A stretch of DNA of 64,000 bases, from positions 62,001-126,000 of the forward strand of contig JAKVPA010000007.1 of the NCBI GenBank assembly GCA_022482495.1, read 5' to 3'. Positions 1 to 64,000 of this stretch are shown in pieces (the first letter of the stretch is position 1; each line of letters begins with the position of its first letter). The position numbers and the translations under genes are program-made. The DNA comes from Sphaerochaeta sp. (GTDB lineage Bacteria > Spirochaetota > Spirochaetia > Sphaerochaetales > Sphaerochaetaceae). Under the pieces are notes generated by a model. The model was not told the origin of the DNA and did not search any database. It saw only the letters and a program-made list of their open reading frames with translations.

Positions 1-221
1 CCGATGATGCCATCGTTCTTCCGGTCCTCGGGAAGATAGCTGATGCCACTTCGCATCGCGTCGATCGGTTTGGCGATCTTCACCTTCTTTCCATTGACCT
101 TCACCACACCGCCGAGCACATGGTCGGCGCCATAGATGGCCCGGACACATTCGCTTCTGCCCGACCCGAGGAGACCGGTGAACCCATTCACTTCTCCTTT
201 TGGGCACGATCTTCGTGCCAT
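1..221 (-). CDS. Sugar ABC transporter ATP-binding protein, C-terminal ATPase fragment (runs off the left edge)
   Basis: The reverse strand encodes the start of the second ATPase domain of an RbsA/MglA/XylG-type double ABC protein. The degenerate Walker A GLLGSGRSE is followed about 40 residues later by YLPEDRKNDG, typical of these C-terminal domains. Such proteins are about 500 residues and begin with a full first ATPase domain, but here only about ten codons precede the Walker A, and the DNA just upstream looks like a promoter. The first domain therefore seems to be missing, through a deletion or a misassembly. The ATG at 221 is simply the first in-frame start; a GTG at 200 or a start further up is possible. 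Substrate cannot be inferred. Confidence 0.6.
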   Translation of the reverse strand, partial: MARRSCPKGEVNGFTGLLGSGRSECVRAIYGADHVLGGVVKVNGKKVKIAKPIDAMRSGISYLPEDRKNDGII

Positions 222-232
222 TACCCAAAACG

Positions 233-252
233 TGTACGTTAACGGATGTACA
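233..252. promoter_or_regulatory. Candidate operator at the start site of the left-reading promoter
   Basis: TGTAC and GTACA form an inverted repeat with a 10-base gap, and GTTAAC sits inside the gap. The site overlaps the expected transcription start of the promoter at 258-287. This position and form fit a repressor site of a sugar regulator such as a LacI-family protein, which is inference. Confidence 0.4.
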
Positions 253-257
253 ACTTT

Positions 258-287
258 ATTGTAGGCCTCGTTTTTCCCAGCTGTCAA
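258..287 (-). promoter_or_regulatory. Sigma70-type promoter reading left
   Basis: On the minus strand a perfect -35 TTGACA (287-282) is separated by 18 bases from a -10 TACAAT (263-258). It would drive the truncated sugar ABC ATPase reading frame at the left edge. Confidence 0.65.
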
Positions 288-382
288 CAAAAATTATCGG
301 GAGTTGTCAAAATCCTGCCTATCCCCTCCTTCCGGTTGACAATTCCTGGTATTCCACAGATGCTAAAAGCAGTGAGGTGCAC

Positions 383-910
383 ATGAAACGTATCATCCTG
401 CTTCTCGTAGCGGTATCTCTGGCCTGTTCCATGGCATTCGCCGATTACCTGTACGACCAACCAGACTCCCTTCTCGGAGTCCGCTCTGGGATGACCTGGG
501 CATATCAAAATGACACCCGAACCCCGTTGTTCGACGCGGAAGTGAAACTGATCAAATTCCTTTCCGCCGACCTTACCAAAGGTTTTGCCGTGGGGCTGGG
601 TATGGAAAAACCACTGAGCGGGACCAACCAAAATGATCTTCTGTTCCTCACCGACCTGGGGTTCGTGCAGCGGAAATTCATCAACCAGCAACTGTGGCTT
701 GCGGGGGAGCTCGGCATGTTCGTCCGGCTTCGTTCCCATCAGGGGACCCTGTCGGCAGCATACGGACCCATGGGGGACGTTTCCCTCACCCTCGCCTTGA
801 ACCAGGATGCCAATCTTTCCGGTGGCGGTACCATACGGTTCCCATTGGGCGGAGAGGATGCAGACGGCATCGCCATCTCCCCATACCTGATGGTTACGCT
901 TCGATTCTGA
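383..910 (+). CDS. Exported outer-membrane-like beta protein of unknown function
   Basis: The 175-residue product starts with a clear signal peptide (MKRIILLLVAVSLACSMAFA, cleavage near residue 20). The rest alternates hydrophobic and polar residues and ends in a terminal phenylalanine (MVTLRF), as outer-membrane barrel proteins often do. No family is recognised. The ATG at 383 is preferred over upstream in-frame codons because the signal peptide begins there and a GTGAGG ribosome site lies about 7 bases before it. A TTGACA at 336-341 is a plausible -35, but its -10 is weak. The next gene starts 10 bases downstream, so the two are probably co-transcribed. Confidence 0.65.
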   Translation: MKRIILLLVAVSLACSMAFADYLYDQPDSLLGVRSGMTWAYQNDTRTPLFDAEVKLIKFLSADLTKGFAVGLGMEKPLSGTNQNDLLFLTDLGFVQRKFINQQLWLAGELGMFVRLRSHQGTLSAAYGPMGDVSLTLALNQDANLSGGGTIRFPLGGEDADGIAISPYLMVTLRF

Positions 911-920
911 GGAAAAAAGA

Positions 921-1662
921 ATGGTCATTTATTTCAGCGGTACAGGAAACAGCAGGTTCGGAGCGCGCATCATCGCCCAGACGCTGGGAGACGAACTCTG
1001 CTCTCTGACGGATATGCTGCGTGACAAAACCAAGGGGCTCCACTCGGAGAAACCGTGGGTGTTCATCACCCCAACCTATGCCTGGCGGATGCCACGCTTC
1101 GTCGATGCGTGGATACGACGCACCACGTTCACCGGCAGCACCAAGGCGTACTTCGTCATGACCGCAGGCGGTGGTGTTGGCTCCGCCGGAAGGTGGCTCC
1201 AGCTTCTCTGCAAGGCAAAAGGATGGGAATACAAAGGGCCTTGGCGCCGTCCGCATGGGTGAGAATTACCTGGCGTTGTTCCCTGTCCCCACGTCGGAAC
1301 AAGGGCTGCGGATGGCGCAGACACGCCGCACCCGCTTTGAGAAATTCGCCCATACCATCCAGGAAGGGGGAGTGATTGAGACGGACCGCTCGATGACCCG
1401 CATGGGATGGCAGAGTTACGTCACCAATCCGTTCTTCTATGCGTTCATCGTCAAGGACAAAGGATTCTGGACCACCTCAGCCTGCATCCACTGCGGAAAA
1501 TGCGCCACCGCCTGCCCGCTGGAGAACATCACCATGGCAGGCGGGAATCCCCGGTGGAACGGCAATTGCACCCACTGCATGGCCTGCATCACCACCTGCC
1601 CCGTCCAGGCCATCGAATACAAGCACGCCACCCAAGGGAAACCCCGGTATCATTTGGATTGA
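921..1662 (+). CDS. EFR1-type flavodoxin/ferredoxin fusion protein, with one frameshift
   Basis: The N-terminal part has a flavodoxin-like FMN loop (YFSGTGNS, residues 4-11) and the C-terminal part has two 4Fe-4S motifs, CIHCGKCATACP and CTHCMACITTCP. This flavodoxin-plus-ferredoxin layout is that of the EFR1 family, cytosolic electron carriers of unsettled partner. The reading frame breaks at a GGG run at 1236-1238. Removing one G rejoins both halves into one protein of about 246 residues, the usual length, so the break is probably a sequence error. AGGAAAAAAG before the ATG is the ribosome site. The end overlaps the end of the convergent lipoprotein gene by 13 bases. Confidence 0.75.
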
Positions 1663-2601
1663 TCAGGCACAAAGCGTGCCAGCACCAAGGCATTCCCATG
1701 GCTGTCACGCTTCCACCCTACGATGTCCTTTGGCTGCAACGCTAATGGTGCGCTGACCGTCTCCGTCCCATCCGACAGCAGGACGACGAGCTGATGGGTG
1801 GTGGGGATGAAATAGGCAGGGTTCCCCTGCACATCCCCCACCTTGATGCGCCCCGTTCCCTGAGGGATGACGGGTCCGTCTCCATAGGGGAACAACGAAG
1901 AGAGGATCTGTACCTCCGCCGTCTGGATGGCCACATCACGTCCTGAAGAACCATCGCCACCACGCTTTCCCCATCCGATGGTGTACATCACCCCATTTTC
2001 AGCGGGAACAACCTTCCCCACTCCGTCAAACGATTGGACGGGAAGGACAAACGGACCATCCCCATCGGGAAAGTGAAGATACCGGATGTCATCTTTGTCA
2101 TAGCTGACCGAAGAAGGGATCCGGGCGGCCAGCCAGCCCTGCCGCTCTTCCACCACCTCCACCAGGGCCAAAGGCACGATAGGCGCTTCTTCCGTCCGCA
2201 ACGTATTCCCGTCCAATGTGATCCGATGGGAGATTATTCCCGTCCTGCTCGTCATAGTGGAATGAAACGGAGGCGGGATAAGCATTGGTAACCAATTGCT
2301 CTCGTGTCACCGTCCGTAGCTGCGCTCCCAACAGCCGGCGTGCATCCGTTTCCAGTGAGGCTCATCCGATCCCGTCACCACCGACATACAAGGACCCGTC
2401 GCACTCTCAGCGACCACGCCCTGGCTGGAGTGACACCCCCTCATCCGTCACATACCCGACGGATGACGTCTTGACGTCTGCCGATGACTCCTTCACCGGT
2501 TCAGGCACCACCGTTTCTTCCACCGATGGTTGTTTTTTGCATCCTACGACAAACGTCAGGACGCCCAACAGGATGATCACTCCACGTAGTTTGCTTTTCA
2601 T
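1650..2601 (-). CDS. Lipoprotein of unknown function, frameshifted
   Basis: The minus-strand gene starts with a lipoprotein signal (MKSKLRGVIILLGV, lipobox VVGC near residue 21) and continues as about 300 residues spread over more than one frame. One shift lies at a CCC run (2239-2241). Removing one base there joins YDEQDG to IISHRITLDGN. Further shifts or stops occur between 2330 and 2410. The C-terminal 200 residues form a long intact frame rich in Gly, Asp and Val, with no domain I can name. Given the many similar indels in this window, sequence error is more likely than true decay, but for an unknown gene decay cannot be excluded. Confidence 0.5.
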
Positions 2602-2645
2602 GGGATCATCGTACCGGGAAACCCGACAAAAAGGAACGGGGAGAC

Positions 2646-3488
2646 TCAGCTACACTCCTGATTGATGGAAGCGATCAAACGGGGAAGCTGAGGCTCGAAC
2701 TTCACTCCATACCAGTGCTGGGGATCATCCACCGTCCCTTCAATGCAGGAGAGGGTGTAGTCCGCGGCGATGCGCGCCGCGTCAAACAACGGGATGCCCC
2801 TGAGCAGGGAGCCTACGAACGCCGAGGCGAACACATCCCCCGTCCCATGACAGCTCCGTTCGATCTTCCGATGGCGGTACAGTTTCCTCTCCTTCCCGTC
2901 GGCGACGATCACGCCGGTCACCCCAGGTTCCAGGCTGACGCCTTTGAGAATCACCGTCTGCATGCCAAGCGAGGCAAGCGCATCAAGCAACCCATCAATG
3001 TAGGCTTGGTCGTATGTTTCCCGATAGGGAAGCCCGGTCATCAGAGAAGCCTCGGTGATGTTGGGCAGCACGATGTCTCCACTGGCGCATAGTCCCGTCA
3101 TCGCCTTGACGAAGGGAACGTCAAATCCGGGATACAGGTTTCCGTTGTCCGCCATGGCGGGATCGATGATTCGTTTGGCTCCCGGTCTCCCCATGGAGGA
3201 GAGGATATCCTTCACATAGGAAATCTGCTTCACGCTGCCAAGATATCCGGTGTAGAAGGCGTCAAACAGGATGCCTTCCTTCTCCCAATGTTTCTGAATC
3301 AACGGAATATCCTCCGTCAGATCACGGAACGTATACCCCTTGAAGCCCCCGGTATGGGTGGAGAGCACGGCAGAAGGAAGCGGACACGCTTCCAGTCCGC
3401 AGGCAGAGATGATGGGAAGCGCCACAGTAAGGGAACACTGCCCGACACAGGAGATGTCCTGGATGGTAAGCACACGAAGATAGGCCAT
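2646..3488 (-). CDS. pdxY: Pyridoxal (pyridoxamine) kinase
   Basis: The 280-residue product matches the PdxY/PdxK group of the ribokinase superfamily, which phosphorylates pyridoxal and its relatives in vitamin B6 salvage. Family marks include the N-terminal VLTIQDISCVGQCSL segment, STHTGGF, the VDPAMADNG-like stretch IIDPAMADNG, and the anion-hole motif HGTGDVFASAF near residue 230. The ATG at 3488 is preceded by GGGAGGAAT at good spacing; the longer in-frame extension upstream lacks such a site. Length fits the family. It stands alone, with no other B6 gene nearby. Confidence 0.88.
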   Translation of the reverse strand: MAYLRVLTIQDISCVGQCSLTVALPIISACGLEACPLPSAVLSTHTGGFKGYTFRDLTEDIPLIQKHWEKEGILFDAFYTGYLGSVKQISYVKDILSSMGRPGAKRIIDPAMADNGNLYPGFDVPFVKAMTGLCASGDIVLPNITEASLMTGLPYRETYDQAYIDGLLDALASLGMQTVILKGVSLEPGVTGVIVADGKERKLYRHRKIERSCHGTGDVFASAFVGSLLRGIPLFDAARIAADYTLSCIEGTVDDPQHWYGVKFEPQLPRLIASINQECS

Positions 3489-3655
3489 ATGATTCCTCCC
3501 GGAAAACAATTTCCCCCATGGTATCCGTTCTCTTGAAGAAGAACAACCGACGGCAGGTATCAGCAAAGAAAAAAATCTCTTTTGTTTCCATCCAGAACAG
3601 GATGATGGATAATTACCTTATCACGAACTTCACCGTCTGGAAGGAGGAACGCATC

Positions 3656-3880
3656 ATGGGCGAAGAAGTCTTCATCGTCATTGCCATTGTCGTCGCAATC
3701 ATCATCTGGTTGATCTGCAGGGAACTCAACTGCTGGTATTGGAAAATCAACAAACGGATAAGCCAGTTGGAAGAAATGAACACCAACCTGGAACACATGA
3801 ACAAAACGTTGGAACACATCGTCTCATGTTTGAGAGAAACACCAAAACGCCAGGAGACGCTTCCCCCACCCCAAGGGTGA
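3656..3880 (+). CDS. Small membrane-anchored coiled-coil protein
   Basis: The 74-residue product has one strongly hydrophobic N-terminal segment (EEVFIVIAIVVAIIIWLIC) followed by a short charged helix with heptad-like leucine and methionine spacing (ISQLEEMNTNLEHMNKTLEHI), which suggests a membrane anchor plus coiled coil. The ATG at 3656 follows a strong AAGGAGGAAC site 5 bases away. A longer reading frame begins at 3518 but without such a site. Function is unknown. Confidence 0.6.
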   Translation: MGEEVFIVIAIVVAIIIWLICRELNCWYWKINKRISQLEEMNTNLEHMNKTLEHIVSCLRETPKRQETLPPPQG

Positions 3881-3958
3881 CATCCATCCCATTTTCGTCC
3901 CCTAAAAGATGATTGCCATTTTCCAAGAAATAGGATAGGATAACCATCGTCACGAAAC

Positions 3959-4030
3959 GCGCTTGTAGTCCAACGGTTAAGACGCGACCTTCCCAAGGTT
4001 GAGACGCGGGTTCGATTCCCGTCTGGCGCT
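3959..4030 (+). tRNA. tRNA-Gly (anticodon CCC)
   Basis: A cloverleaf can be drawn by eye. The acceptor stem GCGCTTG pairs with CTGGCGC (one T-T mismatch), the anticodon arm CGACC-TTCCCAA-GGTTG gives anticodon CCC, and the T arm is GCGGG-TTCGATT-CCCGT. The discriminator base is T and CCA is not encoded. It reads glycine GGG codons. Confidence 0.9.
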
Positions 4031-4037
4031 CTTTCCT

Positions 4038-4064
4038 CCCCGGTTATCAAAACCGGGGTTTTTT
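4038..4064 (+). terminator. Intrinsic terminator after tRNA-Gly
   Basis: CCCCGG and CCGGGG form a 6-bp stem with a 9-base loop, followed directly by six T residues. Confidence 0.85.
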
Positions 4065-4090
4065 CTTTTTATAAGCCATGGTACCGCCCT

Positions 4091-5830
4091 CTACAACGAA
4101 TACGTCACCCCCACCGTCACCTGCAGGTCATCCGTTTCCGAACCTTTGCTGTTCTGCCAATTCCAGATCTTGAGGTAATCCGTCTGGCAGAACAGATTGA
4201 GATGGGAAGTGAACGTGTAATTCCCTTTGATGCCCACCACCATCGTATACGAGGCGGCGTTTCGTGTCGTCTGGGCATCAGAGTCGTTGAAATTCATCGT
4301 CTGGTGACTGGTTGTGGGGCTGGTGTTGTCATCATCCCGTCCAATCCGAGTCCATGCGGTGAATGCGTCGTGGGTCCCGTGGATCATGAAGAACCCGTTT
4401 CCTTCCACTGACCATTTGCCAAACTGTTTCAGACCCCCATTCAGGTTGAAGACGATGGCGTCACACCCATACCGGTATCCCAGAAACGTCGTGTGGTAGA
4501 AGAAATCGTTATCCACATGGAATTCCCGGAGTGCGACGACATATCCCAACCCATAGGAATCCTGGGTATAATCGCCATCATCACGCAAATACAGATACGG
4601 ATCCGTATAGGCGGCTTCCAAAGAAGCTTTCGCCACGACCCCCGCAGTTCCGACCGGTCTTTCAAACCGGAGGCCCAGCAGATAGCCCATGGCATTGGGA
4701 TTGATGGCTCCGGTACCCACCAGTTCGTTGGATGCTGCGAATTCATCCATAACAACCTGTCCGTAGATGTTGAAATGAACCCAAGGCGTCCAGTCAAGTT
4801 CCAGACCCAACAACGAATTTGCGTTGGAACGGATGTACAGATCATGGTAGATGACCGCCGGTGACAACACCCGCAAATCCAAGGAACTCGCTTTATTCTG
4901 ATACATGATGCCCTCGGTAAGCGTGAACCCCACCTTGTCATGGAACATCCTCCATTCCAGACGGTGTGCCATGAACATGAAGATCCCATCGGACGTTGCC
5001 TCACCGGCATTGGTTCCCTGATCAACCACCCTCTTCCCCCAGTACGCATCCGGATACGGAAAGAACGAGGTGACGAACGTGTATTTGTACGATTTGCCGA
5101 ACGCGGTGAAACGCGCCATGTTGTGGTACTTCAGATTGTCCCCCAGAAACAGATTTCCCGTAACACCATTGCCCCAGGAGAGCCGATCCCTCCCCACCTG
5201 GACACTCCACCATGGCCCGCCCATGGCGACGAACGCCCGGTACGGGACATTCATGTCGATATCAGAGGATGTCGCAGGATATACGAACGGAAGATTGGTG
5301 GAAAACGTCTGGGATCCGAATCCACGACGAAGGGTATAGGTATTACCAATGGAGATTTCCGAGTATCCGTACATGTTGTCACCCGGCCAGCTCTCCAACG
5401 AAAACGTCAGCGCAGGCTTCTGATCCAGAAACCCGCGGACCCATTGGTCCCTCCCGACAAAGTCCGCCGTATTGGTATGGGCGTACCCCTCCAACGTGGC
5501 GTCCACCCCCCAGGTGAAACTCACGCCCTTGGGATCGGAGATCTGTGGTTCACCCGCAAACGTATCTTCAATGTATTGATAGGTCTTCCTTGCAGAAGAG
5601 GAAAGTTTTGTCTGATCAATCTTCTCCAGCATCTTCGCCAGCTCCGCCTGGCTGTACGGAGCCGTGCCGGATGGCTGGGCAAGCCCTTGGTCGAGGTACA
5701 GCACCCGAATGGCGTCAACCACCTGACTCTGTACCGGATATATCTTTTGCTGGTTCGGCTGAGCAGCCCATCCCAACCCCGCAGCCACCCATAGCACGAA
5801 AAAAAGGAAGCTCCATTTTCCTTTTTTCAC
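4091..5830 (-). CDS. Large outer-membrane protein, Wzi-like (capsule assembly family)
   Basis: The 579-residue product begins with a signal peptide (about residues 1-22, ending GLGWAA). A short helical region follows (VVDAIRVLYLDQGLAQPSG), then a long aromatic- and glycine-rich stretch of alternating beta strands ending in GVTYSL, which is the look of a large beta barrel. The segment PYRAFVAMGGPWWSVQVGRDRLSWG resembles the GR(D/E)xxxWG region of capsule assembly Wzi-family proteins, but the assignment is moderate. The GTG at 5830 is chosen because GGGGGAGGAAC lies just before it; the upstream ATG at 5854 has none. The gene is monocistronic and divergent from cstA. Confidence 0.65.
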   Translation of the reverse strand: MKKGKWSFLFFVLWVAAGLGWAAQPNQQKIYPVQSQVVDAIRVLYLDQGLAQPSGTAPYSQAELAKMLEKIDQTKLSSSARKTYQYIEDTFAGEPQISDPKGVSFTWGVDATLEGYAHTNTADFVGRDQWVRGFLDQKPALTFSLESWPGDNMYGYSEISIGNTYTLRRGFGSQTFSTNLPFVYPATSSDIDMNVPYRAFVAMGGPWWSVQVGRDRLSWGNGVTGNLFLGDNLKYHNMARFTAFGKSYKYTFVTSFFPYPDAYWGKRVVDQGTNAGEATSDGIFMFMAHRLEWRMFHDKVGFTLTEGIMYQNKASSLDLRVLSPAVIYHDLYIRSNANSLLGLELDWTPWVHFNIYGQVVMDEFAASNELVGTGAINPNAMGYLLGLRFERPVGTAGVVAKASLEAAYTDPYLYLRDDGDYTQDSYGLGYVVALREFHVDNDFFYHTTFLGYRYGCDAIVFNLNGGLKQFGKWSVEGNGFFMIHGTHDAFTAWTRIGRDDDNTSPTTSHQTMNFNDSDAQTTRNAASYTMVVGIKGNYTFTSHLNLFCQTDYLKIWNWQNSKGSETDDLQVTVGVTYSL

Positions 5831-6177
5831 AGTTCCTCCCCCGTTTGAACACAATACCTGTTTTACGGTGTATTATCAAACATTTTCTTCCAACGAGTCT
5901 TTTGGAATGTTTACAAACGAAACAAAAATATTTTGCACAACAGAGGTCATAAGAAGCCCTCGCGCGCCCTCATTCCTGTCATACACATCTGGGTAGTTTC
6001 TGTGGAATGCCGCAATATGCATTCTCATTATCTCACAAATACAACGGTACAGTTGTCCAAAAAATAACAGATTTTGTCATTCTAAACGCAATCAAAAAAC
6101 TCGTATACATTAAAGATTCACAACGGGATTTTTGGGGTGTATACTTGTGACAAAGGGTTGCAGGAGGAGGTTTTTGT
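5831..6177. other. AT-rich divergent intergenic region
   Basis: This 347-base gap between the divergent Wzi-like and cstA genes is much richer in A and T than its flanks. It must hold both promoters. TGATAAT on the minus strand near 5873 is a possible -10 for the Wzi-like gene, and TATACAT near 6104 a possible -10 for cstA, but neither has a convincing -35. GGAGGAGG before the cstA ATG is a strong ribosome site. No reading frame or structured RNA was recognised. Confidence 0.4.
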
Positions 6178-7692
6178 ATGGTTACGTTCTTCATTGCGGT
6201 CATCGCATTGGTCGCAGGCTATTTCCTCTATGGGAAATTTGTAGAAAAAGTATTTGAGCCACAACCGAACAAAGTCACACCGGCTATGGCGAATCCGGAC
6301 GGAGTCGATTACGTCCCGATTTCCAACGGAAAAGCGTTCTTGATTGAACTCTTGAACATTGCTGGTCTCGGCCCGATCTTCGGCGCCATCTCTGGAGCGC
6401 TGTGGGGTCCGAGTGTGTATCTGTGGATTGTCGGCGGCACGATCTTTGCCGGTGGTGTCCATGACTACATGTCAGGCATGCTGTCTGTCCGCAATGATGG
6501 AGCAAGTATCTCCGAACTTACCGGTAAGTATCTCGGACCGGTGATGAAGAACATCATGCGGGTATTCAGTGTCGTCCTCCTCGTCATGGTCGGCGTTGTG
6601 TTCATGGTCGGACCTGCCGGTCTGTTGGCAAAACTGACCCCGGCCTGGCTGGACATCAGAGTATGGACCGTCATCATTCTGGCCTACTACTTCCTCGCCA
6701 CGCTGCTGCCCATCGACAAGATCATCGGAAGAATCTACCCGATCTTCGGCATCTTCCTGATCGTCATGGCTCTCGGCGTCTCCATCTCCACCATCGCCCA
6801 TAACGGAACCCGCCCGATGATGGAAATGACGTTGGCCAACCTGTATCCGTCGGCCAGCCAGAAACCGATTTGGCCGTTGATGTTCATCACCGTCGCCTGC
6901 GGAGCCATTTCCGGCTTCCACGCAACCCAAGCTCCGATCGTCTCCCGTACATTGGAAAATGAGAAAGACGGCCGGAAGATCTTCTACGGCGCCATGGTCG
7001 CTGAAGGCGTCATCGCCCTGATCTGGGCATCCGCCGCCATCGCGTTCTTCTGGAATCAGGATGGAGGATCAACCGGACTGAAGGCACTGCTTGACATCCA
7101 GGGTGGCAACTCCAACTCCGTGTATGAGATGTGCATTGGACTGCTCGGCAAAGTTGGCGGACCGATCGCCCTGATCGGCGTCATCGTCTGCCCGATCACC
7201 TCTGGTGATACTGCCTTCCGCAGCGCCCGTATGGTGATCTTCGACTGGTTCAAGATGGATGAGAAAAAAATCAAGATCAGATTGTCCGTCGCCGTTCCTC
7301 TTCTGTTGATCGGCTACGCCATCTCGTTCATCAACTACAGCGTCGTCTGGAGATACTTCTCTTGGTCCAACCAGACGCTGGCCATGATCGTACTGTGGGT
7401 CGCCGCCGCGTACTTCGCAACCAACTACGCCAACAAGAACAAGTGCTGGATCGCTGCGGTTCCCGCCACGTTCATGTCGGCAGTGAGCGCAACCTATCTG
7501 ATGTACGCTCCGGAATGCTTCAACCTGGGAAGGCTCGGGATGAAGGGCATCACGATCTCCTACACCGTAGGCATCATCGTCGCCGCCATCTTCCTCTCCA
7601 TCTTCCTTGCCACCATCTATCGCCATCCGGCGGAGAGTCTGGCTCGCCAGAAGCTGGTTGTCCTGCAGAGAAAGGAATCGGAAGTCGCGTAA
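6178..7692 (+). CDS. cstA: Carbon starvation protein A (peptide/pyruvate transporter family)
   Basis: The 504-residue membrane protein belongs to the CstA family, inner-membrane carriers taken to import peptides or pyruvate. The family hallmark is intact: GPIFGAISGALWGP (residues 65-78), then GGxxHDYMSGMLSVRNDG with His95-Asp96-Tyr97. About a dozen hydrophobic segments follow. It is the shorter form rather than the roughly 700-residue E. coli type. The ATG is preceded by GCAGGAGGAGG. It is monocistronic, with its own terminator. Substrate is inferred only from the family. Confidence 0.92.
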   Translation: MVTFFIAVIALVAGYFLYGKFVEKVFEPQPNKVTPAMANPDGVDYVPISNGKAFLIELLNIAGLGPIFGAISGALWGPSVYLWIVGGTIFAGGVHDYMSGMLSVRNDGASISELTGKYLGPVMKNIMRVFSVVLLVMVGVVFMVGPAGLLAKLTPAWLDIRVWTVIILAYYFLATLLPIDKIIGRIYPIFGIFLIVMALGVSISTIAHNGTRPMMEMTLANLYPSASQKPIWPLMFITVACGAISGFHATQAPIVSRTLENEKDGRKIFYGAMVAEGVIALIWASAAIAFFWNQDGGSTGLKALLDIQGGNSNSVYEMCIGLLGKVGGPIALIGVIVCPITSGDTAFRSARMVIFDWFKMDEKKIKIRLSVAVPLLLIGYAISFINYSVVWRYFSWSNQTLAMIVLWVAAAYFATNYANKNKCWIAAVPATFMSAVSATYLMYAPECFNLGRLGMKGITISYTVGIIVAAIFLSIFLATIYRHPAESLARQKLVVLQRKESEVA

Positions 7693-7704
7693 GCTTGGTT
7701 CACG

Positions 7705-7743
7705 AAAAAACAGGGTCGCCCACATGGACGGCCCTGTTTTTTC
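7705..7743. terminator. Bidirectional terminator between cstA and the sugar ABC operon
   Basis: CAGGGTCG pairs with CGGCCCTG (one G-T pair) around a 10-base loop. An A run precedes it and a T run follows, so it can stop transcription from both sides of this convergent junction. Confidence 0.85.
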
Positions 7744-7758
7744 TTGTGCGAAGGATGA

Positions 7759-9105
7759 TCAATAGTTGACCAGATTGTAGTTCTCGATCGCCTTGTTGAT
7801 CTCTTTGACCATCCCGTCCAGCGTCTGTTGGGCGTTCAGTTCCTTGTTCGCCAGCCGGGCGATGTACTCCTGGTTGATCTGCCGGGCCTGGGAGAAGACG
7901 GACAGAAGGGCACCGGCGTACTGCGGCTTGGATGCGTGCAGCTGGTCCAACGCCACCTGGAACTGCGGGTATTTCGCCACGTTGTCCTTGAACGTCTGGG
8001 TGGACTGCGCCGCCACCGTTACCGGGAAATACCCCGTCTTGGAATTCCAGAACGCCTGGTTTTCAGGATTGACCATGTATTTCAGGAATTCCCATGTGGC
8101 ATCCATCCGCGCTTGATCCTTGGTATCCATCATCCACAGCGAGCCACCACCGACGGACACGCCGCCGATGTCGTCCTTGTTGATGGACGGGAAGTATGCG
8201 ACACCCAGCTCGAATTTGTCCCCGATGTTGGTGAGCAGGGACTTCAACGCGGCGGTGCTTTCCAGCGTCATGGCGATATCACCGCTGATGAACGCCGCTT
8301 TGGCGTCGTTGTTCCCCTGGTTGAGGTACGGCATCACCCCGCTGGAGAGCAGTTTCTCCCAGGTCTGCACGATCTGCAGCCCCGCCCCGTTGGAGTCAAA
8401 AGCCACCGCCGTCGCCGGCTTGGCGCCACGTCCGTTGTTGTTGTTGGCGTACTGCTTGCCCATCTTGCCGATCCACTGCTCGAAGAACCAGCCATAGTTG
8501 CCCATGCCGAAGCCGTAGCGCTTGACGGTTCCGTCGGCATTGGTCTGTTTCAGCTTGGCGCTCATCGCGATGATGTCGTCGAAGTTCTTCGGCACGTCGG
8601 TGATGCCCGCTTCCTGCAACGCCGTCTTGTTGTAGTACAGGATCGGGGTGGAACTGTTGAACGGCATGGAGTACAACGTCCCATCCACCGTATAGTACGC
8701 GGCAATGTTCGGCTCGATCTGGCTGACGTCATACTTCGTCTTGTTGATGAACGTCTGTACCGGAGTGATCCATCCGGAGTCGATCATGTACCGGGTGCCG
8801 ATGTCGTACACCTGGATGATGTCACACGGATAGTTTCCGCCGGAAGCCTGGATCTTGGAGAACTCATCATCATAACTGCCCTGGTACTGGGCCGTCACAT
8901 GAATTTTCCCCTGGTAATCCTGGTTGAACTTGTCTACCAGCTGGTTCATCGCCTCCCCGTTGACGCCACCCATGGCGTGCCAGAAGGTAAGCTCCACCGG
9001 TCCGGAAGGAGCGGCGGCCTGCGTGACCGTCTCCGAGGAACCGGCCCCAAAAACCATCGAAGCCGAAAGTACGGCGACCATGGCCAACAGATACCATTTT
9101 CTCAT
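7759..9105 (-). CDS. Carbohydrate ABC transporter substrate-binding protein (UgpB/MalE-like family 1)
   Basis: The 448-residue exported protein has a signal peptide ending VFGAGSSET, the style of spirochaetal binding proteins; no lipobox Cys is present. LTFWHAMGG, the internal SGGNYPCDIIQVYD region and the closing LDGMVKEINKAI stretch are typical of cluster B/family 1 binding proteins such as UgpB. It captures a sugar or glycerol-phosphate-like solute in the periplasm. ATG 9105 has GGAGG 6 bases upstream. It is the last gene of a permease-permease-binding protein operon, 20 bases after ugpE-like. The exact ligand cannot be read from sequence. Confidence 0.85.
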   Translation of the reverse strand: MRKWYLLAMVAVLSASMVFGAGSSETVTQAAAPSGPVELTFWHAMGGVNGEAMNQLVDKFNQDYQGKIHVTAQYQGSYDDEFSKIQASGGNYPCDIIQVYDIGTRYMIDSGWITPVQTFINKTKYDVSQIEPNIAAYYTVDGTLYSMPFNSSTPILYYNKTALQEAGITDVPKNFDDIIAMSAKLKQTNADGTVKRYGFGMGNYGWFFEQWIGKMGKQYANNNNGRGAKPATAVAFDSNGAGLQIVQTWEKLLSSGVMPYLNQGNNDAKAAFISGDIAMTLESTAALKSLLTNIGDKFELGVAYFPSINKDDIGGVSVGGGSLWMMDTKDQARMDATWEFLKYMVNPENQAFWNSKTGYFPVTVAAQSTQTFKDNVAKYPQFQVALDQLHASKPQYAGALLSVFSQARQINQEYIARLANKELNAQQTLDGMVKEINKAIENYNLVNY

Positions 9106-9125
9106 ACAGCACCTCCAATGTGCTC

Positions 9126-9950
9126 TCAGCCCTTCACCGCGCCTGCCATCAGGCCGTTGATGAGCTGTTTGTTCAGAAATACGAAGATGGACAAGGAAGG
9201 GACGACGACGATCACCACGCCTGCCATCATCAACCCAAGGGACTCCGCATCGACGTCGTACAGCATCGAGATGCCGATCTGCACCGTGCGGAACTGTTTG
9301 GAATTGGTCACCAGAAGCGGCCACAGATACTGGTTCCACGTCATCAGGAACTCATAGGCGCCCAGCGCTCCCAGCGCCGGTTTGGACAGCGGGATGACGA
9401 TGGAAAGCAAAAACCGAAGGTCGGAACAGCCATCCAGCATGGCCGCCTCATGCAATTCCTTGGCGAAGGTCAGATAGTACTGCCGAAGCAGGAAGATCCC
9501 CATGGCGCTGGTCAGGTACGGGATGATCAGGGCGGAATAGGAATCCAGCATCCCCCACCCGCTGATCGTCAGGTAGTTGGCCACGATGGTCACTTCTCCG
9601 GGCACCATCATCGTCGCCAACACCAACAGGAACAGCACCCGCTTTCCCTTGAACTCCAGGAAGGCGAAGGCGAACGCCGCCAGGGAGCAGGTGATCATCT
9701 GGCCCAGCATGACGGAGACGGAGACGATGAACGAGTTGAGGATCATCCGAAGGAAGTTGTAGTACGGGTTGGTGAACGCCTGGATGTAGTTGGCCCAGCT
9801 GATCGCGCTGGGAAGCAACCGGCTCTGGTAAATCTCATCGGCAGGCATCACCGAAATGGCGAACGTGTACAGAAGCGGCACCAGAATGATGGAGAGGAGC
9901 GGAATGTTCAGCAGAAGCAACTTGACGTTCCACGGTTTATGTTCACGCAT
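9126..9950 (-). CDS. Carbohydrate ABC transporter permease (UgpE/MalG type)
   Basis: The 274-residue inner-membrane protein has six predicted hydrophobic segments and the EAA loop seen as ELHEAAMLDGCSDLRFLLSIVIPLSKPALG, whose EAAxxDG core contacts the ATPase. It ends in KQLINGLMAGAVKG, the usual end of MalG/UgpE-type permeases. It overlaps the upstream permease by one base, so the two are translationally coupled. The operon has no ATPase gene; the UgpC-type ATPase at 14477-15625 is the likely partner. Confidence 0.88.
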   Translation of the reverse strand: MREHKPWNVKLLLLNIPLLSIILVPLLYTFAISVMPADEIYQSRLLPSAISWANYIQAFTNPYYNFLRMILNSFIVSVSVMLGQMITCSLAAFAFAFLEFKGKRVLFLLVLATMMVPGEVTIVANYLTISGWGMLDSYSALIIPYLTSAMGIFLLRQYYLTFAKELHEAAMLDGCSDLRFLLSIVIPLSKPALGALGAYEFLMTWNQYLWPLLVTNSKQFRTVQIGISMLYDVDAESLGLMMAGVVIVVVPSLSIFVFLNKQLINGLMAGAVKG

Positions 9951-10852
9951 CAGTACGACACCTCCCGCTTCTCAAAGCGGAACTGCACCAACGTGATGCA
10001 CAGGATGATGAGGAACAGGACCACCGAACGGGCCGCCGCCGCGCCGAAGCGGAAATTGCGGAACGCATCCTTGTAGATCGACCAGACCATCACGTTGGTG
10101 GCGTCTCCCGGACCCCCTTCGGTGAGCAGCTTGATCTGGCTGAACGTCTGGAACGCGCCGATCACATCGATGATCACCTGGAAGAACAACGTCGGGGAGA
10201 TGCAGGGAAGCGTAACGGAGAACAGCCGTCTCCAGTACCCCGCGCCATCCACCGCTGCGCTGTCATACAGTTCCTTGGGAACGTTGCGCAGTCCCGCGCT
10301 GATGAAGATGAAGTTGATGCCGCACTGCAGCCAGATGGTCAGCATCGCAATGCTTACCAGGGCGTACCGCCGGTCTCCGGTGAAGTTGATCCGTGTCCCC
10401 AGCAGCGTGTTGATCAACCCGTTGGTCGGATGGAGGATCATCCGGAACGCCATGGACGCGGCGGCGTTGGCGATGGCCACCGGCATGGCGTACACCGCGC
10501 TGATCACCCCGGATCCCTTGTACGAGGACTCGGTCAGCAGACTGGCGACGAGTCCGACCAACAGACCACCGATGGTGACCATCACGACAAACTGGAAGGT
10601 CACTCCCATTCCCCGCCAGAACGACGGGTCGGTGAACAATGTGACGTAGTTTCCCCGGGAAGTGAACCCCACCCAGAGTTTCGGTTTTCCGTATTTGTCC
10701 GTCAGAAATCCGCTCAACCAGATGGTCCGGAAGAACGGCAGGTACAGGAACAGGATGAACACCACCGTGGCGGGAAGAAGAAACAGATACGGCTCACAGA
10801 TGGTTCCAAGGGTTTTTCGTTTGGTTTGCACGGCCCCATCGTCCAATACCAA
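9950..10852 (-). CDS. Carbohydrate ABC transporter permease (UgpA/MalF type)
   Basis: The product of about 300 residues has six hydrophobic segments and the EAA-like loop ELYDSAAVDGAGYWRRLFSVTLP. LLTEGGPGDATNVMVWSIYKDAF is the typical end region of UgpA/LacF permeases. It pairs with the UgpE-type permease downstream. The start is uncertain: the longest frame uses TTG at 10852, while a GTG at 10831 would give a shorter N-terminus, and neither has a strong ribosome site. It diverges from pncB across about 100 bases, where I see no clear promoter. Confidence 0.85.
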   Translation of the reverse strand: MVLDDGAVQTKRKTLGTICEPYLFLLPATVVFILFLYLPFFRTIWLSGFLTDKYGKPKLWVGFTSRGNYVTLFTDPSFWRGMGVTFQFVVMVTIGGLLVGLVASLLTESSYKGSGVISAVYAMPVAIANAAASMAFRMILHPTNGLINTLLGTRINFTGDRRYALVSIAMLTIWLQCGINFIFISAGLRNVPKELYDSAAVDGAGYWRRLFSVTLPCISPTLFFQVIIDVIGAFQTFSQIKLLTEGGPGDATNVMVWSIYKDAFRNFRFGAAAARSVVLFLIILCITLVQFRFEKREVSY

Positions 10853-10950
10853 GATGAGAAAAGTGAAAAGGATTGATGAAAAAACGATGAAACCGAAACC
10901 TTGAGGGAATTTCCGTTTGACGATAAGCTGAGAAAGGCATGGAGGTTTTC

Positions 10951-12192
10951 ATGGACCAAATCATCACGTCTCTTCTGGAAACGGACCAGTACAAGTTCAA
11001 CATGGGGCAGGTTGCCTTTTCCCAATTCTCCTCGATGATCACCACATGGCGGTACAAGTGCCGAAACGAGGAGGTGCGGTTCACCCAAGAGATGTGCGAT
11101 GAGATCAACCACCAGATCGACCGGTACTGCACCCTCACGTTCTCCAAAGACGAACTGAAACAATTGAAAGGAAAGATCCCCTGGCTGTCCCAGAGCTACC
11201 TGCAGTACCTCAGGCTGTGGCATCCGCTCCGTGACCAGATCCACTGCGCGTTGGCAGAAGACGGGAAGCTGGACCTCTCTGCCGAAGGACCTTGGTGCCA
11301 GACGATCTACTACGAAGTGCCGCTGCTTGCCATCGTCAACGAAGTGTACTTCCGCTACGCCTACCCCTCCACTGAGTACCAGAAGCTGGTCGCCTCCCTG
11401 TACCAGCGTCTGGAGGAAAAGATCCAGGCGCTGCATACCGGCCAATATGTCATCGGGCCCTTCTCCGAATTCGGCCTGCGCCGCCGTTTCAGCGCCCAGA
11501 CCCAGTACGACATCGTCAAAACATTCGCAGAACGGGGAAAAGAAGGATACCTGGGAGAGAGCGTGTTCGTCGGCACGTCCAACGTCTACCTGGCCTGCCA
11601 GCTGGGCATCAAGGCGATCGGCACGATGGCCCACGAGGCCATCGAGGTGATCGGCCAAGGAGATCCTTCCCGCAACCCCGCCTACTCCAACAAGTTCATG
11701 ATGGACGCCTGGCACCATGAATTCGGACTGCTCAACGGCATCTACCTGACGGACTGCATCGGAACCCGATGCTGTCTGCTGGATCTGGATGATACGGAGT
11801 GCCGCCTCTGGGACGGTTTCCGCCATGACAGTGGCGATCCCCTTGCCTGGGGAGAGCTGATGCTCTGCCACCTGCAGGAGCACCACATCGACCCGAAGAC
11901 CAAGACGCTGCTGTTCTCCGACAACCTGACCTTCGAGCACGCCTCCCAGCTGTACGCGGCGTTCAAAGGCAAGGCAAAGCTTGCCTTCGGCATCGGCACG
12001 TACATCGCCAATGACACCGACGTCCCACCGCTCAACCAGGTGATGAAGATCATCAAGGTCAATGGCAACCCGGTGGCCAAGCTGTCCGACACGCCGGGAA
12101 AAACGATGTGCGAGGATCCCGGATACGTCGATTACCTGCACCGGGCCATCGCCTGGCGTCTGGCCCACGAGGCGGGCACGCCATGTTCCTGA
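10951..12192 (+). CDS. pncB: Nicotinate phosphoribosyltransferase
   Basis: The 413-residue product matches PncB, which joins nicotinate to PRPP with ATP use, the entry step of NAD salvage. The N-terminal LLETDQYKFNMGQ, FGLRRR (residues 174-179), GTMAHEA with the phosphorylatable His near 228, and the later FRHDSGDP are family marks. Length is close to the E. coli enzyme (400). The ATG at 10951 is chosen because GGAGG lies 6 bases before it; the in-frame ATG at 10939 would place that site inside the gene. The end overlaps a zinc-ribbon gene by 10 bases. Confidence 0.93.
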   Translation: MDQIITSLLETDQYKFNMGQVAFSQFSSMITTWRYKCRNEEVRFTQEMCDEINHQIDRYCTLTFSKDELKQLKGKIPWLSQSYLQYLRLWHPLRDQIHCALAEDGKLDLSAEGPWCQTIYYEVPLLAIVNEVYFRYAYPSTEYQKLVASLYQRLEEKIQALHTGQYVIGPFSEFGLRRRFSAQTQYDIVKTFAERGKEGYLGESVFVGTSNVYLACQLGIKAIGTMAHEAIEVIGQGDPSRNPAYSNKFMMDAWHHEFGLLNGIYLTDCIGTRCCLLDLDDTECRLWDGFRHDSGDPLAWGELMLCHLQEHHIDPKTKTLLFSDNLTFEHASQLYAAFKGKAKLAFGIGTYIANDTDVPPLNQVMKIIKVNGNPVAKLSDTPGKTMCEDPGYVDYLHRAIAWRLAHEAGTPCS

Positions 12193-12542
12193 TGATCGGC
12201 GTCACCCAGCGGAGAAAGGATTTCCCCTACGCCCAGCCGATCCAGTGCGCCGTCTGCGGCAAGTTCGGCCGCTACCAGGTGTTCATGACCTACTCCGTCC
12301 TCCTGCTGTTCTTCATTCCCTGCTTCACCTGGGGACGGAAGTACTACGTGCAGACCAGTTGCTGCGGCACGCTGTACCAGCTGGACAGCGCGGTGGGGGC
12401 CGCCATCGCCCATGGGGAGGAAGTCCCTATCCGTCAACAGGACTTGACGATCATCGGAACGGGGCCGAAACACTGCCCCTCCTGCGGATCCGAGGTTCCC
12501 GAAGACGCCAGCTACTGTCCGCATTGCGGGACAAAACTGTAA
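12183..12542 (+). CDS. Small membrane protein with a C-terminal zinc ribbon
   Basis: The 119-residue product carries an N-terminal CAVC pair, a hydrophobic segment (FMTYSVLLLFFIPCFTW), a central SCC, and a classic zinc ribbon at the end (CPSCGSEVPEDASYCPHCG). It overlaps the end of pncB and so is probably co-translated. Proteins of this build are common but uncharacterised. The start could instead be the Met three codons later. Confidence 0.7.
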   Translation: MFLMIGVTQRRKDFPYAQPIQCAVCGKFGRYQVFMTYSVLLLFFIPCFTWGRKYYVQTSCCGTLYQLDSAVGAAIAHGEEVPIRQQDLTIIGTGPKHCPSCGSEVPEDASYCPHCGTKL

Positions 12543-12584
12543 ATCAGGGTAGCCACAAACCAGGCAAAACCGTACACTGGAGCC

Positions 12585-14342
12585 ATGTACCACGCGCCTA
12601 ACCGCAGCTATCCCGTCGGAGTGCTGTTCAAACGATTCAGTCCCTATCTTCTCCGTTACAAATGGTTGATGATCCTTGACCTGTTCTGCGCTTTTCTCAC
12701 CACCCTCTGCGACATCGTCCTTCCCAAGATCATGAGCTACCTGACCAACTCGGCGGGATCATTGACCGTCGCCATCGTGGTGCGGATCGCCACGCTGTAC
12801 GGCGTGCTGCGGATCATTGACGCCGTGGCGAACTTCTACATGGCCTCCCAAGGGCACATCATGGGGGTCCACATCGAGACGGACATGCGGCGCGACGCGT
12901 TCGACCACCTGCAGCAGATGAGCTACACCTACTACGCCAACACCAAGATCGGGCAGATCATGGGGCGGATCACCAACGACCTGTTCGACGTGACGGAGTT
13001 CTCCCATCACTGCCCGGAAGAGTTCTTCATCGCGTTCGTAAAGGTCACGGCATCGTTCGTCATTCTGCTTCGGACCAACGTCGTCCTGACGTTGATCGTC
13101 TTCGCCTGCGTGCCCCCGATGATCATCGTCTCCACCATCCTCAACCTGCGCCTGCGCGACGCGTTCAAGGTGCAGCGCCACCAGATCGGGGAGCTGAACG
13201 CATCCATCGAGGACAGCCTGCTGGGGGAGCGTGTCGTCAAGGCGTTCGCCGCGGAAGACGCCGAAAAGAAGAAATTCGAGGAAGGGAACAAGCAGTTTGC
13301 AGATACCAAGACGAAGACGTACTATTCCATGGCTGCGTACTCCACCTCCACCCGGCTGTTCGACGGCCTGATGTACCTGGTGGTCATCACCTCGGGAGGT
13401 TTGTTCCTGCTGAAAGGAAAGATCAACGCGGGAGACTTGGTCGCCTACGTGCTGTACGTCTCCACCCTGATCCTCACCATCCGCCGCATCGTCGACTACG
13501 CCGAGCAGTTCCAGCGGGGCATGACCGGCATCGAGCGGTTCCTGCAGATCATCGACGCCCCGGTGGAGATCGTCGACGCGCCGGACGCCAAGCCCATTGT
13601 GGTCACCCATGGGGAAATCGTCTTCCAGCACGTATCGTTCGAATATCCCGACGACCACAACAGGGTGCTGCGCGACGTCAACCTGACGATCCACGGTGGG
13701 GAGAACCTCGCCTTGGTCGGACCGTCCGGTGGGGGCAAGACCACGCTGTGCAATCTGATCCCCCGTTTCTATGATCTTACCAGCGGCCGCATTTTGATCG
13801 ACGGCCAGGACATCAAGGGAGTGACGCTGAAGAGCCTCAGGCAGTCCATCGGCGTGGTCCAGCAGGACGTCTACCTGTTCAGCGGCACGGTACGGGAGAA
13901 CATCGCCTACGGCAAGGAGGGCGCCACGGACGAGGAGATCGTCACGGCGGCCAAGCTCGCCGGCGCCGACGGATTCATTTCCCTCCTTCCCGACGGTTAT
14001 GAAAGCTATATTGGGGAGCGTGGCGTCAAGCTCTCCGGAGGACAGAAACAACGCATCTCCATCGCCCGGGTGTTCCTGAAGAACCCACCGATCATTCTGC
14101 TGGACGAGGCGACCAGCGCGCTGGACAACGAAAGCGAGATTCTGGTGGACCAGAGTCTGGAACGCCTGTCCCACGGACGGACCACGCTGACCATCGCCCA
14201 CCGTCTGACCACCGTCCGGCACGCCGACCGGATCCTCGTCCTGGGCAAGGAAGGGATCGAAGAGGAAGGCACCCACGACCAGCTGCTGGCCAAAGGCGGC
14301 GTGTACTACCGCCTGTGGAACGGCGTGCTTCCCGACGCATGA
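12585..14342 (+). CDS. ABC exporter, fused membrane and ATPase domains (MsbA/MdlB type)
   Basis: The 585-residue product has a six-segment membrane domain (about residues 15-310) and a full ATPase domain (about 335-580). Walker A is GPSGGGKTT, the signature is LSGGQKQRISIAR, Walker B is IILLDEATSAL and the switch His follows in IAHRLTT. This is the half-transporter export type, working as a homodimer or with a partner. No second half-transporter is adjacent, which favours a homodimer. Substrate could be lipid, drug or peptide and cannot be told from sequence. Confidence 0.9.
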   Translation: MYHAPNRSYPVGVLFKRFSPYLLRYKWLMILDLFCAFLTTLCDIVLPKIMSYLTNSAGSLTVAIVVRIATLYGVLRIIDAVANFYMASQGHIMGVHIETDMRRDAFDHLQQMSYTYYANTKIGQIMGRITNDLFDVTEFSHHCPEEFFIAFVKVTASFVILLRTNVVLTLIVFACVPPMIIVSTILNLRLRDAFKVQRHQIGELNASIEDSLLGERVVKAFAAEDAEKKKFEEGNKQFADTKTKTYYSMAAYSTSTRLFDGLMYLVVITSGGLFLLKGKINAGDLVAYVLYVSTLILTIRRIVDYAEQFQRGMTGIERFLQIIDAPVEIVDAPDAKPIVVTHGEIVFQHVSFEYPDDHNRVLRDVNLTIHGGENLALVGPSGGGKTTLCNLIPRFYDLTSGRILIDGQDIKGVTLKSLRQSIGVVQQDVYLFSGTVRENIAYGKEGATDEEIVTAAKLAGADGFISLLPDGYESYIGERGVKLSGGQKQRISIARVFLKNPPIILLDEATSALDNESEILVDQSLERLSHGRTTLTIAHRLTTVRHADRILVLGKEGIEEEGTHDQLLAKGGVYYRLWNGVLPDA

Positions 14343-14419
14343 GGAAATGCGCCTTCGCATCCCAATCTCCCGTTTCCTTGTTGTTCCACACCGGCAGATG
14401 AGGTTTTCCCAAAAAAGAT

Positions 14420-14449
14420 TTGACAGCGCCCCCGAAGGGGGGATACAGT
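14420..14449 (+). promoter_or_regulatory. Promoter of the UgpC-type ATPase gene
   Basis: A perfect -35 TTGACA is followed after 18 bases by TACAGT. The spacer holds the inverted repeat CCCCC-GAA-GGGGG, which could form a binding site or alter promoter geometry. Confidence 0.6.
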
Positions 14450-14476
14450 GTTGGGTATAAAATAAGTGGAGGCATT

Positions 14477-15625
14477 ATGGCCACAGTACAACTCAAGCAC
14501 ATCAGTAAGGTGTACGAGGGCGGAGTGAAGGCTGTCAACGATGTCAACATCGACATCAAAGACCAGGAATTCGTAGTTCTGGTCGGACCTTCAGGCTGCG
14601 GGAAGTCAACCACGCTGCGTATGATCGCAGGTTTGGAAGACATCACCAGCGGCGAGCTCCTCATTGACAACAAGGTTGTCAACGAAGTTCCCCCGAAGGA
14701 CAGAGACATAGCGATGGTATTCCAGAACTACGCTCTGTATCCGCACATGACCGTCTATGACAACATGGCGTTCGGTCTGAAAATCAGGAAATTCCCCAAG
14801 GAAGACATTGACCAGCGGGTCAAGGAAGCGGCGAAGATCCTGGAGATCGAAGAGCTGTTGGACAGAAAGCCGAAGGCTCTCTCCGGTGGTCAGCGGCAGC
14901 GTGTCGCAGTCGGACGGGCAATCGTCCGTAAGCCAAAGGTATTCTTGTTTGACGAACCTCTGTCCAACTTGGACGCGAAACTTCGTGTCCAGATGCGGGC
15001 TGAGATTTCCTCCCTGCACAACCGTCTGAAGGCGACGATGATTTACGTCACCCACGACCAGGTCGAAGCGCTCACCATGGCGGACAAGATCGTCGTCATG
15101 AAGTTCGGCGTCATCCAGCAGATCGGCGGACCGCTCGAACTGTACAACGAGCCGCAGAACAAGTTCGTCGCCGGCTTCATTGGCTCTCCTCCGATGAACT
15201 TCCTGGAGACCAAGGTGGAGAAGGATGGCGAAGACGTCTACGTCAATGAAGGCTCCTTCCGTCTGAAAGTGTTGCCTGAGCAGGCGCAGTTCCTGACTCC
15301 GTACATCGGCAAATCCGTCGTGTTCGGCATTCGTCCGGAGGATGTGACCTTCAGCAAGGATCCTCAGGATGGACTGACGATCAACGGACACGTCAGTGTC
15401 GTCGAGCCGCTCGGTGCCGAGACGCACGTGTACGTCGCCACGTCCAAAGGCCAGGTGATCGGCCGAATTGATCCGAAGCACACCATTGCGGTGGACACCA
15501 AGATCTCCCTGATCCCCGACATGCATAAGGCAAAGTTCTTCGATGCCGATACCGAATTGGTCATCGGAAGCAAGAAACCGTTGATGGCCCCCACGGTAAA
15601 GCAGGGCGAGAAAACGGAAGACTGA
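14477..15625 (+). CDS. ugpC: Sugar ABC transporter ATPase, UgpC/MsmX/MalK type
   Basis: The 382-residue cytosolic ATPase has Walker A GPSGCGKST, the signature LSGGQRQRVAVGRA, Walker B VFLFDEPLSNLDAKLR and the His switch THDQ. A C-terminal OB-like regulatory domain follows (about 240-370, with FGIRPEDV). This matches MalK/UgpC/MsmX. It stands alone with its own promoter and terminator, like MsmX-type ATPases that serve several importers. The UgpBEA-type operon 4 kb away lacks an ATPase and is the obvious client. ATG 14477 follows GTGGAGG. Confidence 0.92.
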   Translation: MATVQLKHISKVYEGGVKAVNDVNIDIKDQEFVVLVGPSGCGKSTTLRMIAGLEDITSGELLIDNKVVNEVPPKDRDIAMVFQNYALYPHMTVYDNMAFGLKIRKFPKEDIDQRVKEAAKILEIEELLDRKPKALSGGQRQRVAVGRAIVRKPKVFLFDEPLSNLDAKLRVQMRAEISSLHNRLKATMIYVTHDQVEALTMADKIVVMKFGVIQQIGGPLELYNEPQNKFVAGFIGSPPMNFLETKVEKDGEDVYVNEGSFRLKVLPEQAQFLTPYIGKSVVFGIRPEDVTFSKDPQDGLTINGHVSVVEPLGAETHVYVATSKGQVIGRIDPKHTIAVDTKISLIPDMHKAKFFDADTELVIGSKKPLMAPTVKQGEKTED

Positions 15626-15644
15626 GTTCCGGTCACATACAAAG

Positions 15645-15675
15645 AGAGCGGGCTTTTGGCCCGCTCTTCTTTTTT
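15645..15675 (+). terminator. Intrinsic terminator after the UgpC-type ATPase gene
   Basis: AGAGCGGGC and GCCCGCTCT form a perfect 9-bp stem with a TTTTG loop, followed by TCTTTTTT. Confidence 0.9.
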
Positions 15676-15684
15676 GTGCGTCCG

Positions 15685-15933
15685 TTACAGCTTGAACGCT
15701 TTCTCGATGTCAGGAATCGCTTTGGCTGCGGCCTTGGCGTATGCCGTCGCGTCAGCGCCCTCGGGCAGATCCTTGCTGATCATCTTGTCGATCTGCTCGG
15801 CCTCCACCATGGACACCTCCAGGCCATGAGCCCGGAACGTCTTCTGCATGCCCCGTGTCTGGCCACGATGCATCATCAGCCGTTTCATGAAGTCCGCGTC
15901 GTTCAGCAATTCCTTCAGTTTCGCACCATCCAT
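15685..15933 (-). CDS. Small helical protein of unknown function (faintly Nif11-like)
   Basis: The 82-residue product has no signal peptide and looks largely helical. The stretch from KLKELLNDADF to EAEQIDKMIS has a D/E-rich layout faintly like Nif11 domains, but no Gly-Gly leader site follows and I would not call it a RiPP precursor. The start is uncertain. The open frame extends up to 16035, and neither the ATG at 15933, the one at 15987 nor the one at 16035 has a good ribosome site. It lies downstream of aspartate kinase on the same strand. Confidence 0.45.
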   Translation of the reverse strand: MDGAKLKELLNDADFMKRLMMHRGQTRGMQKTFRAHGLEVSMVEAEQIDKMISKDLPEGADATAYAKAAAKAIPDIEKAFKL

Positions 15934-16058
15934 ACCAATGCCCGTGTAGAGAAAGAGGTGGTCACTCGCAGGCTTCTCCGAAACCATTCGGAATGGTTCA
16001 CCCGACTTCCAATCTACACATACAAAGATACACAATCTGTATGGAATCCGTGTGACGT

Positions 16059-17387
16059 TTATTTTTTCTGTTTTTTGTTTGTGTCGTTTGTAAAGATTGC
16101 CCGGTAGGCAATCTCCTGGGCCTTCTGGATGGCATCCTCACTGATGCCGAACAACGTGCTCTCCTCGGACGACCCATAGTTGACGAACGCGACCCGAACG
16201 CCGGCGGCCTTCAGCGCGTCACACACCCGGGAGACCACTTCCGGATGATCCGGGGAGCCCTGCCCCACCACGCCAAGGATGGCATAGCCATGATCGACCG
16301 TCACCTCATCCAGGCTGAACTCCGATTTCAATCGGGCGCACATCGTCTTCAGAATGCTCTCGCTGGCCAGTTTGGAATCGAAGAACCAGACCACCGAATC
16401 GATGCCGAACAGGGAGAACGACGGCCGGACGCCGAAGACCTGCATCAAGGTGAGCAGACCATGACGGATCCCGCTCTTCTTGAACAGCATCAGCTTGCGT
16501 ACCGAAAGCCGGCTGAAGCCGCCCTTGGCCGAAACCCCAACGATATCATCGCCGTCCCGAGTGGGGACGATCATCGTACCGGAATCACTGGGCGCGTTGG
16601 TATTCTTCACGTTGATGGGAATGGAAGAATCGTACACCGGTGCGATGGCTTCCTCATGGAACACCCCCGCTCCGACACCGGCCAGCTCCCGCACCTCACG
16701 GTAGGTCATCGTGGAGACGACATGGGCATCCGGGACGATCCGGGGATCGATGGAGAAGACACCGGAGACATCCGTCCAGTTCTCATACACCTCCGCCTGG
16801 CACGCCCGGGCGAAGATCGAACCGGTGATGTCCGAGCCACCCCTGCTGAACGTCCGCACCTTGCCTTCGCTGTCCGAGCCATAGAAGCCAGGGATGATGT
16901 ATTTCTTTTGGGGATCCATCACCGTCTGGATGTTCTGGTAGGTGACCGGGTCGATCGTACCGTCCGCCTTGATGATGACGACGTTCTCCGTATCCAGGAA
17001 TTCCCAGCCAAGATACTTGGCGATCAAGCGGGCGTTGAGATGCTCGCCACGGCTTGCCGCGTATTCCGCTCCATAGCCGGCATCAATCTTCTGCCGGATG
17101 TTCTCCATAATTCCCTGGAAGGAGGTGATGTCCATCTTCAGTTCGGTCAGGATGGACAGATACCGGTCGGCGATCTGACCAAACACTTCACGGCTGGACA
17201 TGCCCATCTGCACCGCCTCGTTGCATTTGTACAGCAGATCGGTGACTTTGGCGTCCCCTTTCATCCGTTTGCCGGGAGCGGAAACCACAACTACGGTCCT
17301 CCGGGCATCCGCCTCAATGATGGACTTCACCTTCTTGATCTGGTCTGCCGAAGCGACGGAACTTCCACCGAACTTACAAACGATCAT
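16059..17387 (-). CDS. lysC: Aspartate kinase
   Basis: The 442-residue enzyme phosphorylates aspartate, the first step toward lysine, threonine and methionine. The N-terminal KFGGSSV (residues 5-11), FSRGGSDITGSIFA and the NWTDVSGVFSIDPR segment are kinase-domain marks, and the last 150 residues form the paired ACT regulatory region. It is a monofunctional enzyme with no homoserine dehydrogenase domain. ATG 17387 has CTGGAGG upstream. No other gene of the pathway is adjacent, and no lysine riboswitch was seen upstream. Confidence 0.93.
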   Translation of the reverse strand: MIVCKFGGSSVASADQIKKVKSIIEADARRTVVVVSAPGKRMKGDAKVTDLLYKCNEAVQMGMSSREVFGQIADRYLSILTELKMDITSFQGIMENIRQKIDAGYGAEYAASRGEHLNARLIAKYLGWEFLDTENVVIIKADGTIDPVTYQNIQTVMDPQKKYIIPGFYGSDSEGKVRTFSRGGSDITGSIFARACQAEVYENWTDVSGVFSIDPRIVPDAHVVSTMTYREVRELAGVGAGVFHEEAIAPVYDSSIPINVKNTNAPSDSGTMIVPTRDGDDIVGVSAKGGFSRLSVRKLMLFKKSGIRHGLLTLMQVFGVRPSFSLFGIDSVVWFFDSKLASESILKTMCARLKSEFSLDEVTVDHGYAILGVVGQGSPDHPEVVSRVCDALKAAGVRVAFVNYGSSEESTLFGISEDAIQKAQEIAYRAIFTNDTNKKQKK

Positions 17388-17452
17388 ACGCGTATCCTCC
17401 AGGAAACCACCAGCATTTTAATTCGATGGGCGCATGCATGTCCACCACTCCA

Positions 17453-17481
17453 TTGACAAACCGGTGGCCAACCAGTACAAC
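17453..17481 (+). promoter_or_regulatory. Promoter of the MATE gene
   Basis: A perfect -35 TTGACA is followed after 17 bases by TACAAC. The -10 ends only 8 bases before the ATG at 17490, so the transcript would begin at or next to the start codon. Confidence 0.7.
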
Positions 17482-17489
17482 AAAGGCAC

Positions 17490-18866
17490 ATGCCTGACAT
17501 TTCCACCTCTAAACCAGAAAACAAAATGGGCGTCATGCCCGTTCCACGTCTTGTTATCTCCATGTCGACGCCCATCATGCTTTCCATGCTGGTCCAGGCC
17601 TTATACAATATCGTCGACTCGATCTTCGTCTCCATGCAGAGCGAAATGGCCTTGACCGCCGTCTCCCTTGCCTTCCCCGTCCAGAACCTGCTGATCTCCG
17701 TGGCAGTCGGAACTTCGGTCGGAATGAACAGCCTGCTGTCCCGCAAACTCGGTTCAAAGGAACGGGATCTTGCCGAACGCTGCGCATCCAACGGCATCAC
17801 CCTGGCCTTCCTCAGCTGGGTGGCGTTCGCCGTGGCAGGCTTGCTGTTCTCCCGCCCATTCTTCTCTCTGTTCACCGATGACCCCCAACTGGTGTCCATG
17901 GGTGTCGTCTACACCAAGATATGCATGGTCTTTTCCCTGGGATGCTTCATCGACATCATGTGCGAACGGATCATGCAGGCCACCGGAGACACCATCCATC
18001 CGATGATCGTCCAGATTTCCGGCGCGGTGACCAACATCATCCTCGACCCGATCATGATCTTCGGCCTGTTGGGTTTCCCCGCCATGGGGATCACCGGAGC
18101 GGCCATCGCCACAGTGATCGGACAGCACGTCTCCTGTCTCCTTGCCCTGTACTATGTCCGGAAGAACCATGAAGTGGAGATTCGGCTGAAGGATCTTCCT
18201 TTGGAACGCAACACCGTCAAGGGGATCTACGCCGTCGGAGTGCCGGCCATCGTGATGCAGTCCATCGGAACGTTGATGACCACCGGCTTCAACAAGATTT
18301 TGATCTCCTACGGCACCAGCGCCGTGGCGGTCTTCGGCGTCTACTTCAAGCTGCAGAGTTTCGTCTTCATGCCGGTCTTTGGGTTGAACAGCGGCATGAT
18401 CCCCATCATGGGGTACAACTACGGAGCCAAGCGGCCCCAACGGATCCTGGACACGCAGAAGACCGGGCTGAAGATTGCCTTGGCGGTGATGGCCGCCGGA
18501 TTTTTGGTCTTCTCCCTGTTCCCCCACACGCTGCTCTCCTGGTTCAACGCATCCGAGGAGATGTACCGGATCGGAGAGATCGCCCTGCGCAAGGTTTCCA
18601 TGTGTTTCCTGTTCGCCGGCTTCTCCATCGTGCTGATGAGCCTGTTCCAGGCAGTTGGTGACGGCTACCTGTCCATGATCATCAGCGTGACCCGACAGTT
18701 GGTCGTCCTGCTTCCCGCCGCCGCCATTCTCTCCCGCATCGGAGGGCTTGACGCCGTCTGGTACGCCTTCATCATCGCCGAGCTGGTCTCCTTCGTCCTG
18801 ACCATCCTGTTCTACCGGATGGAATACCGGAGGAAGATCAAACCGCTGTACCAGGGCGCGCGTTGA
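17490..18866 (+). CDS. MATE family efflux protein
   Basis: The 458-residue inner-membrane protein has about 12 hydrophobic segments and the repeated halves of the MATE family, with marks such as QALYNIVDSIFVS, NIILDPIMIFGLLG and GLNSGMIPIMGYNYGA. Members export cationic drugs or metabolites against Na+ or H+. No ribosome site is visible, and the promoter at 17453-17481 puts transcription start at or beside the ATG, so translation may be leaderless. A shorter start at 17526 also lacks a ribosome site. The 3' end overlaps the convergent downstream gene by 29 bases. Confidence 0.88.
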   Translation: MPDISTSKPENKMGVMPVPRLVISMSTPIMLSMLVQALYNIVDSIFVSMQSEMALTAVSLAFPVQNLLISVAVGTSVGMNSLLSRKLGSKERDLAERCASNGITLAFLSWVAFAVAGLLFSRPFFSLFTDDPQLVSMGVVYTKICMVFSLGCFIDIMCERIMQATGDTIHPMIVQISGAVTNIILDPIMIFGLLGFPAMGITGAAIATVIGQHVSCLLALYYVRKNHEVEIRLKDLPLERNTVKGIYAVGVPAIVMQSIGTLMTTGFNKILISYGTSAVAVFGVYFKLQSFVFMPVFGLNSGMIPIMGYNYGAKRPQRILDTQKTGLKIALAVMAAGFLVFSLFPHTLLSWFNASEEMYRIGEIALRKVSMCFLFAGFSIVLMSLFQAVGDGYLSMIISVTRQLVVLLPAAAILSRIGGLDAVWYAFIIAELVSFVLTILFYRMEYRRKIKPLYQGAR

Positions 18867-19401
18867 TGACCGCCTGCTTCTTTCTGATGTCCGTGCGCTT
18901 CTCCTGACCCATCATTTCCCCCACCAACGTCCACAAGGCATCCCCGCCATCCCGCTCCCCGGAGAGAGGAAGCAGAAACGCTTTGTCCTGGGTGACGTAC
19001 AGATAGACGCATCCCCAGTTACGATAGGCGTGCCAGACCTTGTCCCAGGAATAAGTTGCTTGTTCCGTTGCGTTCCGGACCTTGATGCCCTCCGGCTCCT
19101 TCTCCAGCTGGACGGTGTACACCACCCGGGGAGGATCAAGCTGCTGGAGCCGCACCTGTTTGGAGAGCGAACGGAAAAAGGTGATGAAGTACAGCACCGG
19201 CATCCCGCATCCGACGACAAGAAGCACGCTGCCCAACAGCACCGCGCCATCAATGGAATGAAACAGAAAGCAAACAACGGCCGCCGCAGACATGATCACG
19301 GCGAACAGCACCGGGCTTTTCCAGTATTTCCGCCGTGAGAGAATATCGAATTTGGTGAAGGTGCGGAACGTTTGTGCATCCAGAAGTGTCGTGATCGTCA
19401 T
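18838..19401 (-). CDS. Membrane protein with a YcxB-like C-terminal domain
   Basis: The 187-residue product has two hydrophobic segments (about residues 30-75). A soluble domain follows in which TYSWDKVWHAYRNWGCVYLYVTQDKAFLLPL resembles the YcxB-like domain found in small membrane proteins of unknown function. The ATG at 19401 is chosen because the sequence upstream in frame does not look coding; no strong ribosome site is visible. Confidence 0.6.
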   Translation of the reverse strand: MTITTLLDAQTFRTFTKFDILSRRKYWKSPVLFAVIMSAAAVVCFLFHSIDGAVLLGSVLLVVGCGMPVLYFITFFRSLSKQVRLQQLDPPRVVYTVQLEKEPEGIKVRNATEQATYSWDKVWHAYRNWGCVYLYVTQDKAFLLPLSGERDGGDALWTLVGEMMGQEKRTDIRKKQAVINARPGTAV

Positions 19402-19486
19402 GATGCAAGCGTAGTGGCTTTTTTGAAAAAACGCAAACCCTTGCGAGAGAAAACCGAGGATGCTATGCTCGAACAGAAGGAAAGCC

Positions 19487-21011
19487 ATGTACTTGCGACT
19501 GCACCAACATATCAGCCTTTTTTCCCGTATCCTTCTGTTCCTGGGGGCGTTTCTCATCTCCCTCGCCATGCAGATGGCGCTTGAGTCGTACCAATCCACC
19601 ACCATTTTCACCCCGCTGAGGGAACGTACCGGCAACATCCAGGTGATCAGCCAGTTCCTCAACCAGAACAAGGAAACGACCAACCTGTACGCCCAATTCC
19701 GATGGGAATACGGGGATGTCGCCCAATTCTCAGCCAGAGCAGGGAAAGCCACGCCAAGGAAACAGCATATCTGGATACCATCCAGGACCAAATTGATGAG
19801 ATCGGACGCCAGCAATACCTGTTGGTCGTCGCCATCAAGGAGACGTTCCGATCCTTCTCAGACCTGCATGACCAGATCCAGGAACTACTGCTCAACGGAA
19901 ACAAACGCAAGGCGGAAGACCTGTACTATGACGAGTTCGTCCCATGCGCGTCGTACCTGTCCTCCTATACCCAGCAATTACTCATCCAGGCCATCACGGA
20001 CAACCAGGCCTTTTACTCGGCATTGATGCGACGAAACACGCTCCTCAGCCAGATACGAAACCTGTTTCCTGGGCATCGTCATGGCATTCGGCACCATTCT
20101 GGTCATCTCCCTGCTGGGCATGCTCCGGCCAATCCAGGAACTGAGCAAACGGTCCCATGAGATCGGGCAAGGAATGTTCGACACCCCCGATGTGGATGAA
20201 TCCCGCAGCGATGAGATCGGAGACATGGCCAAGGCGTTCAACGCAATGAAACGTTCCATGAAACGACAGGTCTCCTTGCTGGAGGAACAAAACAGGATCA
20301 AAAGCGCACTGTACCAGAAGAGACCGAGGCACTGGGGCTCCAGAACCTGTTGGAGAAACAGAAACTCCAGACGCTGCGCAGTCAGGTCAACCCCCATTTC
20401 CTGTTCAATACGCTGAACGTCCTGATGTACCGCGCCAAGGAAGAGCACGCAACATCCACCGCGCAGATGCTCCGCTCCCTCTCCACCCTGTACCGCTATG
20501 CCACGACGAACGACACACCCCAGGTCCCGCTTTCCCGGGAACTGCAGATCGTCACCTCCTACGCATCCCTCTGCGAAGCCCGGTTCGGAGACCGCATGCG
20601 CTTCACTCTGATCCTTCCCAAAGAGATCGATGTCACCGAAGTGATGACCCCCCCGTTCATCCTCCAACCCCTGGTGGAAAACGCTTTCAAACACGGACTC
20701 ACCCCGAAGGAAGGACGCGGGACCGTACAGGTAGCGTGGGTACGGACAACGACATGCTGCACCTTTCCGTACAGGACGACGGCATCGGTATGGATCGTGC
20801 CAGTCTGGACGCACTCAGACAAAACCTGTACCATGCGGCGACGGAAAGCGAGCACGTCGGTCTTGCCAATGTCGCGTCGAGGCTCCGTCTGCAATGCCCA
20901 CAAAGCCAGTTCCACATTTCCTCCGCACCCGGGGAAGGCATGACGGTGGAGATGTGGCTTCCCTTGGTGTTCGCCGATACGGCGCAAGCCGAAGGAGAGG
21001 AAGCGGAATGA
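19487..21011 (+). CDS. Sensor histidine kinase, YesM/LytS-like, with four frameshifts
   Basis: Restored across frames, the product is about 505 residues. It has an N-terminal membrane segment (LFLGAFLISLAMQMAL), a periplasmic helical sensor region, a second membrane segment (FGTILVISLLGML), a HAMP linker, the phosphoacceptor block RSQVNPHFLFNTLNVL, and an ATPase domain with PLVENAFKHGL and DDGIGM. The frame breaks near 19710-19750, 20064, 20320 and 20735. Each can be mended by one base, and all domains survive, so I regard it as a functional gene with sequence errors. It overlaps the response regulator by ATGA. Confidence 0.8.
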
Positions 21012-21781
21012 TCAAACTGTTGGTCGTCGACGACGAATTCATCGAACGGAACATCCTCGCCCAGATCCTTACCACCCACTACCATGGTGACGCGTCCGTC
21101 CAGTGTGTGGAAAACGGACGGAGGGCGGTCGACGTAGCGAATCTCTGGACCCCAGATGTCGTGTTGATGGACATCGAGATGCCCGGCCTGAACGGCATCG
21201 AGGCATCCCGCAGAATCCTCAACAACCATCCCGCCACGAAAATCATCTTCATCACCGCATACAGCCTTTTTTCCTACGCCCATGAAGCGGTGAAGCTCGG
21301 AGTGACGGACTACATCCTCAAGCCGGTGGAGGACGAAGCGGTCATCCAGGCGGTCGAACAAGCACTCAGGCAATTGGAGGCGCAACGACAATTGGAAGGA
21401 TTCGCCCAGGAAGCCAATCGGATGGAAGCCGGAGACGGGACCGAACGCGCCGCCCAGCTCATCGCCAAAGTGCAAAAATACCTCAAACAAAACTACATGC
21501 GCTATGATCTTTCCCTGGAAAAGGTAAGTGACCTGTTGGGCGTCAACGCATCCTACTTGTCCGTACTGTTCAAAAAATACACCGGGGTGAACTTCGTAAC
21601 CTACGTCACCGATCTGAAGATCAACGTGGCCAAACGGTTACTGGAGGATCCCCTCCGGCCGGCAAACGAGATCGCAGGCATGGTCGGCTATGAAAGCGCC
21701 AGCTATTTCACCCGGGCGTTCAAGAAACGAACCGGCATGACCCCGACGGAGTACCGTCAGTCCCACCCGGAGGAAAGCTGA
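21008..21781 (+). CDS. Response regulator, YesN type (receiver plus AraC DNA-binding domain)
   Basis: The 257-residue protein has a receiver domain (1-120) with the acidic pair DDE at 8-10 and the phosphoacceptor Asp55 in LMDIEMPG. A linker and a C-terminal AraC-type double helix-turn-helix follow (about 155-257, with ANEIAGMVGYESASYFTRAFKKRTGMTP marks). Its ATG overlaps the kinase stop codon, and its own stop shares a base with the next start, so kinase, regulator and DctP-like lipoprotein are co-translated. The likely target is the TRAP transporter operon just downstream. Confidence 0.92.
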   Translation: MIKLLVVDDEFIERNILAQILTTHYHGDASVQCVENGRRAVDVANLWTPDVVLMDIEMPGLNGIEASRRILNNHPATKIIFITAYSLFSYAHEAVKLGVTDYILKPVEDEAVIQAVEQALRQLEAQRQLEGFAQEANRMEAGDGTERAAQLIAKVQKYLKQNYMRYDLSLEKVSDLLGVNASYLSVLFKKYTGVNFVTYVTDLKINVAKRLLEDPLRPANEIAGMVGYESASYFTRAFKKRTGMTPTEYRQSHPEES

Positions 21782-22779
21782 TGCGTAGAATCCTTCTGCT
21801 TTGCCTGATTCCGCTGGCCTTCCTCGCAGGATGCGCAAAATCCAAGCAAAATTCCACACCCCAGGTGATCCTCCGTTATGCCGACAACCAACCCCAGGAC
21901 CATCCGGCGACCAAAGCGGCCCGATACTTCGCACAACTGGTCAAGGAACGGACGGAAGGGAAAGTGGATGTCCAGGTGTACGCCGAAGGAGAATTGGGAA
22001 ACGAAGCCAACGTCCTGGAACAGATCCGCTTCGGCGGCGTGGACATCTCCCGCTTTTCGTTGGGGACGTTATCGGCAAGCGATCCGCAATTGGGCATTTT
22101 GATGCTTCCCTACCTGTATCGGGACGCGGATCATATGTGGAATGTGCTGGATGGAGAGATCGGTGAGAGGTTTCTCTCCGGCTTTTCTGTCTTCAATGCC
22201 GTTGGGCTGTGCTGGTTTGACGCCGGGGCGCGGAGCTTTTACACCCGTAATCCGGTCAACACGATGGCGGATCTGCAAGGCTTGCGCATCCGGGTGATGG
22301 AAAACGCCCGGATCGCTTCGTTCGTCAGCACCACCGGAGCCATTCCCGTCCAGCTTCCCTACAGTGATGTGTATGCGTCACTGAGGATGATGAACGTTGA
22401 CGGGGCGGAAAACAACATGCCAAGCTACGTCGCCATGCGGCACCTTGAAGTGGCGCCGTATTTTCTGAAGAACGAATACCTTCGTATTCCGGAAGTGTTG
22501 GTGATGGCCACCTCGGCGGAACGGAGGGTCACCGAAGTCGATCCCGCCTTTGTGGACATCATCAGGGAATGCGCCAAAGAAGCAGGGTTGTATGAACGCC
22601 AGCAGTGGACCATCGCCGAACAGAACGCGTTGTCCGCGATGCAGGATGCGGGATGCGTCATCACCGTTCCGGACGCAACAGAAATGGCGGCGTTCAAGGC
22701 GGCGATGCAGATTGACACCGCCTCGTTCTCCGATGAAGAACGCAACCTTCTGAAGCGCATCCAACAGGAAGGCACCTGA
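21781..22779 (+). CDS. DctP-like TRAP solute-binding lipoprotein, linked to the two-component system
   Basis: The 332-residue product has a lipoprotein signal (LAFLAGC, Cys near residue 18) and the DctP fold marks YADNQPQDHP, QVYAEGELGNE, the LQGLRIRVMEN strand with its ligand-binding Arg, and NVDGAENNM. It differs from the TRAP binding protein downstream in being a lipoprotein and in being translationally coupled to the response regulator. This suggests it serves as a ligand sensor feeding the kinase, although a role as a second transport binding protein is possible. Confidence 0.85.
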   Translation: MRRILLLCLIPLAFLAGCAKSKQNSTPQVILRYADNQPQDHPATKAARYFAQLVKERTEGKVDVQVYAEGELGNEANVLEQIRFGGVDISRFSLGTLSASDPQLGILMLPYLYRDADHMWNVLDGEIGERFLSGFSVFNAVGLCWFDAGARSFYTRNPVNTMADLQGLRIRVMENARIASFVSTTGAIPVQLPYSDVYASLRMMNVDGAENNMPSYVAMRHLEVAPYFLKNEYLRIPEVLVMATSAERRVTEVDPAFVDIIRECAKEAGLYERQQWTIAEQNALSAMQDAGCVITVPDATEMAAFKAAMQIDTASFSDEERNLLKRIQQEGT

Positions 22780-22915
22780 TTTTCCTTTTTCTTTGATTGA
22801 TAGCACATTTTTTCACTCTCGCTTGCCGGATGGAAAAACCGAGCGTAGAGTATGCTGTCTGCAACAAAAAATCACCGGTTTTGCATAAACCGTGGACTGA
22901 CTTCAGGAGGAAGAA

Positions 22916-23963
22916 ATGAAAAAAGTTGCGCTTGTATCCGTTCTGTTGCTCGCCATGCTGACCAGCGTCTTCGCTGGTGGCGCCAGTGAAACGCCAGCCC
23001 CAGCGGCTGCCCCCCAAGTCATCCGGGGATGTATCCCAAGATCCCAAAGTGACGCTGGTCTATGCGGAAGTCAACCCGCTGGACACCATCGTGGGGAAAA
23101 CGGGATCGTACTTCAAGGAACAGGTGGAGAAACTCTCCGGCGGTTCCATCACCATCGACATCCAGGCTTCCGGTGTGCTTGGTTCGGAGAACGATGTCCT
23201 TGACGCCATTCTGGGTGGATCGACGTCCATCGACATCTCCCGTATCTCTGCGTTCGCTCTGACCAGCTATGGCGCAAAGAAGTCCATGCTGCTTTCCGTT
23301 CCGTTCACGTTCGAGAATCGCGCCCATTTCTGGAAGTTCGCCAATTCCGACCTCGCTCCGCAATTCCTCAATGAGCCCCAGGAACTGGGCCTGCCCATCA
23401 GAGGCATCTTCTACGGCGAAGAGGGCTTCCGCCACTTCTTCACCAAGAAGCCGATTGCCGGCATCAACGATCTGAAAGGCATGAAGCTCCGTGTTTCCCA
23501 GGATCCCGTCATGACCGGTATGGTCAAGGGTCTTGGAGCTTCCCCGACGGTCGTTTCCTTCGGCGAGCTGTACTCCGCCCTGCAGACCGGTGTGGTTGAC
23601 GGCGCCGAACAGCCGATCGCCAACTACAAGTCCAACGCCTTCCAGGAAGTCGCCCCGTACCTGATCCTCGACGGTCACACGCTCGGCGCCATCCAGGTGG
23701 TCATCAGCGACAACGCGTGGAAGAAACTCACCGCAGCCCAGCAGAAAGTGCTGATGGATGCCGGCAAGTTGGCCCAGGCGTACAACGCGGAGATCAGCGA
23801 GAAAGCGGAGAACGATGTGCTTGACCAGCTGAAAGCCCAGGGAATCCACGTCATCGACGTGACGGACAAAACCCCGTGGCAGAAAGCTTGTGCCGCCGTC
23901 ATTGAGGCGAACACCAAGGATCAGGCCGCGCTGTATCAGCAGATCAAAGACCTGAACAAGTAA
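22916..23963 (+). CDS. dctP: TRAP transporter solute-binding protein (DctP family), with one frameshift
   Basis: The product of about 348 residues has a signal peptide ending VFAGGASETPAPA. The DctP fold follows: VTLVYAEVNPLDTI, IDIQASGVLGSENDVLDAI, the Arg-bearing LKGMKLRVSQDP and GVVDGAEQP. The frame breaks at a run of six C residues (23010-23015). Five C residues would restore it, so this is probably a sequence error. GGAGGAAG precedes the ATG. Known DctP proteins bind C4-dicarboxylates, sugar acids or other carboxylates; the ligand here is unknown. It is followed by dctQ and dctM genes. Confidence 0.85.
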
Positions 23964-24102
23964 GAAGATTCCCAACGGGAGGGATGCGACGGCACTCCTC
24001 CCGTCTTTCTTGTTCGGGACGGTGTCGAATACGTCCGGGAAACCGGAACTGTCGGTACCGTCTCTTTTTCGTGAATGCACACTGTTTGCAAGGAGCAAAT
24101 CC

Positions 24103-24651
24103 ATGCCAAAGTTTTTCCAGACAATGGACAAAATCAAACCGGTGTATGACTGGACGTACCGGATTTTTTTGGTGATCTGCAAAGTATTGCTGATCGCCGA
24201 CATCCTGATCACCTCATACGCCGTGGCGGGACGCATGCTGCACCAGTACGTACCCTTCCTGAAGGATCCCGCGTGGTCCGAGGAAGTCGTACTGACCTGC
24301 ATGGCCTACATGGCGGTCATTTCCGCGGCACTGGCCATTCGGCGCCAAGCCCACATACGGATGACCGCGTTCGACAAATACATCCCACGGACCGGACTGT
24401 TCGTGCTGGATATCATCGCCGACATCGGCGTCTGCATCCTGGGGCTCGTGATGCTGATCGTTGGTTGGAGATACGCCCGGACCATTGGAGCACGGGGAAC
24501 CTACGTCTCCATGCCGTGGCTGAGCAAATTCTGGATGTACGTCCCCGTTCCACTGGCCGGTCTTGCCATGATCGTCTTCGAAATGGAAGCGATCTACAAC
24601 CACATCAAGCACTTCGTGCTGAACGACCAGCCCACCCGAGGAGGAAACTGA
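24103..24651 (+). CDS. dctQ: TRAP transporter small permease (DctQ)
   Basis: The 182-residue inner-membrane protein has four hydrophobic segments. The family region WSEEVVLTCMAYMAVISAALAIRRQAHI contains the conserved (W)xEE start of the DctQ domain. It pairs with DctM to import the solute delivered by the DctP protein, driven by an ion gradient. ATG 24103 follows AAGGAG. It ends one base before the start of dctM. Confidence 0.9.
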   Translation: MPKFFQTMDKIKPVYDWTYRIFLVICKVLLIADILITSYAVAGRMLHQYVPFLKDPAWSEEVVLTCMAYMAVISAALAIRRQAHIRMTAFDKYIPRTGLFVLDIIADIGVCILGLVMLIVGWRYARTIGARGTYVSMPWLSKFWMYVPVPLAGLAMIVFEMEAIYNHIKHFVLNDQPTRGGN

Positions 24652-24652
24652 A

Positions 24653-25951
24653 ATGGCAGGAAATACATTGGCGACCACCGTACTGTTGGTCAGTTTCTTC
24701 GTCATGGTGTTCATGCGTTTTCCCATCGCGTATGCCGTAGGACTCTCTTCAGTCCTCTGCATGTTGACGTTGGGACAGAACCTCAATGACGTCTGTCGTC
24801 TGATGGTCAAGGGGATCAGCTCCTTCTCCCTGATGGCTGTTCCGTTCTTCATCACCATGGGTGTGCTGATGGGTTCCGGCGGCATCTCGAAGAAGCTCAT
24901 CGCACTGGCCAACGCCTGTGTCGGCTGGATGCGTGGAGGATTGGCCCAGGTGAACATCGTCGCCTCCTACTTTTTCGGAGGAATCTCCGGTTCCGCCGCC
25001 GCGGACACCGCATCGCTGGGAACCATTTTGATCCCGATGATGGTCGACCAAGGCTACGACGCCGACTTCTCCACCGCTGTCACCATCACCTCATCCTGCG
25101 AAGGACTGCTGGTCCCTCCCAGCCACAACATGGTCATCTACGCAACCACCGCCGGTGGAATTTCCGTCGGCAGCCTGTTTTTGGCAGGATACCTGCCCGG
25201 CGCGCTCCTTGCCGTCTCACTGATGATCGGCTCGTACATCATCTCCGTCAAACGGCACTACCCCAAAGGGAAACCGTTCAGCATCACCTACTTCTTCAAG
25301 CAGTTGCTTGATTCGATCTGGGCGCTCGCCGCGGTGATCATCGTCGTGGTCGGGGTTGTTTTCGGGGTGTTCACCGCCACGGAATCAGCCGCCATCGCCG
25401 TCATCTACTCGTTGATCGTCTCGGTGTTCATCTACAAAGGGCTTGATTGGAAGGGCGTCTGGCATGCGTTGGAGGACTGCGTCAACACGCTCTCCATCGT
25501 CCTGATTCTGATCGCCACCTCCGCCGTATTCGGCAACTGCCTGACGATCCTGCACATCCCTGATCTTGCCGCCAAAGCGATTGTATCGCTCACCAGCAAC
25601 CGGATCGTGCTGATCCTGCTGCTCAACCTGATCCTCCTGGTGCTGGGATGCATCATGGATATGGCGCCGATCATTTTGATCGCCACCCCGATCCTGCTGC
25701 CCATCGCTACGAAGATCTGCGGGCTGGATCCCATCCAGTTCGGTGTCATGATGATTCTGAACTGCGGTATCGGCCTGCTCACTCCACCGGTTGGAGCCGT
25801 TCTGTTCATCGGTTCCGCCGTCGGCAAGACCCCGATGGAAAAGGTAGTCAAGGCAACCCTGCCGTTCTACCTCTGCATGATCATCACGTTGCTGCTGATC
25901 TCGTACATTCCGTCGATCAGCATGCTGTTGCCCAATCTGGTCAATGGCTGA
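24653..25951 (+). CDS. dctM: TRAP transporter large permease (DctM)
   Basis: The 432-residue protein has about 12 hydrophobic segments and the DctM marks ISGSAAADTASLGTILIPMM, VTITSSCEGLLVPPSHNMVIY and GLLTPPVGAVLFIGSAVG. It is the ion-coupled translocation subunit. GGAGG lies before the ATG at the end of dctQ. A terminator follows, closing the operon. Confidence 0.94.
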   Translation: MAGNTLATTVLLVSFFVMVFMRFPIAYAVGLSSVLCMLTLGQNLNDVCRLMVKGISSFSLMAVPFFITMGVLMGSGGISKKLIALANACVGWMRGGLAQVNIVASYFFGGISGSAAADTASLGTILIPMMVDQGYDADFSTAVTITSSCEGLLVPPSHNMVIYATTAGGISVGSLFLAGYLPGALLAVSLMIGSYIISVKRHYPKGKPFSITYFFKQLLDSIWALAAVIIVVVGVVFGVFTATESAAIAVIYSLIVSVFIYKGLDWKGVWHALEDCVNTLSIVLILIATSAVFGNCLTILHIPDLAAKAIVSLTSNRIVLILLLNLILLVLGCIMDMAPIILIATPILLPIATKICGLDPIQFGVMMILNCGIGLLTPPVGAVLFIGSAVGKTPMEKVVKATLPFYLCMIITLLLISYIPSISMLLPNLVNG

Positions 25952-25972
25952 CACATTTCCTCTAGTGGGATG

Positions 25973-26001
25973 ATGGCGCCGGGTTCCGGCGCCATTTCTT
26001 T
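25973..26001 (+). terminator. Intrinsic terminator of the TRAP operon
   Basis: ATGGCGCCGG and CCGGCGCCAT form a perfect 10-bp stem with a GTT loop, followed by TTCTTTTG. Confidence 0.85.
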
Positions 26002-26006
26002 TGTCC

Positions 26007-26865
26007 TTAGCGCGTCTTCTCCCGTGACACTTTGATCACCGAGAGGGCAAGGAACACCACACAGAAACAGCCGAGGATGATCAGGCTTTCGCCCGCTCCC
26101 GTCACGTGGCCATCGAAGCGGTACACCACCCCCATGTACTCCTTGAAGGAGAGGGCCGCATCCTCTGGGGCGCCAGCAAACGAAGCGGCCATCGGATCCT
26201 TCAGCATCACCTGACGGAACAGGGCCGCCGAATGGGATGGCGGGAACAGCTTGACCACCCACTGGATCCCGGGAGGAAGCTGTCCCGATGGGCAGATAGA
26301 TTCCGGTGAGGAATCCGATCAACGTCCCGATGATGGAACTGGCCGTGGAGAACGCGTTGGGGCTGGAGAAACAGGAAACCAGAAAAAACAGGAACACCGT
26401 ATTGGACAGGGTGGAAAACAGGATCAACCCCAGCGTTTGGACGAGCGCCACCCCAGAGAGAAAAGCCCCGCCCCGGAGGACGATGTACAGCTCGGCAAGC
26501 ACCAGCGTGGCGAGACTCATGATCACCCCGATGACGAACGAACTGATCACGTATCCCCCGACGATGCTGCTCCGTTTCAGCGGGGAAAAGATGATGTCCT
26601 TCTCAATCTTCTTCGCTTTATCCTCCACCATGGTGTCGAAGGCACCCATCGTCGTGGTGATGGACGCCACGGACAAGAGCCCCGCCATGATCCAGGTATC
26701 CATCAACGTGCGGACATGGGGGATATCCGCCATGTTCCCCACCCAGGCGTCCCCCAAAAACAGCACGTACAGCCCGATGACGATCAAGACAGCCAACAGG
26801 GAGAAAAACACCGTGGCCCTGTCACGGAAAAACACCAGCAGATTCCTATGCACCAACCCGTTCAT
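26007..26865 (-). CDS. ABC-2 type exporter permease (DrrB-like), with one frameshift
   Basis: The product of about 285 residues has six hydrophobic segments in the ABC-2 arrangement, with an N-terminal RNLLVFFRDRATVFFSLLAVL stretch typical of the family. The frame breaks at a CCC run (26284-26286). Removing one base restores LPIGQLPPGIQWVVKLFPPSH, the usual loop before the last segments. Its start overlaps the stop of the ATPase gene as ATGA, so the two are one exporter. Substrate is unknown. Confidence 0.82.
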
Positions 26866-27779
26866 TCCCGCATCTCCTTCCCAAACACCGACAGGAACAC
26901 GTCATCCATGCTTCCCGCAACCACCTCGAACCCTTCAAGCATGCCGGAGATTTGATCCAAAATCGGCAAGGCATCCATCGTTGAGGCAAGGGAGACCTCC
27001 ACCCGACCGCCACAGAGACGTTCATACCGTACGGAGAGCCCATCCAGCCGAGCGCACACCGCTTCGGCATCCTTGGCAAACAACATCAAGCGGTCAGTGG
27101 TGTACCGTTCCTTCAACTGTTGGGGCGTGCCCTGGGCGATGATTTTCCCATGGTCGATCATCACCACCTGGTCAGCCAGCGAAGCCTCTTCCATGTAGTG
27201 GGTGGTGAGGAACACCGTCATGCCGGTCTTTTTCTGGAGTGCCGTGATGGTGTCCCAGACGTTCCGTCGGGTCTGGGGATCCAGGCCGGTGGTCGGTTCG
27301 TCCAGAAACAGGACCTTCGGGGCGTTGGCCAACGCCCGGGCGATGTCGCACCGGCGCCGTTGGCCTCCGGAGAGTTTGCCATACGGACGGTCCAGCAGAT
27401 CGCCGACACCCGTCGCCTGCACCGCCATCTGGATGTTGTCCCTCAACACCTCACGGGGCAGACCGTAGAACGAACCGCGAATCCACAGGTTCTCCTTGAC
27501 GGTCAAAAGATTGTCCAACAGGCTGTCCTGGAATACCGCGCCGATGGAGGAGCGGATCAACGAATCCTGCGTCCCCAGCGTGTATCCTGCGATCTTGGCG
27601 CTTCCTCCATCGAAAGCGGTGAGTGTGCAGATCATGTCGATGGTGGTGGATTTCCCCGCCCCATTGGGACCGAGGAACGCGAACAGGCTTCCCTGTGGTA
27701 CGGAGAAGCTGATGCCGTCCACCGCATGGATGGTGCCGAATGTCTTGCGAAGTGAGGAAACGGTGATGATGGGCTCCAA
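26862..27779 (-). CDS. ABC exporter ATPase (DrrA-like)
   Basis: The ATPase of about 305 residues has Walker A GPNGAGKST, the signature LSGGQRRRCDIARAL, Walker B VLFLDEPTTGLD and switch His TTHYMEEA. A C-terminal extension with a beta region follows, as in DrrA-type exporters. The TTG at 27779 is my preferred start, since AAGGAAGGAG sits 7 bases before it; an ATG at 27824 in the same frame lacks a ribosome site. It is coupled to the ABC-2 permease by a 4-base overlap. Confidence 0.88.
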   Translation of the reverse strand: MEPIITVSSLRKTFGTIHAVDGISFSVPQGSLFAFLGPNGAGKSTTIDMICTLTAFDGGSAKIAGYTLGTQDSLIRSSIGAVFQDSLLDNLLTVKENLWIRGSFYGLPREVLRDNIQMAVQATGVGDLLDRPYGKLSGGQRRRCDIARALANAPKVLFLDEPTTGLDPQTRRNVWDTITALQKKTGMTVFLTTHYMEEASLADQVVMIDHGKIIAQGTPQQLKERYTTDRLMLFAKDAEAVCARLDGLSVRYERLCGGRVEVSLASTMDALPILDQISGMLEGFEVVAGSMDDVFLSVFGKEMRE

Positions 27780-28108
27780 CGCGACGCTCCTTCCTTCTGG
27801 TGAAGGTCGCCCGGATTGTACCATTACCCTCAAAAACGACACAACAGGAATCATTGCGGTGATCTTTGTAAAATTGATGAAAAACACAACCGACCGCAAC
27901 GGTGAGCAAGGATTTCCCCACGAAAAAAGCATGCAAAACCAGAGAAAACGCATCCCCTCCGGTCAAAAGATTCCACCTGCTTGCATGGGGATTCAGCATG
28001 GGGGAGTAGCCGATTCGCAAAAAAAGTACGATATTAAGAGGAAAGGGTATACCTCGAGGAGGGTGTTTCTTTCTCTTCCCGAAGCAACCCCGCCATGGGA
28101 GGCATAAC
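27780..28108. other. Divergent intergenic region, ABC exporter and aldolase
   Basis: This gap of about 330 bases separates the leftward ABC exporter operon from the rightward aldolase gene. It is A-rich in its right half. TACGATATTAAG near 28028-28039 is a possible -10 region for the aldolase, but no matching -35 stands out. CTCGAG within a GGAGG-rich stretch (28051-28062) is a short palindrome. GGGAGG before the aldolase ATG is the ribosome site. No small gene is supported. Confidence 0.35.
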
Positions 28109-29000
28109 ATGAACATGGAACAATATGAACGGATGCGGTCTGGAAAAGGATTCATCGCTGCGCTGGACCAGAGCGGCGGGAGCACCCCGAAAGCATTGGC
28201 AGGCCTACGGAATCGACCACAGCGCCTATTCCAACGATGAACAGATGTTTGCTCTGGTGCACCAGATGCGCACGCGGATCATCAAGAGCCCTGCGTTCAC
28301 CTCGAAGCATATCCTCGGAGCCATCCTGTTTCGAGAACACGATGGACCGGAAGATTGATGGCCAGTATACAGGCCGATTATTTGTGGAACGTCAAAGGGA
28401 TCGTCCCGTTCCTCAAAGTGGACAAAGGTCTGGCTGATGAAGCGGACGGCGTCCAGCTGATGAAACCGATTCCCAACCTGGACGAACTCCTGAAGAAAGC
28501 CAACACCCGTTCCATTTTCGGAACGAAGATGCGCTCGGTGATCAAAGCGGGCGAATCCGGATGCCATCAAGGCGATCGTCGACCAGCAGTTTGAGATCGG
28601 CAAGCGCATCATCGCCGCCGGCTTGGTGCCGATCATCGAACCGGAAGTGGACATCAACAGCCCGGACAAAGCGGAATCGGAGAACCTGCTCAAGGCGGAG
28701 ATCTTCGCCCAGTTGGCAAAGCTCGGCAAGAACGACAAGGTCATGCTGAAGATTTCCATCCCGACGGTGGACAATTTCTACGCCGACGTGATGAAGGATC
28801 CCCACATGGTCCGTGTCGTCGCACTGTCCGGTGGATACAGCCGTGAGGATGCGGATGACAAACTGACTCGCAACCATGGCTTGATCGCCAGTTTCTCTCG
28901 CGCCCTGTCCGAAGGCCTGAAAGCCCAGCAGAGTGACGATGAGTTCAACGCCATGCTGGATGGCTCGGTGGATTCCATCTACCAGGCGTCCATCACGTAA
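28109..29000 (+). CDS. fda: Class I fructose-bisphosphate aldolase, with four frameshifts
   Basis: Joined across frames, the product is about 295 residues and matches the bacterial class I aldolase of the Fda type. This enzyme splits fructose 1,6-bisphosphate through a lysine Schiff base. Marks in order are [56 protein letters not shown] and [16 protein letters not shown]. Breaks lie at 28202, 28329, 28372 and 28549, each an extra base in a run of G or T. Every conserved block survives, so this is probably one intact gene with sequence errors. Phosphofructokinase follows after a terminator. Confidence 0.85.
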
Positions 29001-29019
29001 CGGTTCGTTGTCCCAATCG

Positions 29020-29046
29020 GCCACCCCTCATGGGGTGGCTTTTTTG
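29020..29046 (+). terminator. Intrinsic terminator after aldolase
   Basis: GCCACCCC and GGGGTGGC form an 8-bp stem with a TCAT loop, followed by six T residues. Confidence 0.88.
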
Positions 29047-29096
29047 TGCCCTGGTGCGTTGTTTCTTTGCCCCGTTTTCCGCTACACTCTGGCACA

Positions 29097-30196
29097 ATGA
29101 GCCAAGCCATGCGCATCGGAATACTGACCAGTGGCGGGGATTGCCCGGGACTCAACGCGGTGATCCGGGGATTCGGGAAATACGTCGTCAACCAGATGAA
29201 GGACGTACAACTCATCGGCATCGCCGATGGCTACGGTGGGTTGATCAACCAAGAGTACCGGGAACTGAAGGAAAGTGATTTCTCTGGCATCCTGACCGTC
29301 GGCGGCACCATTCTGGGAACCAGCCGGCAACCATTCAAGACGATGACCATCGAAGACCAGCACGGTACATCCAAGCTGGAACAGATGGTGCAGAACTACA
29401 AGAAGATGAACCTGGACCTGCTGGTGACCTTGGGAGGGGCGGGGACCCACAAGACGGCCGCTCTCCTCGCCTCGGAAGGATGCAGGATCATCGGGCTTCC
29501 CAAGACGATCGACAACGACATCTGGGGGACTGACGTCACCTTCGGCTTCCACACGGCGGTGGATATCGCCACAGGAGTGTCTGGACCGGATCCATACCAC
29601 GGCGGAGAGCCATGGCCGGCACGATGCTCGTCGAGTTGATGGGCAACAAGGTCGGCTGGCTTACCCTGTACGCCGGCATAGCCGCCGGGGCGGACATCAT
29701 CATCATCCCGGAAATCCCCTATACCCCGGAGATCGTCGCCAAAGAAGTGGTCAAACGGAGGAACGCCGGCAAGGCGTTTACCATCATCGCCATCGCCGAA
29801 GGCGCCAAGACCGTCGAGGAAGCGAAGATGAAGAAGAACGAACGGCAGGCCAAACGGAACGCCGAAGGCACCGTCTCCTCCGCGCTGGCCCAGTACATCA
29901 GCGAGAAGACCGGCGTGGAGACCAGGGTGGTCGTCCCCGGCCATCTGCAGCGGGGAGGAAGCCCTTCCGCCTATGACCGCGTGCTGAGCACCGAGATGGG
30001 CAACTTCGCCGGTCAGCTCGCCCAGGACGGCATCTCCGGGGTGACGGTGGCCATCAACGGGCCCTCGCTGACGTACAACGCCCTGATGGACATCGCCGGC
30101 AAGACGAAGTTCGTACCAGAGGACAATTTCCTGATCAAGACTGCCAAAGGAATGGGTGTTTCGTTTGGCGACGGAATCCCCTACCACCGGCCTTGA
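29097..30196 (+). CDS. pfkA: 6-phosphofructokinase, with two frameshifts
   Basis: The restored product of about 365 residues matches the PfkA superfamily, which phosphorylates fructose 6-phosphate. Marks are ILTSGGDCPGLNAVIRG, LPKTIDNDIWGTDVTFGF, DRIHTTAESHGR and GHLQRGGSPSAYDR. The usual nucleotide loop GGDGS reads GGAGT here, and the residue matching E. coli Gly124 is Lys (PKTIDND), so the phosphoryl donor is not obvious. Breaks at about 29580 and 29618 are mended by removing one base each. A TACACT -10 ends 8 bases before the ATG, so the transcript may be leaderless. Confidence 0.85.
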
Positions 30197-30279
30197 ATAT
30201 CGATTTCACACTTTTTTCATTGGTTTTGTCTGTAAGAATCGGTATGGTCGGGATACACTGTCTCTAAAAACGGAGTTGC

Positions 30280-31226
30280 ATGAGCCTGTATTCCATCATT
30301 GACATCAGTTCCACCAGCATCTCGATGATCATCGCCCAGGAAACCGACGGGGATCCTGTGGTGTTTGACCGTGACCGCCAGTACATCTCCATGCTGAGTT
30401 ACCTGGATGGACCGAACCTGTCCGCCCGTGGCATCGAGAAAGCATCCAGACCATTCAGCTCTACAAGGAAAAAACAAACCGCCTCGGCGTCGCCCATTGC
30501 CATCTGATCGGCACCGCATCGCTCAGGCACATCGACAACCTGGAGGAAATCCAGACCCAAATCGCTTCCCAGACCGGACTTGGATTGATCATCCTGGACG
30601 GGACGATGGAAGCCTACTGCGACGCCATCGCCAACAGCCAGTACCGGAATTGTGACCGCCCCGTTTTGATCGACATCGGAGGAGCCAGCGTGGAGATCTG
30701 CGACCTGTCCAAACAGCGACGTGACGAAATGAACTTCCTGGACTTCGGCGCCATCACGCTGAACCAGCGGTTCGTCTCCGGCATGCAACCGGACAAGGAC
30801 GAGGCGAAAAAGATCAAGAAGTATCTGCGGAAGCAACTGGAAACGCTCCCCTTCCCCGCTTCCACCTCGTTCAACACCGCCATATTGGTCGGAGCGACCA
30901 ACAAAGCGTTGTATGAGTTCCATCAAGACCTCTTCTGTTCCACAGAGGTGGGAAACGCCATCCAGCGATTCTCCACCAAAGAACTGAAGCATCTGGCCAC
31001 CTATCTCATCGAAGCCCCGGACCGCTCCTACCAGATTCTCAAGCATGCTCCGGAGCGGATCCACATCCTGGCCGTCTCAGCCATCATCCTGAAGGAAGTA
31101 CTCCGGCGCCTGGACGTGGAAGACATCATTGTCAGCGATGCCGGCGTCAAGGAAGGATACCTGAAACTGCTGCTGTCCATGACGCAACAAACGGGAACCA
31201 GCATTTCCCAACCGAAGGGAGCGTAG
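30280..31226 (+). CDS. ppx: Exopolyphosphatase/guanosine pentaphosphatase (Ppx/GppA), with one frameshift
   Basis: The product of about 315 residues has the ASKHA-type fold of Ppx/GppA proteins: an N-terminal IIDISSTSISMII nucleotide loop, IGTASLRHIDN, and LIDIGGASVEICDL (the family's DIGGxS phosphate loop). It removes phosphate from polyphosphate or pppGpp. The frame breaks at an AAA run (30439-30441), where one more A restores it. It sits 9 bases before polyphosphate kinase, so the making and breaking enzymes of polyphosphate share an operon. It is short compared with E. coli Ppx (513), lacking the C-terminal domains. Confidence 0.83.
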
Positions 31227-31235
31227 GAGGGAGCC

Positions 31236-33323
31236 ATGACCGCGAAGAAAAAAGCCACTCCTTCCCGTTTCATCAACGGCCCGTACATCAACCGGGAACA
31301 CTCCTGGCTGCTGTTCAACCGACGCGTGCTGGAGCAGGCGAGCGACCCGGCAAACCCCTTGTTGGAACGTTGCAAGTTCCTCTCCATCTTCTCCTCCAAC
31401 CTGGATGAGTTCTTCATGATCCGGGTGGGCAGTCTGGTCACCCAAATGCACCACGCCCCGAAACTGAAGGAAAACAAAACGGGTCTGACGGCCGAGCAGC
31501 AACTTGCCGGAATCCTCTGCGAAGTGCAGAATCTGTACGCACAGGGAAAACGGACATTCGCTTCGCTCCGGACCCAGTTGTACGCCCATGGAGTCGCCAT
31601 CACCAAAGGCTCGGAACTGACGGCACACCAGAAAAATCTCTGCCGCTCGGCGTTTCTCCTCCGGTTTCTTCCCCTCCTCTCCCCGATGGTGCTGGACGCC
31701 AAGCATCCGATGATCCGCTTTGAGAACCTGGAGACCTACCTGGTCGTCCACCTTCACAAGGTAAACCGAAGCATGATCGGCATTCTGGGCATCTCGCCGA
31801 AACTCGACCGGTTGTTTGAAATCCCCGGGGGAAGAAGACCCATGTGATCACCAGCGAGGAACTGGTGGCGACCTTCGCCGACCTGGCGTTCCCCGGCTAT
31901 GCGCTGAAGGACAAAGCGCTGGTGCGCGTCACCCGCAACGCGGACTTTGACACCCGGCTTCAGGACGGCGACCTGGAAACGGATTTCGACTTCACCAAGT
32001 ACATCCAGGACAAGGTGGAGGAACGGAGCATCATGAACGTGGTGCGGCTGGAGATGGATGGGGACAATGAGACGATCCGCTCGTTCCTGTTGAAGAACCT
32101 GAATCTGTCCGACAAATTCTGCTATCGCATCAAACACGCCTTCGACTACTCGTTCATGACCAAGCTGGATCCGTTCTTCCCGATCGAACAGCTTCCCGCC
32201 CTCCACTATCCCCCGTTCAAAGGCGCCGTCCCTGCGGATTTGAAGGAAGTGCCCGGCATGATCGAGCGGGTACGCCAGGGGGACGTGTTCCTTTCCTACC
32301 CGTTCGAAAGCATGGATCCGCTGGTCCAGCTCCTCAATGAATGCGCCGACGACCCTCGGACGGTGAGCATCAAGATGACGATCTACCGGATCGACAGCCA
32401 CTCCCGTATCGTGGAAGCGTTGAAACGGGCGAGTGAGAACAAAAAAGAGGTGACCGTCCTGATCGAACTGTTCGCCCGCTTTGACGAGGAGAACAACCTG
32501 TACTACGCCAACATGCTCCGGGAAGCGGGATGCACCATCTTCTATGGCACGGCGAACTACAAGGTCCACGCCAAGATCATCTCCATCATCCGTACCGACG
32601 GTGAGGAGATCAGCTACATCACACACTTGGGAACCGGCAACTACAACGAGGATACCAGCCGGCAGTACACCGACCTGAACCTGATCACCAGCGACCGGAG
32701 GATCGGAGAAGACGCGGTGGCGTTTTTCCGCAACCTCGGCCATCATGAACTACCACTTCCCCTACCAGGCCATGTTGATCGCCCCGTTCACGCTGAAACA
32801 GGGAATCATCGCCGCAATCGATGGGGAGATATCCAAAGCGAAGGCAGGGATCCCTGCCCGGATCATCGCCAAGATGAACAGCCTGACGGACAAGGAGATC
32901 ATCGACAAACTGATCCAGGCAAGCTGCGAAGGCGTTCCCATCTCCCTGATCGTCCGGGGCATCTGTTGCCTGCGGCCCGGACTGAACGGTCTGACGGACC
33001 ATATCAGCGTGATCAGCATCGTCGGGCGCTTTTTGGAACACTCCCGAATCTACTGTTTCGGGGTTGGGGCCGAGCGGAAGATTTTCATCTCCAGCGCCGA
33101 CCTGATGACCCGCAACACGGACAAACGCATCGAGATCGCCACTCCGATCTTCGATCCCCGGATCGTCAAACGGATCAGCGGCATGCTGGAGGTACTCCTG
33201 TCCGACACCATCAAGGCGAAGAAGCTCACCTCCAAAGGAACTTACAAACCGATTCAGGCCAACGGGAAACCGATGGACTCCCAGGCCTTTTTCCTCCGCA
33301 ATCCGGAAGGGGCGGTCCCCTGA
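31236..33323 (+). CDS. ppk1: Polyphosphate kinase 1, with two frameshifts
   Basis: The restored product of about 695 residues matches PPK1, which builds polyphosphate from ATP. Marks are the N-terminal NREHSWLLFNRRVLEQA and FSSNLDEFFMIRV, the middle VFLSYPFESMDPL, the catalytic-His region YGTANYKVHAKI, and YITHLGTGNYNEDT, then the C-terminal RIYCFGVGAERKIFISSADLMTRN. Breaks lie near 31830 (one base lost by a G/A run) and at 32738 (an extra G in GGCC). GTAGGAGGGAGCC precedes the ATG. It is co-transcribed with ppx. Confidence 0.88.
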
Positions 33324-33400
33324 TTGTATCCAGTCCCGTTTGGGGCTATCATGGAAACGTACACCAGATATCGGGGATAACCCCGAAGAAGGAGAAAGCA

Positions 33401-33886
33401 ATGAAAGTACTCTTTGGTGGTCAGCCGGTAAAGCTGAAAGGAACGCAATTGAACGTCGGCGACAAAGTGCCGCACTTCACCGCGGTGGCGAAAGATCTCG
33501 GCACCTTTGATTCAAAAACCCTCAAGGGAAAGGTCCTGTATGTTTCCGTCCCCTCTCTGGACACCAGTGTCTGTGACACGGAAGTCCGCAGGTTCAACAA
33601 GGAAGCGGCAGCGCTTGCCGATACGACGGTCGTCACTGTCTCGATGGATCTGCCGTTCGCCCAGGCCCGCTGGTGCGGAGCTGCGGGAATCGACAAGGTC
33701 ATCACCGTCAGTGATTTCCGTGATCATGAGTTCGGTGAGAAATTCGGCGTCAAGCTCGCCGGCATCGGCCTGCTTACCCGCGCCGTCTTCGCAGCCAACG
33801 AAGAGGGCATCATCACCTACGTCCAGTACGTGGAGGATGTGAGCAAACAACCGGATTACGACAAAGCGCTCGCCGCGGTCAAATAA
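33401..33886 (+). CDS. tpx: Thiol peroxidase
   Basis: The 161-residue product matches Tpx, an atypical 2-Cys peroxiredoxin that reduces lipid and hydrogen peroxides using thioredoxin. The peroxidatic Cys58 lies in SLDTSVCDTE and the resolving Cys92 in RWCGAAG. An in-frame reading runs into it from the polyphosphate kinase region, but the true start is the ATG at 33401 with AAGGAGAAAG upstream. It has its own terminator. Confidence 0.93.
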   Translation: MKVLFGGQPVKLKGTQLNVGDKVPHFTAVAKDLGTFDSKTLKGKVLYVSVPSLDTSVCDTEVRRFNKEAAALADTTVVTVSMDLPFAQARWCGAAGIDKVITVSDFRDHEFGEKFGVKLAGIGLLTRAVFAANEEGIITYVQYVEDVSKQPDYDKALAAVK

Positions 33887-33906
33887 CCTAGCTCTTGTGT
33901 GGAACG

Positions 33907-33940
33907 GGCCGGTGAGGCATGTACCTCACCGGCCTTTTTT
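33907..33940 (+). terminator. Intrinsic terminator after tpx
   Basis: GGCCGGTGAGG and CCTCACCGGCC form a perfect 11-bp stem with a CATGTA loop, followed by six T residues. Confidence 0.92.
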
Positions 33941-33946
33941 CTTTCC

Positions 33947-35395
33947 TTACGAAACCAAATCCGCCACAGGGCGTGGTTTGACCTCAGCGGGAAGCGGACG
34001 GTACGTCCGGTGCTGCATCGTCTCCTGGAACTCTTCTTTGACCGCCTTGAGCGACGAAGGATCCTGAAGGATCCGGATGGCGGAGAGGGAGATGACCTTG
34101 GCGCTCCACAGCATCATCTTGTGGGCGATGCTTCCTTTGCCCTGGGCGACGACCTGCCAGGTGTGCCCCGGCGTCCCCGGAGCCCAAGTTGCCGCCAGGA
34201 ACTGCGCCGTCGGACAGTTCCAGCTGACGTCCCCGACATCGGTCGACCCATAACTCATCCTCAGCGGCGCGTCTGCATCATACGGCACCAGGAATTCGAA
34301 GAGAGCGTCATCCCTGTGCTGGAGGATTTCCCGGACCACCGAACGGTCCCGTACCGCGGAAGCGACCTTCTCCAGATCCCGCGCCGCGTTGGATGGCGCC
34401 ACGTACCGTTTGGCGTACGCGCGCTCCTTCTCGCTGAACGAAGGAAGCGGGACATCCTGCATCGTTTGGTACACCTCCTCTGAGAGCGTACGGTTGGGCA
34501 GATAGTTGGCGCATGCCTTGATCGTCTCCCAGCTCACCTGGGTGCCGGTCATCAACGCGGCGCCCCGGGCGATGTCATTGACCCGCTGCTGCAGTTCGCC
34601 CAACTGGCTCACATCGGGAAGACGGATCATGTACAGTACATCCGCCTTGGCAGGCACCACGTTGGGGGACAGCCCCCCGGCGTTGGTGATGGCATAGTGC
34701 ATCCGCGCCTCCTGCACCACGTGCTCGCGGAGGAAGTTCACCCCGACATTCATCAACTCCACCGCGTCCAGCGCGCTTCTTCCGTACTCCGGAGCGGCGG
34801 CGGCATGGGAGCTCTTCCCCTTGAAATGGTACAGCGTCATCTCATTGGCCAGGGAACTTTCCGCGTACACCTTGTTCAACGTCCCGGGATGCCAGGTGAG
34901 CGCGCAGTCCAAGGAGGCGAACGCCCCTTCCCTGGCCATGAACGCCTTGCCCGACCCATTCTCCTCGGCGGGACAGCCAAAGTAGATCACCGTACCGGAA
35001 ACCCCATGGGTTTGCAGGTATTCCTTGACGGCAAGCGCGCCCCCGATGGACGCCACACCCAGCAGGTTGTGGCCGCACCCATGTCCCGGAGCTCCGGGAA
35101 CAAGCGGGGATTCCTCCGGCCCGTCGGCAACCTGGCTCAAACAACTCAACGCGTCAAACTCACCAAGAATTCCGATCCGGGGAGCACCCGAACCATACTG
35201 CGCGGTGAACGCCGTTGCGATGCCGAACGCGGGAGACTGGATGGAAAATCCATGCGCCTTGAGAAAATCCATCTGGAGGTTGGCTGATGCCGTCTCCTGA
35301 TATCCCATTTCCGGATGATCCCAGATGGCGTCGGACAACGCACACAATCCATCAGATTCCGTATCAATGACTCCGATGAGTTCCTGAATATCCAT
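33947..35395 (-). CDS. M20 family amidohydrolase, AbgB-like (aminobenzoyl-glutamate hydrolase type)
   Basis: The 482-residue product has M20 metallopeptidase marks: DHPEMGYQET, GILGEFDAL, GHGCGHNLLG (metal-binding Cys/His pair), CPAEENGSGK (catalytic Glu-Glu) and KGKSSHAAAAPEYGRSALDA of the dimerisation domain. The layout fits AbgB, the p-aminobenzoyl-glutamate hydrolase subunit, and related amide hydrolases. ATG 35395 has GAGGAG upstream. It is the last gene of the dipeptide importer operon, 11 bases after another M20 gene, so it probably hydrolyses imported amide-linked compounds in the cytosol. The exact substrate is inference. Confidence 0.85.
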   Translation of the reverse strand: MDIQELIGVIDTESDGLCALSDAIWDHPEMGYQETASANLQMDFLKAHGFSIQSPAFGIATAFTAQYGSGAPRIGILGEFDALSCLSQVADGPEESPLVPGAPGHGCGHNLLGVASIGGALAVKEYLQTHGVSGTVIYFGCPAEENGSGKAFMAREGAFASLDCALTWHPGTLNKVYAESSLANEMTLYHFKGKSSHAAAAPEYGRSALDAVELMNVGVNFLREHVVQEARMHYAITNAGGLSPNVVPAKADVLYMIRLPDVSQLGELQQRVNDIARGAALMTGTQVSWETIKACANYLPNRTLSEEVYQTMQDVPLPSFSEKERAYAKRYVAPSNAARDLEKVASAVRDRSVVREILQHRDDALFEFLVPYDADAPLRMSYGSTDVGDVSWNCPTAQFLAATWAPGTPGHTWQVVAQGKGSIAHKMMLWSAKVISLSAIRILQDPSSLKAVKEEFQETMQHRTYRPLPAEVKPRPVADLVS

Positions 35396-35406
35396 GTAGC
35401 TTCTCC

Positions 35407-36562
35407 TCAAAACCGTGACAGCACCGCGGAAAGCGCGATGCGGTAACCACTCTGGAGACTTGCGACCTCCACCCACTCCTGGTAGGTATGGGCGCCGCCT
35501 CCCAGATAACAACCAAAACAGATGCTGGGGATTCCCAGCGAAAGCGGGATGTTGCAGTCGGTGGAACCGGGAAGGATCCGCGGTGACGTCCCGCTCTCCC
35601 GGGCGATGGCGGCCCGGGCAAGCTGTACCAGCGCATCCAAGCGCGCCGCGTCGACATCGCCGGAGCAGGGACGCTCCCCCAACGGCTTCACCTCGACGGA
35701 AACGCCTTGACCGCGGAACTCCTGGATGACCGTCTGGAACCGTTGCTGCATCGTTGAAAGATCGGCGCGCTCGTCAGAACGGAACTCGTAGGCCATCCTG
35801 GCCTCCTGGGCGATGGTGTTCACCGACGTGCCGCCGCTGATCAAGCCGACGTTGTACGTGGTGCGCCCGGTATGGGGAACCTCCACCTGGTACAGTGTGG
35901 TGATCATCTTCGCCAAGTACGCGATGGCGTTCTTGTTGCCGAAATCGGCATAAGAGTGCCCGCCTTCCGTCCGTACGGTCACCTCCATCCGAAGCGACCC
36001 CACCGCCTTGTTGACGATTCCTTTGTACGTGCCGTCAAAGGAGATCACCTGGGAAAGGCGGGAGCCGTACGTCGCGCAAATCTTCCGCGACCCCTTCAGG
36101 TTTCCCAACCCCTCCTCACCGGCGTTTGCCACAAACAAGACCCCTTCTCCGTTCCGTGGACGGAGGTTCTTTTCCGTCACGTACCAGGCGGAGAAGAGAA
36201 GCGCCACCAGGTTTGCCGTATCGTCCCCGATCCCCGGTGCCTTGATCATCCCACCTTCCACCGTTACGGGAAGGGGATCGGTATCGGGGAAGACCACATC
36301 GGTATGGGCCATGAACACGGACAGGGGATTATCCCCTCGGTCCCCCACCGGGTAGACCACGTTCAGGGCATCGTCGATGTACACCCCGGTACATCCCTTG
36401 CCCTCAAGCCACGTTTTGACGAACCGTGCCCGCTCCTCTTCATGGTTGGACGGAGAGGGAATCCGGGCGATGGTTTGCAAGGAGGTCGAACGCCTGATCC
36501 TTGTGCTGTTGGATGAACGCCTCGGCCTCATCTGGCACCACCCATGACGCTGCTTCTCTCAT
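35407..36562 (-). CDS. M20 family peptidase (PepT-like), one frameshift near the start
   Basis: The product of about 385 residues has the M20 zinc sites FMAHTDVVFPD, GIGDDTANLVALL and ANAGEEGLGNLKG (catalytic Glu-Glu), plus the dimerisation region TVRTEGGHSYADFG. It resembles tripeptidase/PepT-type enzymes. The first 27 codons lie in another frame (MREAASWVVPDEAEAF). Removing one base near 36480 joins them to QTIARIPSPSNHEEE, the usual N-terminal block. ATG 36562 has AAGGAGG upstream and overlaps the restored end of dppF as ATGA. It probably cleaves peptides imported by the operon. Confidence 0.83.
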
Positions 36563-37589
36563 ACCCCTGCCTCCTTGACCGTATCCATCAACTTGATGAA
36601 CGTATCATCGTACAGGTGGCACGCCACCTTGTGGCCCCGCTTCTCCGGGAACCTTGCGCAGCGGGGGTTCGAACTGGGAGCAGACCGGCATCGCCTTGGA
36701 ACACGCGGGGATGGAACACGCATCCGGTCGGTGGGTTCATCGGAGAGGGAGGATCGCCCTGCAGGATCACCCGCTGGCGCTTTTCATGGGGGTTGGGCTC
36801 CGGTACGGCGGAAAGGAGCGCCTGGGTGTACGGATGCATCGGATGGTCGAACAGCGAATCCGTCAGTCCTTCCTCCACCAGGTGTCCCAGATACATCACG
36901 CCGATCCGGTTGGAGATATACTTCACCACGCTGATGTCGTGGGCGATGAACAGGTAGGTCAGATGATCCTTCTCCTGCAGATCGAGCAGCAGGTTGATGA
37001 TCTGCGACTGGATGGACACATCCAACGCGGAGACCGGCTCGTCGCAGACGATCAACTGGGGGTTGAGGATCAACGCACGGGCAAGCCCGATCCGCTGACG
37101 CTGCCCACCGGAGAACTCATACGGATAGCGGTAGAAATGCTCCGCCCTGAGCCCCACCTTCTCCAGGATGCTCATCGCCATGTCCGCCTTTTCCTGGTGA
37201 CTATGGCCCAGATGGTGGATGTCCAACACTTCGATCAGGCAGTCGCTGATCTTCTGGCGGGGATCCAGCGACATGTACGGGTCCTGGAAGACCATCTGCA
37301 TGTTCCGCCTGAGGGGCCGGAGCGCCTTCTCGTCCCAATCGGTGATCTCCTGATCCCCGATGTACAACCGCCCGTCGGTCGGTTTGACCAGACGAATCAC
37401 CGTTCGTCCGAACGTGCTCTTGCCACACCCCGTCTCACCGACCAGTCCGTACGTCTCCCCCTGGTACAGCCGCATCGTCACGCCATCGACGGCCTTCACT
37501 TGGTTGAGTACCCGACCGAACGCGTTCTTGATGGGGAAGTAGGTTCTGATGGCCTGTGCGCTGAGCACAACCTTCCGCGTCTCATCCAT
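36559..37589 (-). CDS. dppF: Dipeptide/oligopeptide ABC transporter ATPase (DppF type), frameshift near the end
   Basis: The ATPase has Walker A GETGCGKST, the signature FSGGQRQRIGLARAL, Walker B LIVCDEPVSALD and the family tail NPPTGCVFHPR. As written the frame shifts near 36704. Removing one base gives the typical Cys-rich ending HPRCSKAMPVCSQFEPPL and a stop that overlaps the next start as ATGA. Length is then about 343, normal for DppF. It pairs with DppD, whose end overlaps its start by 8 bases. Confidence 0.88.
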
Positions 37590-38583
37590 GGCTCTCCCCT
37601 CCTTCGGTCATCTTCCAGCACCGTACCCGGTGTCCCGGCGCCACATCCTTCAGTTGTTGCTGCTCATGGAAACAGCGCTCCTCGGCAAACGCGCACCGCT
37701 TGGCGAACCGGCACCCCTGGGGGATCTGGTCCAGAAGCGGCACGGTACCGGGGATCATGGACAGCCGTTTGCTCCGGTCATCGCTGATCTTCGGAATGGA
37801 GGCCAACAGCCCCCGGGTGTACGGATGGGTCGGATGGTCGAACAGATCGTCGACCAACGCCTCCTCCACCACCTGTCCCAGGTACATCACCACCACCCGG
37901 CGGCAGGTCTCCGCCACCACGGCAAGATCATGGGTGATCAACATGACCCCCATGTTCAGCCGCTTGTTCATGTCGACGATCAACTCCATGATCTGCGCCT
38001 GGATGGTCACGTCCAGCGCCGTCGTCGGCTCGTCGGCGATCAACAGCCGGGGACCGCAGGCCAGGGCGATGGCGATCATCACCCGCTGGCGCATCCCGCC
38101 GGACAACTCGTGGGGATACTGGTCCACCCGTTTCTCCGGCGAAGGAATGCCGACCATCTTCAGCATGTCGATGGCCTTCTCCCGCGCCTGGGTCTTGGAA
38201 AGTTTCTGGTGGATCCTCAACGGCTCCATGATCTGCTCCCCCACGGTGAACACCGGGTTCAGCGCGCTCAACGCGTCCTGGAACACCATGGAGATCATCT
38301 TCCCCCGATAGCGTTGCATCGTCCGCTGGGGAAGGGAAAAGAGGTTGGTGCCCTGGAACAACACCTGGCCCCCGTAGCGGGTCAGCTTCTTCTCATCGTA
38401 CAACCGGAGAATCGATTGGGAGGTGACGCTTTTGCCGCATCCCGACTCCCCCACCACACCGAGAATCTCTCCCTGGGTGATGGAGAAGGAAACCCCGTCC
38501 ACCGCTTTCAGCCAGCCTCGCTCCGTCTTGAATGACGTGGTAAGGTGGTTTACTTGGAGCAACTGCGCTTCATTCTGTCCCAT
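37582..38583 (-). CDS. dppD: Dipeptide/oligopeptide ABC transporter ATPase (DppD type)
   Basis: The 333-residue ATPase has Walker A GESGCGKSV, the signature LSGGMRQRVMIAIAL and Walker B LLIADEPTTALD. The OppD/DppD tail includes the Cys residues of CRFAKRCAFAEERC, which hold a 4Fe-4S cluster in studied homologues. It powers the dipeptide importer together with DppF. Two adjacent ATG codons exist (38586 and 38583); the second gives better spacing to AGGAGG. Confidence 0.92.
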   Translation of the reverse strand: MGQNEAQLLQVNHLTTSFKTERGWLKAVDGVSFSITQGEILGVVGESGCGKSVTSQSILRLYDEKKLTRYGGQVLFQGTNLFSLPQRTMQRYRGKMISMVFQDALSALNPVFTVGEQIMEPLRIHQKLSKTQAREKAIDMLKMVGIPSPEKRVDQYPHELSGGMRQRVMIAIALACGPRLLIADEPTTALDVTIQAQIMELIVDMNKRLNMGVMLITHDLAVVAETCRRVVVMYLGQVVEEALVDDLFDHPTHPYTRGLLASIPKISDDRSKRLSMIPGTVPLLDQIPQGCRFAKRCAFAEERCFHEQQQLKDVAPGHRVRCWKMTEGGESHG

Positions 38584-38592
38584 CATTTCCTC

Positions 38593-39502
38593 CTAGCCAT
38601 TCTGCGGATCCAGCAGATCCCTCAGCCCGTCCCCGAACAGGTTCAAGCCGAGAACGGTCAACGCCGTGACGATACCGGGGAAGATGATCATCCACTGGGC
38701 GTTGTAGATCACCGTCCGGCCCTCACTGAGAATGGCGCCCCAGCTGGGCTCGGGAGCCGGCACCCCGGCGCCGAGGAAACTCAGCGCCGCCTCGGTGATG
38801 ATCGCCGTCGCGAAGACGAATGTCATCTGGATGATCAACGGAGAAAGAATGTTGGGAGCGATATGCTTCCACAGGATCCGCTGCGTCCCCGCACCCAGCC
38901 CACGCATCGCCTCGATGTACGTCTGCTCCTTGATGACCAGAGCCGAAGAACGGGCAAGACGGGCCATGTTCGGGGTGCTGACCACCGCCAGGCTGATGAT
39001 GACGTTCTTGATGTCGGCCCCCAACGCGGTCATCAAGGCGATTGCCAGAAGAATCGACGGGATGGCTTTCAGACCGTCACAGATCCGCATCATGATGCTG
39101 TCCATCGTCGAGCTGACCGAGGAGTACAATCCAATGACCAGTCCGAGAAACCCGGAGATCAAGCCAACGGAAAAGCCCTACCGTCATGGAAATCCGCGCG
39201 CCATACACGACACGGGAGAAAAGATCCCGTCCCAATGAATCCGTCCCGAACCAGTGCGCCTTGGACGGCGCCTGGAGCCGGTGCGCCACATCCACGGCGT
39301 ACGGCGACTGCCGGGCGATCAACGGCGCAAAGATGGCGACGAGGAGCACCACGACGAAGATCACCAACCCCATGACGGATTGCCGGTTGTACAGGAATTT
39401 CCTGAGTTTCAGTTCCCGTTGTTCCTTGGCCAGCTTCCGTTGCAACTGCAACATGTCTTCGGGAGACTCGCCATTGTTCCGCATCGTAGCAGAAACGTCC
39501 AT
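38593..39502 (-). CDS. dppC: Dipeptide/oligopeptide ABC transporter permease (DppC type), with one frameshift
   Basis: The product of about 302 residues begins with a cytosolic tail and the DppC/OppC N-terminal region (RKFLYNRQSVMGLVIFVVV). GTDSLGRDLFSRVVYGARIS follows, a strong family mark, then the EAA loop YIEAMRGLGAGTQRILWKHI and the tail LNLFGDGLRDLLDP. The frame breaks at a four-A run (39171-39174). Removing one base restores the continuous MTVGLSVGLISGFLG membrane segment. ATG 39502 follows AAGGAGG. Confidence 0.88.
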
Positions 39503-39518
39503 ATCCGCCTCCTTCCGC

Positions 39519-40463
39519 TCACCCGAGCCGAATCCGTGGATCGACGACGCCGTACAGCAGATCCACCACCAGACTGATCGCCACGTTGATCAGCGCGATC
39601 ATCAACACCACCGCCTGGATCACCTGGTAATCCCTGCGCCCCACCGAATTGACCACCAGGGACCCGATGCCGGGGATGCCGAACATCGACTCCACCACCG
39701 TCGCTCCGGAGAGCGCGCCGATGAAACTCTGTCCGATGATGGTCAGCACCTGGACCAGCGTGTTGCGGAACGCGTGCTTGGCCACCAGGGCGAACTCCTT
39801 CACCCCTTTGGCCTTGGCCATGCGCACGTAATCACTGCCCAACGCCTCCAGCATGGACGCCCGGGTCATCCGCATGATCAACGCGGCGTACATGAACCCC
39901 AGCGCGATGGCGGGGAGCGTCAAGAACCGGATGTGTTGGCCGAAGCCGGCGGAAATCGGTTTGTACCCGGAGACGGGAAACCACCGGAGTTTCACGGCGA
40001 AGAACAAGATCAGGAACAAGCCGAGAAGAAAACTGGGAAGGCTGATGCCCAGGAGGGACAGCACGGTGACAGACTGGTCGACGATGGTCTGTTTTTTCCG
40101 CGCCGCCACCATGCCCAGCGGCAAGGCGATCACCACGCTGATGATCATGGCGTAGATGGCCAAAGACAGGGTCGGAAGCATATGGGATTTCAGCATTTCC
40201 GACACCGGCGTGTTGTTGGACACCGATACGCCCAAATCCCCGGAGAACACGTTCCCCAGCCAGTGGAAATACCGGGTCACCGGGGGATCGTCCAACCCCA
40301 TCCGGGTCCGGAGCGCCATGATATCCTCAGGCGTCGCGTTATCCCCCAGGATCACGGCGGCGGGGTCCCCGGGAATCAGATACACAATGCTGAACACCAC
40401 CACCGATACAATCAACAACACTGGGATGATGGACAGCACCCGACGAATCACATATTTTTTCAT
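39519..40463 (-). CDS. dppB: Dipeptide/oligopeptide ABC transporter permease (DppB type)
   Basis: The 314-residue membrane protein has the DppB/OppB start (RRVLSIIPVLLIVSVVVFS), PGDPAAVILG, the EAA loop DYVRMAKAKGVKEFALVAKHAFRN and the FGIPGIGSLVVNSVGRRDYQVIQ region. The ATG at 40463 is preferred over the frame extension to 40523, since GGGAAGGAG lies just upstream of it. It forms the membrane channel with DppC. Confidence 0.92.
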   Translation of the reverse strand: MKKYVIRRVLSIIPVLLIVSVVVFSIVYLIPGDPAAVILGDNATPEDIMALRTRMGLDDPPVTRYFHWLGNVFSGDLGVSVSNNTPVSEMLKSHMLPTLSLAIYAMIISVVIALPLGMVAARKKQTIVDQSVTVLSLLGISLPSFLLGLFLILFFAVKLRWFPVSGYKPISAGFGQHIRFLTLPAIALGFMYAALIMRMTRASMLEALGSDYVRMAKAKGVKEFALVAKHAFRNTLVQVLTIIGQSFIGALSGATVVESMFGIPGIGSLVVNSVGRRDYQVIQAVVLMIALINVAISLVVDLLYGVVDPRIRLG

Positions 40464-40485
40464 CGCTCCTTCCCTTCCTGCCATC

Positions 40486-40507
40486 GGAAAAGGGGGCGAA
40501 CCCCCTT
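40486..40507 (-). terminator. Terminator-like hairpin between binding-protein gene and dppB
   Basis: On the minus strand AAGGGGG and CCCCCTT pair around a TTCG tetraloop, with TTCC next. The T run is short, so it may only partly stop transcription or shield the 3' end of the binding-protein message, giving more binding protein than permease. Confidence 0.55.
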
Positions 40508-40523
40508 CTCCGTTTCCAATCAC

Positions 40524-42122
40524 TTATTCGCGTACCTGGACATTCCAGAAGTAGACACCGCTGTAGATGTTCAGGTTTTCCACCTTGTCACTCCACGCCA
40601 TGGCTGCGTTGTAGTGCCCCAGGTTCATCAACGGCAGGTATTCCCACGAGTAGCCCTGCAGCACATCCCAGTTGTGCTTCGCCTCCTCCCTGGTCTTGGA
40701 CGCGTTGAACGCGTCAACCAACGAAAGGATGTGAGGATCATCCGTACCGGTCCAGCCAGGGTACGTCGGGCCGAAGTACAGCTTCAGCGACGGAACCGGC
40801 ACGCTGGCGAACGAGGTGACGTACACATCGTACTTGGACGAGTCGGTGCGGAACTGCGTCAACGTCGCCCAGTCGACGACGATCAACTCAACCTTGATTC
40901 CCACCGCTTCCAGTTCCTGCTGCACCACCAGCGCCGTGCGATCCATGCCGTTCAGCGTGGAGACCAGAATCCGGAACGGCTGCCCGTTGTATCCGGCTTT
41001 CTTCAGCAGTTCCTTGGCCTTGGCGGCGTCATGCTGGTTGTAGTACTCGCTGCCCGCTTCACTGACCCAGAACGGCTCGCTGGAATCCATGTAGCTGGAA
41101 TTCAGTTCGTACAGACTCCCATAGGCGGCCCGCATGACATCATCGAAGTTCAGCGCCGCGTTGACCGCCTGGCGGAAGTAGATGTTGGAGGCAACGCCTT
41201 CCTTCTTGTTGAACACGTAGGCCACCGTTCCTGCCTGGTACCGGATCACCTTGACGCCATCCATTGAGACGACACGGTCGTAGCTGTCACCGGTGACGTT
41301 GTAATCCATATCATACTGGCCGGTCTCCAGACCCGCCGTCCGGGTGGTCGGCTCGGAGACATAGTGGAAGTACAGCTTCTTGATCTTCGGATCCTTGTAC
41401 CCAGCCCAGCCATCCACCGGTTTGGAAGGATCACCGTACGGTACGTAATCGTCGAACTTCTCCAGCAACGTGTACTGGTTCAGCTTCCACTCGACGAACT
41501 TGTACGGACCGGTTCCGATGTAGTCCGTCATGAATCCTTTGGTGTCCTCTTTCGCCGCGGCGGTCGCCGTGGTGATGGCAGCCGGCTGCGCCGCGCCAGC
41601 CATGACGTCCAGGAATGTCACCGCCGGATGGTCGAAGGTGATGCGGACCGTGTAGTCGTCCACCTTGACGAACCGAGCCTTGCCGGCAAGCTGTTTGGCC
41701 ACGGAGAACCCGTTGATCCACCGGTTCATCGACGCGACGACGTCATCGGCCGTCATGATCGTTCCATCATGGAACTTGACCCCTTTGCGAAGATAGAACG
41801 TGTACTCCGAAGAGTCGGCGTTGGTCTCATACCGCTCCGCCAGCTCCGGCACCACCTCCGACTTGGAGTTCAGCGTCACCAGCTTCTCCCAGACGGAACC
41901 GGAAGTCATCTGCCGGGCGATCAGGGAGCTGTTCTTGTGCAGGTCGAGCGAAGGAGCTTCCTGGGCGACGGCGATGTGCAGTTCATCCTTGTACTTCACC
42001 GGCGCGGTTCCCTGCGCTGCAGCGGCACCGCTTCCCGCTTCCTTGCTCCCTCCGGCCCATCCCACGCTCATGACGATGGCAAGGACTACTCCCACCATCA
42101 ACGTTATCCGTTTCGTTCTCAT
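40524..42122 (-). CDS. Dipeptide/oligopeptide ABC transporter substrate-binding protein (family 5)
   Basis: The 532-residue exported protein has a signal peptide ending MSVGWAGGSKEAG, in the spirochaetal style. Family 5 (DppA/OppA) marks include VPELAERYETNADSSEYTFYLRKGVKFHDGTIMTADDVVAS and GTGPYKFVEW. It catches peptides or similar solutes and hands them to DppBCDF. ATG 42122 follows GGGAGGAAC. It is the first gene of the importer-peptidase operon, behind an unusual short leader with a terminator-like hairpin. Confidence 0.9.
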   Translation of the reverse strand: MRTKRITLMVGVVLAIVMSVGWAGGSKEAGSGAAAAQGTAPVKYKDELHIAVAQEAPSLDLHKNSSLIARQMTSGSVWEKLVTLNSKSEVVPELAERYETNADSSEYTFYLRKGVKFHDGTIMTADDVVASMNRWINGFSVAKQLAGKARFVKVDDYTVRITFDHPAVTFLDVMAGAAQPAAITTATAAAKEDTKGFMTDYIGTGPYKFVEWKLNQYTLLEKFDDYVPYGDPSKPVDGWAGYKDPKIKKLYFHYVSEPTTRTAGLETGQYDMDYNVTGDSYDRVVSMDGVKVIRYQAGTVAYVFNKKEGVASNIYFRQAVNAALNFDDVMRAAYGSLYELNSSYMDSSEPFWVSEAGSEYYNQHDAAKAKELLKKAGYNGQPFRILVSTLNGMDRTALVVQQELEAVGIKVELIVVDWATLTQFRTDSSKYDVYVTSFASVPVPSLKLYFGPTYPGWTGTDDPHILSLVDAFNASKTREEAKHNWDVLQGYSWEYLPLMNLGHYNAAMAWSDKVENLNIYSGVYFWNVQVRE

Positions 42123-42157
42123 CGTCGTTCCTCCCATATTGGTGTGGAAATTGAAAC

Positions 42158-42190
42158 AAAAAAAGCGCGACGGGACGAATCCTGTCGCGC
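42158..42190 (-). promoter_or_regulatory. Terminator-like hairpin in the leader of the dipeptide operon (candidate attenuator)
   Basis: On the minus strand GCGCGAC pairs with GTCGCGC, then GGA pairs with TCC above one A-C mismatch, closed by a TTCG tetraloop and followed directly by seven T residues. It lies between the promoter at 42213-42242 and the binding-protein start at 42122, so transcripts must pass it to reach the operon. Confidence 0.7.
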
Positions 42191-42212
42191 CTTTGCGTTT
42201 GGTATTGGGGAG

Positions 42213-42242
42213 GTAGTACACCAACACCCGATGAGTTGTCAA
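42213..42242 (-). promoter_or_regulatory. Promoter of the dipeptide importer operon
   Basis: On the minus strand a perfect TTGACA (42242-42237) is followed after 18 bases by TACTAC (42218-42213). Transcription would start near 42206. Confidence 0.65.
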
Positions 42243-42420
42243 CAGACCCAATCAAGCTCTTTCATGTCTGCTTTTTCTTCCATAGCCTTTTCATCTTTCG
42301 CTCAGCAAAGAAAATACATGCGCCCATACGCATACGTATCGGGAGATGTCATGCAAAGATTCTTGCAGGCATCTACAGAATATTCTCTTGAAAAATTGAT
42401 GAAATCGGGCTTGGTCTGGA

Positions 42421-44094
42421 TCATGACACCCCGGAAAGCGTGCCATCGTCCGCCACATCAATCCCCTCTGCGGCAGGAACTTTGGGAAGACCGGGCATCG
42501 TCATGATCTTCCCGCTGTAGGCGACGACGAACTGGGCCCCGGCGGACAGCTTCACGTCGTGGATCTTCACGGTGAATCCGGTGGGCCGGGCAAGCAACTT
42601 GGGATTGTCGGAGAGGGAATATTGCGTCTTTGCCACGCACACCGGAACCTTGTCCAACCCAAGACGCTCAAGACGATCCATCTCTTCGTTGGCCTGGTCG
42701 GAGAAGCAGACATCCTCCCCGCCGTACACCTGGGTGACGATCATGCGGATCTTCTCGGAAAGCGGGAGATTCAGATCGTACAGCGGCCGGGCAGGCAGAC
42801 GCGGATGGTCAGCCAGACGAACCACCTCGTTCGCAAGATCCACCGCACCTTCACCACCCTTCGCCCAGGCATTATCCACCACCACCGGCACCCCGTAGGT
42901 TTGGCAGAAGGCACGCACCATATCCGTTTCCGCCCCGCTGTCCGTCGGGAACTGGTTGATGGCCACCACGGCGGGCAAATGGTACACCCCGGTGATGTTC
43001 TCGATGTGCTTGCCCAGATTGGGAAGTCCGCCCTTCAGCGCTGCCAGATCCTCCTGGGCCAACGTTTCCTTGGCCGCCCCTCCATGCATCTTCAACGCCC
43101 GGATGGTGGCGACGATCACCATGGCATCAGGGAACCGGTCCAGCTGGCGGCAGACGATGTCCAGGAACTTCTCCGCCCCCAGGTCGGCGCCGAATCCCGC
43201 CTCGGTGACGGTGTACTGTCCCAACCGGAGCGCCGTACGGGTGGCGATGATGCTGTTGCACCCATGGGCGATGTTGGCGAACGGTCCGCCATGGACCAAT
43301 GCCGGATGATGCTCCAGCGTCTGCACCAGATTCGGTTTGATGGCATCCTTGAGAAGAGCGGCCATCGCGCCCTGGGCCTTCAGGTCGGAAGCGGTCACCG
43401 GCTTGTCATCCACCGTATACCCGACGATGATGTTCCCCAGCCTCCGTTTCAAGTCGGCGAGATCCTCGGAGAGGCAGAGGATGGCCATCACCTCGGAGGC
43501 TGCGGTGATCTCAAACCCATCGTCCCGGGGTACCCCGCCGGTCTTTCCCCCCAGTCCGTCGGTGATGAAGCGGAGCTGACGGTCGTTCATGTCCATCGCC
43601 CGCTTCCAAGTGATCCGCTTGGGATCAATACCCAGGCTGTTGCCCTGGTAGATATGGTTGTCCAGCATGGCGGCAAGCAGGTTGTTCGCCGATGTGATGG
43701 CGTGGAAATCCCCGGTGAAGTGAAGGTTGATGTCCTCCATCGGCATGATCTGGGCGTACCCACCGCCGGCGGCCCCGCCTTTCAGACCGAAGACCGGACC
43801 AAGCGACGGCTGGCGGAGGGCAAGGACCGCATTGTGGCCACAGCGGTTCATCGCGTCGGCAAGCCCGATGGCAGTGGTGGTCTTCCCTTCCCCCGCAGGT
43901 GTCGGATTGATCGCCGTCACCAAGATCAGTTTCCCTTCCGTCCGGTGGGTACGCTGGATCTCTTGGGGATCAACCTTCGCCATGTACGCCCCGTAGGGAA
44001 TAATCTCCTTGATCCCCAACGAAGATGCCACATCCCCGATCCGCGCCATCGTCGCCCGATGGGCGATCTCGATGTCCGTCTCCTGCTGTTCCAC
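42421..44094 (-). CDS. fhs: Formate-tetrahydrofolate ligase
   Basis: The 557-residue enzyme makes 10-formyl-tetrahydrofolate from formate, ATP and tetrahydrofolate. Marks are the nucleotide loop [17 protein letters not shown], the folate-site stretch [22 protein letters not shown] and [12 protein letters not shown]. Length is normal. The start is a GTG at 44094 with GGGGAGG 5 bases upstream. It is intact, with no frameshift. It supplies one-carbon units for purines or a partial one-carbon pathway. It is close to, but not clearly co-transcribed with, the dipeptide operon. Confidence 0.95.
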
Positions 44095-44269
44095 ACTGGC
44101 CTCCCCACCTGGGACAACGCCTCAGGCTTGTTTTCTTCATCCTATCCACCGGATAAAAATCATTCCAGTGGCGTCATCCCCTTTTTCTCAGGTTTTGGAT
44201 ACGGAACCATGGCTCTTTCCCTATCATTTCCCCTCCTGAACTGGTACGCTTGTCCTATGGAGCGCACCG

Positions 44270-45004
44270 ATGCGGATCGCCATCTGCGATGACAACCCAG
44301 CTGACGCCCGGCACGTCAAGGAATTGATGGAGCAGTTTCTCCATGCCCATCAGTATGCCGCGGAGATCCATCTGTTCCTCCATCCCGACGAATTGCTTGC
44401 CACCATGGAACACACCCGTTTCTCCCTGTACCTGCTGGACATCCTCATGCCGATGGTCAACGGCATCGAAGCGGGCAGAAGCATCCGGTTGCTGGACCGT
44501 ACCACCCAAATCATCTACGTCACCGGTGAGGCGCGGTTCGCGCTGGAATCCTTTGACACCAACCCCACCACCTATCTGCTCAAACCGGTGGACGCACCCA
44601 AACTCTTCGCCACGCTGGAACGGATTTTCCCCCGGCTGTCCGCCGAGGAAACGCGCGTCATCACCGTCAAAAGCAGCAAAGGCCTGCGCGTCCTCCATTT
44701 TTCCGAAATCCTCTGCTGTGAATACCGCGCCCACACGCTTCATTTCACGCTTTTTTCCGACGCAAAGCTGGAAAGCAAGTACCTGTCTCAGAGTTTCAGC
44801 GAGTACATCGCCCCCTTGATGGAAACCGGGGAATTCGTGAAAACCCACGAGTCGTTCATCATCAACCTCGGATATCTCACCCATCTGTCCCCGACGACGG
44901 CAACGCTCAAAGGAGAGCTGAAGGTTCCGGTCTCCCGAAACCACTATGCCGCCGTCCGGGATGCCTACCTGACCTCCCGGCTGGGTACTGGGACGAGGGA
45001 CTGA
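44270..45004 (+). CDS. LytTR-family response regulator (AgrA/LytR type)
   Basis: The 244-residue protein has a receiver domain with Asp57 in LLDILMPMVNG and the acidic pair near residues 7-8 (CDDNP). A C-terminal LytTR DNA-binding domain follows (about 140-235, with EILCCEYRAHTLHFTLF and FVKTHESFIINL). Such regulators bind direct repeats in promoters. GGAG lies before the ATG. The GHKL kinase gene follows two bases after the stop, so they are a pair. Confidence 0.9.
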   Translation: MRIAICDDNPADARHVKELMEQFLHAHQYAAEIHLFLHPDELLATMEHTRFSLYLLDILMPMVNGIEAGRSIRLLDRTTQIIYVTGEARFALESFDTNPTTYLLKPVDAPKLFATLERIFPRLSAEETRVITVKSSKGLRVLHFSEILCCEYRAHTLHFTLFSDAKLESKYLSQSFSEYIAPLMETGEFVKTHESFIINLGYLTHLSPTTATLKGELKVPVSRNHYAAVRDAYLTSRLGTGTRD

Positions 45005-45005
45005 C

Positions 45006-46304
45006 ATGTGGCCTGATCTGATCCGCAGCTTCACCACCAACCTGATGGTCGCCGTCCTGATCTTCTCCCTTGCCCAGCCACGAAAAGCGTTATGGAAGGT
45101 GTATCTGGTGACGTTTTTGATCTGCATCCTCGACATGATTCCCAACGGGATTTGTTACGCGAAAGGACAGTACCACCTGGTCGTTCTGGTCGACGTGTTT
45201 GTCCTGATCCCCGCCCTGCTTTTGATCAAACCGATGTTTCATGACACGTTCATCCAGTGGTGCTTCAACATCATCACCTCCCTGAACACCCTGTGCGTCG
45301 TCCGCTTCCTCGGCCTGGAGATGTTTCCCTCCGCACCCCACTCCCCGTACAGCGTGACGGTGGTGCGGGTGGTGCTGCTCGCCCTGATCGCCTGGCTCTT
45401 CTACCACAAGCTCAGGCCCCTGTACATTCTGGCCCAGCAGCACTGCGCCCCATACTTCGTGGTGGCGACCGCCATTCTCACCGGATACGGCATTCTGATG
45501 ACCCACTCCACCCAGTTTTCCTCCTACCCGTTGTTGTACGCGTTCCTGACGATCATCACCATTTTGTTCTACCTGTCCGTCTTCTGGTCACTGAGGGAAA
45601 TATCAGAGAACGTGATGATCCACGAAGAGAACCTCAAGATGAAAGACGATGAAGCAATTTTGTACGCATCCACCAAAGCGATGGAGCACAGCCTGCATCT
45701 GATGGAAGATTCCCAGAAGCAGATGCAAATCGCCAGTCATGACCAACGACATCGGGACGCGACGTTGCTGGGCCTTTTGAAGGAGGGTGACACCGAGCAC
45801 GCCAAAGCGATGCTTTCCCAAAAGCTCGATACCGCCCCCCAGCAACCCAAACGGTACTGCCACAACTCCGTCATCAACGCCATCACCACATACCATCTTG
45901 CCCAGGCTGCGCAGCAGGGAATCGCCTTTCGCTCCAACCTGGACATTCCCGAACAGCCGGGCATCGACTCGTTCGAACTGGCCATGACCATCTCCAACCT
46001 GCTGGAGAACGCCCTCCATGGATGCATGGATCTTCCCGCCGACCACCGGTGGATCACCTTCACCGCATCCTGTACCGACCAGCTGTTGCTGCAAGTCAGC
46101 AACTCCTGTGCCCCGGATGTCCGTCTGGATTCCCAAGGCTTTCCCGTCTCTCACCAGACGGGACATGGCATCGGAACCCGCAGCATCCTTGCGTTCGTCA
46201 ACCAGCACCAAGGACAGGTACGGTACGACATCACCGACGGCACCTTCCGCGTCCGCATGATCCTTGAACCCACCTCCAAATCAGCGGAAAAACCCACCAG
46301 ATAA
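45006..46304 (+). CDS. Sensor histidine kinase, GHKL type (AgrC-like)
   Basis: The 432-residue protein has six or seven N-terminal hydrophobic segments (about 1-195) in place of a periplasmic domain. A coiled linker, the phosphoacceptor block ASHDQRHRDATLLGLL (His245) and a GHKL ATPase domain with ISNLLENALHG and GHGIGTRSI follow. This is the AgrC/ComD build of peptide or small-signal sensors. No AgrB or AgrD-like gene is nearby, so the signal is unknown. It forms a pair with the LytTR regulator upstream. Confidence 0.88.
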   Translation: MWPDLIRSFTTNLMVAVLIFSLAQPRKALWKVYLVTFLICILDMIPNGICYAKGQYHLVVLVDVFVLIPALLLIKPMFHDTFIQWCFNIITSLNTLCVVRFLGLEMFPSAPHSPYSVTVVRVVLLALIAWLFYHKLRPLYILAQQHCAPYFVVATAILTGYGILMTHSTQFSSYPLLYAFLTIITILFYLSVFWSLREISENVMIHEENLKMKDDEAILYASTKAMEHSLHLMEDSQKQMQIASHDQRHRDATLLGLLKEGDTEHAKAMLSQKLDTAPQQPKRYCHNSVINAITTYHLAQAAQQGIAFRSNLDIPEQPGIDSFELAMTISNLLENALHGCMDLPADHRWITFTASCTDQLLLQVSNSCAPDVRLDSQGFPVSHQTGHGIGTRSILAFVNQHQGQVRYDITDGTFRVRMILEPTSKSAEKPTR

Positions 46305-46378
46305 GCTGACACGCCCTCTGGACTCCGTTTTCTCCCCCATACTTTCCCTGACTCCCGGAAGGGAACCAAGGAGTTCAC

Positions 46379-47686
46379 ATGAAACAAAACATCTTTACCG
46401 CCATTGCACTGGCGGTCGTCATGCTGGGTGGATGCGCCACCAAACCGTTCAGAACCGCAACCACCCCACTGTGGGACGCATCCCCCACACGGGACAAGAT
46501 CGTCGTCTGCAGTGACATCCACATCGGCGTCGAGGACGCCTACGCGGAGAACGTCGCCAACCGGCCGTACTTCGTCGAATTCGTCAATCGTCTGGCGGAA
46601 ACCACCGACGTGCGGGAACTGGTCCTCAACGGCGACTTCCTGGATGAATGGTACCTGCCGCTCTCCTATGTGGAGACGGACCGTACGGCATTCTACCAGA
46701 AGAACCTGGACAACAACCCCACCGTCATCAAGGCACTGAAGAACGCCATCGCCAGCGGCATCAAGGTGGTATACATCGTGGGCAACCACGACATGTCCAT
46801 CAAACAACAGATGATCGAGCAAGCCATCCCCGGCATCATCGTCGTCAACCAACCGCTGGGTGTCGGATTGTATCGTACCGGAGACCGGGGCGAGATCGCC
46901 CTGGAGCACGGACACCGCTACGATGTCTATTCGGCGCCTGACACCATCACCAACGCCGCCATCACCACCGGGGAGACGATGCTCCCGCCAGGATACTGGT
47001 ACGCACGCTACGCCGCAGATTGGGTGATCGCCGGCAAACCCTCCTTCCCGCCTGACATTCCTGCGATCACCACCGTGCCGGACAAGACGAAGGACCGTGA
47101 CCAGTACTACGCCTACGCCTACTACCGGACGCTGGCCGTCGAATTCACCCGCATCACGCTGGGAAACGCCTTCTCCGACAAGATCTTCGACATCCAGGTG
47201 GACGGATACAACGGCACCTACTCGCTGCAGGATCTGTTCCCCGTCCTGAACAACGACGGAAAGATCACCGCGCCGCTTCTCTACCCCAACTACCAACGGA
47301 CCTGGGACGCTCGGCAGGAAGCCAACGGCGTCAAGGTGAAATCCGATTTCGGCGAAGCTGCCCTGGGTGCGTTGGGCGGAGCGTACTTTGAGAAACAGGC
47401 GCGCATGCAGTACGACGTGGACAAGACGGAAAGCCCCGTCGAAGTGGTCTCGTTCGGCCACACCCACATCCCGGAGTTCTACTCCTACGGCCCGGGAAGG
47501 TTCTACATCAACACCGGCACCTGGATCGACCACAACACCAACTACAAGGAAGGCGATGGTTCGATGCTCTCCCGCACCTTCACCGTCATCACGACGGGAG
47601 CGCAGGACAAGGTGGATGTCTACCAATACCAGACGGACGGAAACCTCAGGGACATCAAGGCGATGCTCCTCACCGACCATCCCTGA
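46379..47686 (+). CDS. Metallophosphoesterase lipoprotein
   Basis: The 435-residue product has a lipoprotein signal (VVMLGGC, Cys near 19) and the calcineurin-type metal motifs: CSDIHIG (DxH), LNGDFLDEW (GDxxD), IVGNHDMS (GNHD), EHGHRYDVYS and SFGHTHIPEFY (GHxH). It is therefore a surface- or periplasm-anchored phosphoesterase, perhaps of a nucleotide or UDP-sugar derivative, though substrate is not known. AAGGAG precedes the ATG. The terminator downstream separates it from the NUDIX gene. Confidence 0.85.
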   Translation: MKQNIFTAIALAVVMLGGCATKPFRTATTPLWDASPTRDKIVVCSDIHIGVEDAYAENVANRPYFVEFVNRLAETTDVRELVLNGDFLDEWYLPLSYVETDRTAFYQKNLDNNPTVIKALKNAIASGIKVVYIVGNHDMSIKQQMIEQAIPGIIVVNQPLGVGLYRTGDRGEIALEHGHRYDVYSAPDTITNAAITTGETMLPPGYWYARYAADWVIAGKPSFPPDIPAITTVPDKTKDRDQYYAYAYYRTLAVEFTRITLGNAFSDKIFDIQVDGYNGTYSLQDLFPVLNNDGKITAPLLYPNYQRTWDARQEANGVKVKSDFGEAALGALGGAYFEKQARMQYDVDKTESPVEVVSFGHTHIPEFYSYGPGRFYINTGTWIDHNTNYKEGDGSMLSRTFTVITTGAQDKVDVYQYQTDGNLRDIKAMLLTDHP

Positions 47687-47704
47687 AGCACAAACCCTTG
47701 CACG

Positions 47705-47738
47705 GGGCGGAACCGCTTGGTTCCGCCCGTTTCTTTTC
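47705..47738 (+). terminator. Intrinsic terminator after the phosphoesterase gene
   Basis: GGGCGGAACC and GGTTCCGCCC form a perfect 10-bp stem with a GCTT loop, followed by GTTTCTTTTC. Confidence 0.85.
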
Positions 47739-47779
47739 TTCCCCACCTGTTGTATGATCATCCCCGAGAGAAAGAAAGC

Positions 47780-48229
47780 ATGAAACATATAGAACCGTAT
47801 CATGGGGCGGGCATTCAGCTATGGACCACCAGGGAAAGCCTCACCTCCGTGCTGCTGGTCCTGCGGGCCATCCCACCCCAAAAGGGGAGCTGGTCGATCC
47901 CCGGTGGCGGCTGGGAACGGAGGAAGGACGGTTTTGATACCAAGGGAAAGCCTGACTACCGCGCCACGGCCATCCGGGAATGCAGGGAGGAAATCTTTTT
48001 CTCCATCGAAGATCCCCAGAAACTCACGCTCCTCTGGCAGATCCACCTCCCGTTCTTCCACTACGTCGTCTCTACCATACACCTCCCCTATGAGGTCTCC
48101 GTTTCCTGGGACCATGAGAACAAGGAAGCCGCATGGTTCCCCATCGATCATCTCCCAACACCGCAGGCCACCTTTCTGGGGAGCGAGATCGCCGCGTTGC
48201 GTCATCTGGCCAAGCACCAGAAAACCTGA
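47780..48229 (+). CDS. NUDIX hydrolase
   Basis: The 149-residue product has a NUDIX box split by a short insert: the IPGGGWE start, then ATAIRECREEIFF, giving the metal-binding REcREE. NUDIX enzymes cleave nucleoside diphosphate derivatives. The insert of about 15 residues between GGGWE and the RExxEE helix is slightly unusual. The ATG at 47780 has only a weak GAAAG ribosome site. Substrate cannot be told. Confidence 0.8.
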   Translation: MKHIEPYHGAGIQLWTTRESLTSVLLVLRAIPPQKGSWSIPGGGWERRKDGFDTKGKPDYRATAIRECREEIFFSIEDPQKLTLLWQIHLPFFHYVVSTIHLPYEVSVSWDHENKEAAWFPIDHLPTPQATFLGSEIAALRHLAKHQKT

Positions 48230-48259
48230 TCCCCTTCCCCGCTCTTTTTTCAAAGCGTG

Positions 48260-48288
48260 TTGACAAAGAAGTTCGGTATGGCTACATT
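48260..48288 (+). promoter_or_regulatory. Promoter of the marR-suf operon
   Basis: A perfect -35 TTGACA is followed after 17 bases by TACATT. Transcription would start near 48295. Confidence 0.75.
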
Positions 48289-48293
48289 GTGAT

Positions 48294-48315
48294 TGTTTAG
48301 TAAGTAAACTAAACA
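48294..48315. promoter_or_regulatory. Inverted-repeat operator at the suf transcription start
   Basis: TGTTTAGT and ACTAAACA form a perfect 8-bp inverted repeat with a 6-base gap (AAGTAA). It overlaps the predicted transcription start and ends 13 bases before the ATG of the MarR-family gene. The size and symmetry fit a dimeric winged-helix repressor, most simply the MarR protein it precedes. Confidence 0.7.
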
Positions 48316-48328
48316 GGAAGGGGCGACG

Positions 48329-48811
48329 ATGTACTGCAAAGTGACCGACCAGATGATCCACATCATGCGGATGATGGATGGGGAAAGCAAGAGACCGCAC
48401 GTCTATGGCGGCGTCTCGCTCTCCCTCTCGGAGATCACGTTTTTGGAGTCCGTCGTCCGGTACCCTGGAGAAAACGTCAGCGGCATCTCGCAGAAACTGG
48501 GCATCACCAAAGGAGCCGTCACCCAAATGGTCGGCAAACTGGATGGGAAACGGCTGATCAAAGTCCAGATGCGGGAAGACAACAAGAAAGAGAAATACCT
48601 GTATCCTACCGAAACGGGAACCAACGCACTGCGTGCCTACCAAGCGGACCACGAAGCGGCGAACCGGAAACTGTGCGCCTTCATCGGGAGTCTCAATCAG
48701 GAGGAAACCAGACTGGTGCACCGTTTTCTGGAATGCATACAGGAATGCGTGCCGTTTTCTGAATTTGAATGCATGCATGTACAGCGTGAAGCAGAAGGAA
48801 AAACAACATGA
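48329..48811 (+). CDS. MarR-family regulator with C-terminal cysteine cluster, probable suf regulator
   Basis: The 160-residue protein has the MarR winged helix (about residues 33-95): the recognition region is SGISQKLGITKGAVTQMVGKLDGKRLI and the wing is MREDNKKEKYLYPT. The C-terminal dimer helices carry five Cys in all with Cys3: Cys116, then Cys136, Cys140 and Cys148 in a CX3CX7C arrangement. Such a cluster is unusual in MarR proteins and could hold an Fe-S cluster. It overlaps sufC by ATGA and sits behind a promoter with a perfect inverted repeat, so self-regulation of the suf operon is likely. Confidence 0.85.
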   Translation: MYCKVTDQMIHIMRMMDGESKRPHVYGGVSLSLSEITFLESVVRYPGENVSGISQKLGITKGAVTQMVGKLDGKRLIKVQMREDNKKEKYLYPTETGTNALRAYQADHEAANRKLCAFIGSLNQEETRLVHRFLECIQECVPFSEFECMHVQREAEGKTT

Positions 48812-49566
48812 CAAACCAACCCTTATTGGATGTGCGCGGACTGCACGTCGCACTTGAGAATGGAGAAGAAATTCTTCGCGGGACGGACCTGAAGATCAAC
48901 CCCGGCGAAGTCCACGTCATCATGGGACCGAACGGATCGGGCAAATCCACGCTGGCCAACACCATCATGGGAAGCCCGGAATACCACGTCACGGCGGGAA
49001 CCATCGCCTTTGACGGACAGGACATCACCACCGCACCGGTCAACGAACGAGCCAAGAAAGGGCTGTTCATGGCCTTTCAGAGCCCGGAAGAGATCGACGG
49101 CGTTTCCGTCTCCGATTTCCTGCGGACGGCGAAGCTCGCCCGTGACGGCAAACCGGTGAAGATGCTGGAATGGAAAACCCAGGTGGATGACACGCTGAAA
49201 TCACTCGGCCTGGACGACACCTACGCCGACCGGGCGCTGAACGTCGGCTTCTCCGGCGGAGAAAAGAAGAAGAGTGAGATTCTCCAGATGTTGATGCTCC
49301 AGCCCAAACTGGCCATCCTGGATGAAACAGACTCCGGCTTGGACGTGGACGCCGTGCGGATCGTCACCGACGGCATCCTTCGCTTCAAGACCAGCGAGAA
49401 CTCCCTTTTGATCATCTCCCACAGCACCCGGCTGTTGGAACGGCTCCCGGTGGACGCCGTGCATATCCTGTACAAAGGACGGTTCGTCCACAGCGGAGCG
49501 CGCAATCTGATCGACGAGGTGGAAGCCAATGGTTTCGCCAGCTTCATCGAAGAAGCAGAGAGGTGA
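48808..49566 (+). CDS. sufC: Fe-S cluster assembly ATPase SufC
   Basis: The 252-residue ABC-type ATPase has Walker A GPNGSGKST, the SufC signature FSGGEKKKSEILQM, Walker B LAILDETDSGLDVDA and the late ISHSTRLL switch. It drives the SufBCD scaffold. Length fits SufC. It overlaps the MarR-type gene by 4 bases and is followed 4 bases later by sufB. Confidence 0.96.
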   Translation: MTNQPLLDVRGLHVALENGEEILRGTDLKINPGEVHVIMGPNGSGKSTLANTIMGSPEYHVTAGTIAFDGQDITTAPVNERAKKGLFMAFQSPEEIDGVSVSDFLRTAKLARDGKPVKMLEWKTQVDDTLKSLGLDDTYADRALNVGFSGGEKKKSEILQMLMLQPKLAILDETDSGLDVDAVRIVTDGILRFKTSENSLLIISHSTRLLERLPVDAVHILYKGRFVHSGARNLIDEVEANGFASFIEEAER

Positions 49567-49570
49567 CACC

Positions 49571-50977
49571 GTGAACCGCAAAAAAACAGAGATCGGAGAA
49601 TTTGACCGGGGCATCTATGATGTCCGGGACAAGAACGACCCCCGCTACCAGGTGGCCCCGGGTCTGACGGAAGACATTGTCCGCAAGATATCGGAGGGAC
49701 AGCACGAACCGCAGTGGATGCTGGACCTGCGCCTGCAGAGCCTGAAGGATTTCAACCGGATTCCCCTTCCCACCTGGGGACCGTCCCTGGATGAGCTGGA
49801 CATGAACAACATCGTCACGTTCATTCTTCCCAAGACGAAGATGACCGACGACTGGAAGAAACTGCCTGACGACATCCGCAACACGTTCGACCGTCTGGGC
49901 ATCCCCAAGGCAGAACAGGACTACCTGGCCGGTGTGGGAGCCCAGTACGACTCCGAGGTGGTCTACCACCACATGAAAGCCAAGATGGAGAAGCTCGGGG
50001 TGGTCTACACCGACATGCAGACGGCCGTCCGGGAATATGAGGACCTGGTCAAACCCCGCTTCCTCAAACTTCTGCAACCCACCGAACACAAGTTCATGGC
50101 GTTGCACGGAGCCGTCTGGTCCGGAGGCTCGTTCGTCTATGTGCCGGACGGGGTGGAGGTGGACATGCCGTTGCAGTCCTACTTCCGTCTGAACGCCCCA
50201 GGCGCAGGACAGTTCGAGCACACGTTGATCATCCTTGGCAAGGGAGCCAAGCTCCACTTCATCGAAGGATGCTCCGCGCCGAAGTACAACGTGCTGAACC
50301 TCCACGCCGGATGCGTGGAACTGTACGTCGGCGAGGGCGCGACGCTGCGCTACTCCACCATCGAGAACTGGTCGAAGAACATGCTGAACCTGAACTCCAA
50401 ACGGGCCCAGGTGGAAAAGAACGGCACCATCCAGTGGGTTTCCGGCACGTTCGGCTCCCACATCACCATGCTGTACCCCAGCTCGGTGCTGAAGGGTGAA
50501 GGCGCCAGGAGCGAATACGTCGGCGTCAGCTTCGCCGGCACGAACCAATTCCTGGATACCGGTTCGAAGGTGATCCACGCCGCGCCGAACACCTTCTCCA
50601 CCATGTCCTCCAAGTCAATTTCCAAGGAGGGGGGAAACACGACGACGCGTACCTCCGTCACCGTGATGCCCCAGGCGAAAAACAGCAAGTCCAGCGTGAT
50701 CTGCGAATCGTTGATCCTGGACAGCAAGTCCCGCTCGGACACCGTACCTGCCATGGACATCCGCAACGACAAGGCGGACATCGGACACGAGGCGCGCATC
50801 GGACGCATCAGCGAGCAGTCCATCTACTATCTGATGACCCGCGGCCTGAGTGAGGAAGAGGCCAAAGCCTTGATCGTTCGGGGCTTCGTCGAACCGGTCA
50901 CCAAGGAACTGCCGCTGGAATACGCGGTGGAGATGAACCGCTTGATCGGACTGGAGCTGGAAGGCGCCATTGGATGA
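49571..50977 (+). CDS. sufB: Fe-S cluster assembly scaffold SufB
   Basis: The 468-residue product is the cluster-building subunit of SufBCD. Marks are the N-terminal DVRDKNDPRYQVAPGLTEDIVRKIS layout, HAAVWSGGSFVYVPDGV-type stretch (HGAVWSGGSFVYVP), the right-handed helix core with HFIEGCSAPKY, and the C-terminal DIGHEARIGRISEQ with the ligand Glu/His seen in SufB proteins. The start is GTG at 49571, with AGAGGTG upstream. It is followed by sufD after 9 bases. Confidence 0.96.
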   Translation: MNRKKTEIGEFDRGIYDVRDKNDPRYQVAPGLTEDIVRKISEGQHEPQWMLDLRLQSLKDFNRIPLPTWGPSLDELDMNNIVTFILPKTKMTDDWKKLPDDIRNTFDRLGIPKAEQDYLAGVGAQYDSEVVYHHMKAKMEKLGVVYTDMQTAVREYEDLVKPRFLKLLQPTEHKFMALHGAVWSGGSFVYVPDGVEVDMPLQSYFRLNAPGAGQFEHTLIILGKGAKLHFIEGCSAPKYNVLNLHAGCVELYVGEGATLRYSTIENWSKNMLNLNSKRAQVEKNGTIQWVSGTFGSHITMLYPSSVLKGEGARSEYVGVSFAGTNQFLDTGSKVIHAAPNTFSTMSSKSISKEGGNTTTRTSVTVMPQAKNSKSSVICESLILDSKSRSDTVPAMDIRNDKADIGHEARIGRISEQSIYYLMTRGLSEEEAKALIVRGFVEPVTKELPLEYAVEMNRLIGLELEGAIG

Positions 50978-50986
50978 GGAGTGAAT

Positions 50987-52066
50987 ATGAAACTCACACA
51001 ACTGAATGAACTGCAAATGCCCACGTGGCGCTGGCTTGGCATCAACGCCGCGGAACTGGATATCAATGAGCTTCCCGATGAACGATGGACAAAACCGGTC
51101 GTCTCCGACGCGCCCAAGGAAGTCATTCTCACCGAAGAACCGACCAGCGTGGAGCGTGAAGGATTACCCGTCGACATGGCACGCATCAGCCAGGTGGTGG
51201 CAAAGCACCACACCTATGCGCTGAAGGTCACCATCCCCGACCACACCACCCTGTCCAAACCACTTTTGCTGGACTTCCAGCTGGATGACGAGCATCCCCA
51301 GGTGGTGGAGTCGCTGACCATCCTGGCCGGGGAAGAGAGCCAGGGCGATGTCATCGTCCGCTACCACGCAAGCGGAAGCAAGGTTCACATCCATGGGGGC
51401 TTCACCTCCATGACCGTGAAGAAGAACGCTTCCCTCCGCCTGTTCAAGGTCCAGACGCTGGGCGGCAGGGACGCCCATCTGGACGGAACCGAAGCCACGG
51501 TGGAGGAAAACGGCAACGTGGAAGTGGTCTTCTGCGAACTGGGAACGGCAAAAACCGTCTCCGGCTGCAACTTCCTGCTCTCTGGAAGGAAGAGCGTCGG
51601 CACGATGCAGACGCTGTTTCTGGGAACCGGAACACGGCACCAGGACTTTGACGACAGGATCGAACTGCGCGGCAGAGACACCCAGGGGGCGATCATCGCC
51701 CGAGGCGCGCTGTCCGGCACGGCAAAGAAAGTGCTCCGCAGCACGTTGGATTTCATCCACGGCGCTGCGGGCTCCAAAGGGAGTGAACAGGAGACGGTGC
51801 TGACGCTGAGCGACAAGGCGGTGAACCTTTCCGCTCCATTGCTCCTCAGCGGGGAATCCAACGTGGAAGGATCCCACGCCGTCTCCAGCGGCAGTCCCAA
51901 TCCACAGAAGCTGTTCTATCTGATGAGCCGTGGCTTCTCCGAACTGGACGCGAAGCGGCTGCTGGTGGAGGCGTCCTTCGCCCCCATTCTGGCTGCGCTC
52001 CCGCTTCCGGAACTGAAGGAAACGGTCTCTCAAGCCATACGGGAGGCGGTGCACCATGCAAATTGA
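50987..52066 (+). CDS. sufD: Fe-S cluster assembly protein SufD
   Basis: The 359-residue product matches SufD, the partner of SufB. It has a beta-helix core and the C-terminal LLSGESNVEGSHAVSSGSPNPQKLFYLMSRGFSELDAKRLLVEASF region, the family hallmark. It is somewhat short for the family. ATG 50987 has GAGGAG at proper spacing, which favours it over the GTG two codons upstream. The end overlaps sufS by 11 bases. Confidence 0.92.
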   Translation: MKLTQLNELQMPTWRWLGINAAELDINELPDERWTKPVVSDAPKEVILTEEPTSVEREGLPVDMARISQVVAKHHTYALKVTIPDHTTLSKPLLLDFQLDDEHPQVVESLTILAGEESQGDVIVRYHASGSKVHIHGGFTSMTVKKNASLRLFKVQTLGGRDAHLDGTEATVEENGNVEVVFCELGTAKTVSGCNFLLSGRKSVGTMQTLFLGTGTRHQDFDDRIELRGRDTQGAIIARGALSGTAKKVLRSTLDFIHGAAGSKGSEQETVLTLSDKAVNLSAPLLLSGESNVEGSHAVSSGSPNPQKLFYLMSRGFSELDAKRLLVEASFAPILAALPLPELKETVSQAIREAVHHAN

Positions 52067-53276
52067 TTACAAACAGGATTTTCCCCTTCTGAACCAATTG
52101 GGGGAGGACGGACTTCCTCTTGCCTATCTTGACAACGCAGCGACAACGCAGAAGCCACAGGAAGTGATCGACGCCGTACGGAACTTCTACGAGACGTTCA
52201 ACGCCAACCCGCACCGTGGCTCGTACGCCATCAGCGAACAGGCGACGGAAACATTTGAGCAGGTACGGGAGAAGTTCGCCCGGTTCATCGGAGCGAAGGA
52301 CAGCAGCGAGATCGTCTTCACCTCCGGCACGACGGACGCCATCAACACGGTGGCGTTGAGTTGGGGAAACGCCAACATCCATGCCGGGGACGAGATTCTG
52401 ATCTCCGTCCTGGAGCACCACAGCAACCTGCTTCCCTGGCAGCGGCTGGCCCATGAGAAAGGAGCGACGCTCGTCTACGTCGATCCCGATGAGAGCGGAT
52501 GCGTCAATCCCAACGATGTGGCGGCAAAACTGACCCCCAGGACCAAGCTGCTTGCCCTGACCCAGGTCTCCAACGTGCTGGGCGGCATCAATCCGATCAA
52601 GGAGATCACCAAGATCGCCCACAAGAACGGCACGTTGGTGCTGATGGATGCGGCGCAGAGCGCGCCCCACATCCCGGTGGACGTGACCGACCTGGACGTC
52701 GACTTCCTCGCCTGTTCCGGTCACAAGATGCTGGCTCCAGCCGGCATCGGGGTGCTGTACGGCAAGAAAGCGATCCTGGACGGCATGGAGCCGCTCAGGC
52801 TGGGTGGCGGCATCGTCGAGCAGGTGACCCAGCAGACGGTGAGTTTTCTGGACACCCCGTGGAAGTTCGAGGCGGGAACGCAGAACACCGAAGGGGTGGT
52901 CGGTCTGGGAGCCGCCATCGACTACCTTGAGAAACTGGGAATGGATACCATCCAGCAGAGGGAGAAACAGCTTACCGCGTACGCGTTGGGCAAGCTGGAA
53001 ACGATCCCCCACCTCCATCTGTACCACGCCAAAGAGGCGACCGGCATCATTTCGTTCAACGTGGAGGATGTCCATCCCCACGACACGGCGGAGGTGCTTG
53101 CCGCCCATGGGGTGGCGGTCCGCGCCGGCCACCATTGCGCCCAGCCGTTGATGGCCTACCTTGGCGTGCAGGCCACCTGTCGGATGAGCCTGTATTTCTA
53201 CAATACGGAACAGGACATCAACCGCCTGGTCGAAGCCCTGAAGACGGTGCGAGGAGTGCTTGGCTATGAATCTTAA
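52056..53276 (+). CDS. sufS: Cysteine desulfurase SufS
   Basis: The 406-residue PLP enzyme takes sulfur from cysteine for cluster assembly. Marks are YLDNAATTQKP, EHHSNLLPWQ (residues 120-129), DAAQSAPH, the PLP-binding Lys224 in CSGHKMLAP and the active Cys361 in RAGHHCAQP. These fit group II (SufS) desulfurases. GGGAGG precedes the ATG inside the end of sufD. The start of sufU overlaps its end by 11 bases. Confidence 0.96.
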   Translation: MQIDYKQDFPLLNQLGEDGLPLAYLDNAATTQKPQEVIDAVRNFYETFNANPHRGSYAISEQATETFEQVREKFARFIGAKDSSEIVFTSGTTDAINTVALSWGNANIHAGDEILISVLEHHSNLLPWQRLAHEKGATLVYVDPDESGCVNPNDVAAKLTPRTKLLALTQVSNVLGGINPIKEITKIAHKNGTLVLMDAAQSAPHIPVDVTDLDVDFLACSGHKMLAPAGIGVLYGKKAILDGMEPLRLGGGIVEQVTQQTVSFLDTPWKFEAGTQNTEGVVGLGAAIDYLEKLGMDTIQQREKQLTAYALGKLETIPHLHLYHAKEATGIISFNVEDVHPHDTAEVLAAHGVAVRAGHHCAQPLMAYLGVQATCRMSLYFYNTEQDINRLVEALKTVRGVLGYES

Positions 53277-53706
53277 CGAAGTCTATTCGGAAGTGATCAG
53301 GGAGCACAATCTCTCCCACCACAACAAACATCCGCTGGAACAGCCCACGGTGGAGGTCCCCGGCAGGAACCCCAGTTGCGGGGATGACATCCAGCTGTTC
53401 GTGAAGATGAAGGATGGCGTAATCGACGACGCATCGTACACCGGTTCGGGATGCGCCATCTCCCAGGCCTCCGTCTCCATCATGATCGACCTGGTGCGGG
53501 GAAAGACCATCAAAGAGGCGAAAGAGCTGTGCGACCTGTTCCTCAAGATGATACGCACCGGAGACCTTAGCACGGAAGAACAGAAGAAGATGGATGATGC
53601 CATGGCGCTGTCCAACGTATCCACCATGCCGGCCCGGGTCAAATGCGCCACCATGCCGTGGCACACGCTGCAGGCTGCGTTGGATGCGGTGGAAAAGCCT
53701 TCCTGA
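53266..53706 (+). CDS. sufU: Zinc-dependent sulfurtransferase SufU
   Basis: The 146-residue protein is the SufU partner that accepts sulfur from SufS. The zinc ligands are all present: Cys38 and Asp40 in PSCGDD, Cys63 in GSGCAIS and Cys127 in RVKCATM. The helical insert typical of SufU (and lacking in IscU) lies between them. ATG 53266 has GAGGAG upstream. This makes the operon a Gram-positive style sufCDSUB set in another order (C-B-D-S-U), with no sufA or sufE. Confidence 0.94.
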   Translation: MNLNEVYSEVIREHNLSHHNKHPLEQPTVEVPGRNPSCGDDIQLFVKMKDGVIDDASYTGSGCAISQASVSIMIDLVRGKTIKEAKELCDLFLKMIRTGDLSTEEQKKMDDAMALSNVSTMPARVKCATMPWHTLQAALDAVEKPS

Positions 53707-53905
53707 CAACAGGAAAAGAATATCACCTGTATCCTTATCTTTTCCACCCAAAATGTAACAGAGTGGTATATGAATTGATTTCTTCGTGAAAAACTCAGAA
53801 AACCATCCATCATGTGTGGTATTTTTTTTCGTTTCGATGTATGTTTTTTTTTATTTGAGTGATAAGGGAAACAATGTCCTTATGCTCCAGGAGGAATGAT
53901 TTAGT

Positions 53906-55219
53906 ATGAAAAAAAGTCAGAAACACATACTGACGGTTCTTTGCATCGCCAGCCTGTTCGCAGTTGTCCTGACCGGATGCTCCAAGAAGGAGGCCGCAAC
54001 CACTACCTCTGCTGCGCAGAGCACTACTACCACGACACAACAGGCGCCGGCAAAAGCCACGGCCGAAGTGAAGGTCACTGACCTGGCCGATGGTTTGTAC
54101 TATGCAGCGGGAGACGAGTTCGAGTCTTCCGGTTGGAAATCCGTCGTATTCCTGACCGTCAAAGGTGGAAAGATCACCGATGCCGATTGGAACGCGGTGA
54201 ACGTCAACGGCGGAGCCGATAAGAAAACGTATGATAAAGCCGGCAAATACCGGATGGTCGCCTATGGCAAAGCCCAGGCGGAGTGGTACCAGCAGGCTGA
54301 GAAAGTCGAGCAGTATTTGATCTCCACCCAGGATCCGACCAAGATCACCTACACCGATGGCGAGCATACCGATGCCATCAGCGGCGCGACGATTTCCGTC
54401 AATGATTTCTTCACGCTGGCCCAGAAAGCGCTGGCCAATGGTCCGGTCACTCCGGGCACCTGGCAGGACGGCACCTACTTTGCCATCTCTGACAGCTACG
54501 GTTCCAGCGGCTGGAAAGAGTATGTGTCCCTGAACGTCCTTCATGGCGTGATCGTGGGAGCCAACTGGAGCGCCATCAACCGTACCGGCGATGACAAGAA
54601 GCCGTACGACAAGGCGGGAAAGTATGGCATGATGGCCAAGAGCAAGGCCAAGGCGGAGTGGTACCAGCAGGCTGAGAAAGTCGAGCAGTATCTGATCTCC
54701 ACCCAGGATCCGACCAAGATCACCTACACCGATGGTGCCCATACCGATGCCATCAGCGGCGCTACGATCACCGTCAGCGAATTCTTCGAGCTGGCCCAGG
54801 AAGCGCTTGCCGCAGGCCCGATCGCCATTGGCCCGTACACCGACGGCGGCTACTACGCCCAGGCGGATGACTTTGGTTCCAGCGGCTGGAAGAGCTTCGT
54901 TTCCTTGCTGGTCAGAAACGGCAACATCGTCAACGTCTACTGGTCCGGTTGGAACAAAGACGGTTCGATCACCGAAGACAAGCAGACCTATGCCGCCGCA
55001 GGCAAGTACAACATGAAGGCTGCCGGCGCCATCGCCGAATGGGATGTCCAGGCACAGGCCGCCGAGCAGTACCTGCTGAAGACCCAAGACCTCTCCACCA
55101 TCGTGCTGAAGGACAACGGCCACAGCGATTCGATCTCCGGAGCAACCATCTCCGTCAGCGACTTCGTCAAGCTGGCCCAGGCTGCCTTGGACGCCGGTGT
55201 CATTAAGTACACCAAATAA
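53906..55219 (+). CDS. Lipoprotein with three FMN-binding domains, predicted triple flavinylation
   Basis: The 437-residue product has a lipoprotein signal (VVLTGC, Cys25), a Thr/Ser/Ala linker (about 28-52) and three repeats of about 125 residues. Each starts DGxYxA and includes a GSSGW- or ESSGW-like turn, and each ends D(A/S)ISGATI(S/T). That last motif is the ApbE flavinylation site, where FMN is joined to the Thr, so Thr162, Thr287 and Thr414 are the expected sites. Repeats 1 and 2 are closest. The build recalls PplA, the extracellular electron-transfer flavolipoprotein of Listeria. CCAGGAGGAATG precedes the ATG. No apbE is in the window. Confidence 0.85.
   Translation: MKKSQKHILTVLCIASLFAVVLTGCSKKEAATTTSAAQSTTTTTQQAPAKATAEVKVTDLADGLYYAAGDEFESSGWKSVVFLTVKGGKITDADWNAVNVNGGADKKTYDKAGKYRMVAYGKAQAEWYQQAEKVEQYLISTQDPTKITYTDGEHTDAISGATISVNDFFTLAQKALANGPVTPGTWQDGTYFAISDSYGSSGWKEYVSLNVLHGVIVGANWSAINRTGDDKKPYDKAGKYGMMAKSKAKAEWYQQAEKVEQYLISTQDPTKITYTDGAHTDAISGATITVSEFFELAQEALAAGPIAIGPYTDGGYYAQADDFGSSGWKSFVSLLVRNGNIVNVYWSGWNKDGSITEDKQTYAAAGKYNMKAAGAIAEWDVQAQAAEQYLLKTQDLSTIVLKDNGHSDSISGATISVSDFVKLAQAALDAGVIKYTK
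54276..54360 (+). repeat. Direct repeat copy 1 inside the FMN-domain lipoprotein gene
   Basis: These 85 bases recur at 54651-54735 with a single visible difference (T versus C), 375 bases apart, which is exactly 125 codons. Codon usage is shared too, which points to a recent domain duplication or gene conversion. Confidence 0.85.
54651..54735 (+). repeat. Direct repeat copy 2 inside the FMN-domain lipoprotein gene
   Basis: Second copy of the 85-base repeat that begins at 54276. The third domain of the gene shows only protein-level similarity over the same stretch. Confidence 0.85.
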
Positions 55220-55241
55220 CGAGTACTCGTAGTCACAACAG

Positions 55242-55269
55242 AGCCGCCCTCATCGGGCGGCTTTCTTTT
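55242..55269 (+). terminator. Intrinsic terminator after the FMN-domain lipoprotein gene
   Basis: AGCCGCCC and GGGCGGCT form a perfect 8-bp stem with a TCATC loop, followed by TTCTTTT. Confidence 0.88.
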
Positions 55270-55315
55270 GGAAACATCTCAAGATTTCTCATTACATCGT
55301 TTTTATTGTATCCGC

Positions 55316-56935
55316 CTACGATCTCCTGTTCTTTTCTCCTTCGTTCACATCTCCGCACAAGGAATCTTTGGTACTTCTCTCGTTATCCTGAATACAATGG
55401 TGACAATCATCAAAAACGAATTCCTGTCTCGTATTCACTTCCCTCGGTTTGATACTGACATCGCTGAGTCGAAGACCATCAAGATGACGAAAGAAAATGC
55501 CATACGCAGGCACATCACCAAAAGCATTGCTTTCTGGATAATCATGAATGTTCTCATAGAGAGGATACCGTATATCAAGAATTTCACGATTCTGCCGATA
55601 TGTAGCATGAAATGATGAGATACAAACATCCTTTACCATTTGTGTATGCTGATGAGTGGAATAACCGGTTATGATGCAAGGTATCTCCATATTTACTGCA
55701 GAGATGTTTTCCAAACAGATATGTTCAACACTCCCTCCATCTTTTTTCAGGAGTGCGTCTTTTGCATTGGCAAAATCATATTTGTTTCGTTTGTTTATAC
55801 AAATAAACAAGGGACAAACAACATTATTCATTTGAATGTTCTTGCAATGCACGTTGCTTATTACAGCACCATCTGCAGATTCGATGGAAATTCCGCTGAC
55901 ACTTCCGGGATACAAATCAGGCATAAAGAAAGAGCAGTCCTTTACCGTTATATCATCAATATCGTAATAGGTTTCAGTTCCAATTTTGAATGCATTCATT
56001 ACCGTGCAAACCTTGCAATCCTCAAATGTAATGTGTCGCGTTCCACTCATTTTCAAAGGAGTATGGTCCGTCACGGCCAGCCCATCATGTCCCTGAAACA
56101 AAGGGGACTTCACACAAAGTCCGTCATCTGCGGTTGAGATGAAAACATGGGAGACGGTAACATCGGTACTCCCCATCACATCAATCCCATCAGTGTTGGC
56201 TACATGACGATTGTTATCAACAACGACGTCTCTCACGGTAACAAACATGGAACAATCAATAGAGACAGTCCAATCGAACGAATCTTTCATAAGAATATTC
56301 TCAACTCGGATGTTCCGGGAATCACGAAGCCATACGGTATATAAAGGTCGTTTGATATCTGGAGCGCCTGTATTCCACCTATCATCCGCATATCGGATCC
56401 GCTCCCTGTATGCAAAACGGATTGTGTCTTCCGGATACCCCAACGGCTCCAAAAGTCTCGGGGGAAGTTTGGTATATGCCAACGGTTCTCGTAATGGTTT
56501 CTTTCTGGGAAGATTTACAAAATACTCACCACTTCCATCAATAGTCCCACCCCCGGTTATCAAAACATTCTCCGCCTTGATGATCGAAATCATTGCTGTT
56601 GAAAACTGGCTAAGATCCCTTGATGCTTTTAACGTTGCATCTTTTGAGATGAATAAGGTGGTACCTGAAGAGATTTCCACACTCCCTACAAGATACGTCC
56701 CCCCCGTCACAAGGATAATCCCATTGGTCTCCTTCGCAGAGCGTGCTGCGTCTTGAAATGCTTGCGTAGAGAGTTCCTTCGTATTCGGTCGTGCACCAAA
56801 TCGTCGGATATCGTACACATTCTTCGCTGGAAGCGGCATGGCATGAACATATGCATCATAGGGAATATCATCGAGATAATCTCCTTGATAGATGACACCA
56901 TGCTCAGGATATGTAGGGACATCCCGGGAAGCCAT
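55316..56935 (-). CDS. Glycoside hydrolase family 28 (polygalacturonase-like)
   Basis: The product of about 539 residues is a right-handed beta-helix enzyme with the GH28 acid pairs NTDGID (residues 247-252) and ADD (269-271), after NVYDIRRFGARPN and TGGGTIDGSGEYF. It lacks a signal peptide, which suggests action on imported oligosaccharides such as pectin fragments. Its DNA is clearly poorer in G and C than the neighbours, a sign of transfer. The ATG at 56935 suits the AGGAG site better than the ATG at 56941. The broken gene upstream ends 5 bases before 56941, so both belonged to one unit. Confidence 0.82.
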   Translation of the reverse strand: MASRDVPTYPEHGVIYQGDYLDDIPYDAYVHAMPLPAKNVYDIRRFGARPNTKELSTQAFQDAARSAKETNGIILVTGGTYLVGSVEISSGTTLFISKDATLKASRDLSQFSTAMISIIKAENVLITGGGTIDGSGEYFVNLPRKKPLREPLAYTKLPPRLLEPLGYPEDTIRFAYRERIRYADDRWNTGAPDIKRPLYTVWLRDSRNIRVENILMKDSFDWTVSIDCSMFVTVRDVVVDNNRHVANTDGIDVMGSTDVTVSHVFISTADDGLCVKSPLFQGHDGLAVTDHTPLKMSGTRHITFEDCKVCTVMNAFKIGTETYYDIDDITVKDCSFFMPDLYPGSVSGISIESADGAVISNVHCKNIQMNNVVCPLFICINKRNKYDFANAKDALLKKDGGSVEHICLENISAVNMEIPCIITGYSTHQHTQMVKDVCISSFHATYRQNREILDIRYPLYENIHDYPESNAFGDVPAYGIFFRHLDGLRLSDVSIKPREVNTRQEFVFDDCHHCIQDNERSTKDSLCGDVNEGEKNRRS

Positions 56936-56945
56936 TTTCATACTC

Positions 56946-57590
56946 CTATCTGATTATCTGGGTCGCATCTGTAAAAGTTTGATACTTCAAGAATTGCTTT
57001 CCCTTCATGGATATCCACGAGGAAGCATATGCAGGCTCGAGGGATTGGAGTGAATCTCGGAACTGTTGAAATCCCCCATATTCCTTTTCATCCCCTGCAA
57101 CTACAACAAACGGAACCGTTTCAGCGATGTACCGGATTTCACAATGAAAGAGTCTATCATTATAAGGCGTTCTCGCTATGGGGCACCAAAAAGCAAAATA
57201 TCCCGTGTTTTTCCTACAATAAATCCATGGCCCATCGGAAAGAACTTCATCAAACCTTTCACTTGGCAAGTAAGCATGGACAAAATGAACAGGATAATTC
57301 TGGGGGATATGATAGATTCCAGCCAAGAGGGCCCCTTCTTGTTTCAATGCAGGGAAAACACCGTTACCATGCCAATACCCAGGCCGTAAACTTGAATCCT
57401 CACAGGTTGTTCCAGGATGATTCATAAAGAAAACAGCATCCGAGGAGAGTGCAACATACCACAAATGTTGTTGGTATCCATAACAACCACTTTGAAAACT
57501 CTTCTGAGCCCTATTACCGCAATATGTTTAGACTCATTGTCCCCTACATCGGCATCGATGAAAAGAATTGAAATTCAATGTTTTACCCAA
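56946..57590 (-). pseudogene. Remnant of a polysaccharide-utilisation protein (C-terminal part)
   Basis: The minus strand encodes an intact last 190 or so residues (to 57527) with GYQQHLWYVAL, FMNHPGT, SLRPGYWHGNG and WIYCRKNTGYFAFWCP. These resemble the C-terminal region of large sugar-lyase or glycosidase-associated proteins, but I cannot name the family firmly. Another frame continues upstream (FIDADVGDNESKHIAV) to about 57590, after which no coding continues. The 5' part of the gene is absent, so it is truncated as well as frameshifted. It shares the low GC of the adjoining GH28 gene. Confidence 0.55.
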
Positions 57591-57699
57591 CTACCCGAAT
57601 TTGAAGGAACCAAATACACCTTTTCGAAAAAGCTAAGGTTTTTCTCAAATCTCCTATGGTTGATTTTGCCTATATCAGACCGAGGAATCATCCCTTTCC

Positions 57700-57728
57700 T
57701 TGCCACACCCCCCTCTCCTCGCTATGAT
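57700..57728 (+). promoter_or_regulatory. Promoter of the amino-acid permease gene
   Basis: TTGCCA is followed after 17 bases by TATGAT. Transcription would start about 12 bases before the ATG, just ahead of the GAGGAG ribosome site. Confidence 0.7.
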
Positions 57729-57746
57729 ACTCCCAGAGGAGTGAAG

Positions 57747-59079
57747 ATGCGTAGCACAGACGGCAAGCTCGGGCTTTTTGACAGTGTGCACCTGTTGGTC
57801 GGCGCCATGATCGGATCGGCGATCTTTTCCCTTTCCGGCATCACCATCCTGCAGGCCGGCCCCGCCTCAATCCTTTCCTGGATCCTTGGTGGCGTCATTC
57901 TGCTTGCCTACGGCCTGCAGACAGCGGAGTTGGCCTCACGATATCCCCAAAGCGGAGGCGTTTTTGCGTTTCCCGCCATTGTCCTTGGAAAAACCCGGGA
58001 GCAAGGCAGAGTCTGGGGATGGGTAAGCGCCTGGGCGTACCTGTTCGGATGCGTGGCCGGCGCAGCGTTCTCCGCCATTTACATCGGCATCTACCTCGGC
58101 GTGGCGTTCCCCCGCCTTGCCTCGCTACAGGTTCCCATCGCCATCATCTCCGTACTGCTCTGTGGCTACCTCAATATCGTCCGGTTCAAGATCACCAGCA
58201 GGGCGACGACGATCCTCACCGTATTCCTGGTGCTCGCCCTTTTGGTATTCTCCCTTTCCGTCTTTGTCAGCGGGAAATGGGACTCCACCCTTTTTGTTCC
58301 ATTCTTCACCCAAGGAAGCGGAGGAGCAACGGGATTTCTTGACGCGTTGCCGCTTGCCATGGTGGCCTATGGAGCCATCGTCTCCCTCTCCTTCCTGGTC
58401 GGGGAAGTCCACAACCCCGTACGGAACATCCCCCGGGCCATGACCATTGCCATGGTCATCGTCCTTGTCTTCTACCTGTCCGTCCTGGTCGCCACGTTGG
58501 GTGTCGTCTCGTCTTCCTACCTTGCCGACCATCCCGATCTCCAGTACACCCCGCTGTACGCGGCAGCGGCGCTGCTGCCCAGCCTGACCTTCCTGCCTCC
58601 GTTGATCTCCATCGCCGCCGTCCTGGCCTTGGTCACCACGATGATCGTCACCATGGCGCTGGCGTCCCATACGGTGTGCACCTGTTCGGAAAACGGGGTG
58701 CTCCCCGCAGTTCTCGGACGAACCACAACGAACGGGGTCCCTGTCGCCGCCACCATCATCATCACGGTGATCACCGCGATCTTCGCTGCCTTCCCCCAGT
58801 TGACGGACATTCTCATCAACTTCGGTGCGCTATGCAACGTCATCGTCGTCGCCATCGTCTGCATCACCGTCATGGCGTCGAGGAACCACCAACCTACCCT
58901 CTTGACGGATACGTTCCGTGCCCCAGGGGGTACCGCGCTTCCCATCATCACCCTTCTGGTTCTGGTCGCTTCCTACATTCCCAGCATTCTGCAGGGAGGA
59001 TGGAAACTCTGGGCCGTCACCGCCCTGTACTATGTGCTCGGAATGCTCCTGTACGGGAAAGCGGAGGCCTCTGTCATGA
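57747..59079 (+). CDS. APC-superfamily amino-acid permease
   Basis: The membrane protein of about 443 residues has 12 hydrophobic segments. It opens with GLFDSVHLLVGAMIGSAIFSLSG, carrying the GxxIGSGIF-like first-helix motif of the APC superfamily. Members import amino acids or exchange them for amines; substrate is unknown. ATG 57747 has GAGGAG upstream. As written, the frame runs on into the RibF-like gene. One extra G in GGCC at 59066-59069 would explain this: without it the permease ends in a TGA that overlaps the ribF ATG. I therefore place its end at 59079. Confidence 0.82.
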
Positions 59080-59780
59080 AAATCGCCTATGGCGTGTTCG
59101 ACGGGGTGCACCAGGGACACCAAGCGGTGCTCAAAGCACATCCCGATGTCGTCTACGTCCTGCCACCGGTAGGCAAGCCGGTGTTGACCACCAATGAAGA
59201 GAAACAAGAACTTCTTGCCACCTACGCCCCTTCACACTGCGACATCCGCTTCGTTTCCACGATTCCCTCGGGGGAACAGGACACCCCGATCTCCGTTTCT
59301 CCCGTCTTGTACGACGGACAGCCCATTACTTCAGAGCGCATCAAAGACGCCCTGAAAGACGGCAGAATGGAGGATGCCCTGGCAATGCTCGGACATCCCT
59401 ACACGATGCATGGCGTGGTCGTCTACGGCAAACAGCTGGGACGAACGGTGGGCATGCCCACCGTCAACCTGCAGTGCGCCCCGGAGAAGCTGGTCCCCTG
59501 CCATGGCGTCTATGGATCGGTCACCATCGTTGATGGCAAGCGATACCTCGGCGTGACCAGCATCGGGCTGCGCCCCACGGTGGACGACCGCCCGGACGTC
59601 ACCATCGAGACCTTCCTGATCCACTTCAACCAGGAACTGTACGGACAGCACATCGCCCTTGAAGTGGTCACCTACCTCAGACCGATCACCAAATTCCCCG
59701 ACCTCGCCGCCGTACGCCGCCAGGTGGATGATGATGTGCGCCTGTTCGTCCAGTACAACATCGAAAAGCATCTGATCTGA
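59076..59780 (+). CDS. ribF: Short RibF: riboflavin kinase with a reduced FAD synthetase domain
   Basis: The 234-residue product has the nucleotidyltransferase start YGVFDGVHQGHQ (HxGH-like site) and ITSERIKDAL, equal to the ISSTRIREAL motif of RibF. The riboflavin kinase domain follows with GKQLGRTVGMPTVNL, GVYGSV and the ending LRPITKFPDLAAVRRQVDDD. It makes FMN and perhaps FAD. The synthetase half is about 70 residues shorter than usual, so adenylation may be lost. GCGGAGG lies 8 bases before the ATG at 59076, which supports a separate start rather than a fusion with the permease. Confidence 0.83.
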   Translation: MKIAYGVFDGVHQGHQAVLKAHPDVVYVLPPVGKPVLTTNEEKQELLATYAPSHCDIRFVSTIPSGEQDTPISVSPVLYDGQPITSERIKDALKDGRMEDALAMLGHPYTMHGVVVYGKQLGRTVGMPTVNLQCAPEKLVPCHGVYGSVTIVDGKRYLGVTSIGLRPTVDDRPDVTIETFLIHFNQELYGQHIALEVVTYLRPITKFPDLAAVRRQVDDDVRLFVQYNIEKHLI

Positions 59781-59877
59781 CCAGCCACCGTGATTCTCAA
59801 GACCGTAGAAAGAATATGCATATCAAAGGCTATACGACAGGAATATGCAGTTTTAAGGGAATATGTGTTTCTGGAGA

Positions 59878-59918
59878 GAAAAGAAAACGCCCCGAATCCC
59901 TATCGGACCCGGGGCGGA
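59878..59918 (-). terminator. Intrinsic terminator of the SDR gene
   Basis: On the minus strand CGCCCCG pairs with CGGGGCG, with further GTCC/GGAT pairing inside, and is followed by TTTTCTTTTCTC. Confidence 0.8.
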
Positions 59919-59940
59919 ATGACACGTAACGATACCACGC

Positions 59941-60687
59941 TCAGATGGCTGTGGCCCCACCATCAATGACCAGTTCCGAACCACTCATGAACGAAGATTC
60001 GTCACTGGCAAGGAACACCACGCCGTTGGCGATCTCCGTGGCGCTCGCGGCACGCTTCATCGGGATGATCGCGCTGGCGATCTTGATGAATTCGTCCTGG
60101 CCCTCGGTCATTTCCGTCATGGTCAGCCCGGGATGCAGACTGTTGACCCGTACGTTGTATTCCCCAAGTTCCGAGGCCAGCGCCTTGGTGAACAGGCGTA
60201 CCGCGCCCTTGGAAGCGCTGTAGGCGGTCAACAACGGAGACCCGACGATTCCACCGATGGAGGACGTGTTGATGATCGAACCACACTTTTGCTTGACCAT
60301 GTACGGCACGACCAGCTTGCACGACTCAAAGTAACTTCTCATGTTGAGGTTCTGGATCTTGTCGTACTCATCCATCGTCAATTCCAAAAACGGCTTGAAC
60401 ACCGAAACTCCCGCATTGTTGAACAGGACGTCGATCCTTCCATACTTCTTGATCGTCGCGTCGACGATGTGCTGCAGATCGGCACTCTTCGTCACATCCG
60501 TCTGGATGAATTCCACTTCATATCCGCTGTTTTTCAGTTGGGTCTCAAACTCCTTGCCTTTTTCCGCCCTCCGGGCTCCAAAGACGATCCGTCCTCCTTC
60601 CTCGGCGAGCCGAGCTACCGCGGCCCGACCGATTCCGGACGTCGCCCCCAACACCAGACATACTTTTCCTTGTACTCTCTTTCCCAT
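59941..60687 (-). CDS. Short-chain dehydrogenase/reductase (classical SDR)
   Basis: The 248-residue protein has the classical SDR layout: nucleotide motif GATSGIGRA (residues 14-22), NNAGVS, catalytic Ser in INTSSIGG, YSASK with the Tyr-Lys pair, and HPGLTMTEM, ending in SELVIDGGATAI. Arg residues after the second strand (GARRAEKG) favour NADP(H). Substrate cannot be assigned. It is monocistronic, with a terminator. Confidence 0.9.
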   Translation of the reverse strand: MGKRVQGKVCLVLGATSGIGRAAVARLAEEGGRIVFGARRAEKGKEFETQLKNSGYEVEFIQTDVTKSADLQHIVDATIKKYGRIDVLFNNAGVSVFKPFLELTMDEYDKIQNLNMRSYFESCKLVVPYMVKQKCGSIINTSSIGGIVGSPLLTAYSASKGAVRLFTKALASELGEYNVRVNSLHPGLTMTEMTEGQDEFIKIASAIIPMKRAASATEIANGVVFLASDESSFMSGSELVIDGGATAI

Positions 60688-61309
60688 ATTTTTTACCTTA
60701 TCATCTTCATTTCACGTGCATCAAAGAGTGAGAGGATGCATCACCTATTGTACCTAAGATCGTCATTTGGGCAGAAAACGTCCAGTGAAATGGAGTTGTT
60801 CCCTTCTGGATATCGTGGGTGGCTTGCGCGGAGAGGCAAATGATCGAAAACCGAAACGACGGGAAACACCGCAAGGCAAAACGCGTACGGGAAGGAAACT
60901 CTGGCCGATGTTCTTGCCCATATGGCGTCATCAATCTGGCTCGCCACTTCCCAAGGGGAAAGGCCAATCGATGCATGCAATGGTTTCTCTCAGGGGAAGA
61001 CACGCTTGGCGCGATGTGTTGACGGGAGCAAGCCAATACAACAAGGCATCTTTCAGCGATGGAACAAAGCGCCATGGACGCAACGGCTCTGAACCACGTT
61101 TTTGCTGCACCATCAATGATCGGGATAGCTTGTTCATACGCTGATGAACAAGAAAATGACAGACCCGATCACCCCAAAGAATGCATCTTCCCAATGGCAT
61201 ACCAAGAGAGACCTTTTTCCTTCAGGTCTTCCGATACTCCCTTGTTCCGTGAGAAAAAGACCCAAGAGGGGGACATGAAGACTTCATGGCTCTTCATGCC
61301 CCCCGTTGA
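60688..61309. other. Gene-poor gap between SDR genes
   Basis: About 620 bases hold no reading frame that I find convincing on either strand. The short open frames are Arg-, Ser- and Pro-rich and overlap each other, as chance frames do. The right end holds a strong hairpin (61270-61306). I looked for transposase remnants and known structured RNAs and recognised none. Confidence 0.4.
61250..61306 (-). terminator. Probable terminator of the tandem epimerase operon
   Basis: GGGGG-A-CATGAAGA (61270-61283) pairs with TCTTCATGCCCCC (61293-61305), leaving one bulged A and a 9-base loop. On the minus strand it lies just past the operon's last stop codon. The T-rich stretch TCTTTTTCTC follows after several bases, so the form is not classic. 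Confidence 0.55.
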
Positions 61310-62840
61310 TCACACATCCAACTCCGACACGATCTTCGGATAGACCCGCTCTGGTTCATCGGCATCATGCAGCGGCGTCCATACCTGGGCGAAGAAACGG
61401 ATCGACCTTGGCGCGGGCGGCGTAGTTCCAGCTCTCCCGCTCACACTGCGGGCACCAATGCCCACCTTCCAGAACCAGACGGGGACTCGCCTCGAATTCA
61501 TGCCCGAACGCGCAGCGGAACTTCAGCTTTCCCTGCCAGTCCCCCTGCCGCATTGTTTCCGACAGGCATTCCCCACCCCGGAACCGCGCCGACCCCTCGA
61601 TGTCGGAAAGCGACAGGCTCTCCTCCGGTTTCGTCTCGTCGTATCCATGATCCAGACGGATGACATGATCCCAGTCGGTGAAGTGCTTCATGTCATTCAC
61701 GTCATCAGGGAGTTCTTCCCAGTGCTTCCGGCTTCCCCAGTAGGCGTCGATCTGCGGCTCCAGGTTCTCTTCGATGAAACGCACCGTCCCATGTTCCGTC
61801 CGAGCCAGCTGCAGGAACTGTTTCTTGATGGCGTTCCCCATCATCCGCTGTCCTCCCGGGAGTTTGCACAAGAAGCGGGAAATTCCTCTGAAGGCCCCAA
61901 GGTTCTTCAGATAGATGTCATAGAAGTACTGCATCGAATCGTGGCGGAAGTGCAGATACCCTTCCAGTTTGTCCGAATCCAGATAATACTGCCCATGGAA
62001 GTTCCGCGTTGCGTACCATTTGGGGTTGATCACATACTTCATGTCGGTGAACCCCATTGCGCCATACATGATGCGATCCATCGAATAGGTATCGACACGG
62101 CACCCTTCTCCCCCACCGATGTTGTAGATATGGCCCCAAAACGACTCAGGGAGCTTGCCGGTGACATCATACAGCGCAAGATTCCTCAACAGAGTGCCGG
62201 AATCCCGGTCAGAGACATACTCCAGCACGTTGTCCAGACAGTTGTGGAACATGATGGCATCCTGGATCCTGCTCATCGCCGGCCCCATGATGCCGGTCTG
62301 CCTGAGGCTGACCCAGTATTTCAGTCCGGATTCGATCAACAGACGCTCAGCGGCCACCTTGGAGACGGCATAGTAGTCGAACATGCTCGGCTTGATAGGG
62401 TCTCCTACCCGCCCCCAATGGATGGGAGGCATCCGGTCCCCCGTCTCGGCGATCGTCCCGATGGCGGCCAGCTTCACCGAGTCGGTCCTTCCCTGTTCCT
62501 GGATGGCGCCGATCAAATTCCGCATCGAACCGTAGTTGATCTTCATCGCCTGCTGGGGATGGTAATCCGCCGCAGGAGAGACGAAAGCGGCCACATGAAG
62601 GATCAAATCGGCTTCCTTCACGCAGGCATACACGTCCTGGTAGTTGGTCAGGTCTCCCCAATGGATGATCAAGTTCGGATTTCCGGCAAACCGCTCCAGC
62701 TTCTTCCGGTTCTGCTCGGAATCACGCACCAGAATCACGACGTCCTGGTAGGCGCCGTCCTTCAAAAGCTCCTGCAACCCTACCATTCCCATTCCACCGG
62801 TAGCACCGGTCAAAAACACTCGTTGTTTCTTCATGTTCAT
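61310..62840 (-). CDS. NAD-dependent epimerase/dehydratase with C-terminal zinc finger, one frameshift
   Basis: The product of about 509 residues has an extended-SDR Rossmann start (FLTGATGGMGMVG), YYAVSK with the Tyr-Lys pair, and a long C-terminal extension. That extension ends in RCAFGHEF then HWCPQC (Cys443, His447, Cys463, Cys466), a treble-clef-like zinc site. As written the frame ends early. Removing one base from the AAA run at 61395-61397 extends it by about 18 residues to the stop at 61310. It overlaps the upstream epimerase-like gene by 4 bases. The joined reaction is unknown. Confidence 0.75.
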
Positions 62841-63850
62841 TCTCCTCTCATCCCTACCGTCTCGACCCGTTTCTCCATCACATCAACACAAAGCTTGATG
62901 GATTCCCCGATGGCTTTCTCCATATCGTCCGGCAACACCCAAAGCGGCTCGCACCCAAGGGACTTGTCGATGAACAACTCGGCGCATTGGATGTCAGCCA
63001 ACTTCGCGAGGTTCAGTCCGCCATCAATATGATGGGCCTGCTGTTGCTTTCTCAACCGCTTCCCCGCCAACGTGAACATCCAGTCCGGTATGGTGATGAT
63101 TTTCCGTCCTGGAACGCCAAGGTAGCGTTGGATGATGGCAAGAAGCTCCTTCCACCGCATGTTGTACCACCCGATGGGATAGCAGTTGCCACCCCGGTTC
63201 CGTTCCACCGCTCCGGCGACAGCCTGGGCGACCTGCGTGACGGTGACCATAGTCGTTCCACCACGGGGATAGAACGTGGCGAGCTTCATCGAACGGATAT
63301 ACTGCACCAAAAACACCCACACCGGCTTTCTTCCCGGTTGCGTGCCAAAGATGTACGGGAGTTCCAGAACCGCCACATCAAACTGGTCATCGGCAAACGA
63401 GAGGCACACATCCTCCTGCTCCCTGCGGCTTTTGATGTACGGATGCCAGGAGGAAAGCCGTTTCTCCGGCCAGAGTTTGTCAAAATAGGCGAAGTAGGAT
63501 CCCAGGACGACGACATGCTTCACTCCCTGCTTCTTCGCAAGAGGAAGCAAACGCTTCAGGGGATCGATGTTGTATTTCCGGTACAGGTCGGCGATCGGGG
63601 CGGGACCCTCGACCCGTTCATCCACACCGGCGGCAAAGATGAAGCCATCACAACCGGACAAACATCTGGCGAGCTCGTCATCGCTCATCTCAAGGTAGTT
63701 TGCGAATGTCAGGTGCAACCCATTGGGCAACACGGCGCCTTGCGGCAACGGGGGCAACGCCACCGATGAGACCTGATGGCCCCGGGCGATGAGCTCTGCC
63801 GCCGCCGCGCTTCCGAGGAGTCCTGTTCCGCCGATCATGAACACGTTCAT
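62837..63850 (-). CDS. NAD-dependent epimerase/dehydratase family protein
   Basis: The 337-residue protein has the extended-SDR nucleotide motif GGTGLLGSAAA (residues 6-16) and a fold typical of NAD(P)-binding epimerases, with VVVLGSYFAYFD and YIKSRREQE in the catalytic region. The Tyr-x3-Lys motif is altered to YIKSR, so it may be a binding or reductase variant. ATG 63850 follows GGGAG; the frame extension to 63892 lacks a ribosome site. It is coupled to the zinc-finger epimerase downstream by a 4-base overlap. Confidence 0.78.
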   Translation of the reverse strand: MNVFMIGGTGLLGSAAAAELIARGHQVSSVALPPLPQGAVLPNGLHLTFANYLEMSDDELARCLSGCDGFIFAAGVDERVEGPAPIADLYRKYNIDPLKRLLPLAKKQGVKHVVVLGSYFAYFDKLWPEKRLSSWHPYIKSRREQEDVCLSFADDQFDVAVLELPYIFGTQPGRKPVWVFLVQYIRSMKLATFYPRGGTTMVTVTQVAQAVAGAVERNRGGNCYPIGWYNMRWKELLAIIQRYLGVPGRKIITIPDWMFTLAGKRLRKQQQAHHIDGGLNLAKLADIQCAELFIDKSLGCEPLWVLPDDMEKAIGESIKLCVDVMEKRVETVGMRGE

Positions 63851-63906
63851 AGGCACACTCCCTGTTGCATCGAAGACACCCAGCGCACACACTGCCAGAC
63901 GCCCCT

Positions 63907-63935
63907 ATCATACGGACACTGTGTCGGTTATACAA
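63907..63935 (-). promoter_or_regulatory. Promoter of the tandem epimerase operon
   Basis: On the minus strand TTGTAT (63935-63930) is followed after 17 bases by TATGAT (63912-63907). The -35 matches only four of six consensus bases. Confidence 0.5.
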
Positions 63936-64000
63936 CCACCTGATGGGCTTCAGCCTTAACCTCATGGGGAAGACACCCGTCCTCAGGACTTGAACGATTG

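Follow-up and report, generated by a model that had tools for sequence, protein, structure and literature searches.

A gene in a Sphaerochaeta genome encodes an exported lipoprotein of 437 amino acids with three tandem FMN-binding domains, each of which carries a canonical motif for covalent flavinylation by ApbE. In the overall view that we favor, to which we assign a probability of about 0.6, three FMN groups are attached by ApbE, the FAD required is provided by EetB, the Rnf complex is the most likely electron donor, and the acceptor is periplasmic or extracellular.

The gene was found in a 64,000-nucleotide stretch (hereafter the window) of contig C7 of a 2.25-Mb genome that is 95.8% complete. 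Its reading frame begins with ATG and has exactly the coordinates proposed from the letters alone (Table 1). A lipobox, LTGC, can be read directly in the sequence, in agreement with the sequence-only reading, and its Cys25 is invariant across 14 aligned orthologs. An intrinsic terminator follows the gene, which was missed by a simple scan and found by a second search scored by dG and z. At this terminator of its own, the transcript of the gene probably ends. A promoter scan gave no match, a result that says little for a spirochaete. Recent foreign acquisition is not supported by composition, since the GC content of the gene (0.55) is like that of its surroundings.

Table 1. Features of the 437-aa lipoprotein gene (positions in the window).
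Feature	Position	Strand	Basis
CDS of the 437-aa lipoprotein (P0001), three FMN-binding domains	53906..55219	+	Reading frame, Pfam, AlphaFold2 model
AGGAGG ribosome-binding site, 11 nt 5' of ATG	53889..53894	+	Direct sequence reading
Lipobox LTGC, lipidated (predicted) Cys25	53969..53980	+	Sequence
FMN-binding domain 1, residues about 60-181	54083..54448	+	Pfam, AlphaFold2, structure match
ApbE motif 1 DAISGAT, predicted FMN site Thr162	54371..54391	+	Sequence motif
FMN-binding domain 2, residues about 183-306	54452..54823	+	Pfam, AlphaFold2
ApbE motif 2 DAISGAT, predicted FMN site Thr287	54746..54766	+	Sequence motif
FMN-binding domain 3, residues about 308-431	54827..55198	+	Pfam, AlphaFold2, domain tree
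ApbE motif 3 DSISGAT, predicted FMN site Thr414	55127..55147	+	Sequence motif
Intrinsic terminator	55240..55269	+	dG -19.8, z -3.9

The Pfam model FMN_bind (PF04205) matches three stretches of the protein with a total of 59.8 bits (cut-off 22), and a genome-wide scan also picks up each of the three domains. The extended motifs read DAISGATIS at residue 156, DAISGATIT at 281, and DSISGATIS at 408, so that the motif threonines occupy precisely the positions named before. The earlier description of three tandem domains, each ending in its motif, held for the domains and the motifs but not for the ends, because a 13-residue helix comes after the motif. The protein thereby combines a lipobox with multiple D-x-x-[ST]-G-A-[ST] motifs located in FMN-binding domains, the combination that marks a multi-flavinylated ApbE substrate. 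In 20,000 shuffled sequences of the same composition, this motif occurred 0.009 times per protein on average and never in three copies, which rules out a chance origin of the three motifs. The group expected at each site is FMN (FAD minus AMP), corresponding to a mass gain of about +438 Da per site, and not the “FMN-AMP-derived” group that the sequence-only reading had suggested.

An AlphaFold2 model, built with an alignment of 14 orthologs, shows three well-defined domains with a mean pLDDT of 84 and values mostly of 90 or above for the domain residues. The best match among solved structures is 2kzx from Clostridium thermocellum (A3DHT5; Foldseek E 1.9e-10, 60% identity, Z 14.3), followed by 3o6u (Z 13.3). 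The former shares the DAISGATI motif and 61% identity with domain 1, but is a single domain solved by structural genomics, whereas three are present here. Weaker fold matches with lower Z were obtained for 8p2a (SaFMN3) and 8p2b (CbFMN4). At the nucleotide level, a tract within domain 1 (54278..54361, +) is nearly identical to domain 2 at 54653-54736. Since 87 of 90 nt are identical in the best 90-nt stretch, compared with 71% over the whole domain pair, gene conversion between the two domains is likely from the sequence.

The sequence-only reading had named a genome without ApbE as a finding that would refute it. A profile search identified exactly one apbE (C4:182746-183561, 276 bits), the product of which is itself a lipoprotein; its closest solved structure is 7esa (E 1.3e-49), which we take to be Listeria FmnB. 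The gene lies downstream of a BMP-type ABC transporter (L007:9037-13636, –) resembling putative vitamin B6 transporters, whose binding-protein frame appears to start without a signal peptide and which is a possible flavin importer. The genome also contains a complete rnfCDGEAB operon with the genes in that order. RnfG carries the motif DAVSGAS and stays below its NCBIfam cut-off, while its five operon neighbors score above theirs; the scan of the genome identified no FMN_bind proteins other than RnfG and the 437-aa lipoprotein. Adjacent eetA and eetB genes encode a NusG_II protein and a PF07456 protein, respectively. Listeria EetB is an FAD-binding protein on which both the export of FAD to the flavin transferase and the flavinylation of PplA depend (PMC9973259). 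EetB is a single protein of 355 aa here (L038:1462-2529, +) and is represented by two ORFs of 178 and 212 aa in clustered relatives; the second half of the 355-aa protein may be a fused FmnA-like (ECF-T) part. With ApbE and EetA/EetB, the genome has the parts to make and feed covalent flavoproteins, even though apbE, eetA, and eetB are on other contigs than the lipoprotein gene. Given the single apbE, rnfCDGEAB, and eetA-eetB, covalent flavinylation of the lipoprotein is thus likely as judged from sequence and model.

The search for partner genes proposed earlier was therefore successful for ApbE, Rnf, and EetA/EetB, but not for Ndh2. No match to the Ndh2 of extracellular electron transfer (EET) was obtained by sequence search in this 95.8%-complete genome, where an assembly gap is possible; the same query matches 37 of the 119 genomes of the family. 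TIGR03701, the UbiD-type menaquinone decarboxylase and the one model used in the quinone search, likewise gave no match in the genome. Based on these two results, the pathway of the relatives described below is not intact in this genome.

Orthologs of the lipoprotein are present in 35 of the 119 family genomes, and two congeneric genomes do not carry one. All carriers but the window genome also encode Ndh2 (34/35). In 31 of these 34 genomes, ndh2 and the lipoprotein gene are on one contig and only 0.4-4.2 kb apart; Ndh2 occurs in the absence of the lipoprotein in three additional genomes. The co-occurrence is highly significant (Fisher p 4e-25), a value that is overstated because related genomes are not independent, but the neighborhood recurs in eight genera. 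In seven other genera, the lipoprotein gene is located in or near a cluster encoding a prenyl synthase, Ndh2, ApbE, a membrane protein at the position of Listeria FmnA, EetB, and EetA. In the genus richest in Sphaerochaeta-like genomes, the lipoprotein gene and the ndh2 and prenyl synthase genes are oriented divergently, and apbE and eetAB are found at other sites. In one genus, the three-FMN gene has a neighbor (L042:9569-10369, –; also L051, L057, L059, and L062) that encodes a second lipoprotein; this 266-aa protein has a D-x-T-T-G-A-S motif, matches no Pfam or NCBIfam family, and is possibly a new ApbE substrate. For two-domain homologs in three Treponema/Gracilinema records, ndh2, apbE, and eetAB were not found within the fetched flanks. 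We found no description of an Ndh2-linked EET-like locus in Spirochaetota in the open-access literature searched.

This genomic context conservation is what one would expect if the lipoprotein served quinone-linked EET as in Listeria, in which a type II NADH dehydrogenase and a quinone would carry electrons from NADH to the lipoprotein, with Fe(III) or another external compound as the final acceptor. Some of the related loci add the futalosine-pathway menaquinone genes UbiD, UbiA, and UbiX. For the window genome, however, we regard this route as unlikely, because neither Ndh2 nor TIGR03701 was found although the Ndh2 query does find matches elsewhere in the family. The earlier proposal of extracellular or periplasmic electron transfer is hence strengthened by the relatives' locus with respect to electron transfer, while its extracellular route is unsupported, since two components of the pathway in the relatives, Ndh2 and the menaquinone decarboxylase, were not found here.

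No electron-transfer partner adjoins the gene in the window. It lies 200 bp past sufU and on the same strand as the sufCBDSU operon directly upstream (48808-53706, +), and a convergent GH28 gene follows downstream. Over the GH28 gene (55501-57000) the GC content drops to 0.43 compared with about 0.51-0.58 around it, which suggests a recent arrival of this stretch. Further downstream, a single open frame of 787 aa (57417-59780, +) contains both an amino acid permease (PF13520) and a riboflavin kinase (PF01687), with the FAD-synthetase half of RibF apparently shortened to about 75 residues; it is either a true fusion or a frameshift and bears on the FAD source of the organism.

A position behind Fe-S assembly genes would suit a protein with a protective or flavin-sink role in the periplasm, whose reduced flavins react with oxygen or reduce stressors near the membrane. 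Reduced SaFMN3 indeed consumes O2 (PMC10339131), and the two congeneric genomes lack both the lipoprotein gene and close relatives of this operon's SufS, harboring only distant ones (about 32%); suf and the flavoprotein may form a shared accessory region. Elsewhere, however, the orthologs go with electron-transfer genes, and we saw no suf genes in the neighbor lists of the related loci, so that a common function with suf was rejected and a protective role appears improbable to us. Still less probable is that the gene is a relic, an orphan left by the loss of an EET locus that is made and perhaps flavinylated without a present role. Its isolation, the failure to find Ndh2, and its absence from the two congeneric genomes would fit such a history, but the frame, the lipobox, and all three motifs are intact, the motifs are more canonical than those of the orthologs, and the GC content is not that of a deviating region.

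Sequence comparison of the family revealed how unusual these motifs are. Domains 1 and 2 lack a canonical D-x-x-[ST]-G-A-[ST] motif in every one of 27 further complete three-domain proteins, and domain 3 has it in only three of them; three canonical SGAT sites are found in the 437-aa lipoprotein alone. The usual forms are D-D-I-A-G-V-S and D-D-I-A-G-A-[ST], mostly IAGVS in domains 1 and 2, while Ser or Thr is kept at the acceptor position in all 27. In a Klebsiella test protein, flavinylation dropped to roughly half its level after an Ala-to-Val exchange, and Thr is a better acceptor than Ser (review PMC12052999). Loss of the enzyme does not explain this drift, since 114 of the 119 family genomes have an ApbE match. 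The canonical motif being lost at most ortholog sites, the prediction of three FMN groups cannot be transferred across the family, in which the flavins may be dispensable. By sequence, the lipoprotein studied here, which has SGAT at each of its three sites, is the family's strongest candidate for full flavinylation and not a typical member. In a tree of 54 relatives, it is placed on a long branch next to the other proteins with three domains, its exact position being weakly supported; the contig scan for relatives gave only spirochaete records, and the family was sampled on the spirochaete side. In a tree of single domains, domain 3 groups with domain 3 of the Sphaerochaetaceae (support 95/94), indicating from sequence that the three-domain layout is shared with this family and not a fresh duplication.

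Multi-domain FMN-binding proteins form a class that has already been described, comprising 2081 proteins from 1530 genomes (PMC8238504). The 437-aa lipoprotein belongs to the known multi-flavinylated PplA-like proteins, with PplA of Listeria monocytogenes as the closest functional model, and its classification as a PplA-like FMN-binding lipoprotein with three domains is supported by architecture and motifs. Both are lipoproteins with tandem FMN-binding domains and ApbE motifs, and both genomes encode ApbE and EetA/EetB. In contrast to PplA, which has two domains and a host that is not diderm, three domains and a diderm host are found here; unlike the Listeria gene, this one is located outside any EET locus and in a genome where Ndh2 was not found. 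The PplA equivalog model NF041941, which describes a two-domain protein, gives 114.5 bits against a cut-off of 325 bits. The three-domain lipoproteins of Sphaerochaeta and relatives are alike in architecture and length (51-60% identity), but sit with ndh2 and never have canonical motifs in domains 1 and 2 (n = 27 complete). SaFMN3 of Streptomyces azureus and CbFMN4 of a Clostridiaceae bacterium likewise have several tandem domains, and after co-expression with ApbE they bear three and four covalently bound FMN, respectively (PMC10339131); their domains are shorter, an N-terminal helix anchor takes the place of the lipobox, and identity in the structural match is 13%. RnfG and NqrC share the FMN_bind domain and the ApbE motif but are single-domain subunits of a membrane pump, and the lipoprotein scores only 29 bits with the RnfG model (cut-off 102).

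Returning to the reading that we favor, the exported lipoprotein would be held in the membrane via Cys25, and the single ApbE would place one FMN on each of the three motif threonines, using FAD exported by EetB. The three flavins could then act as a short redox chain. Electrons would enter it on the outer side of the cytoplasmic membrane, with the Rnf complex, acting through flavinylated RnfG/RnfD, as the most likely donor, and would leave it for a periplasmic or extracellular acceptor. Up to the assignment as a substrate of ApbE, this scheme draws on sequence and predicted structure; beyond it, we infer the flavinylation, the electron flow, the donor, and the final acceptor. The choice of donor follows from the gene content: with Ndh2 and the tested quinone gene missing and Rnf present, Rnf rather than Ndh2 and quinone is the likely source. 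Spirochaetes have two membranes, and ApbE acts in the periplasm. The surface location assumed in the sequence-only reading is unsupported, as a surface signal cannot be read from the sequence in a diderm host, and a periplasmic location is at least as likely. More speculatively, and with rather low confidence, a PplA-type carrier may have been freed from Ndh2 and quinones and re-wired to Rnf, giving a quinone-free path from ferredoxin through RnfG to a periplasmic or surface flavin chain, with the IAGVS motifs of the relatives reflecting a changed ApbE specificity or a partial loss of covalent flavin.

Flavin-based extracellular electron transfer has been described in Gram-positive bacteria. 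The same gene set, consisting of ndh2, a prenyl synthase gene, apbE, eetA, eetB, and a flavin lipoprotein gene, is now seen in two-membraned spirochaetes, which raises the question of the route across the periplasm and the outer membrane. Moreover, the family represents a natural series of motifs from canonical SGAT to IAGVS, with ApbE nearly always encoded in the genome, and thereby bears on the limits of ApbE recognition.
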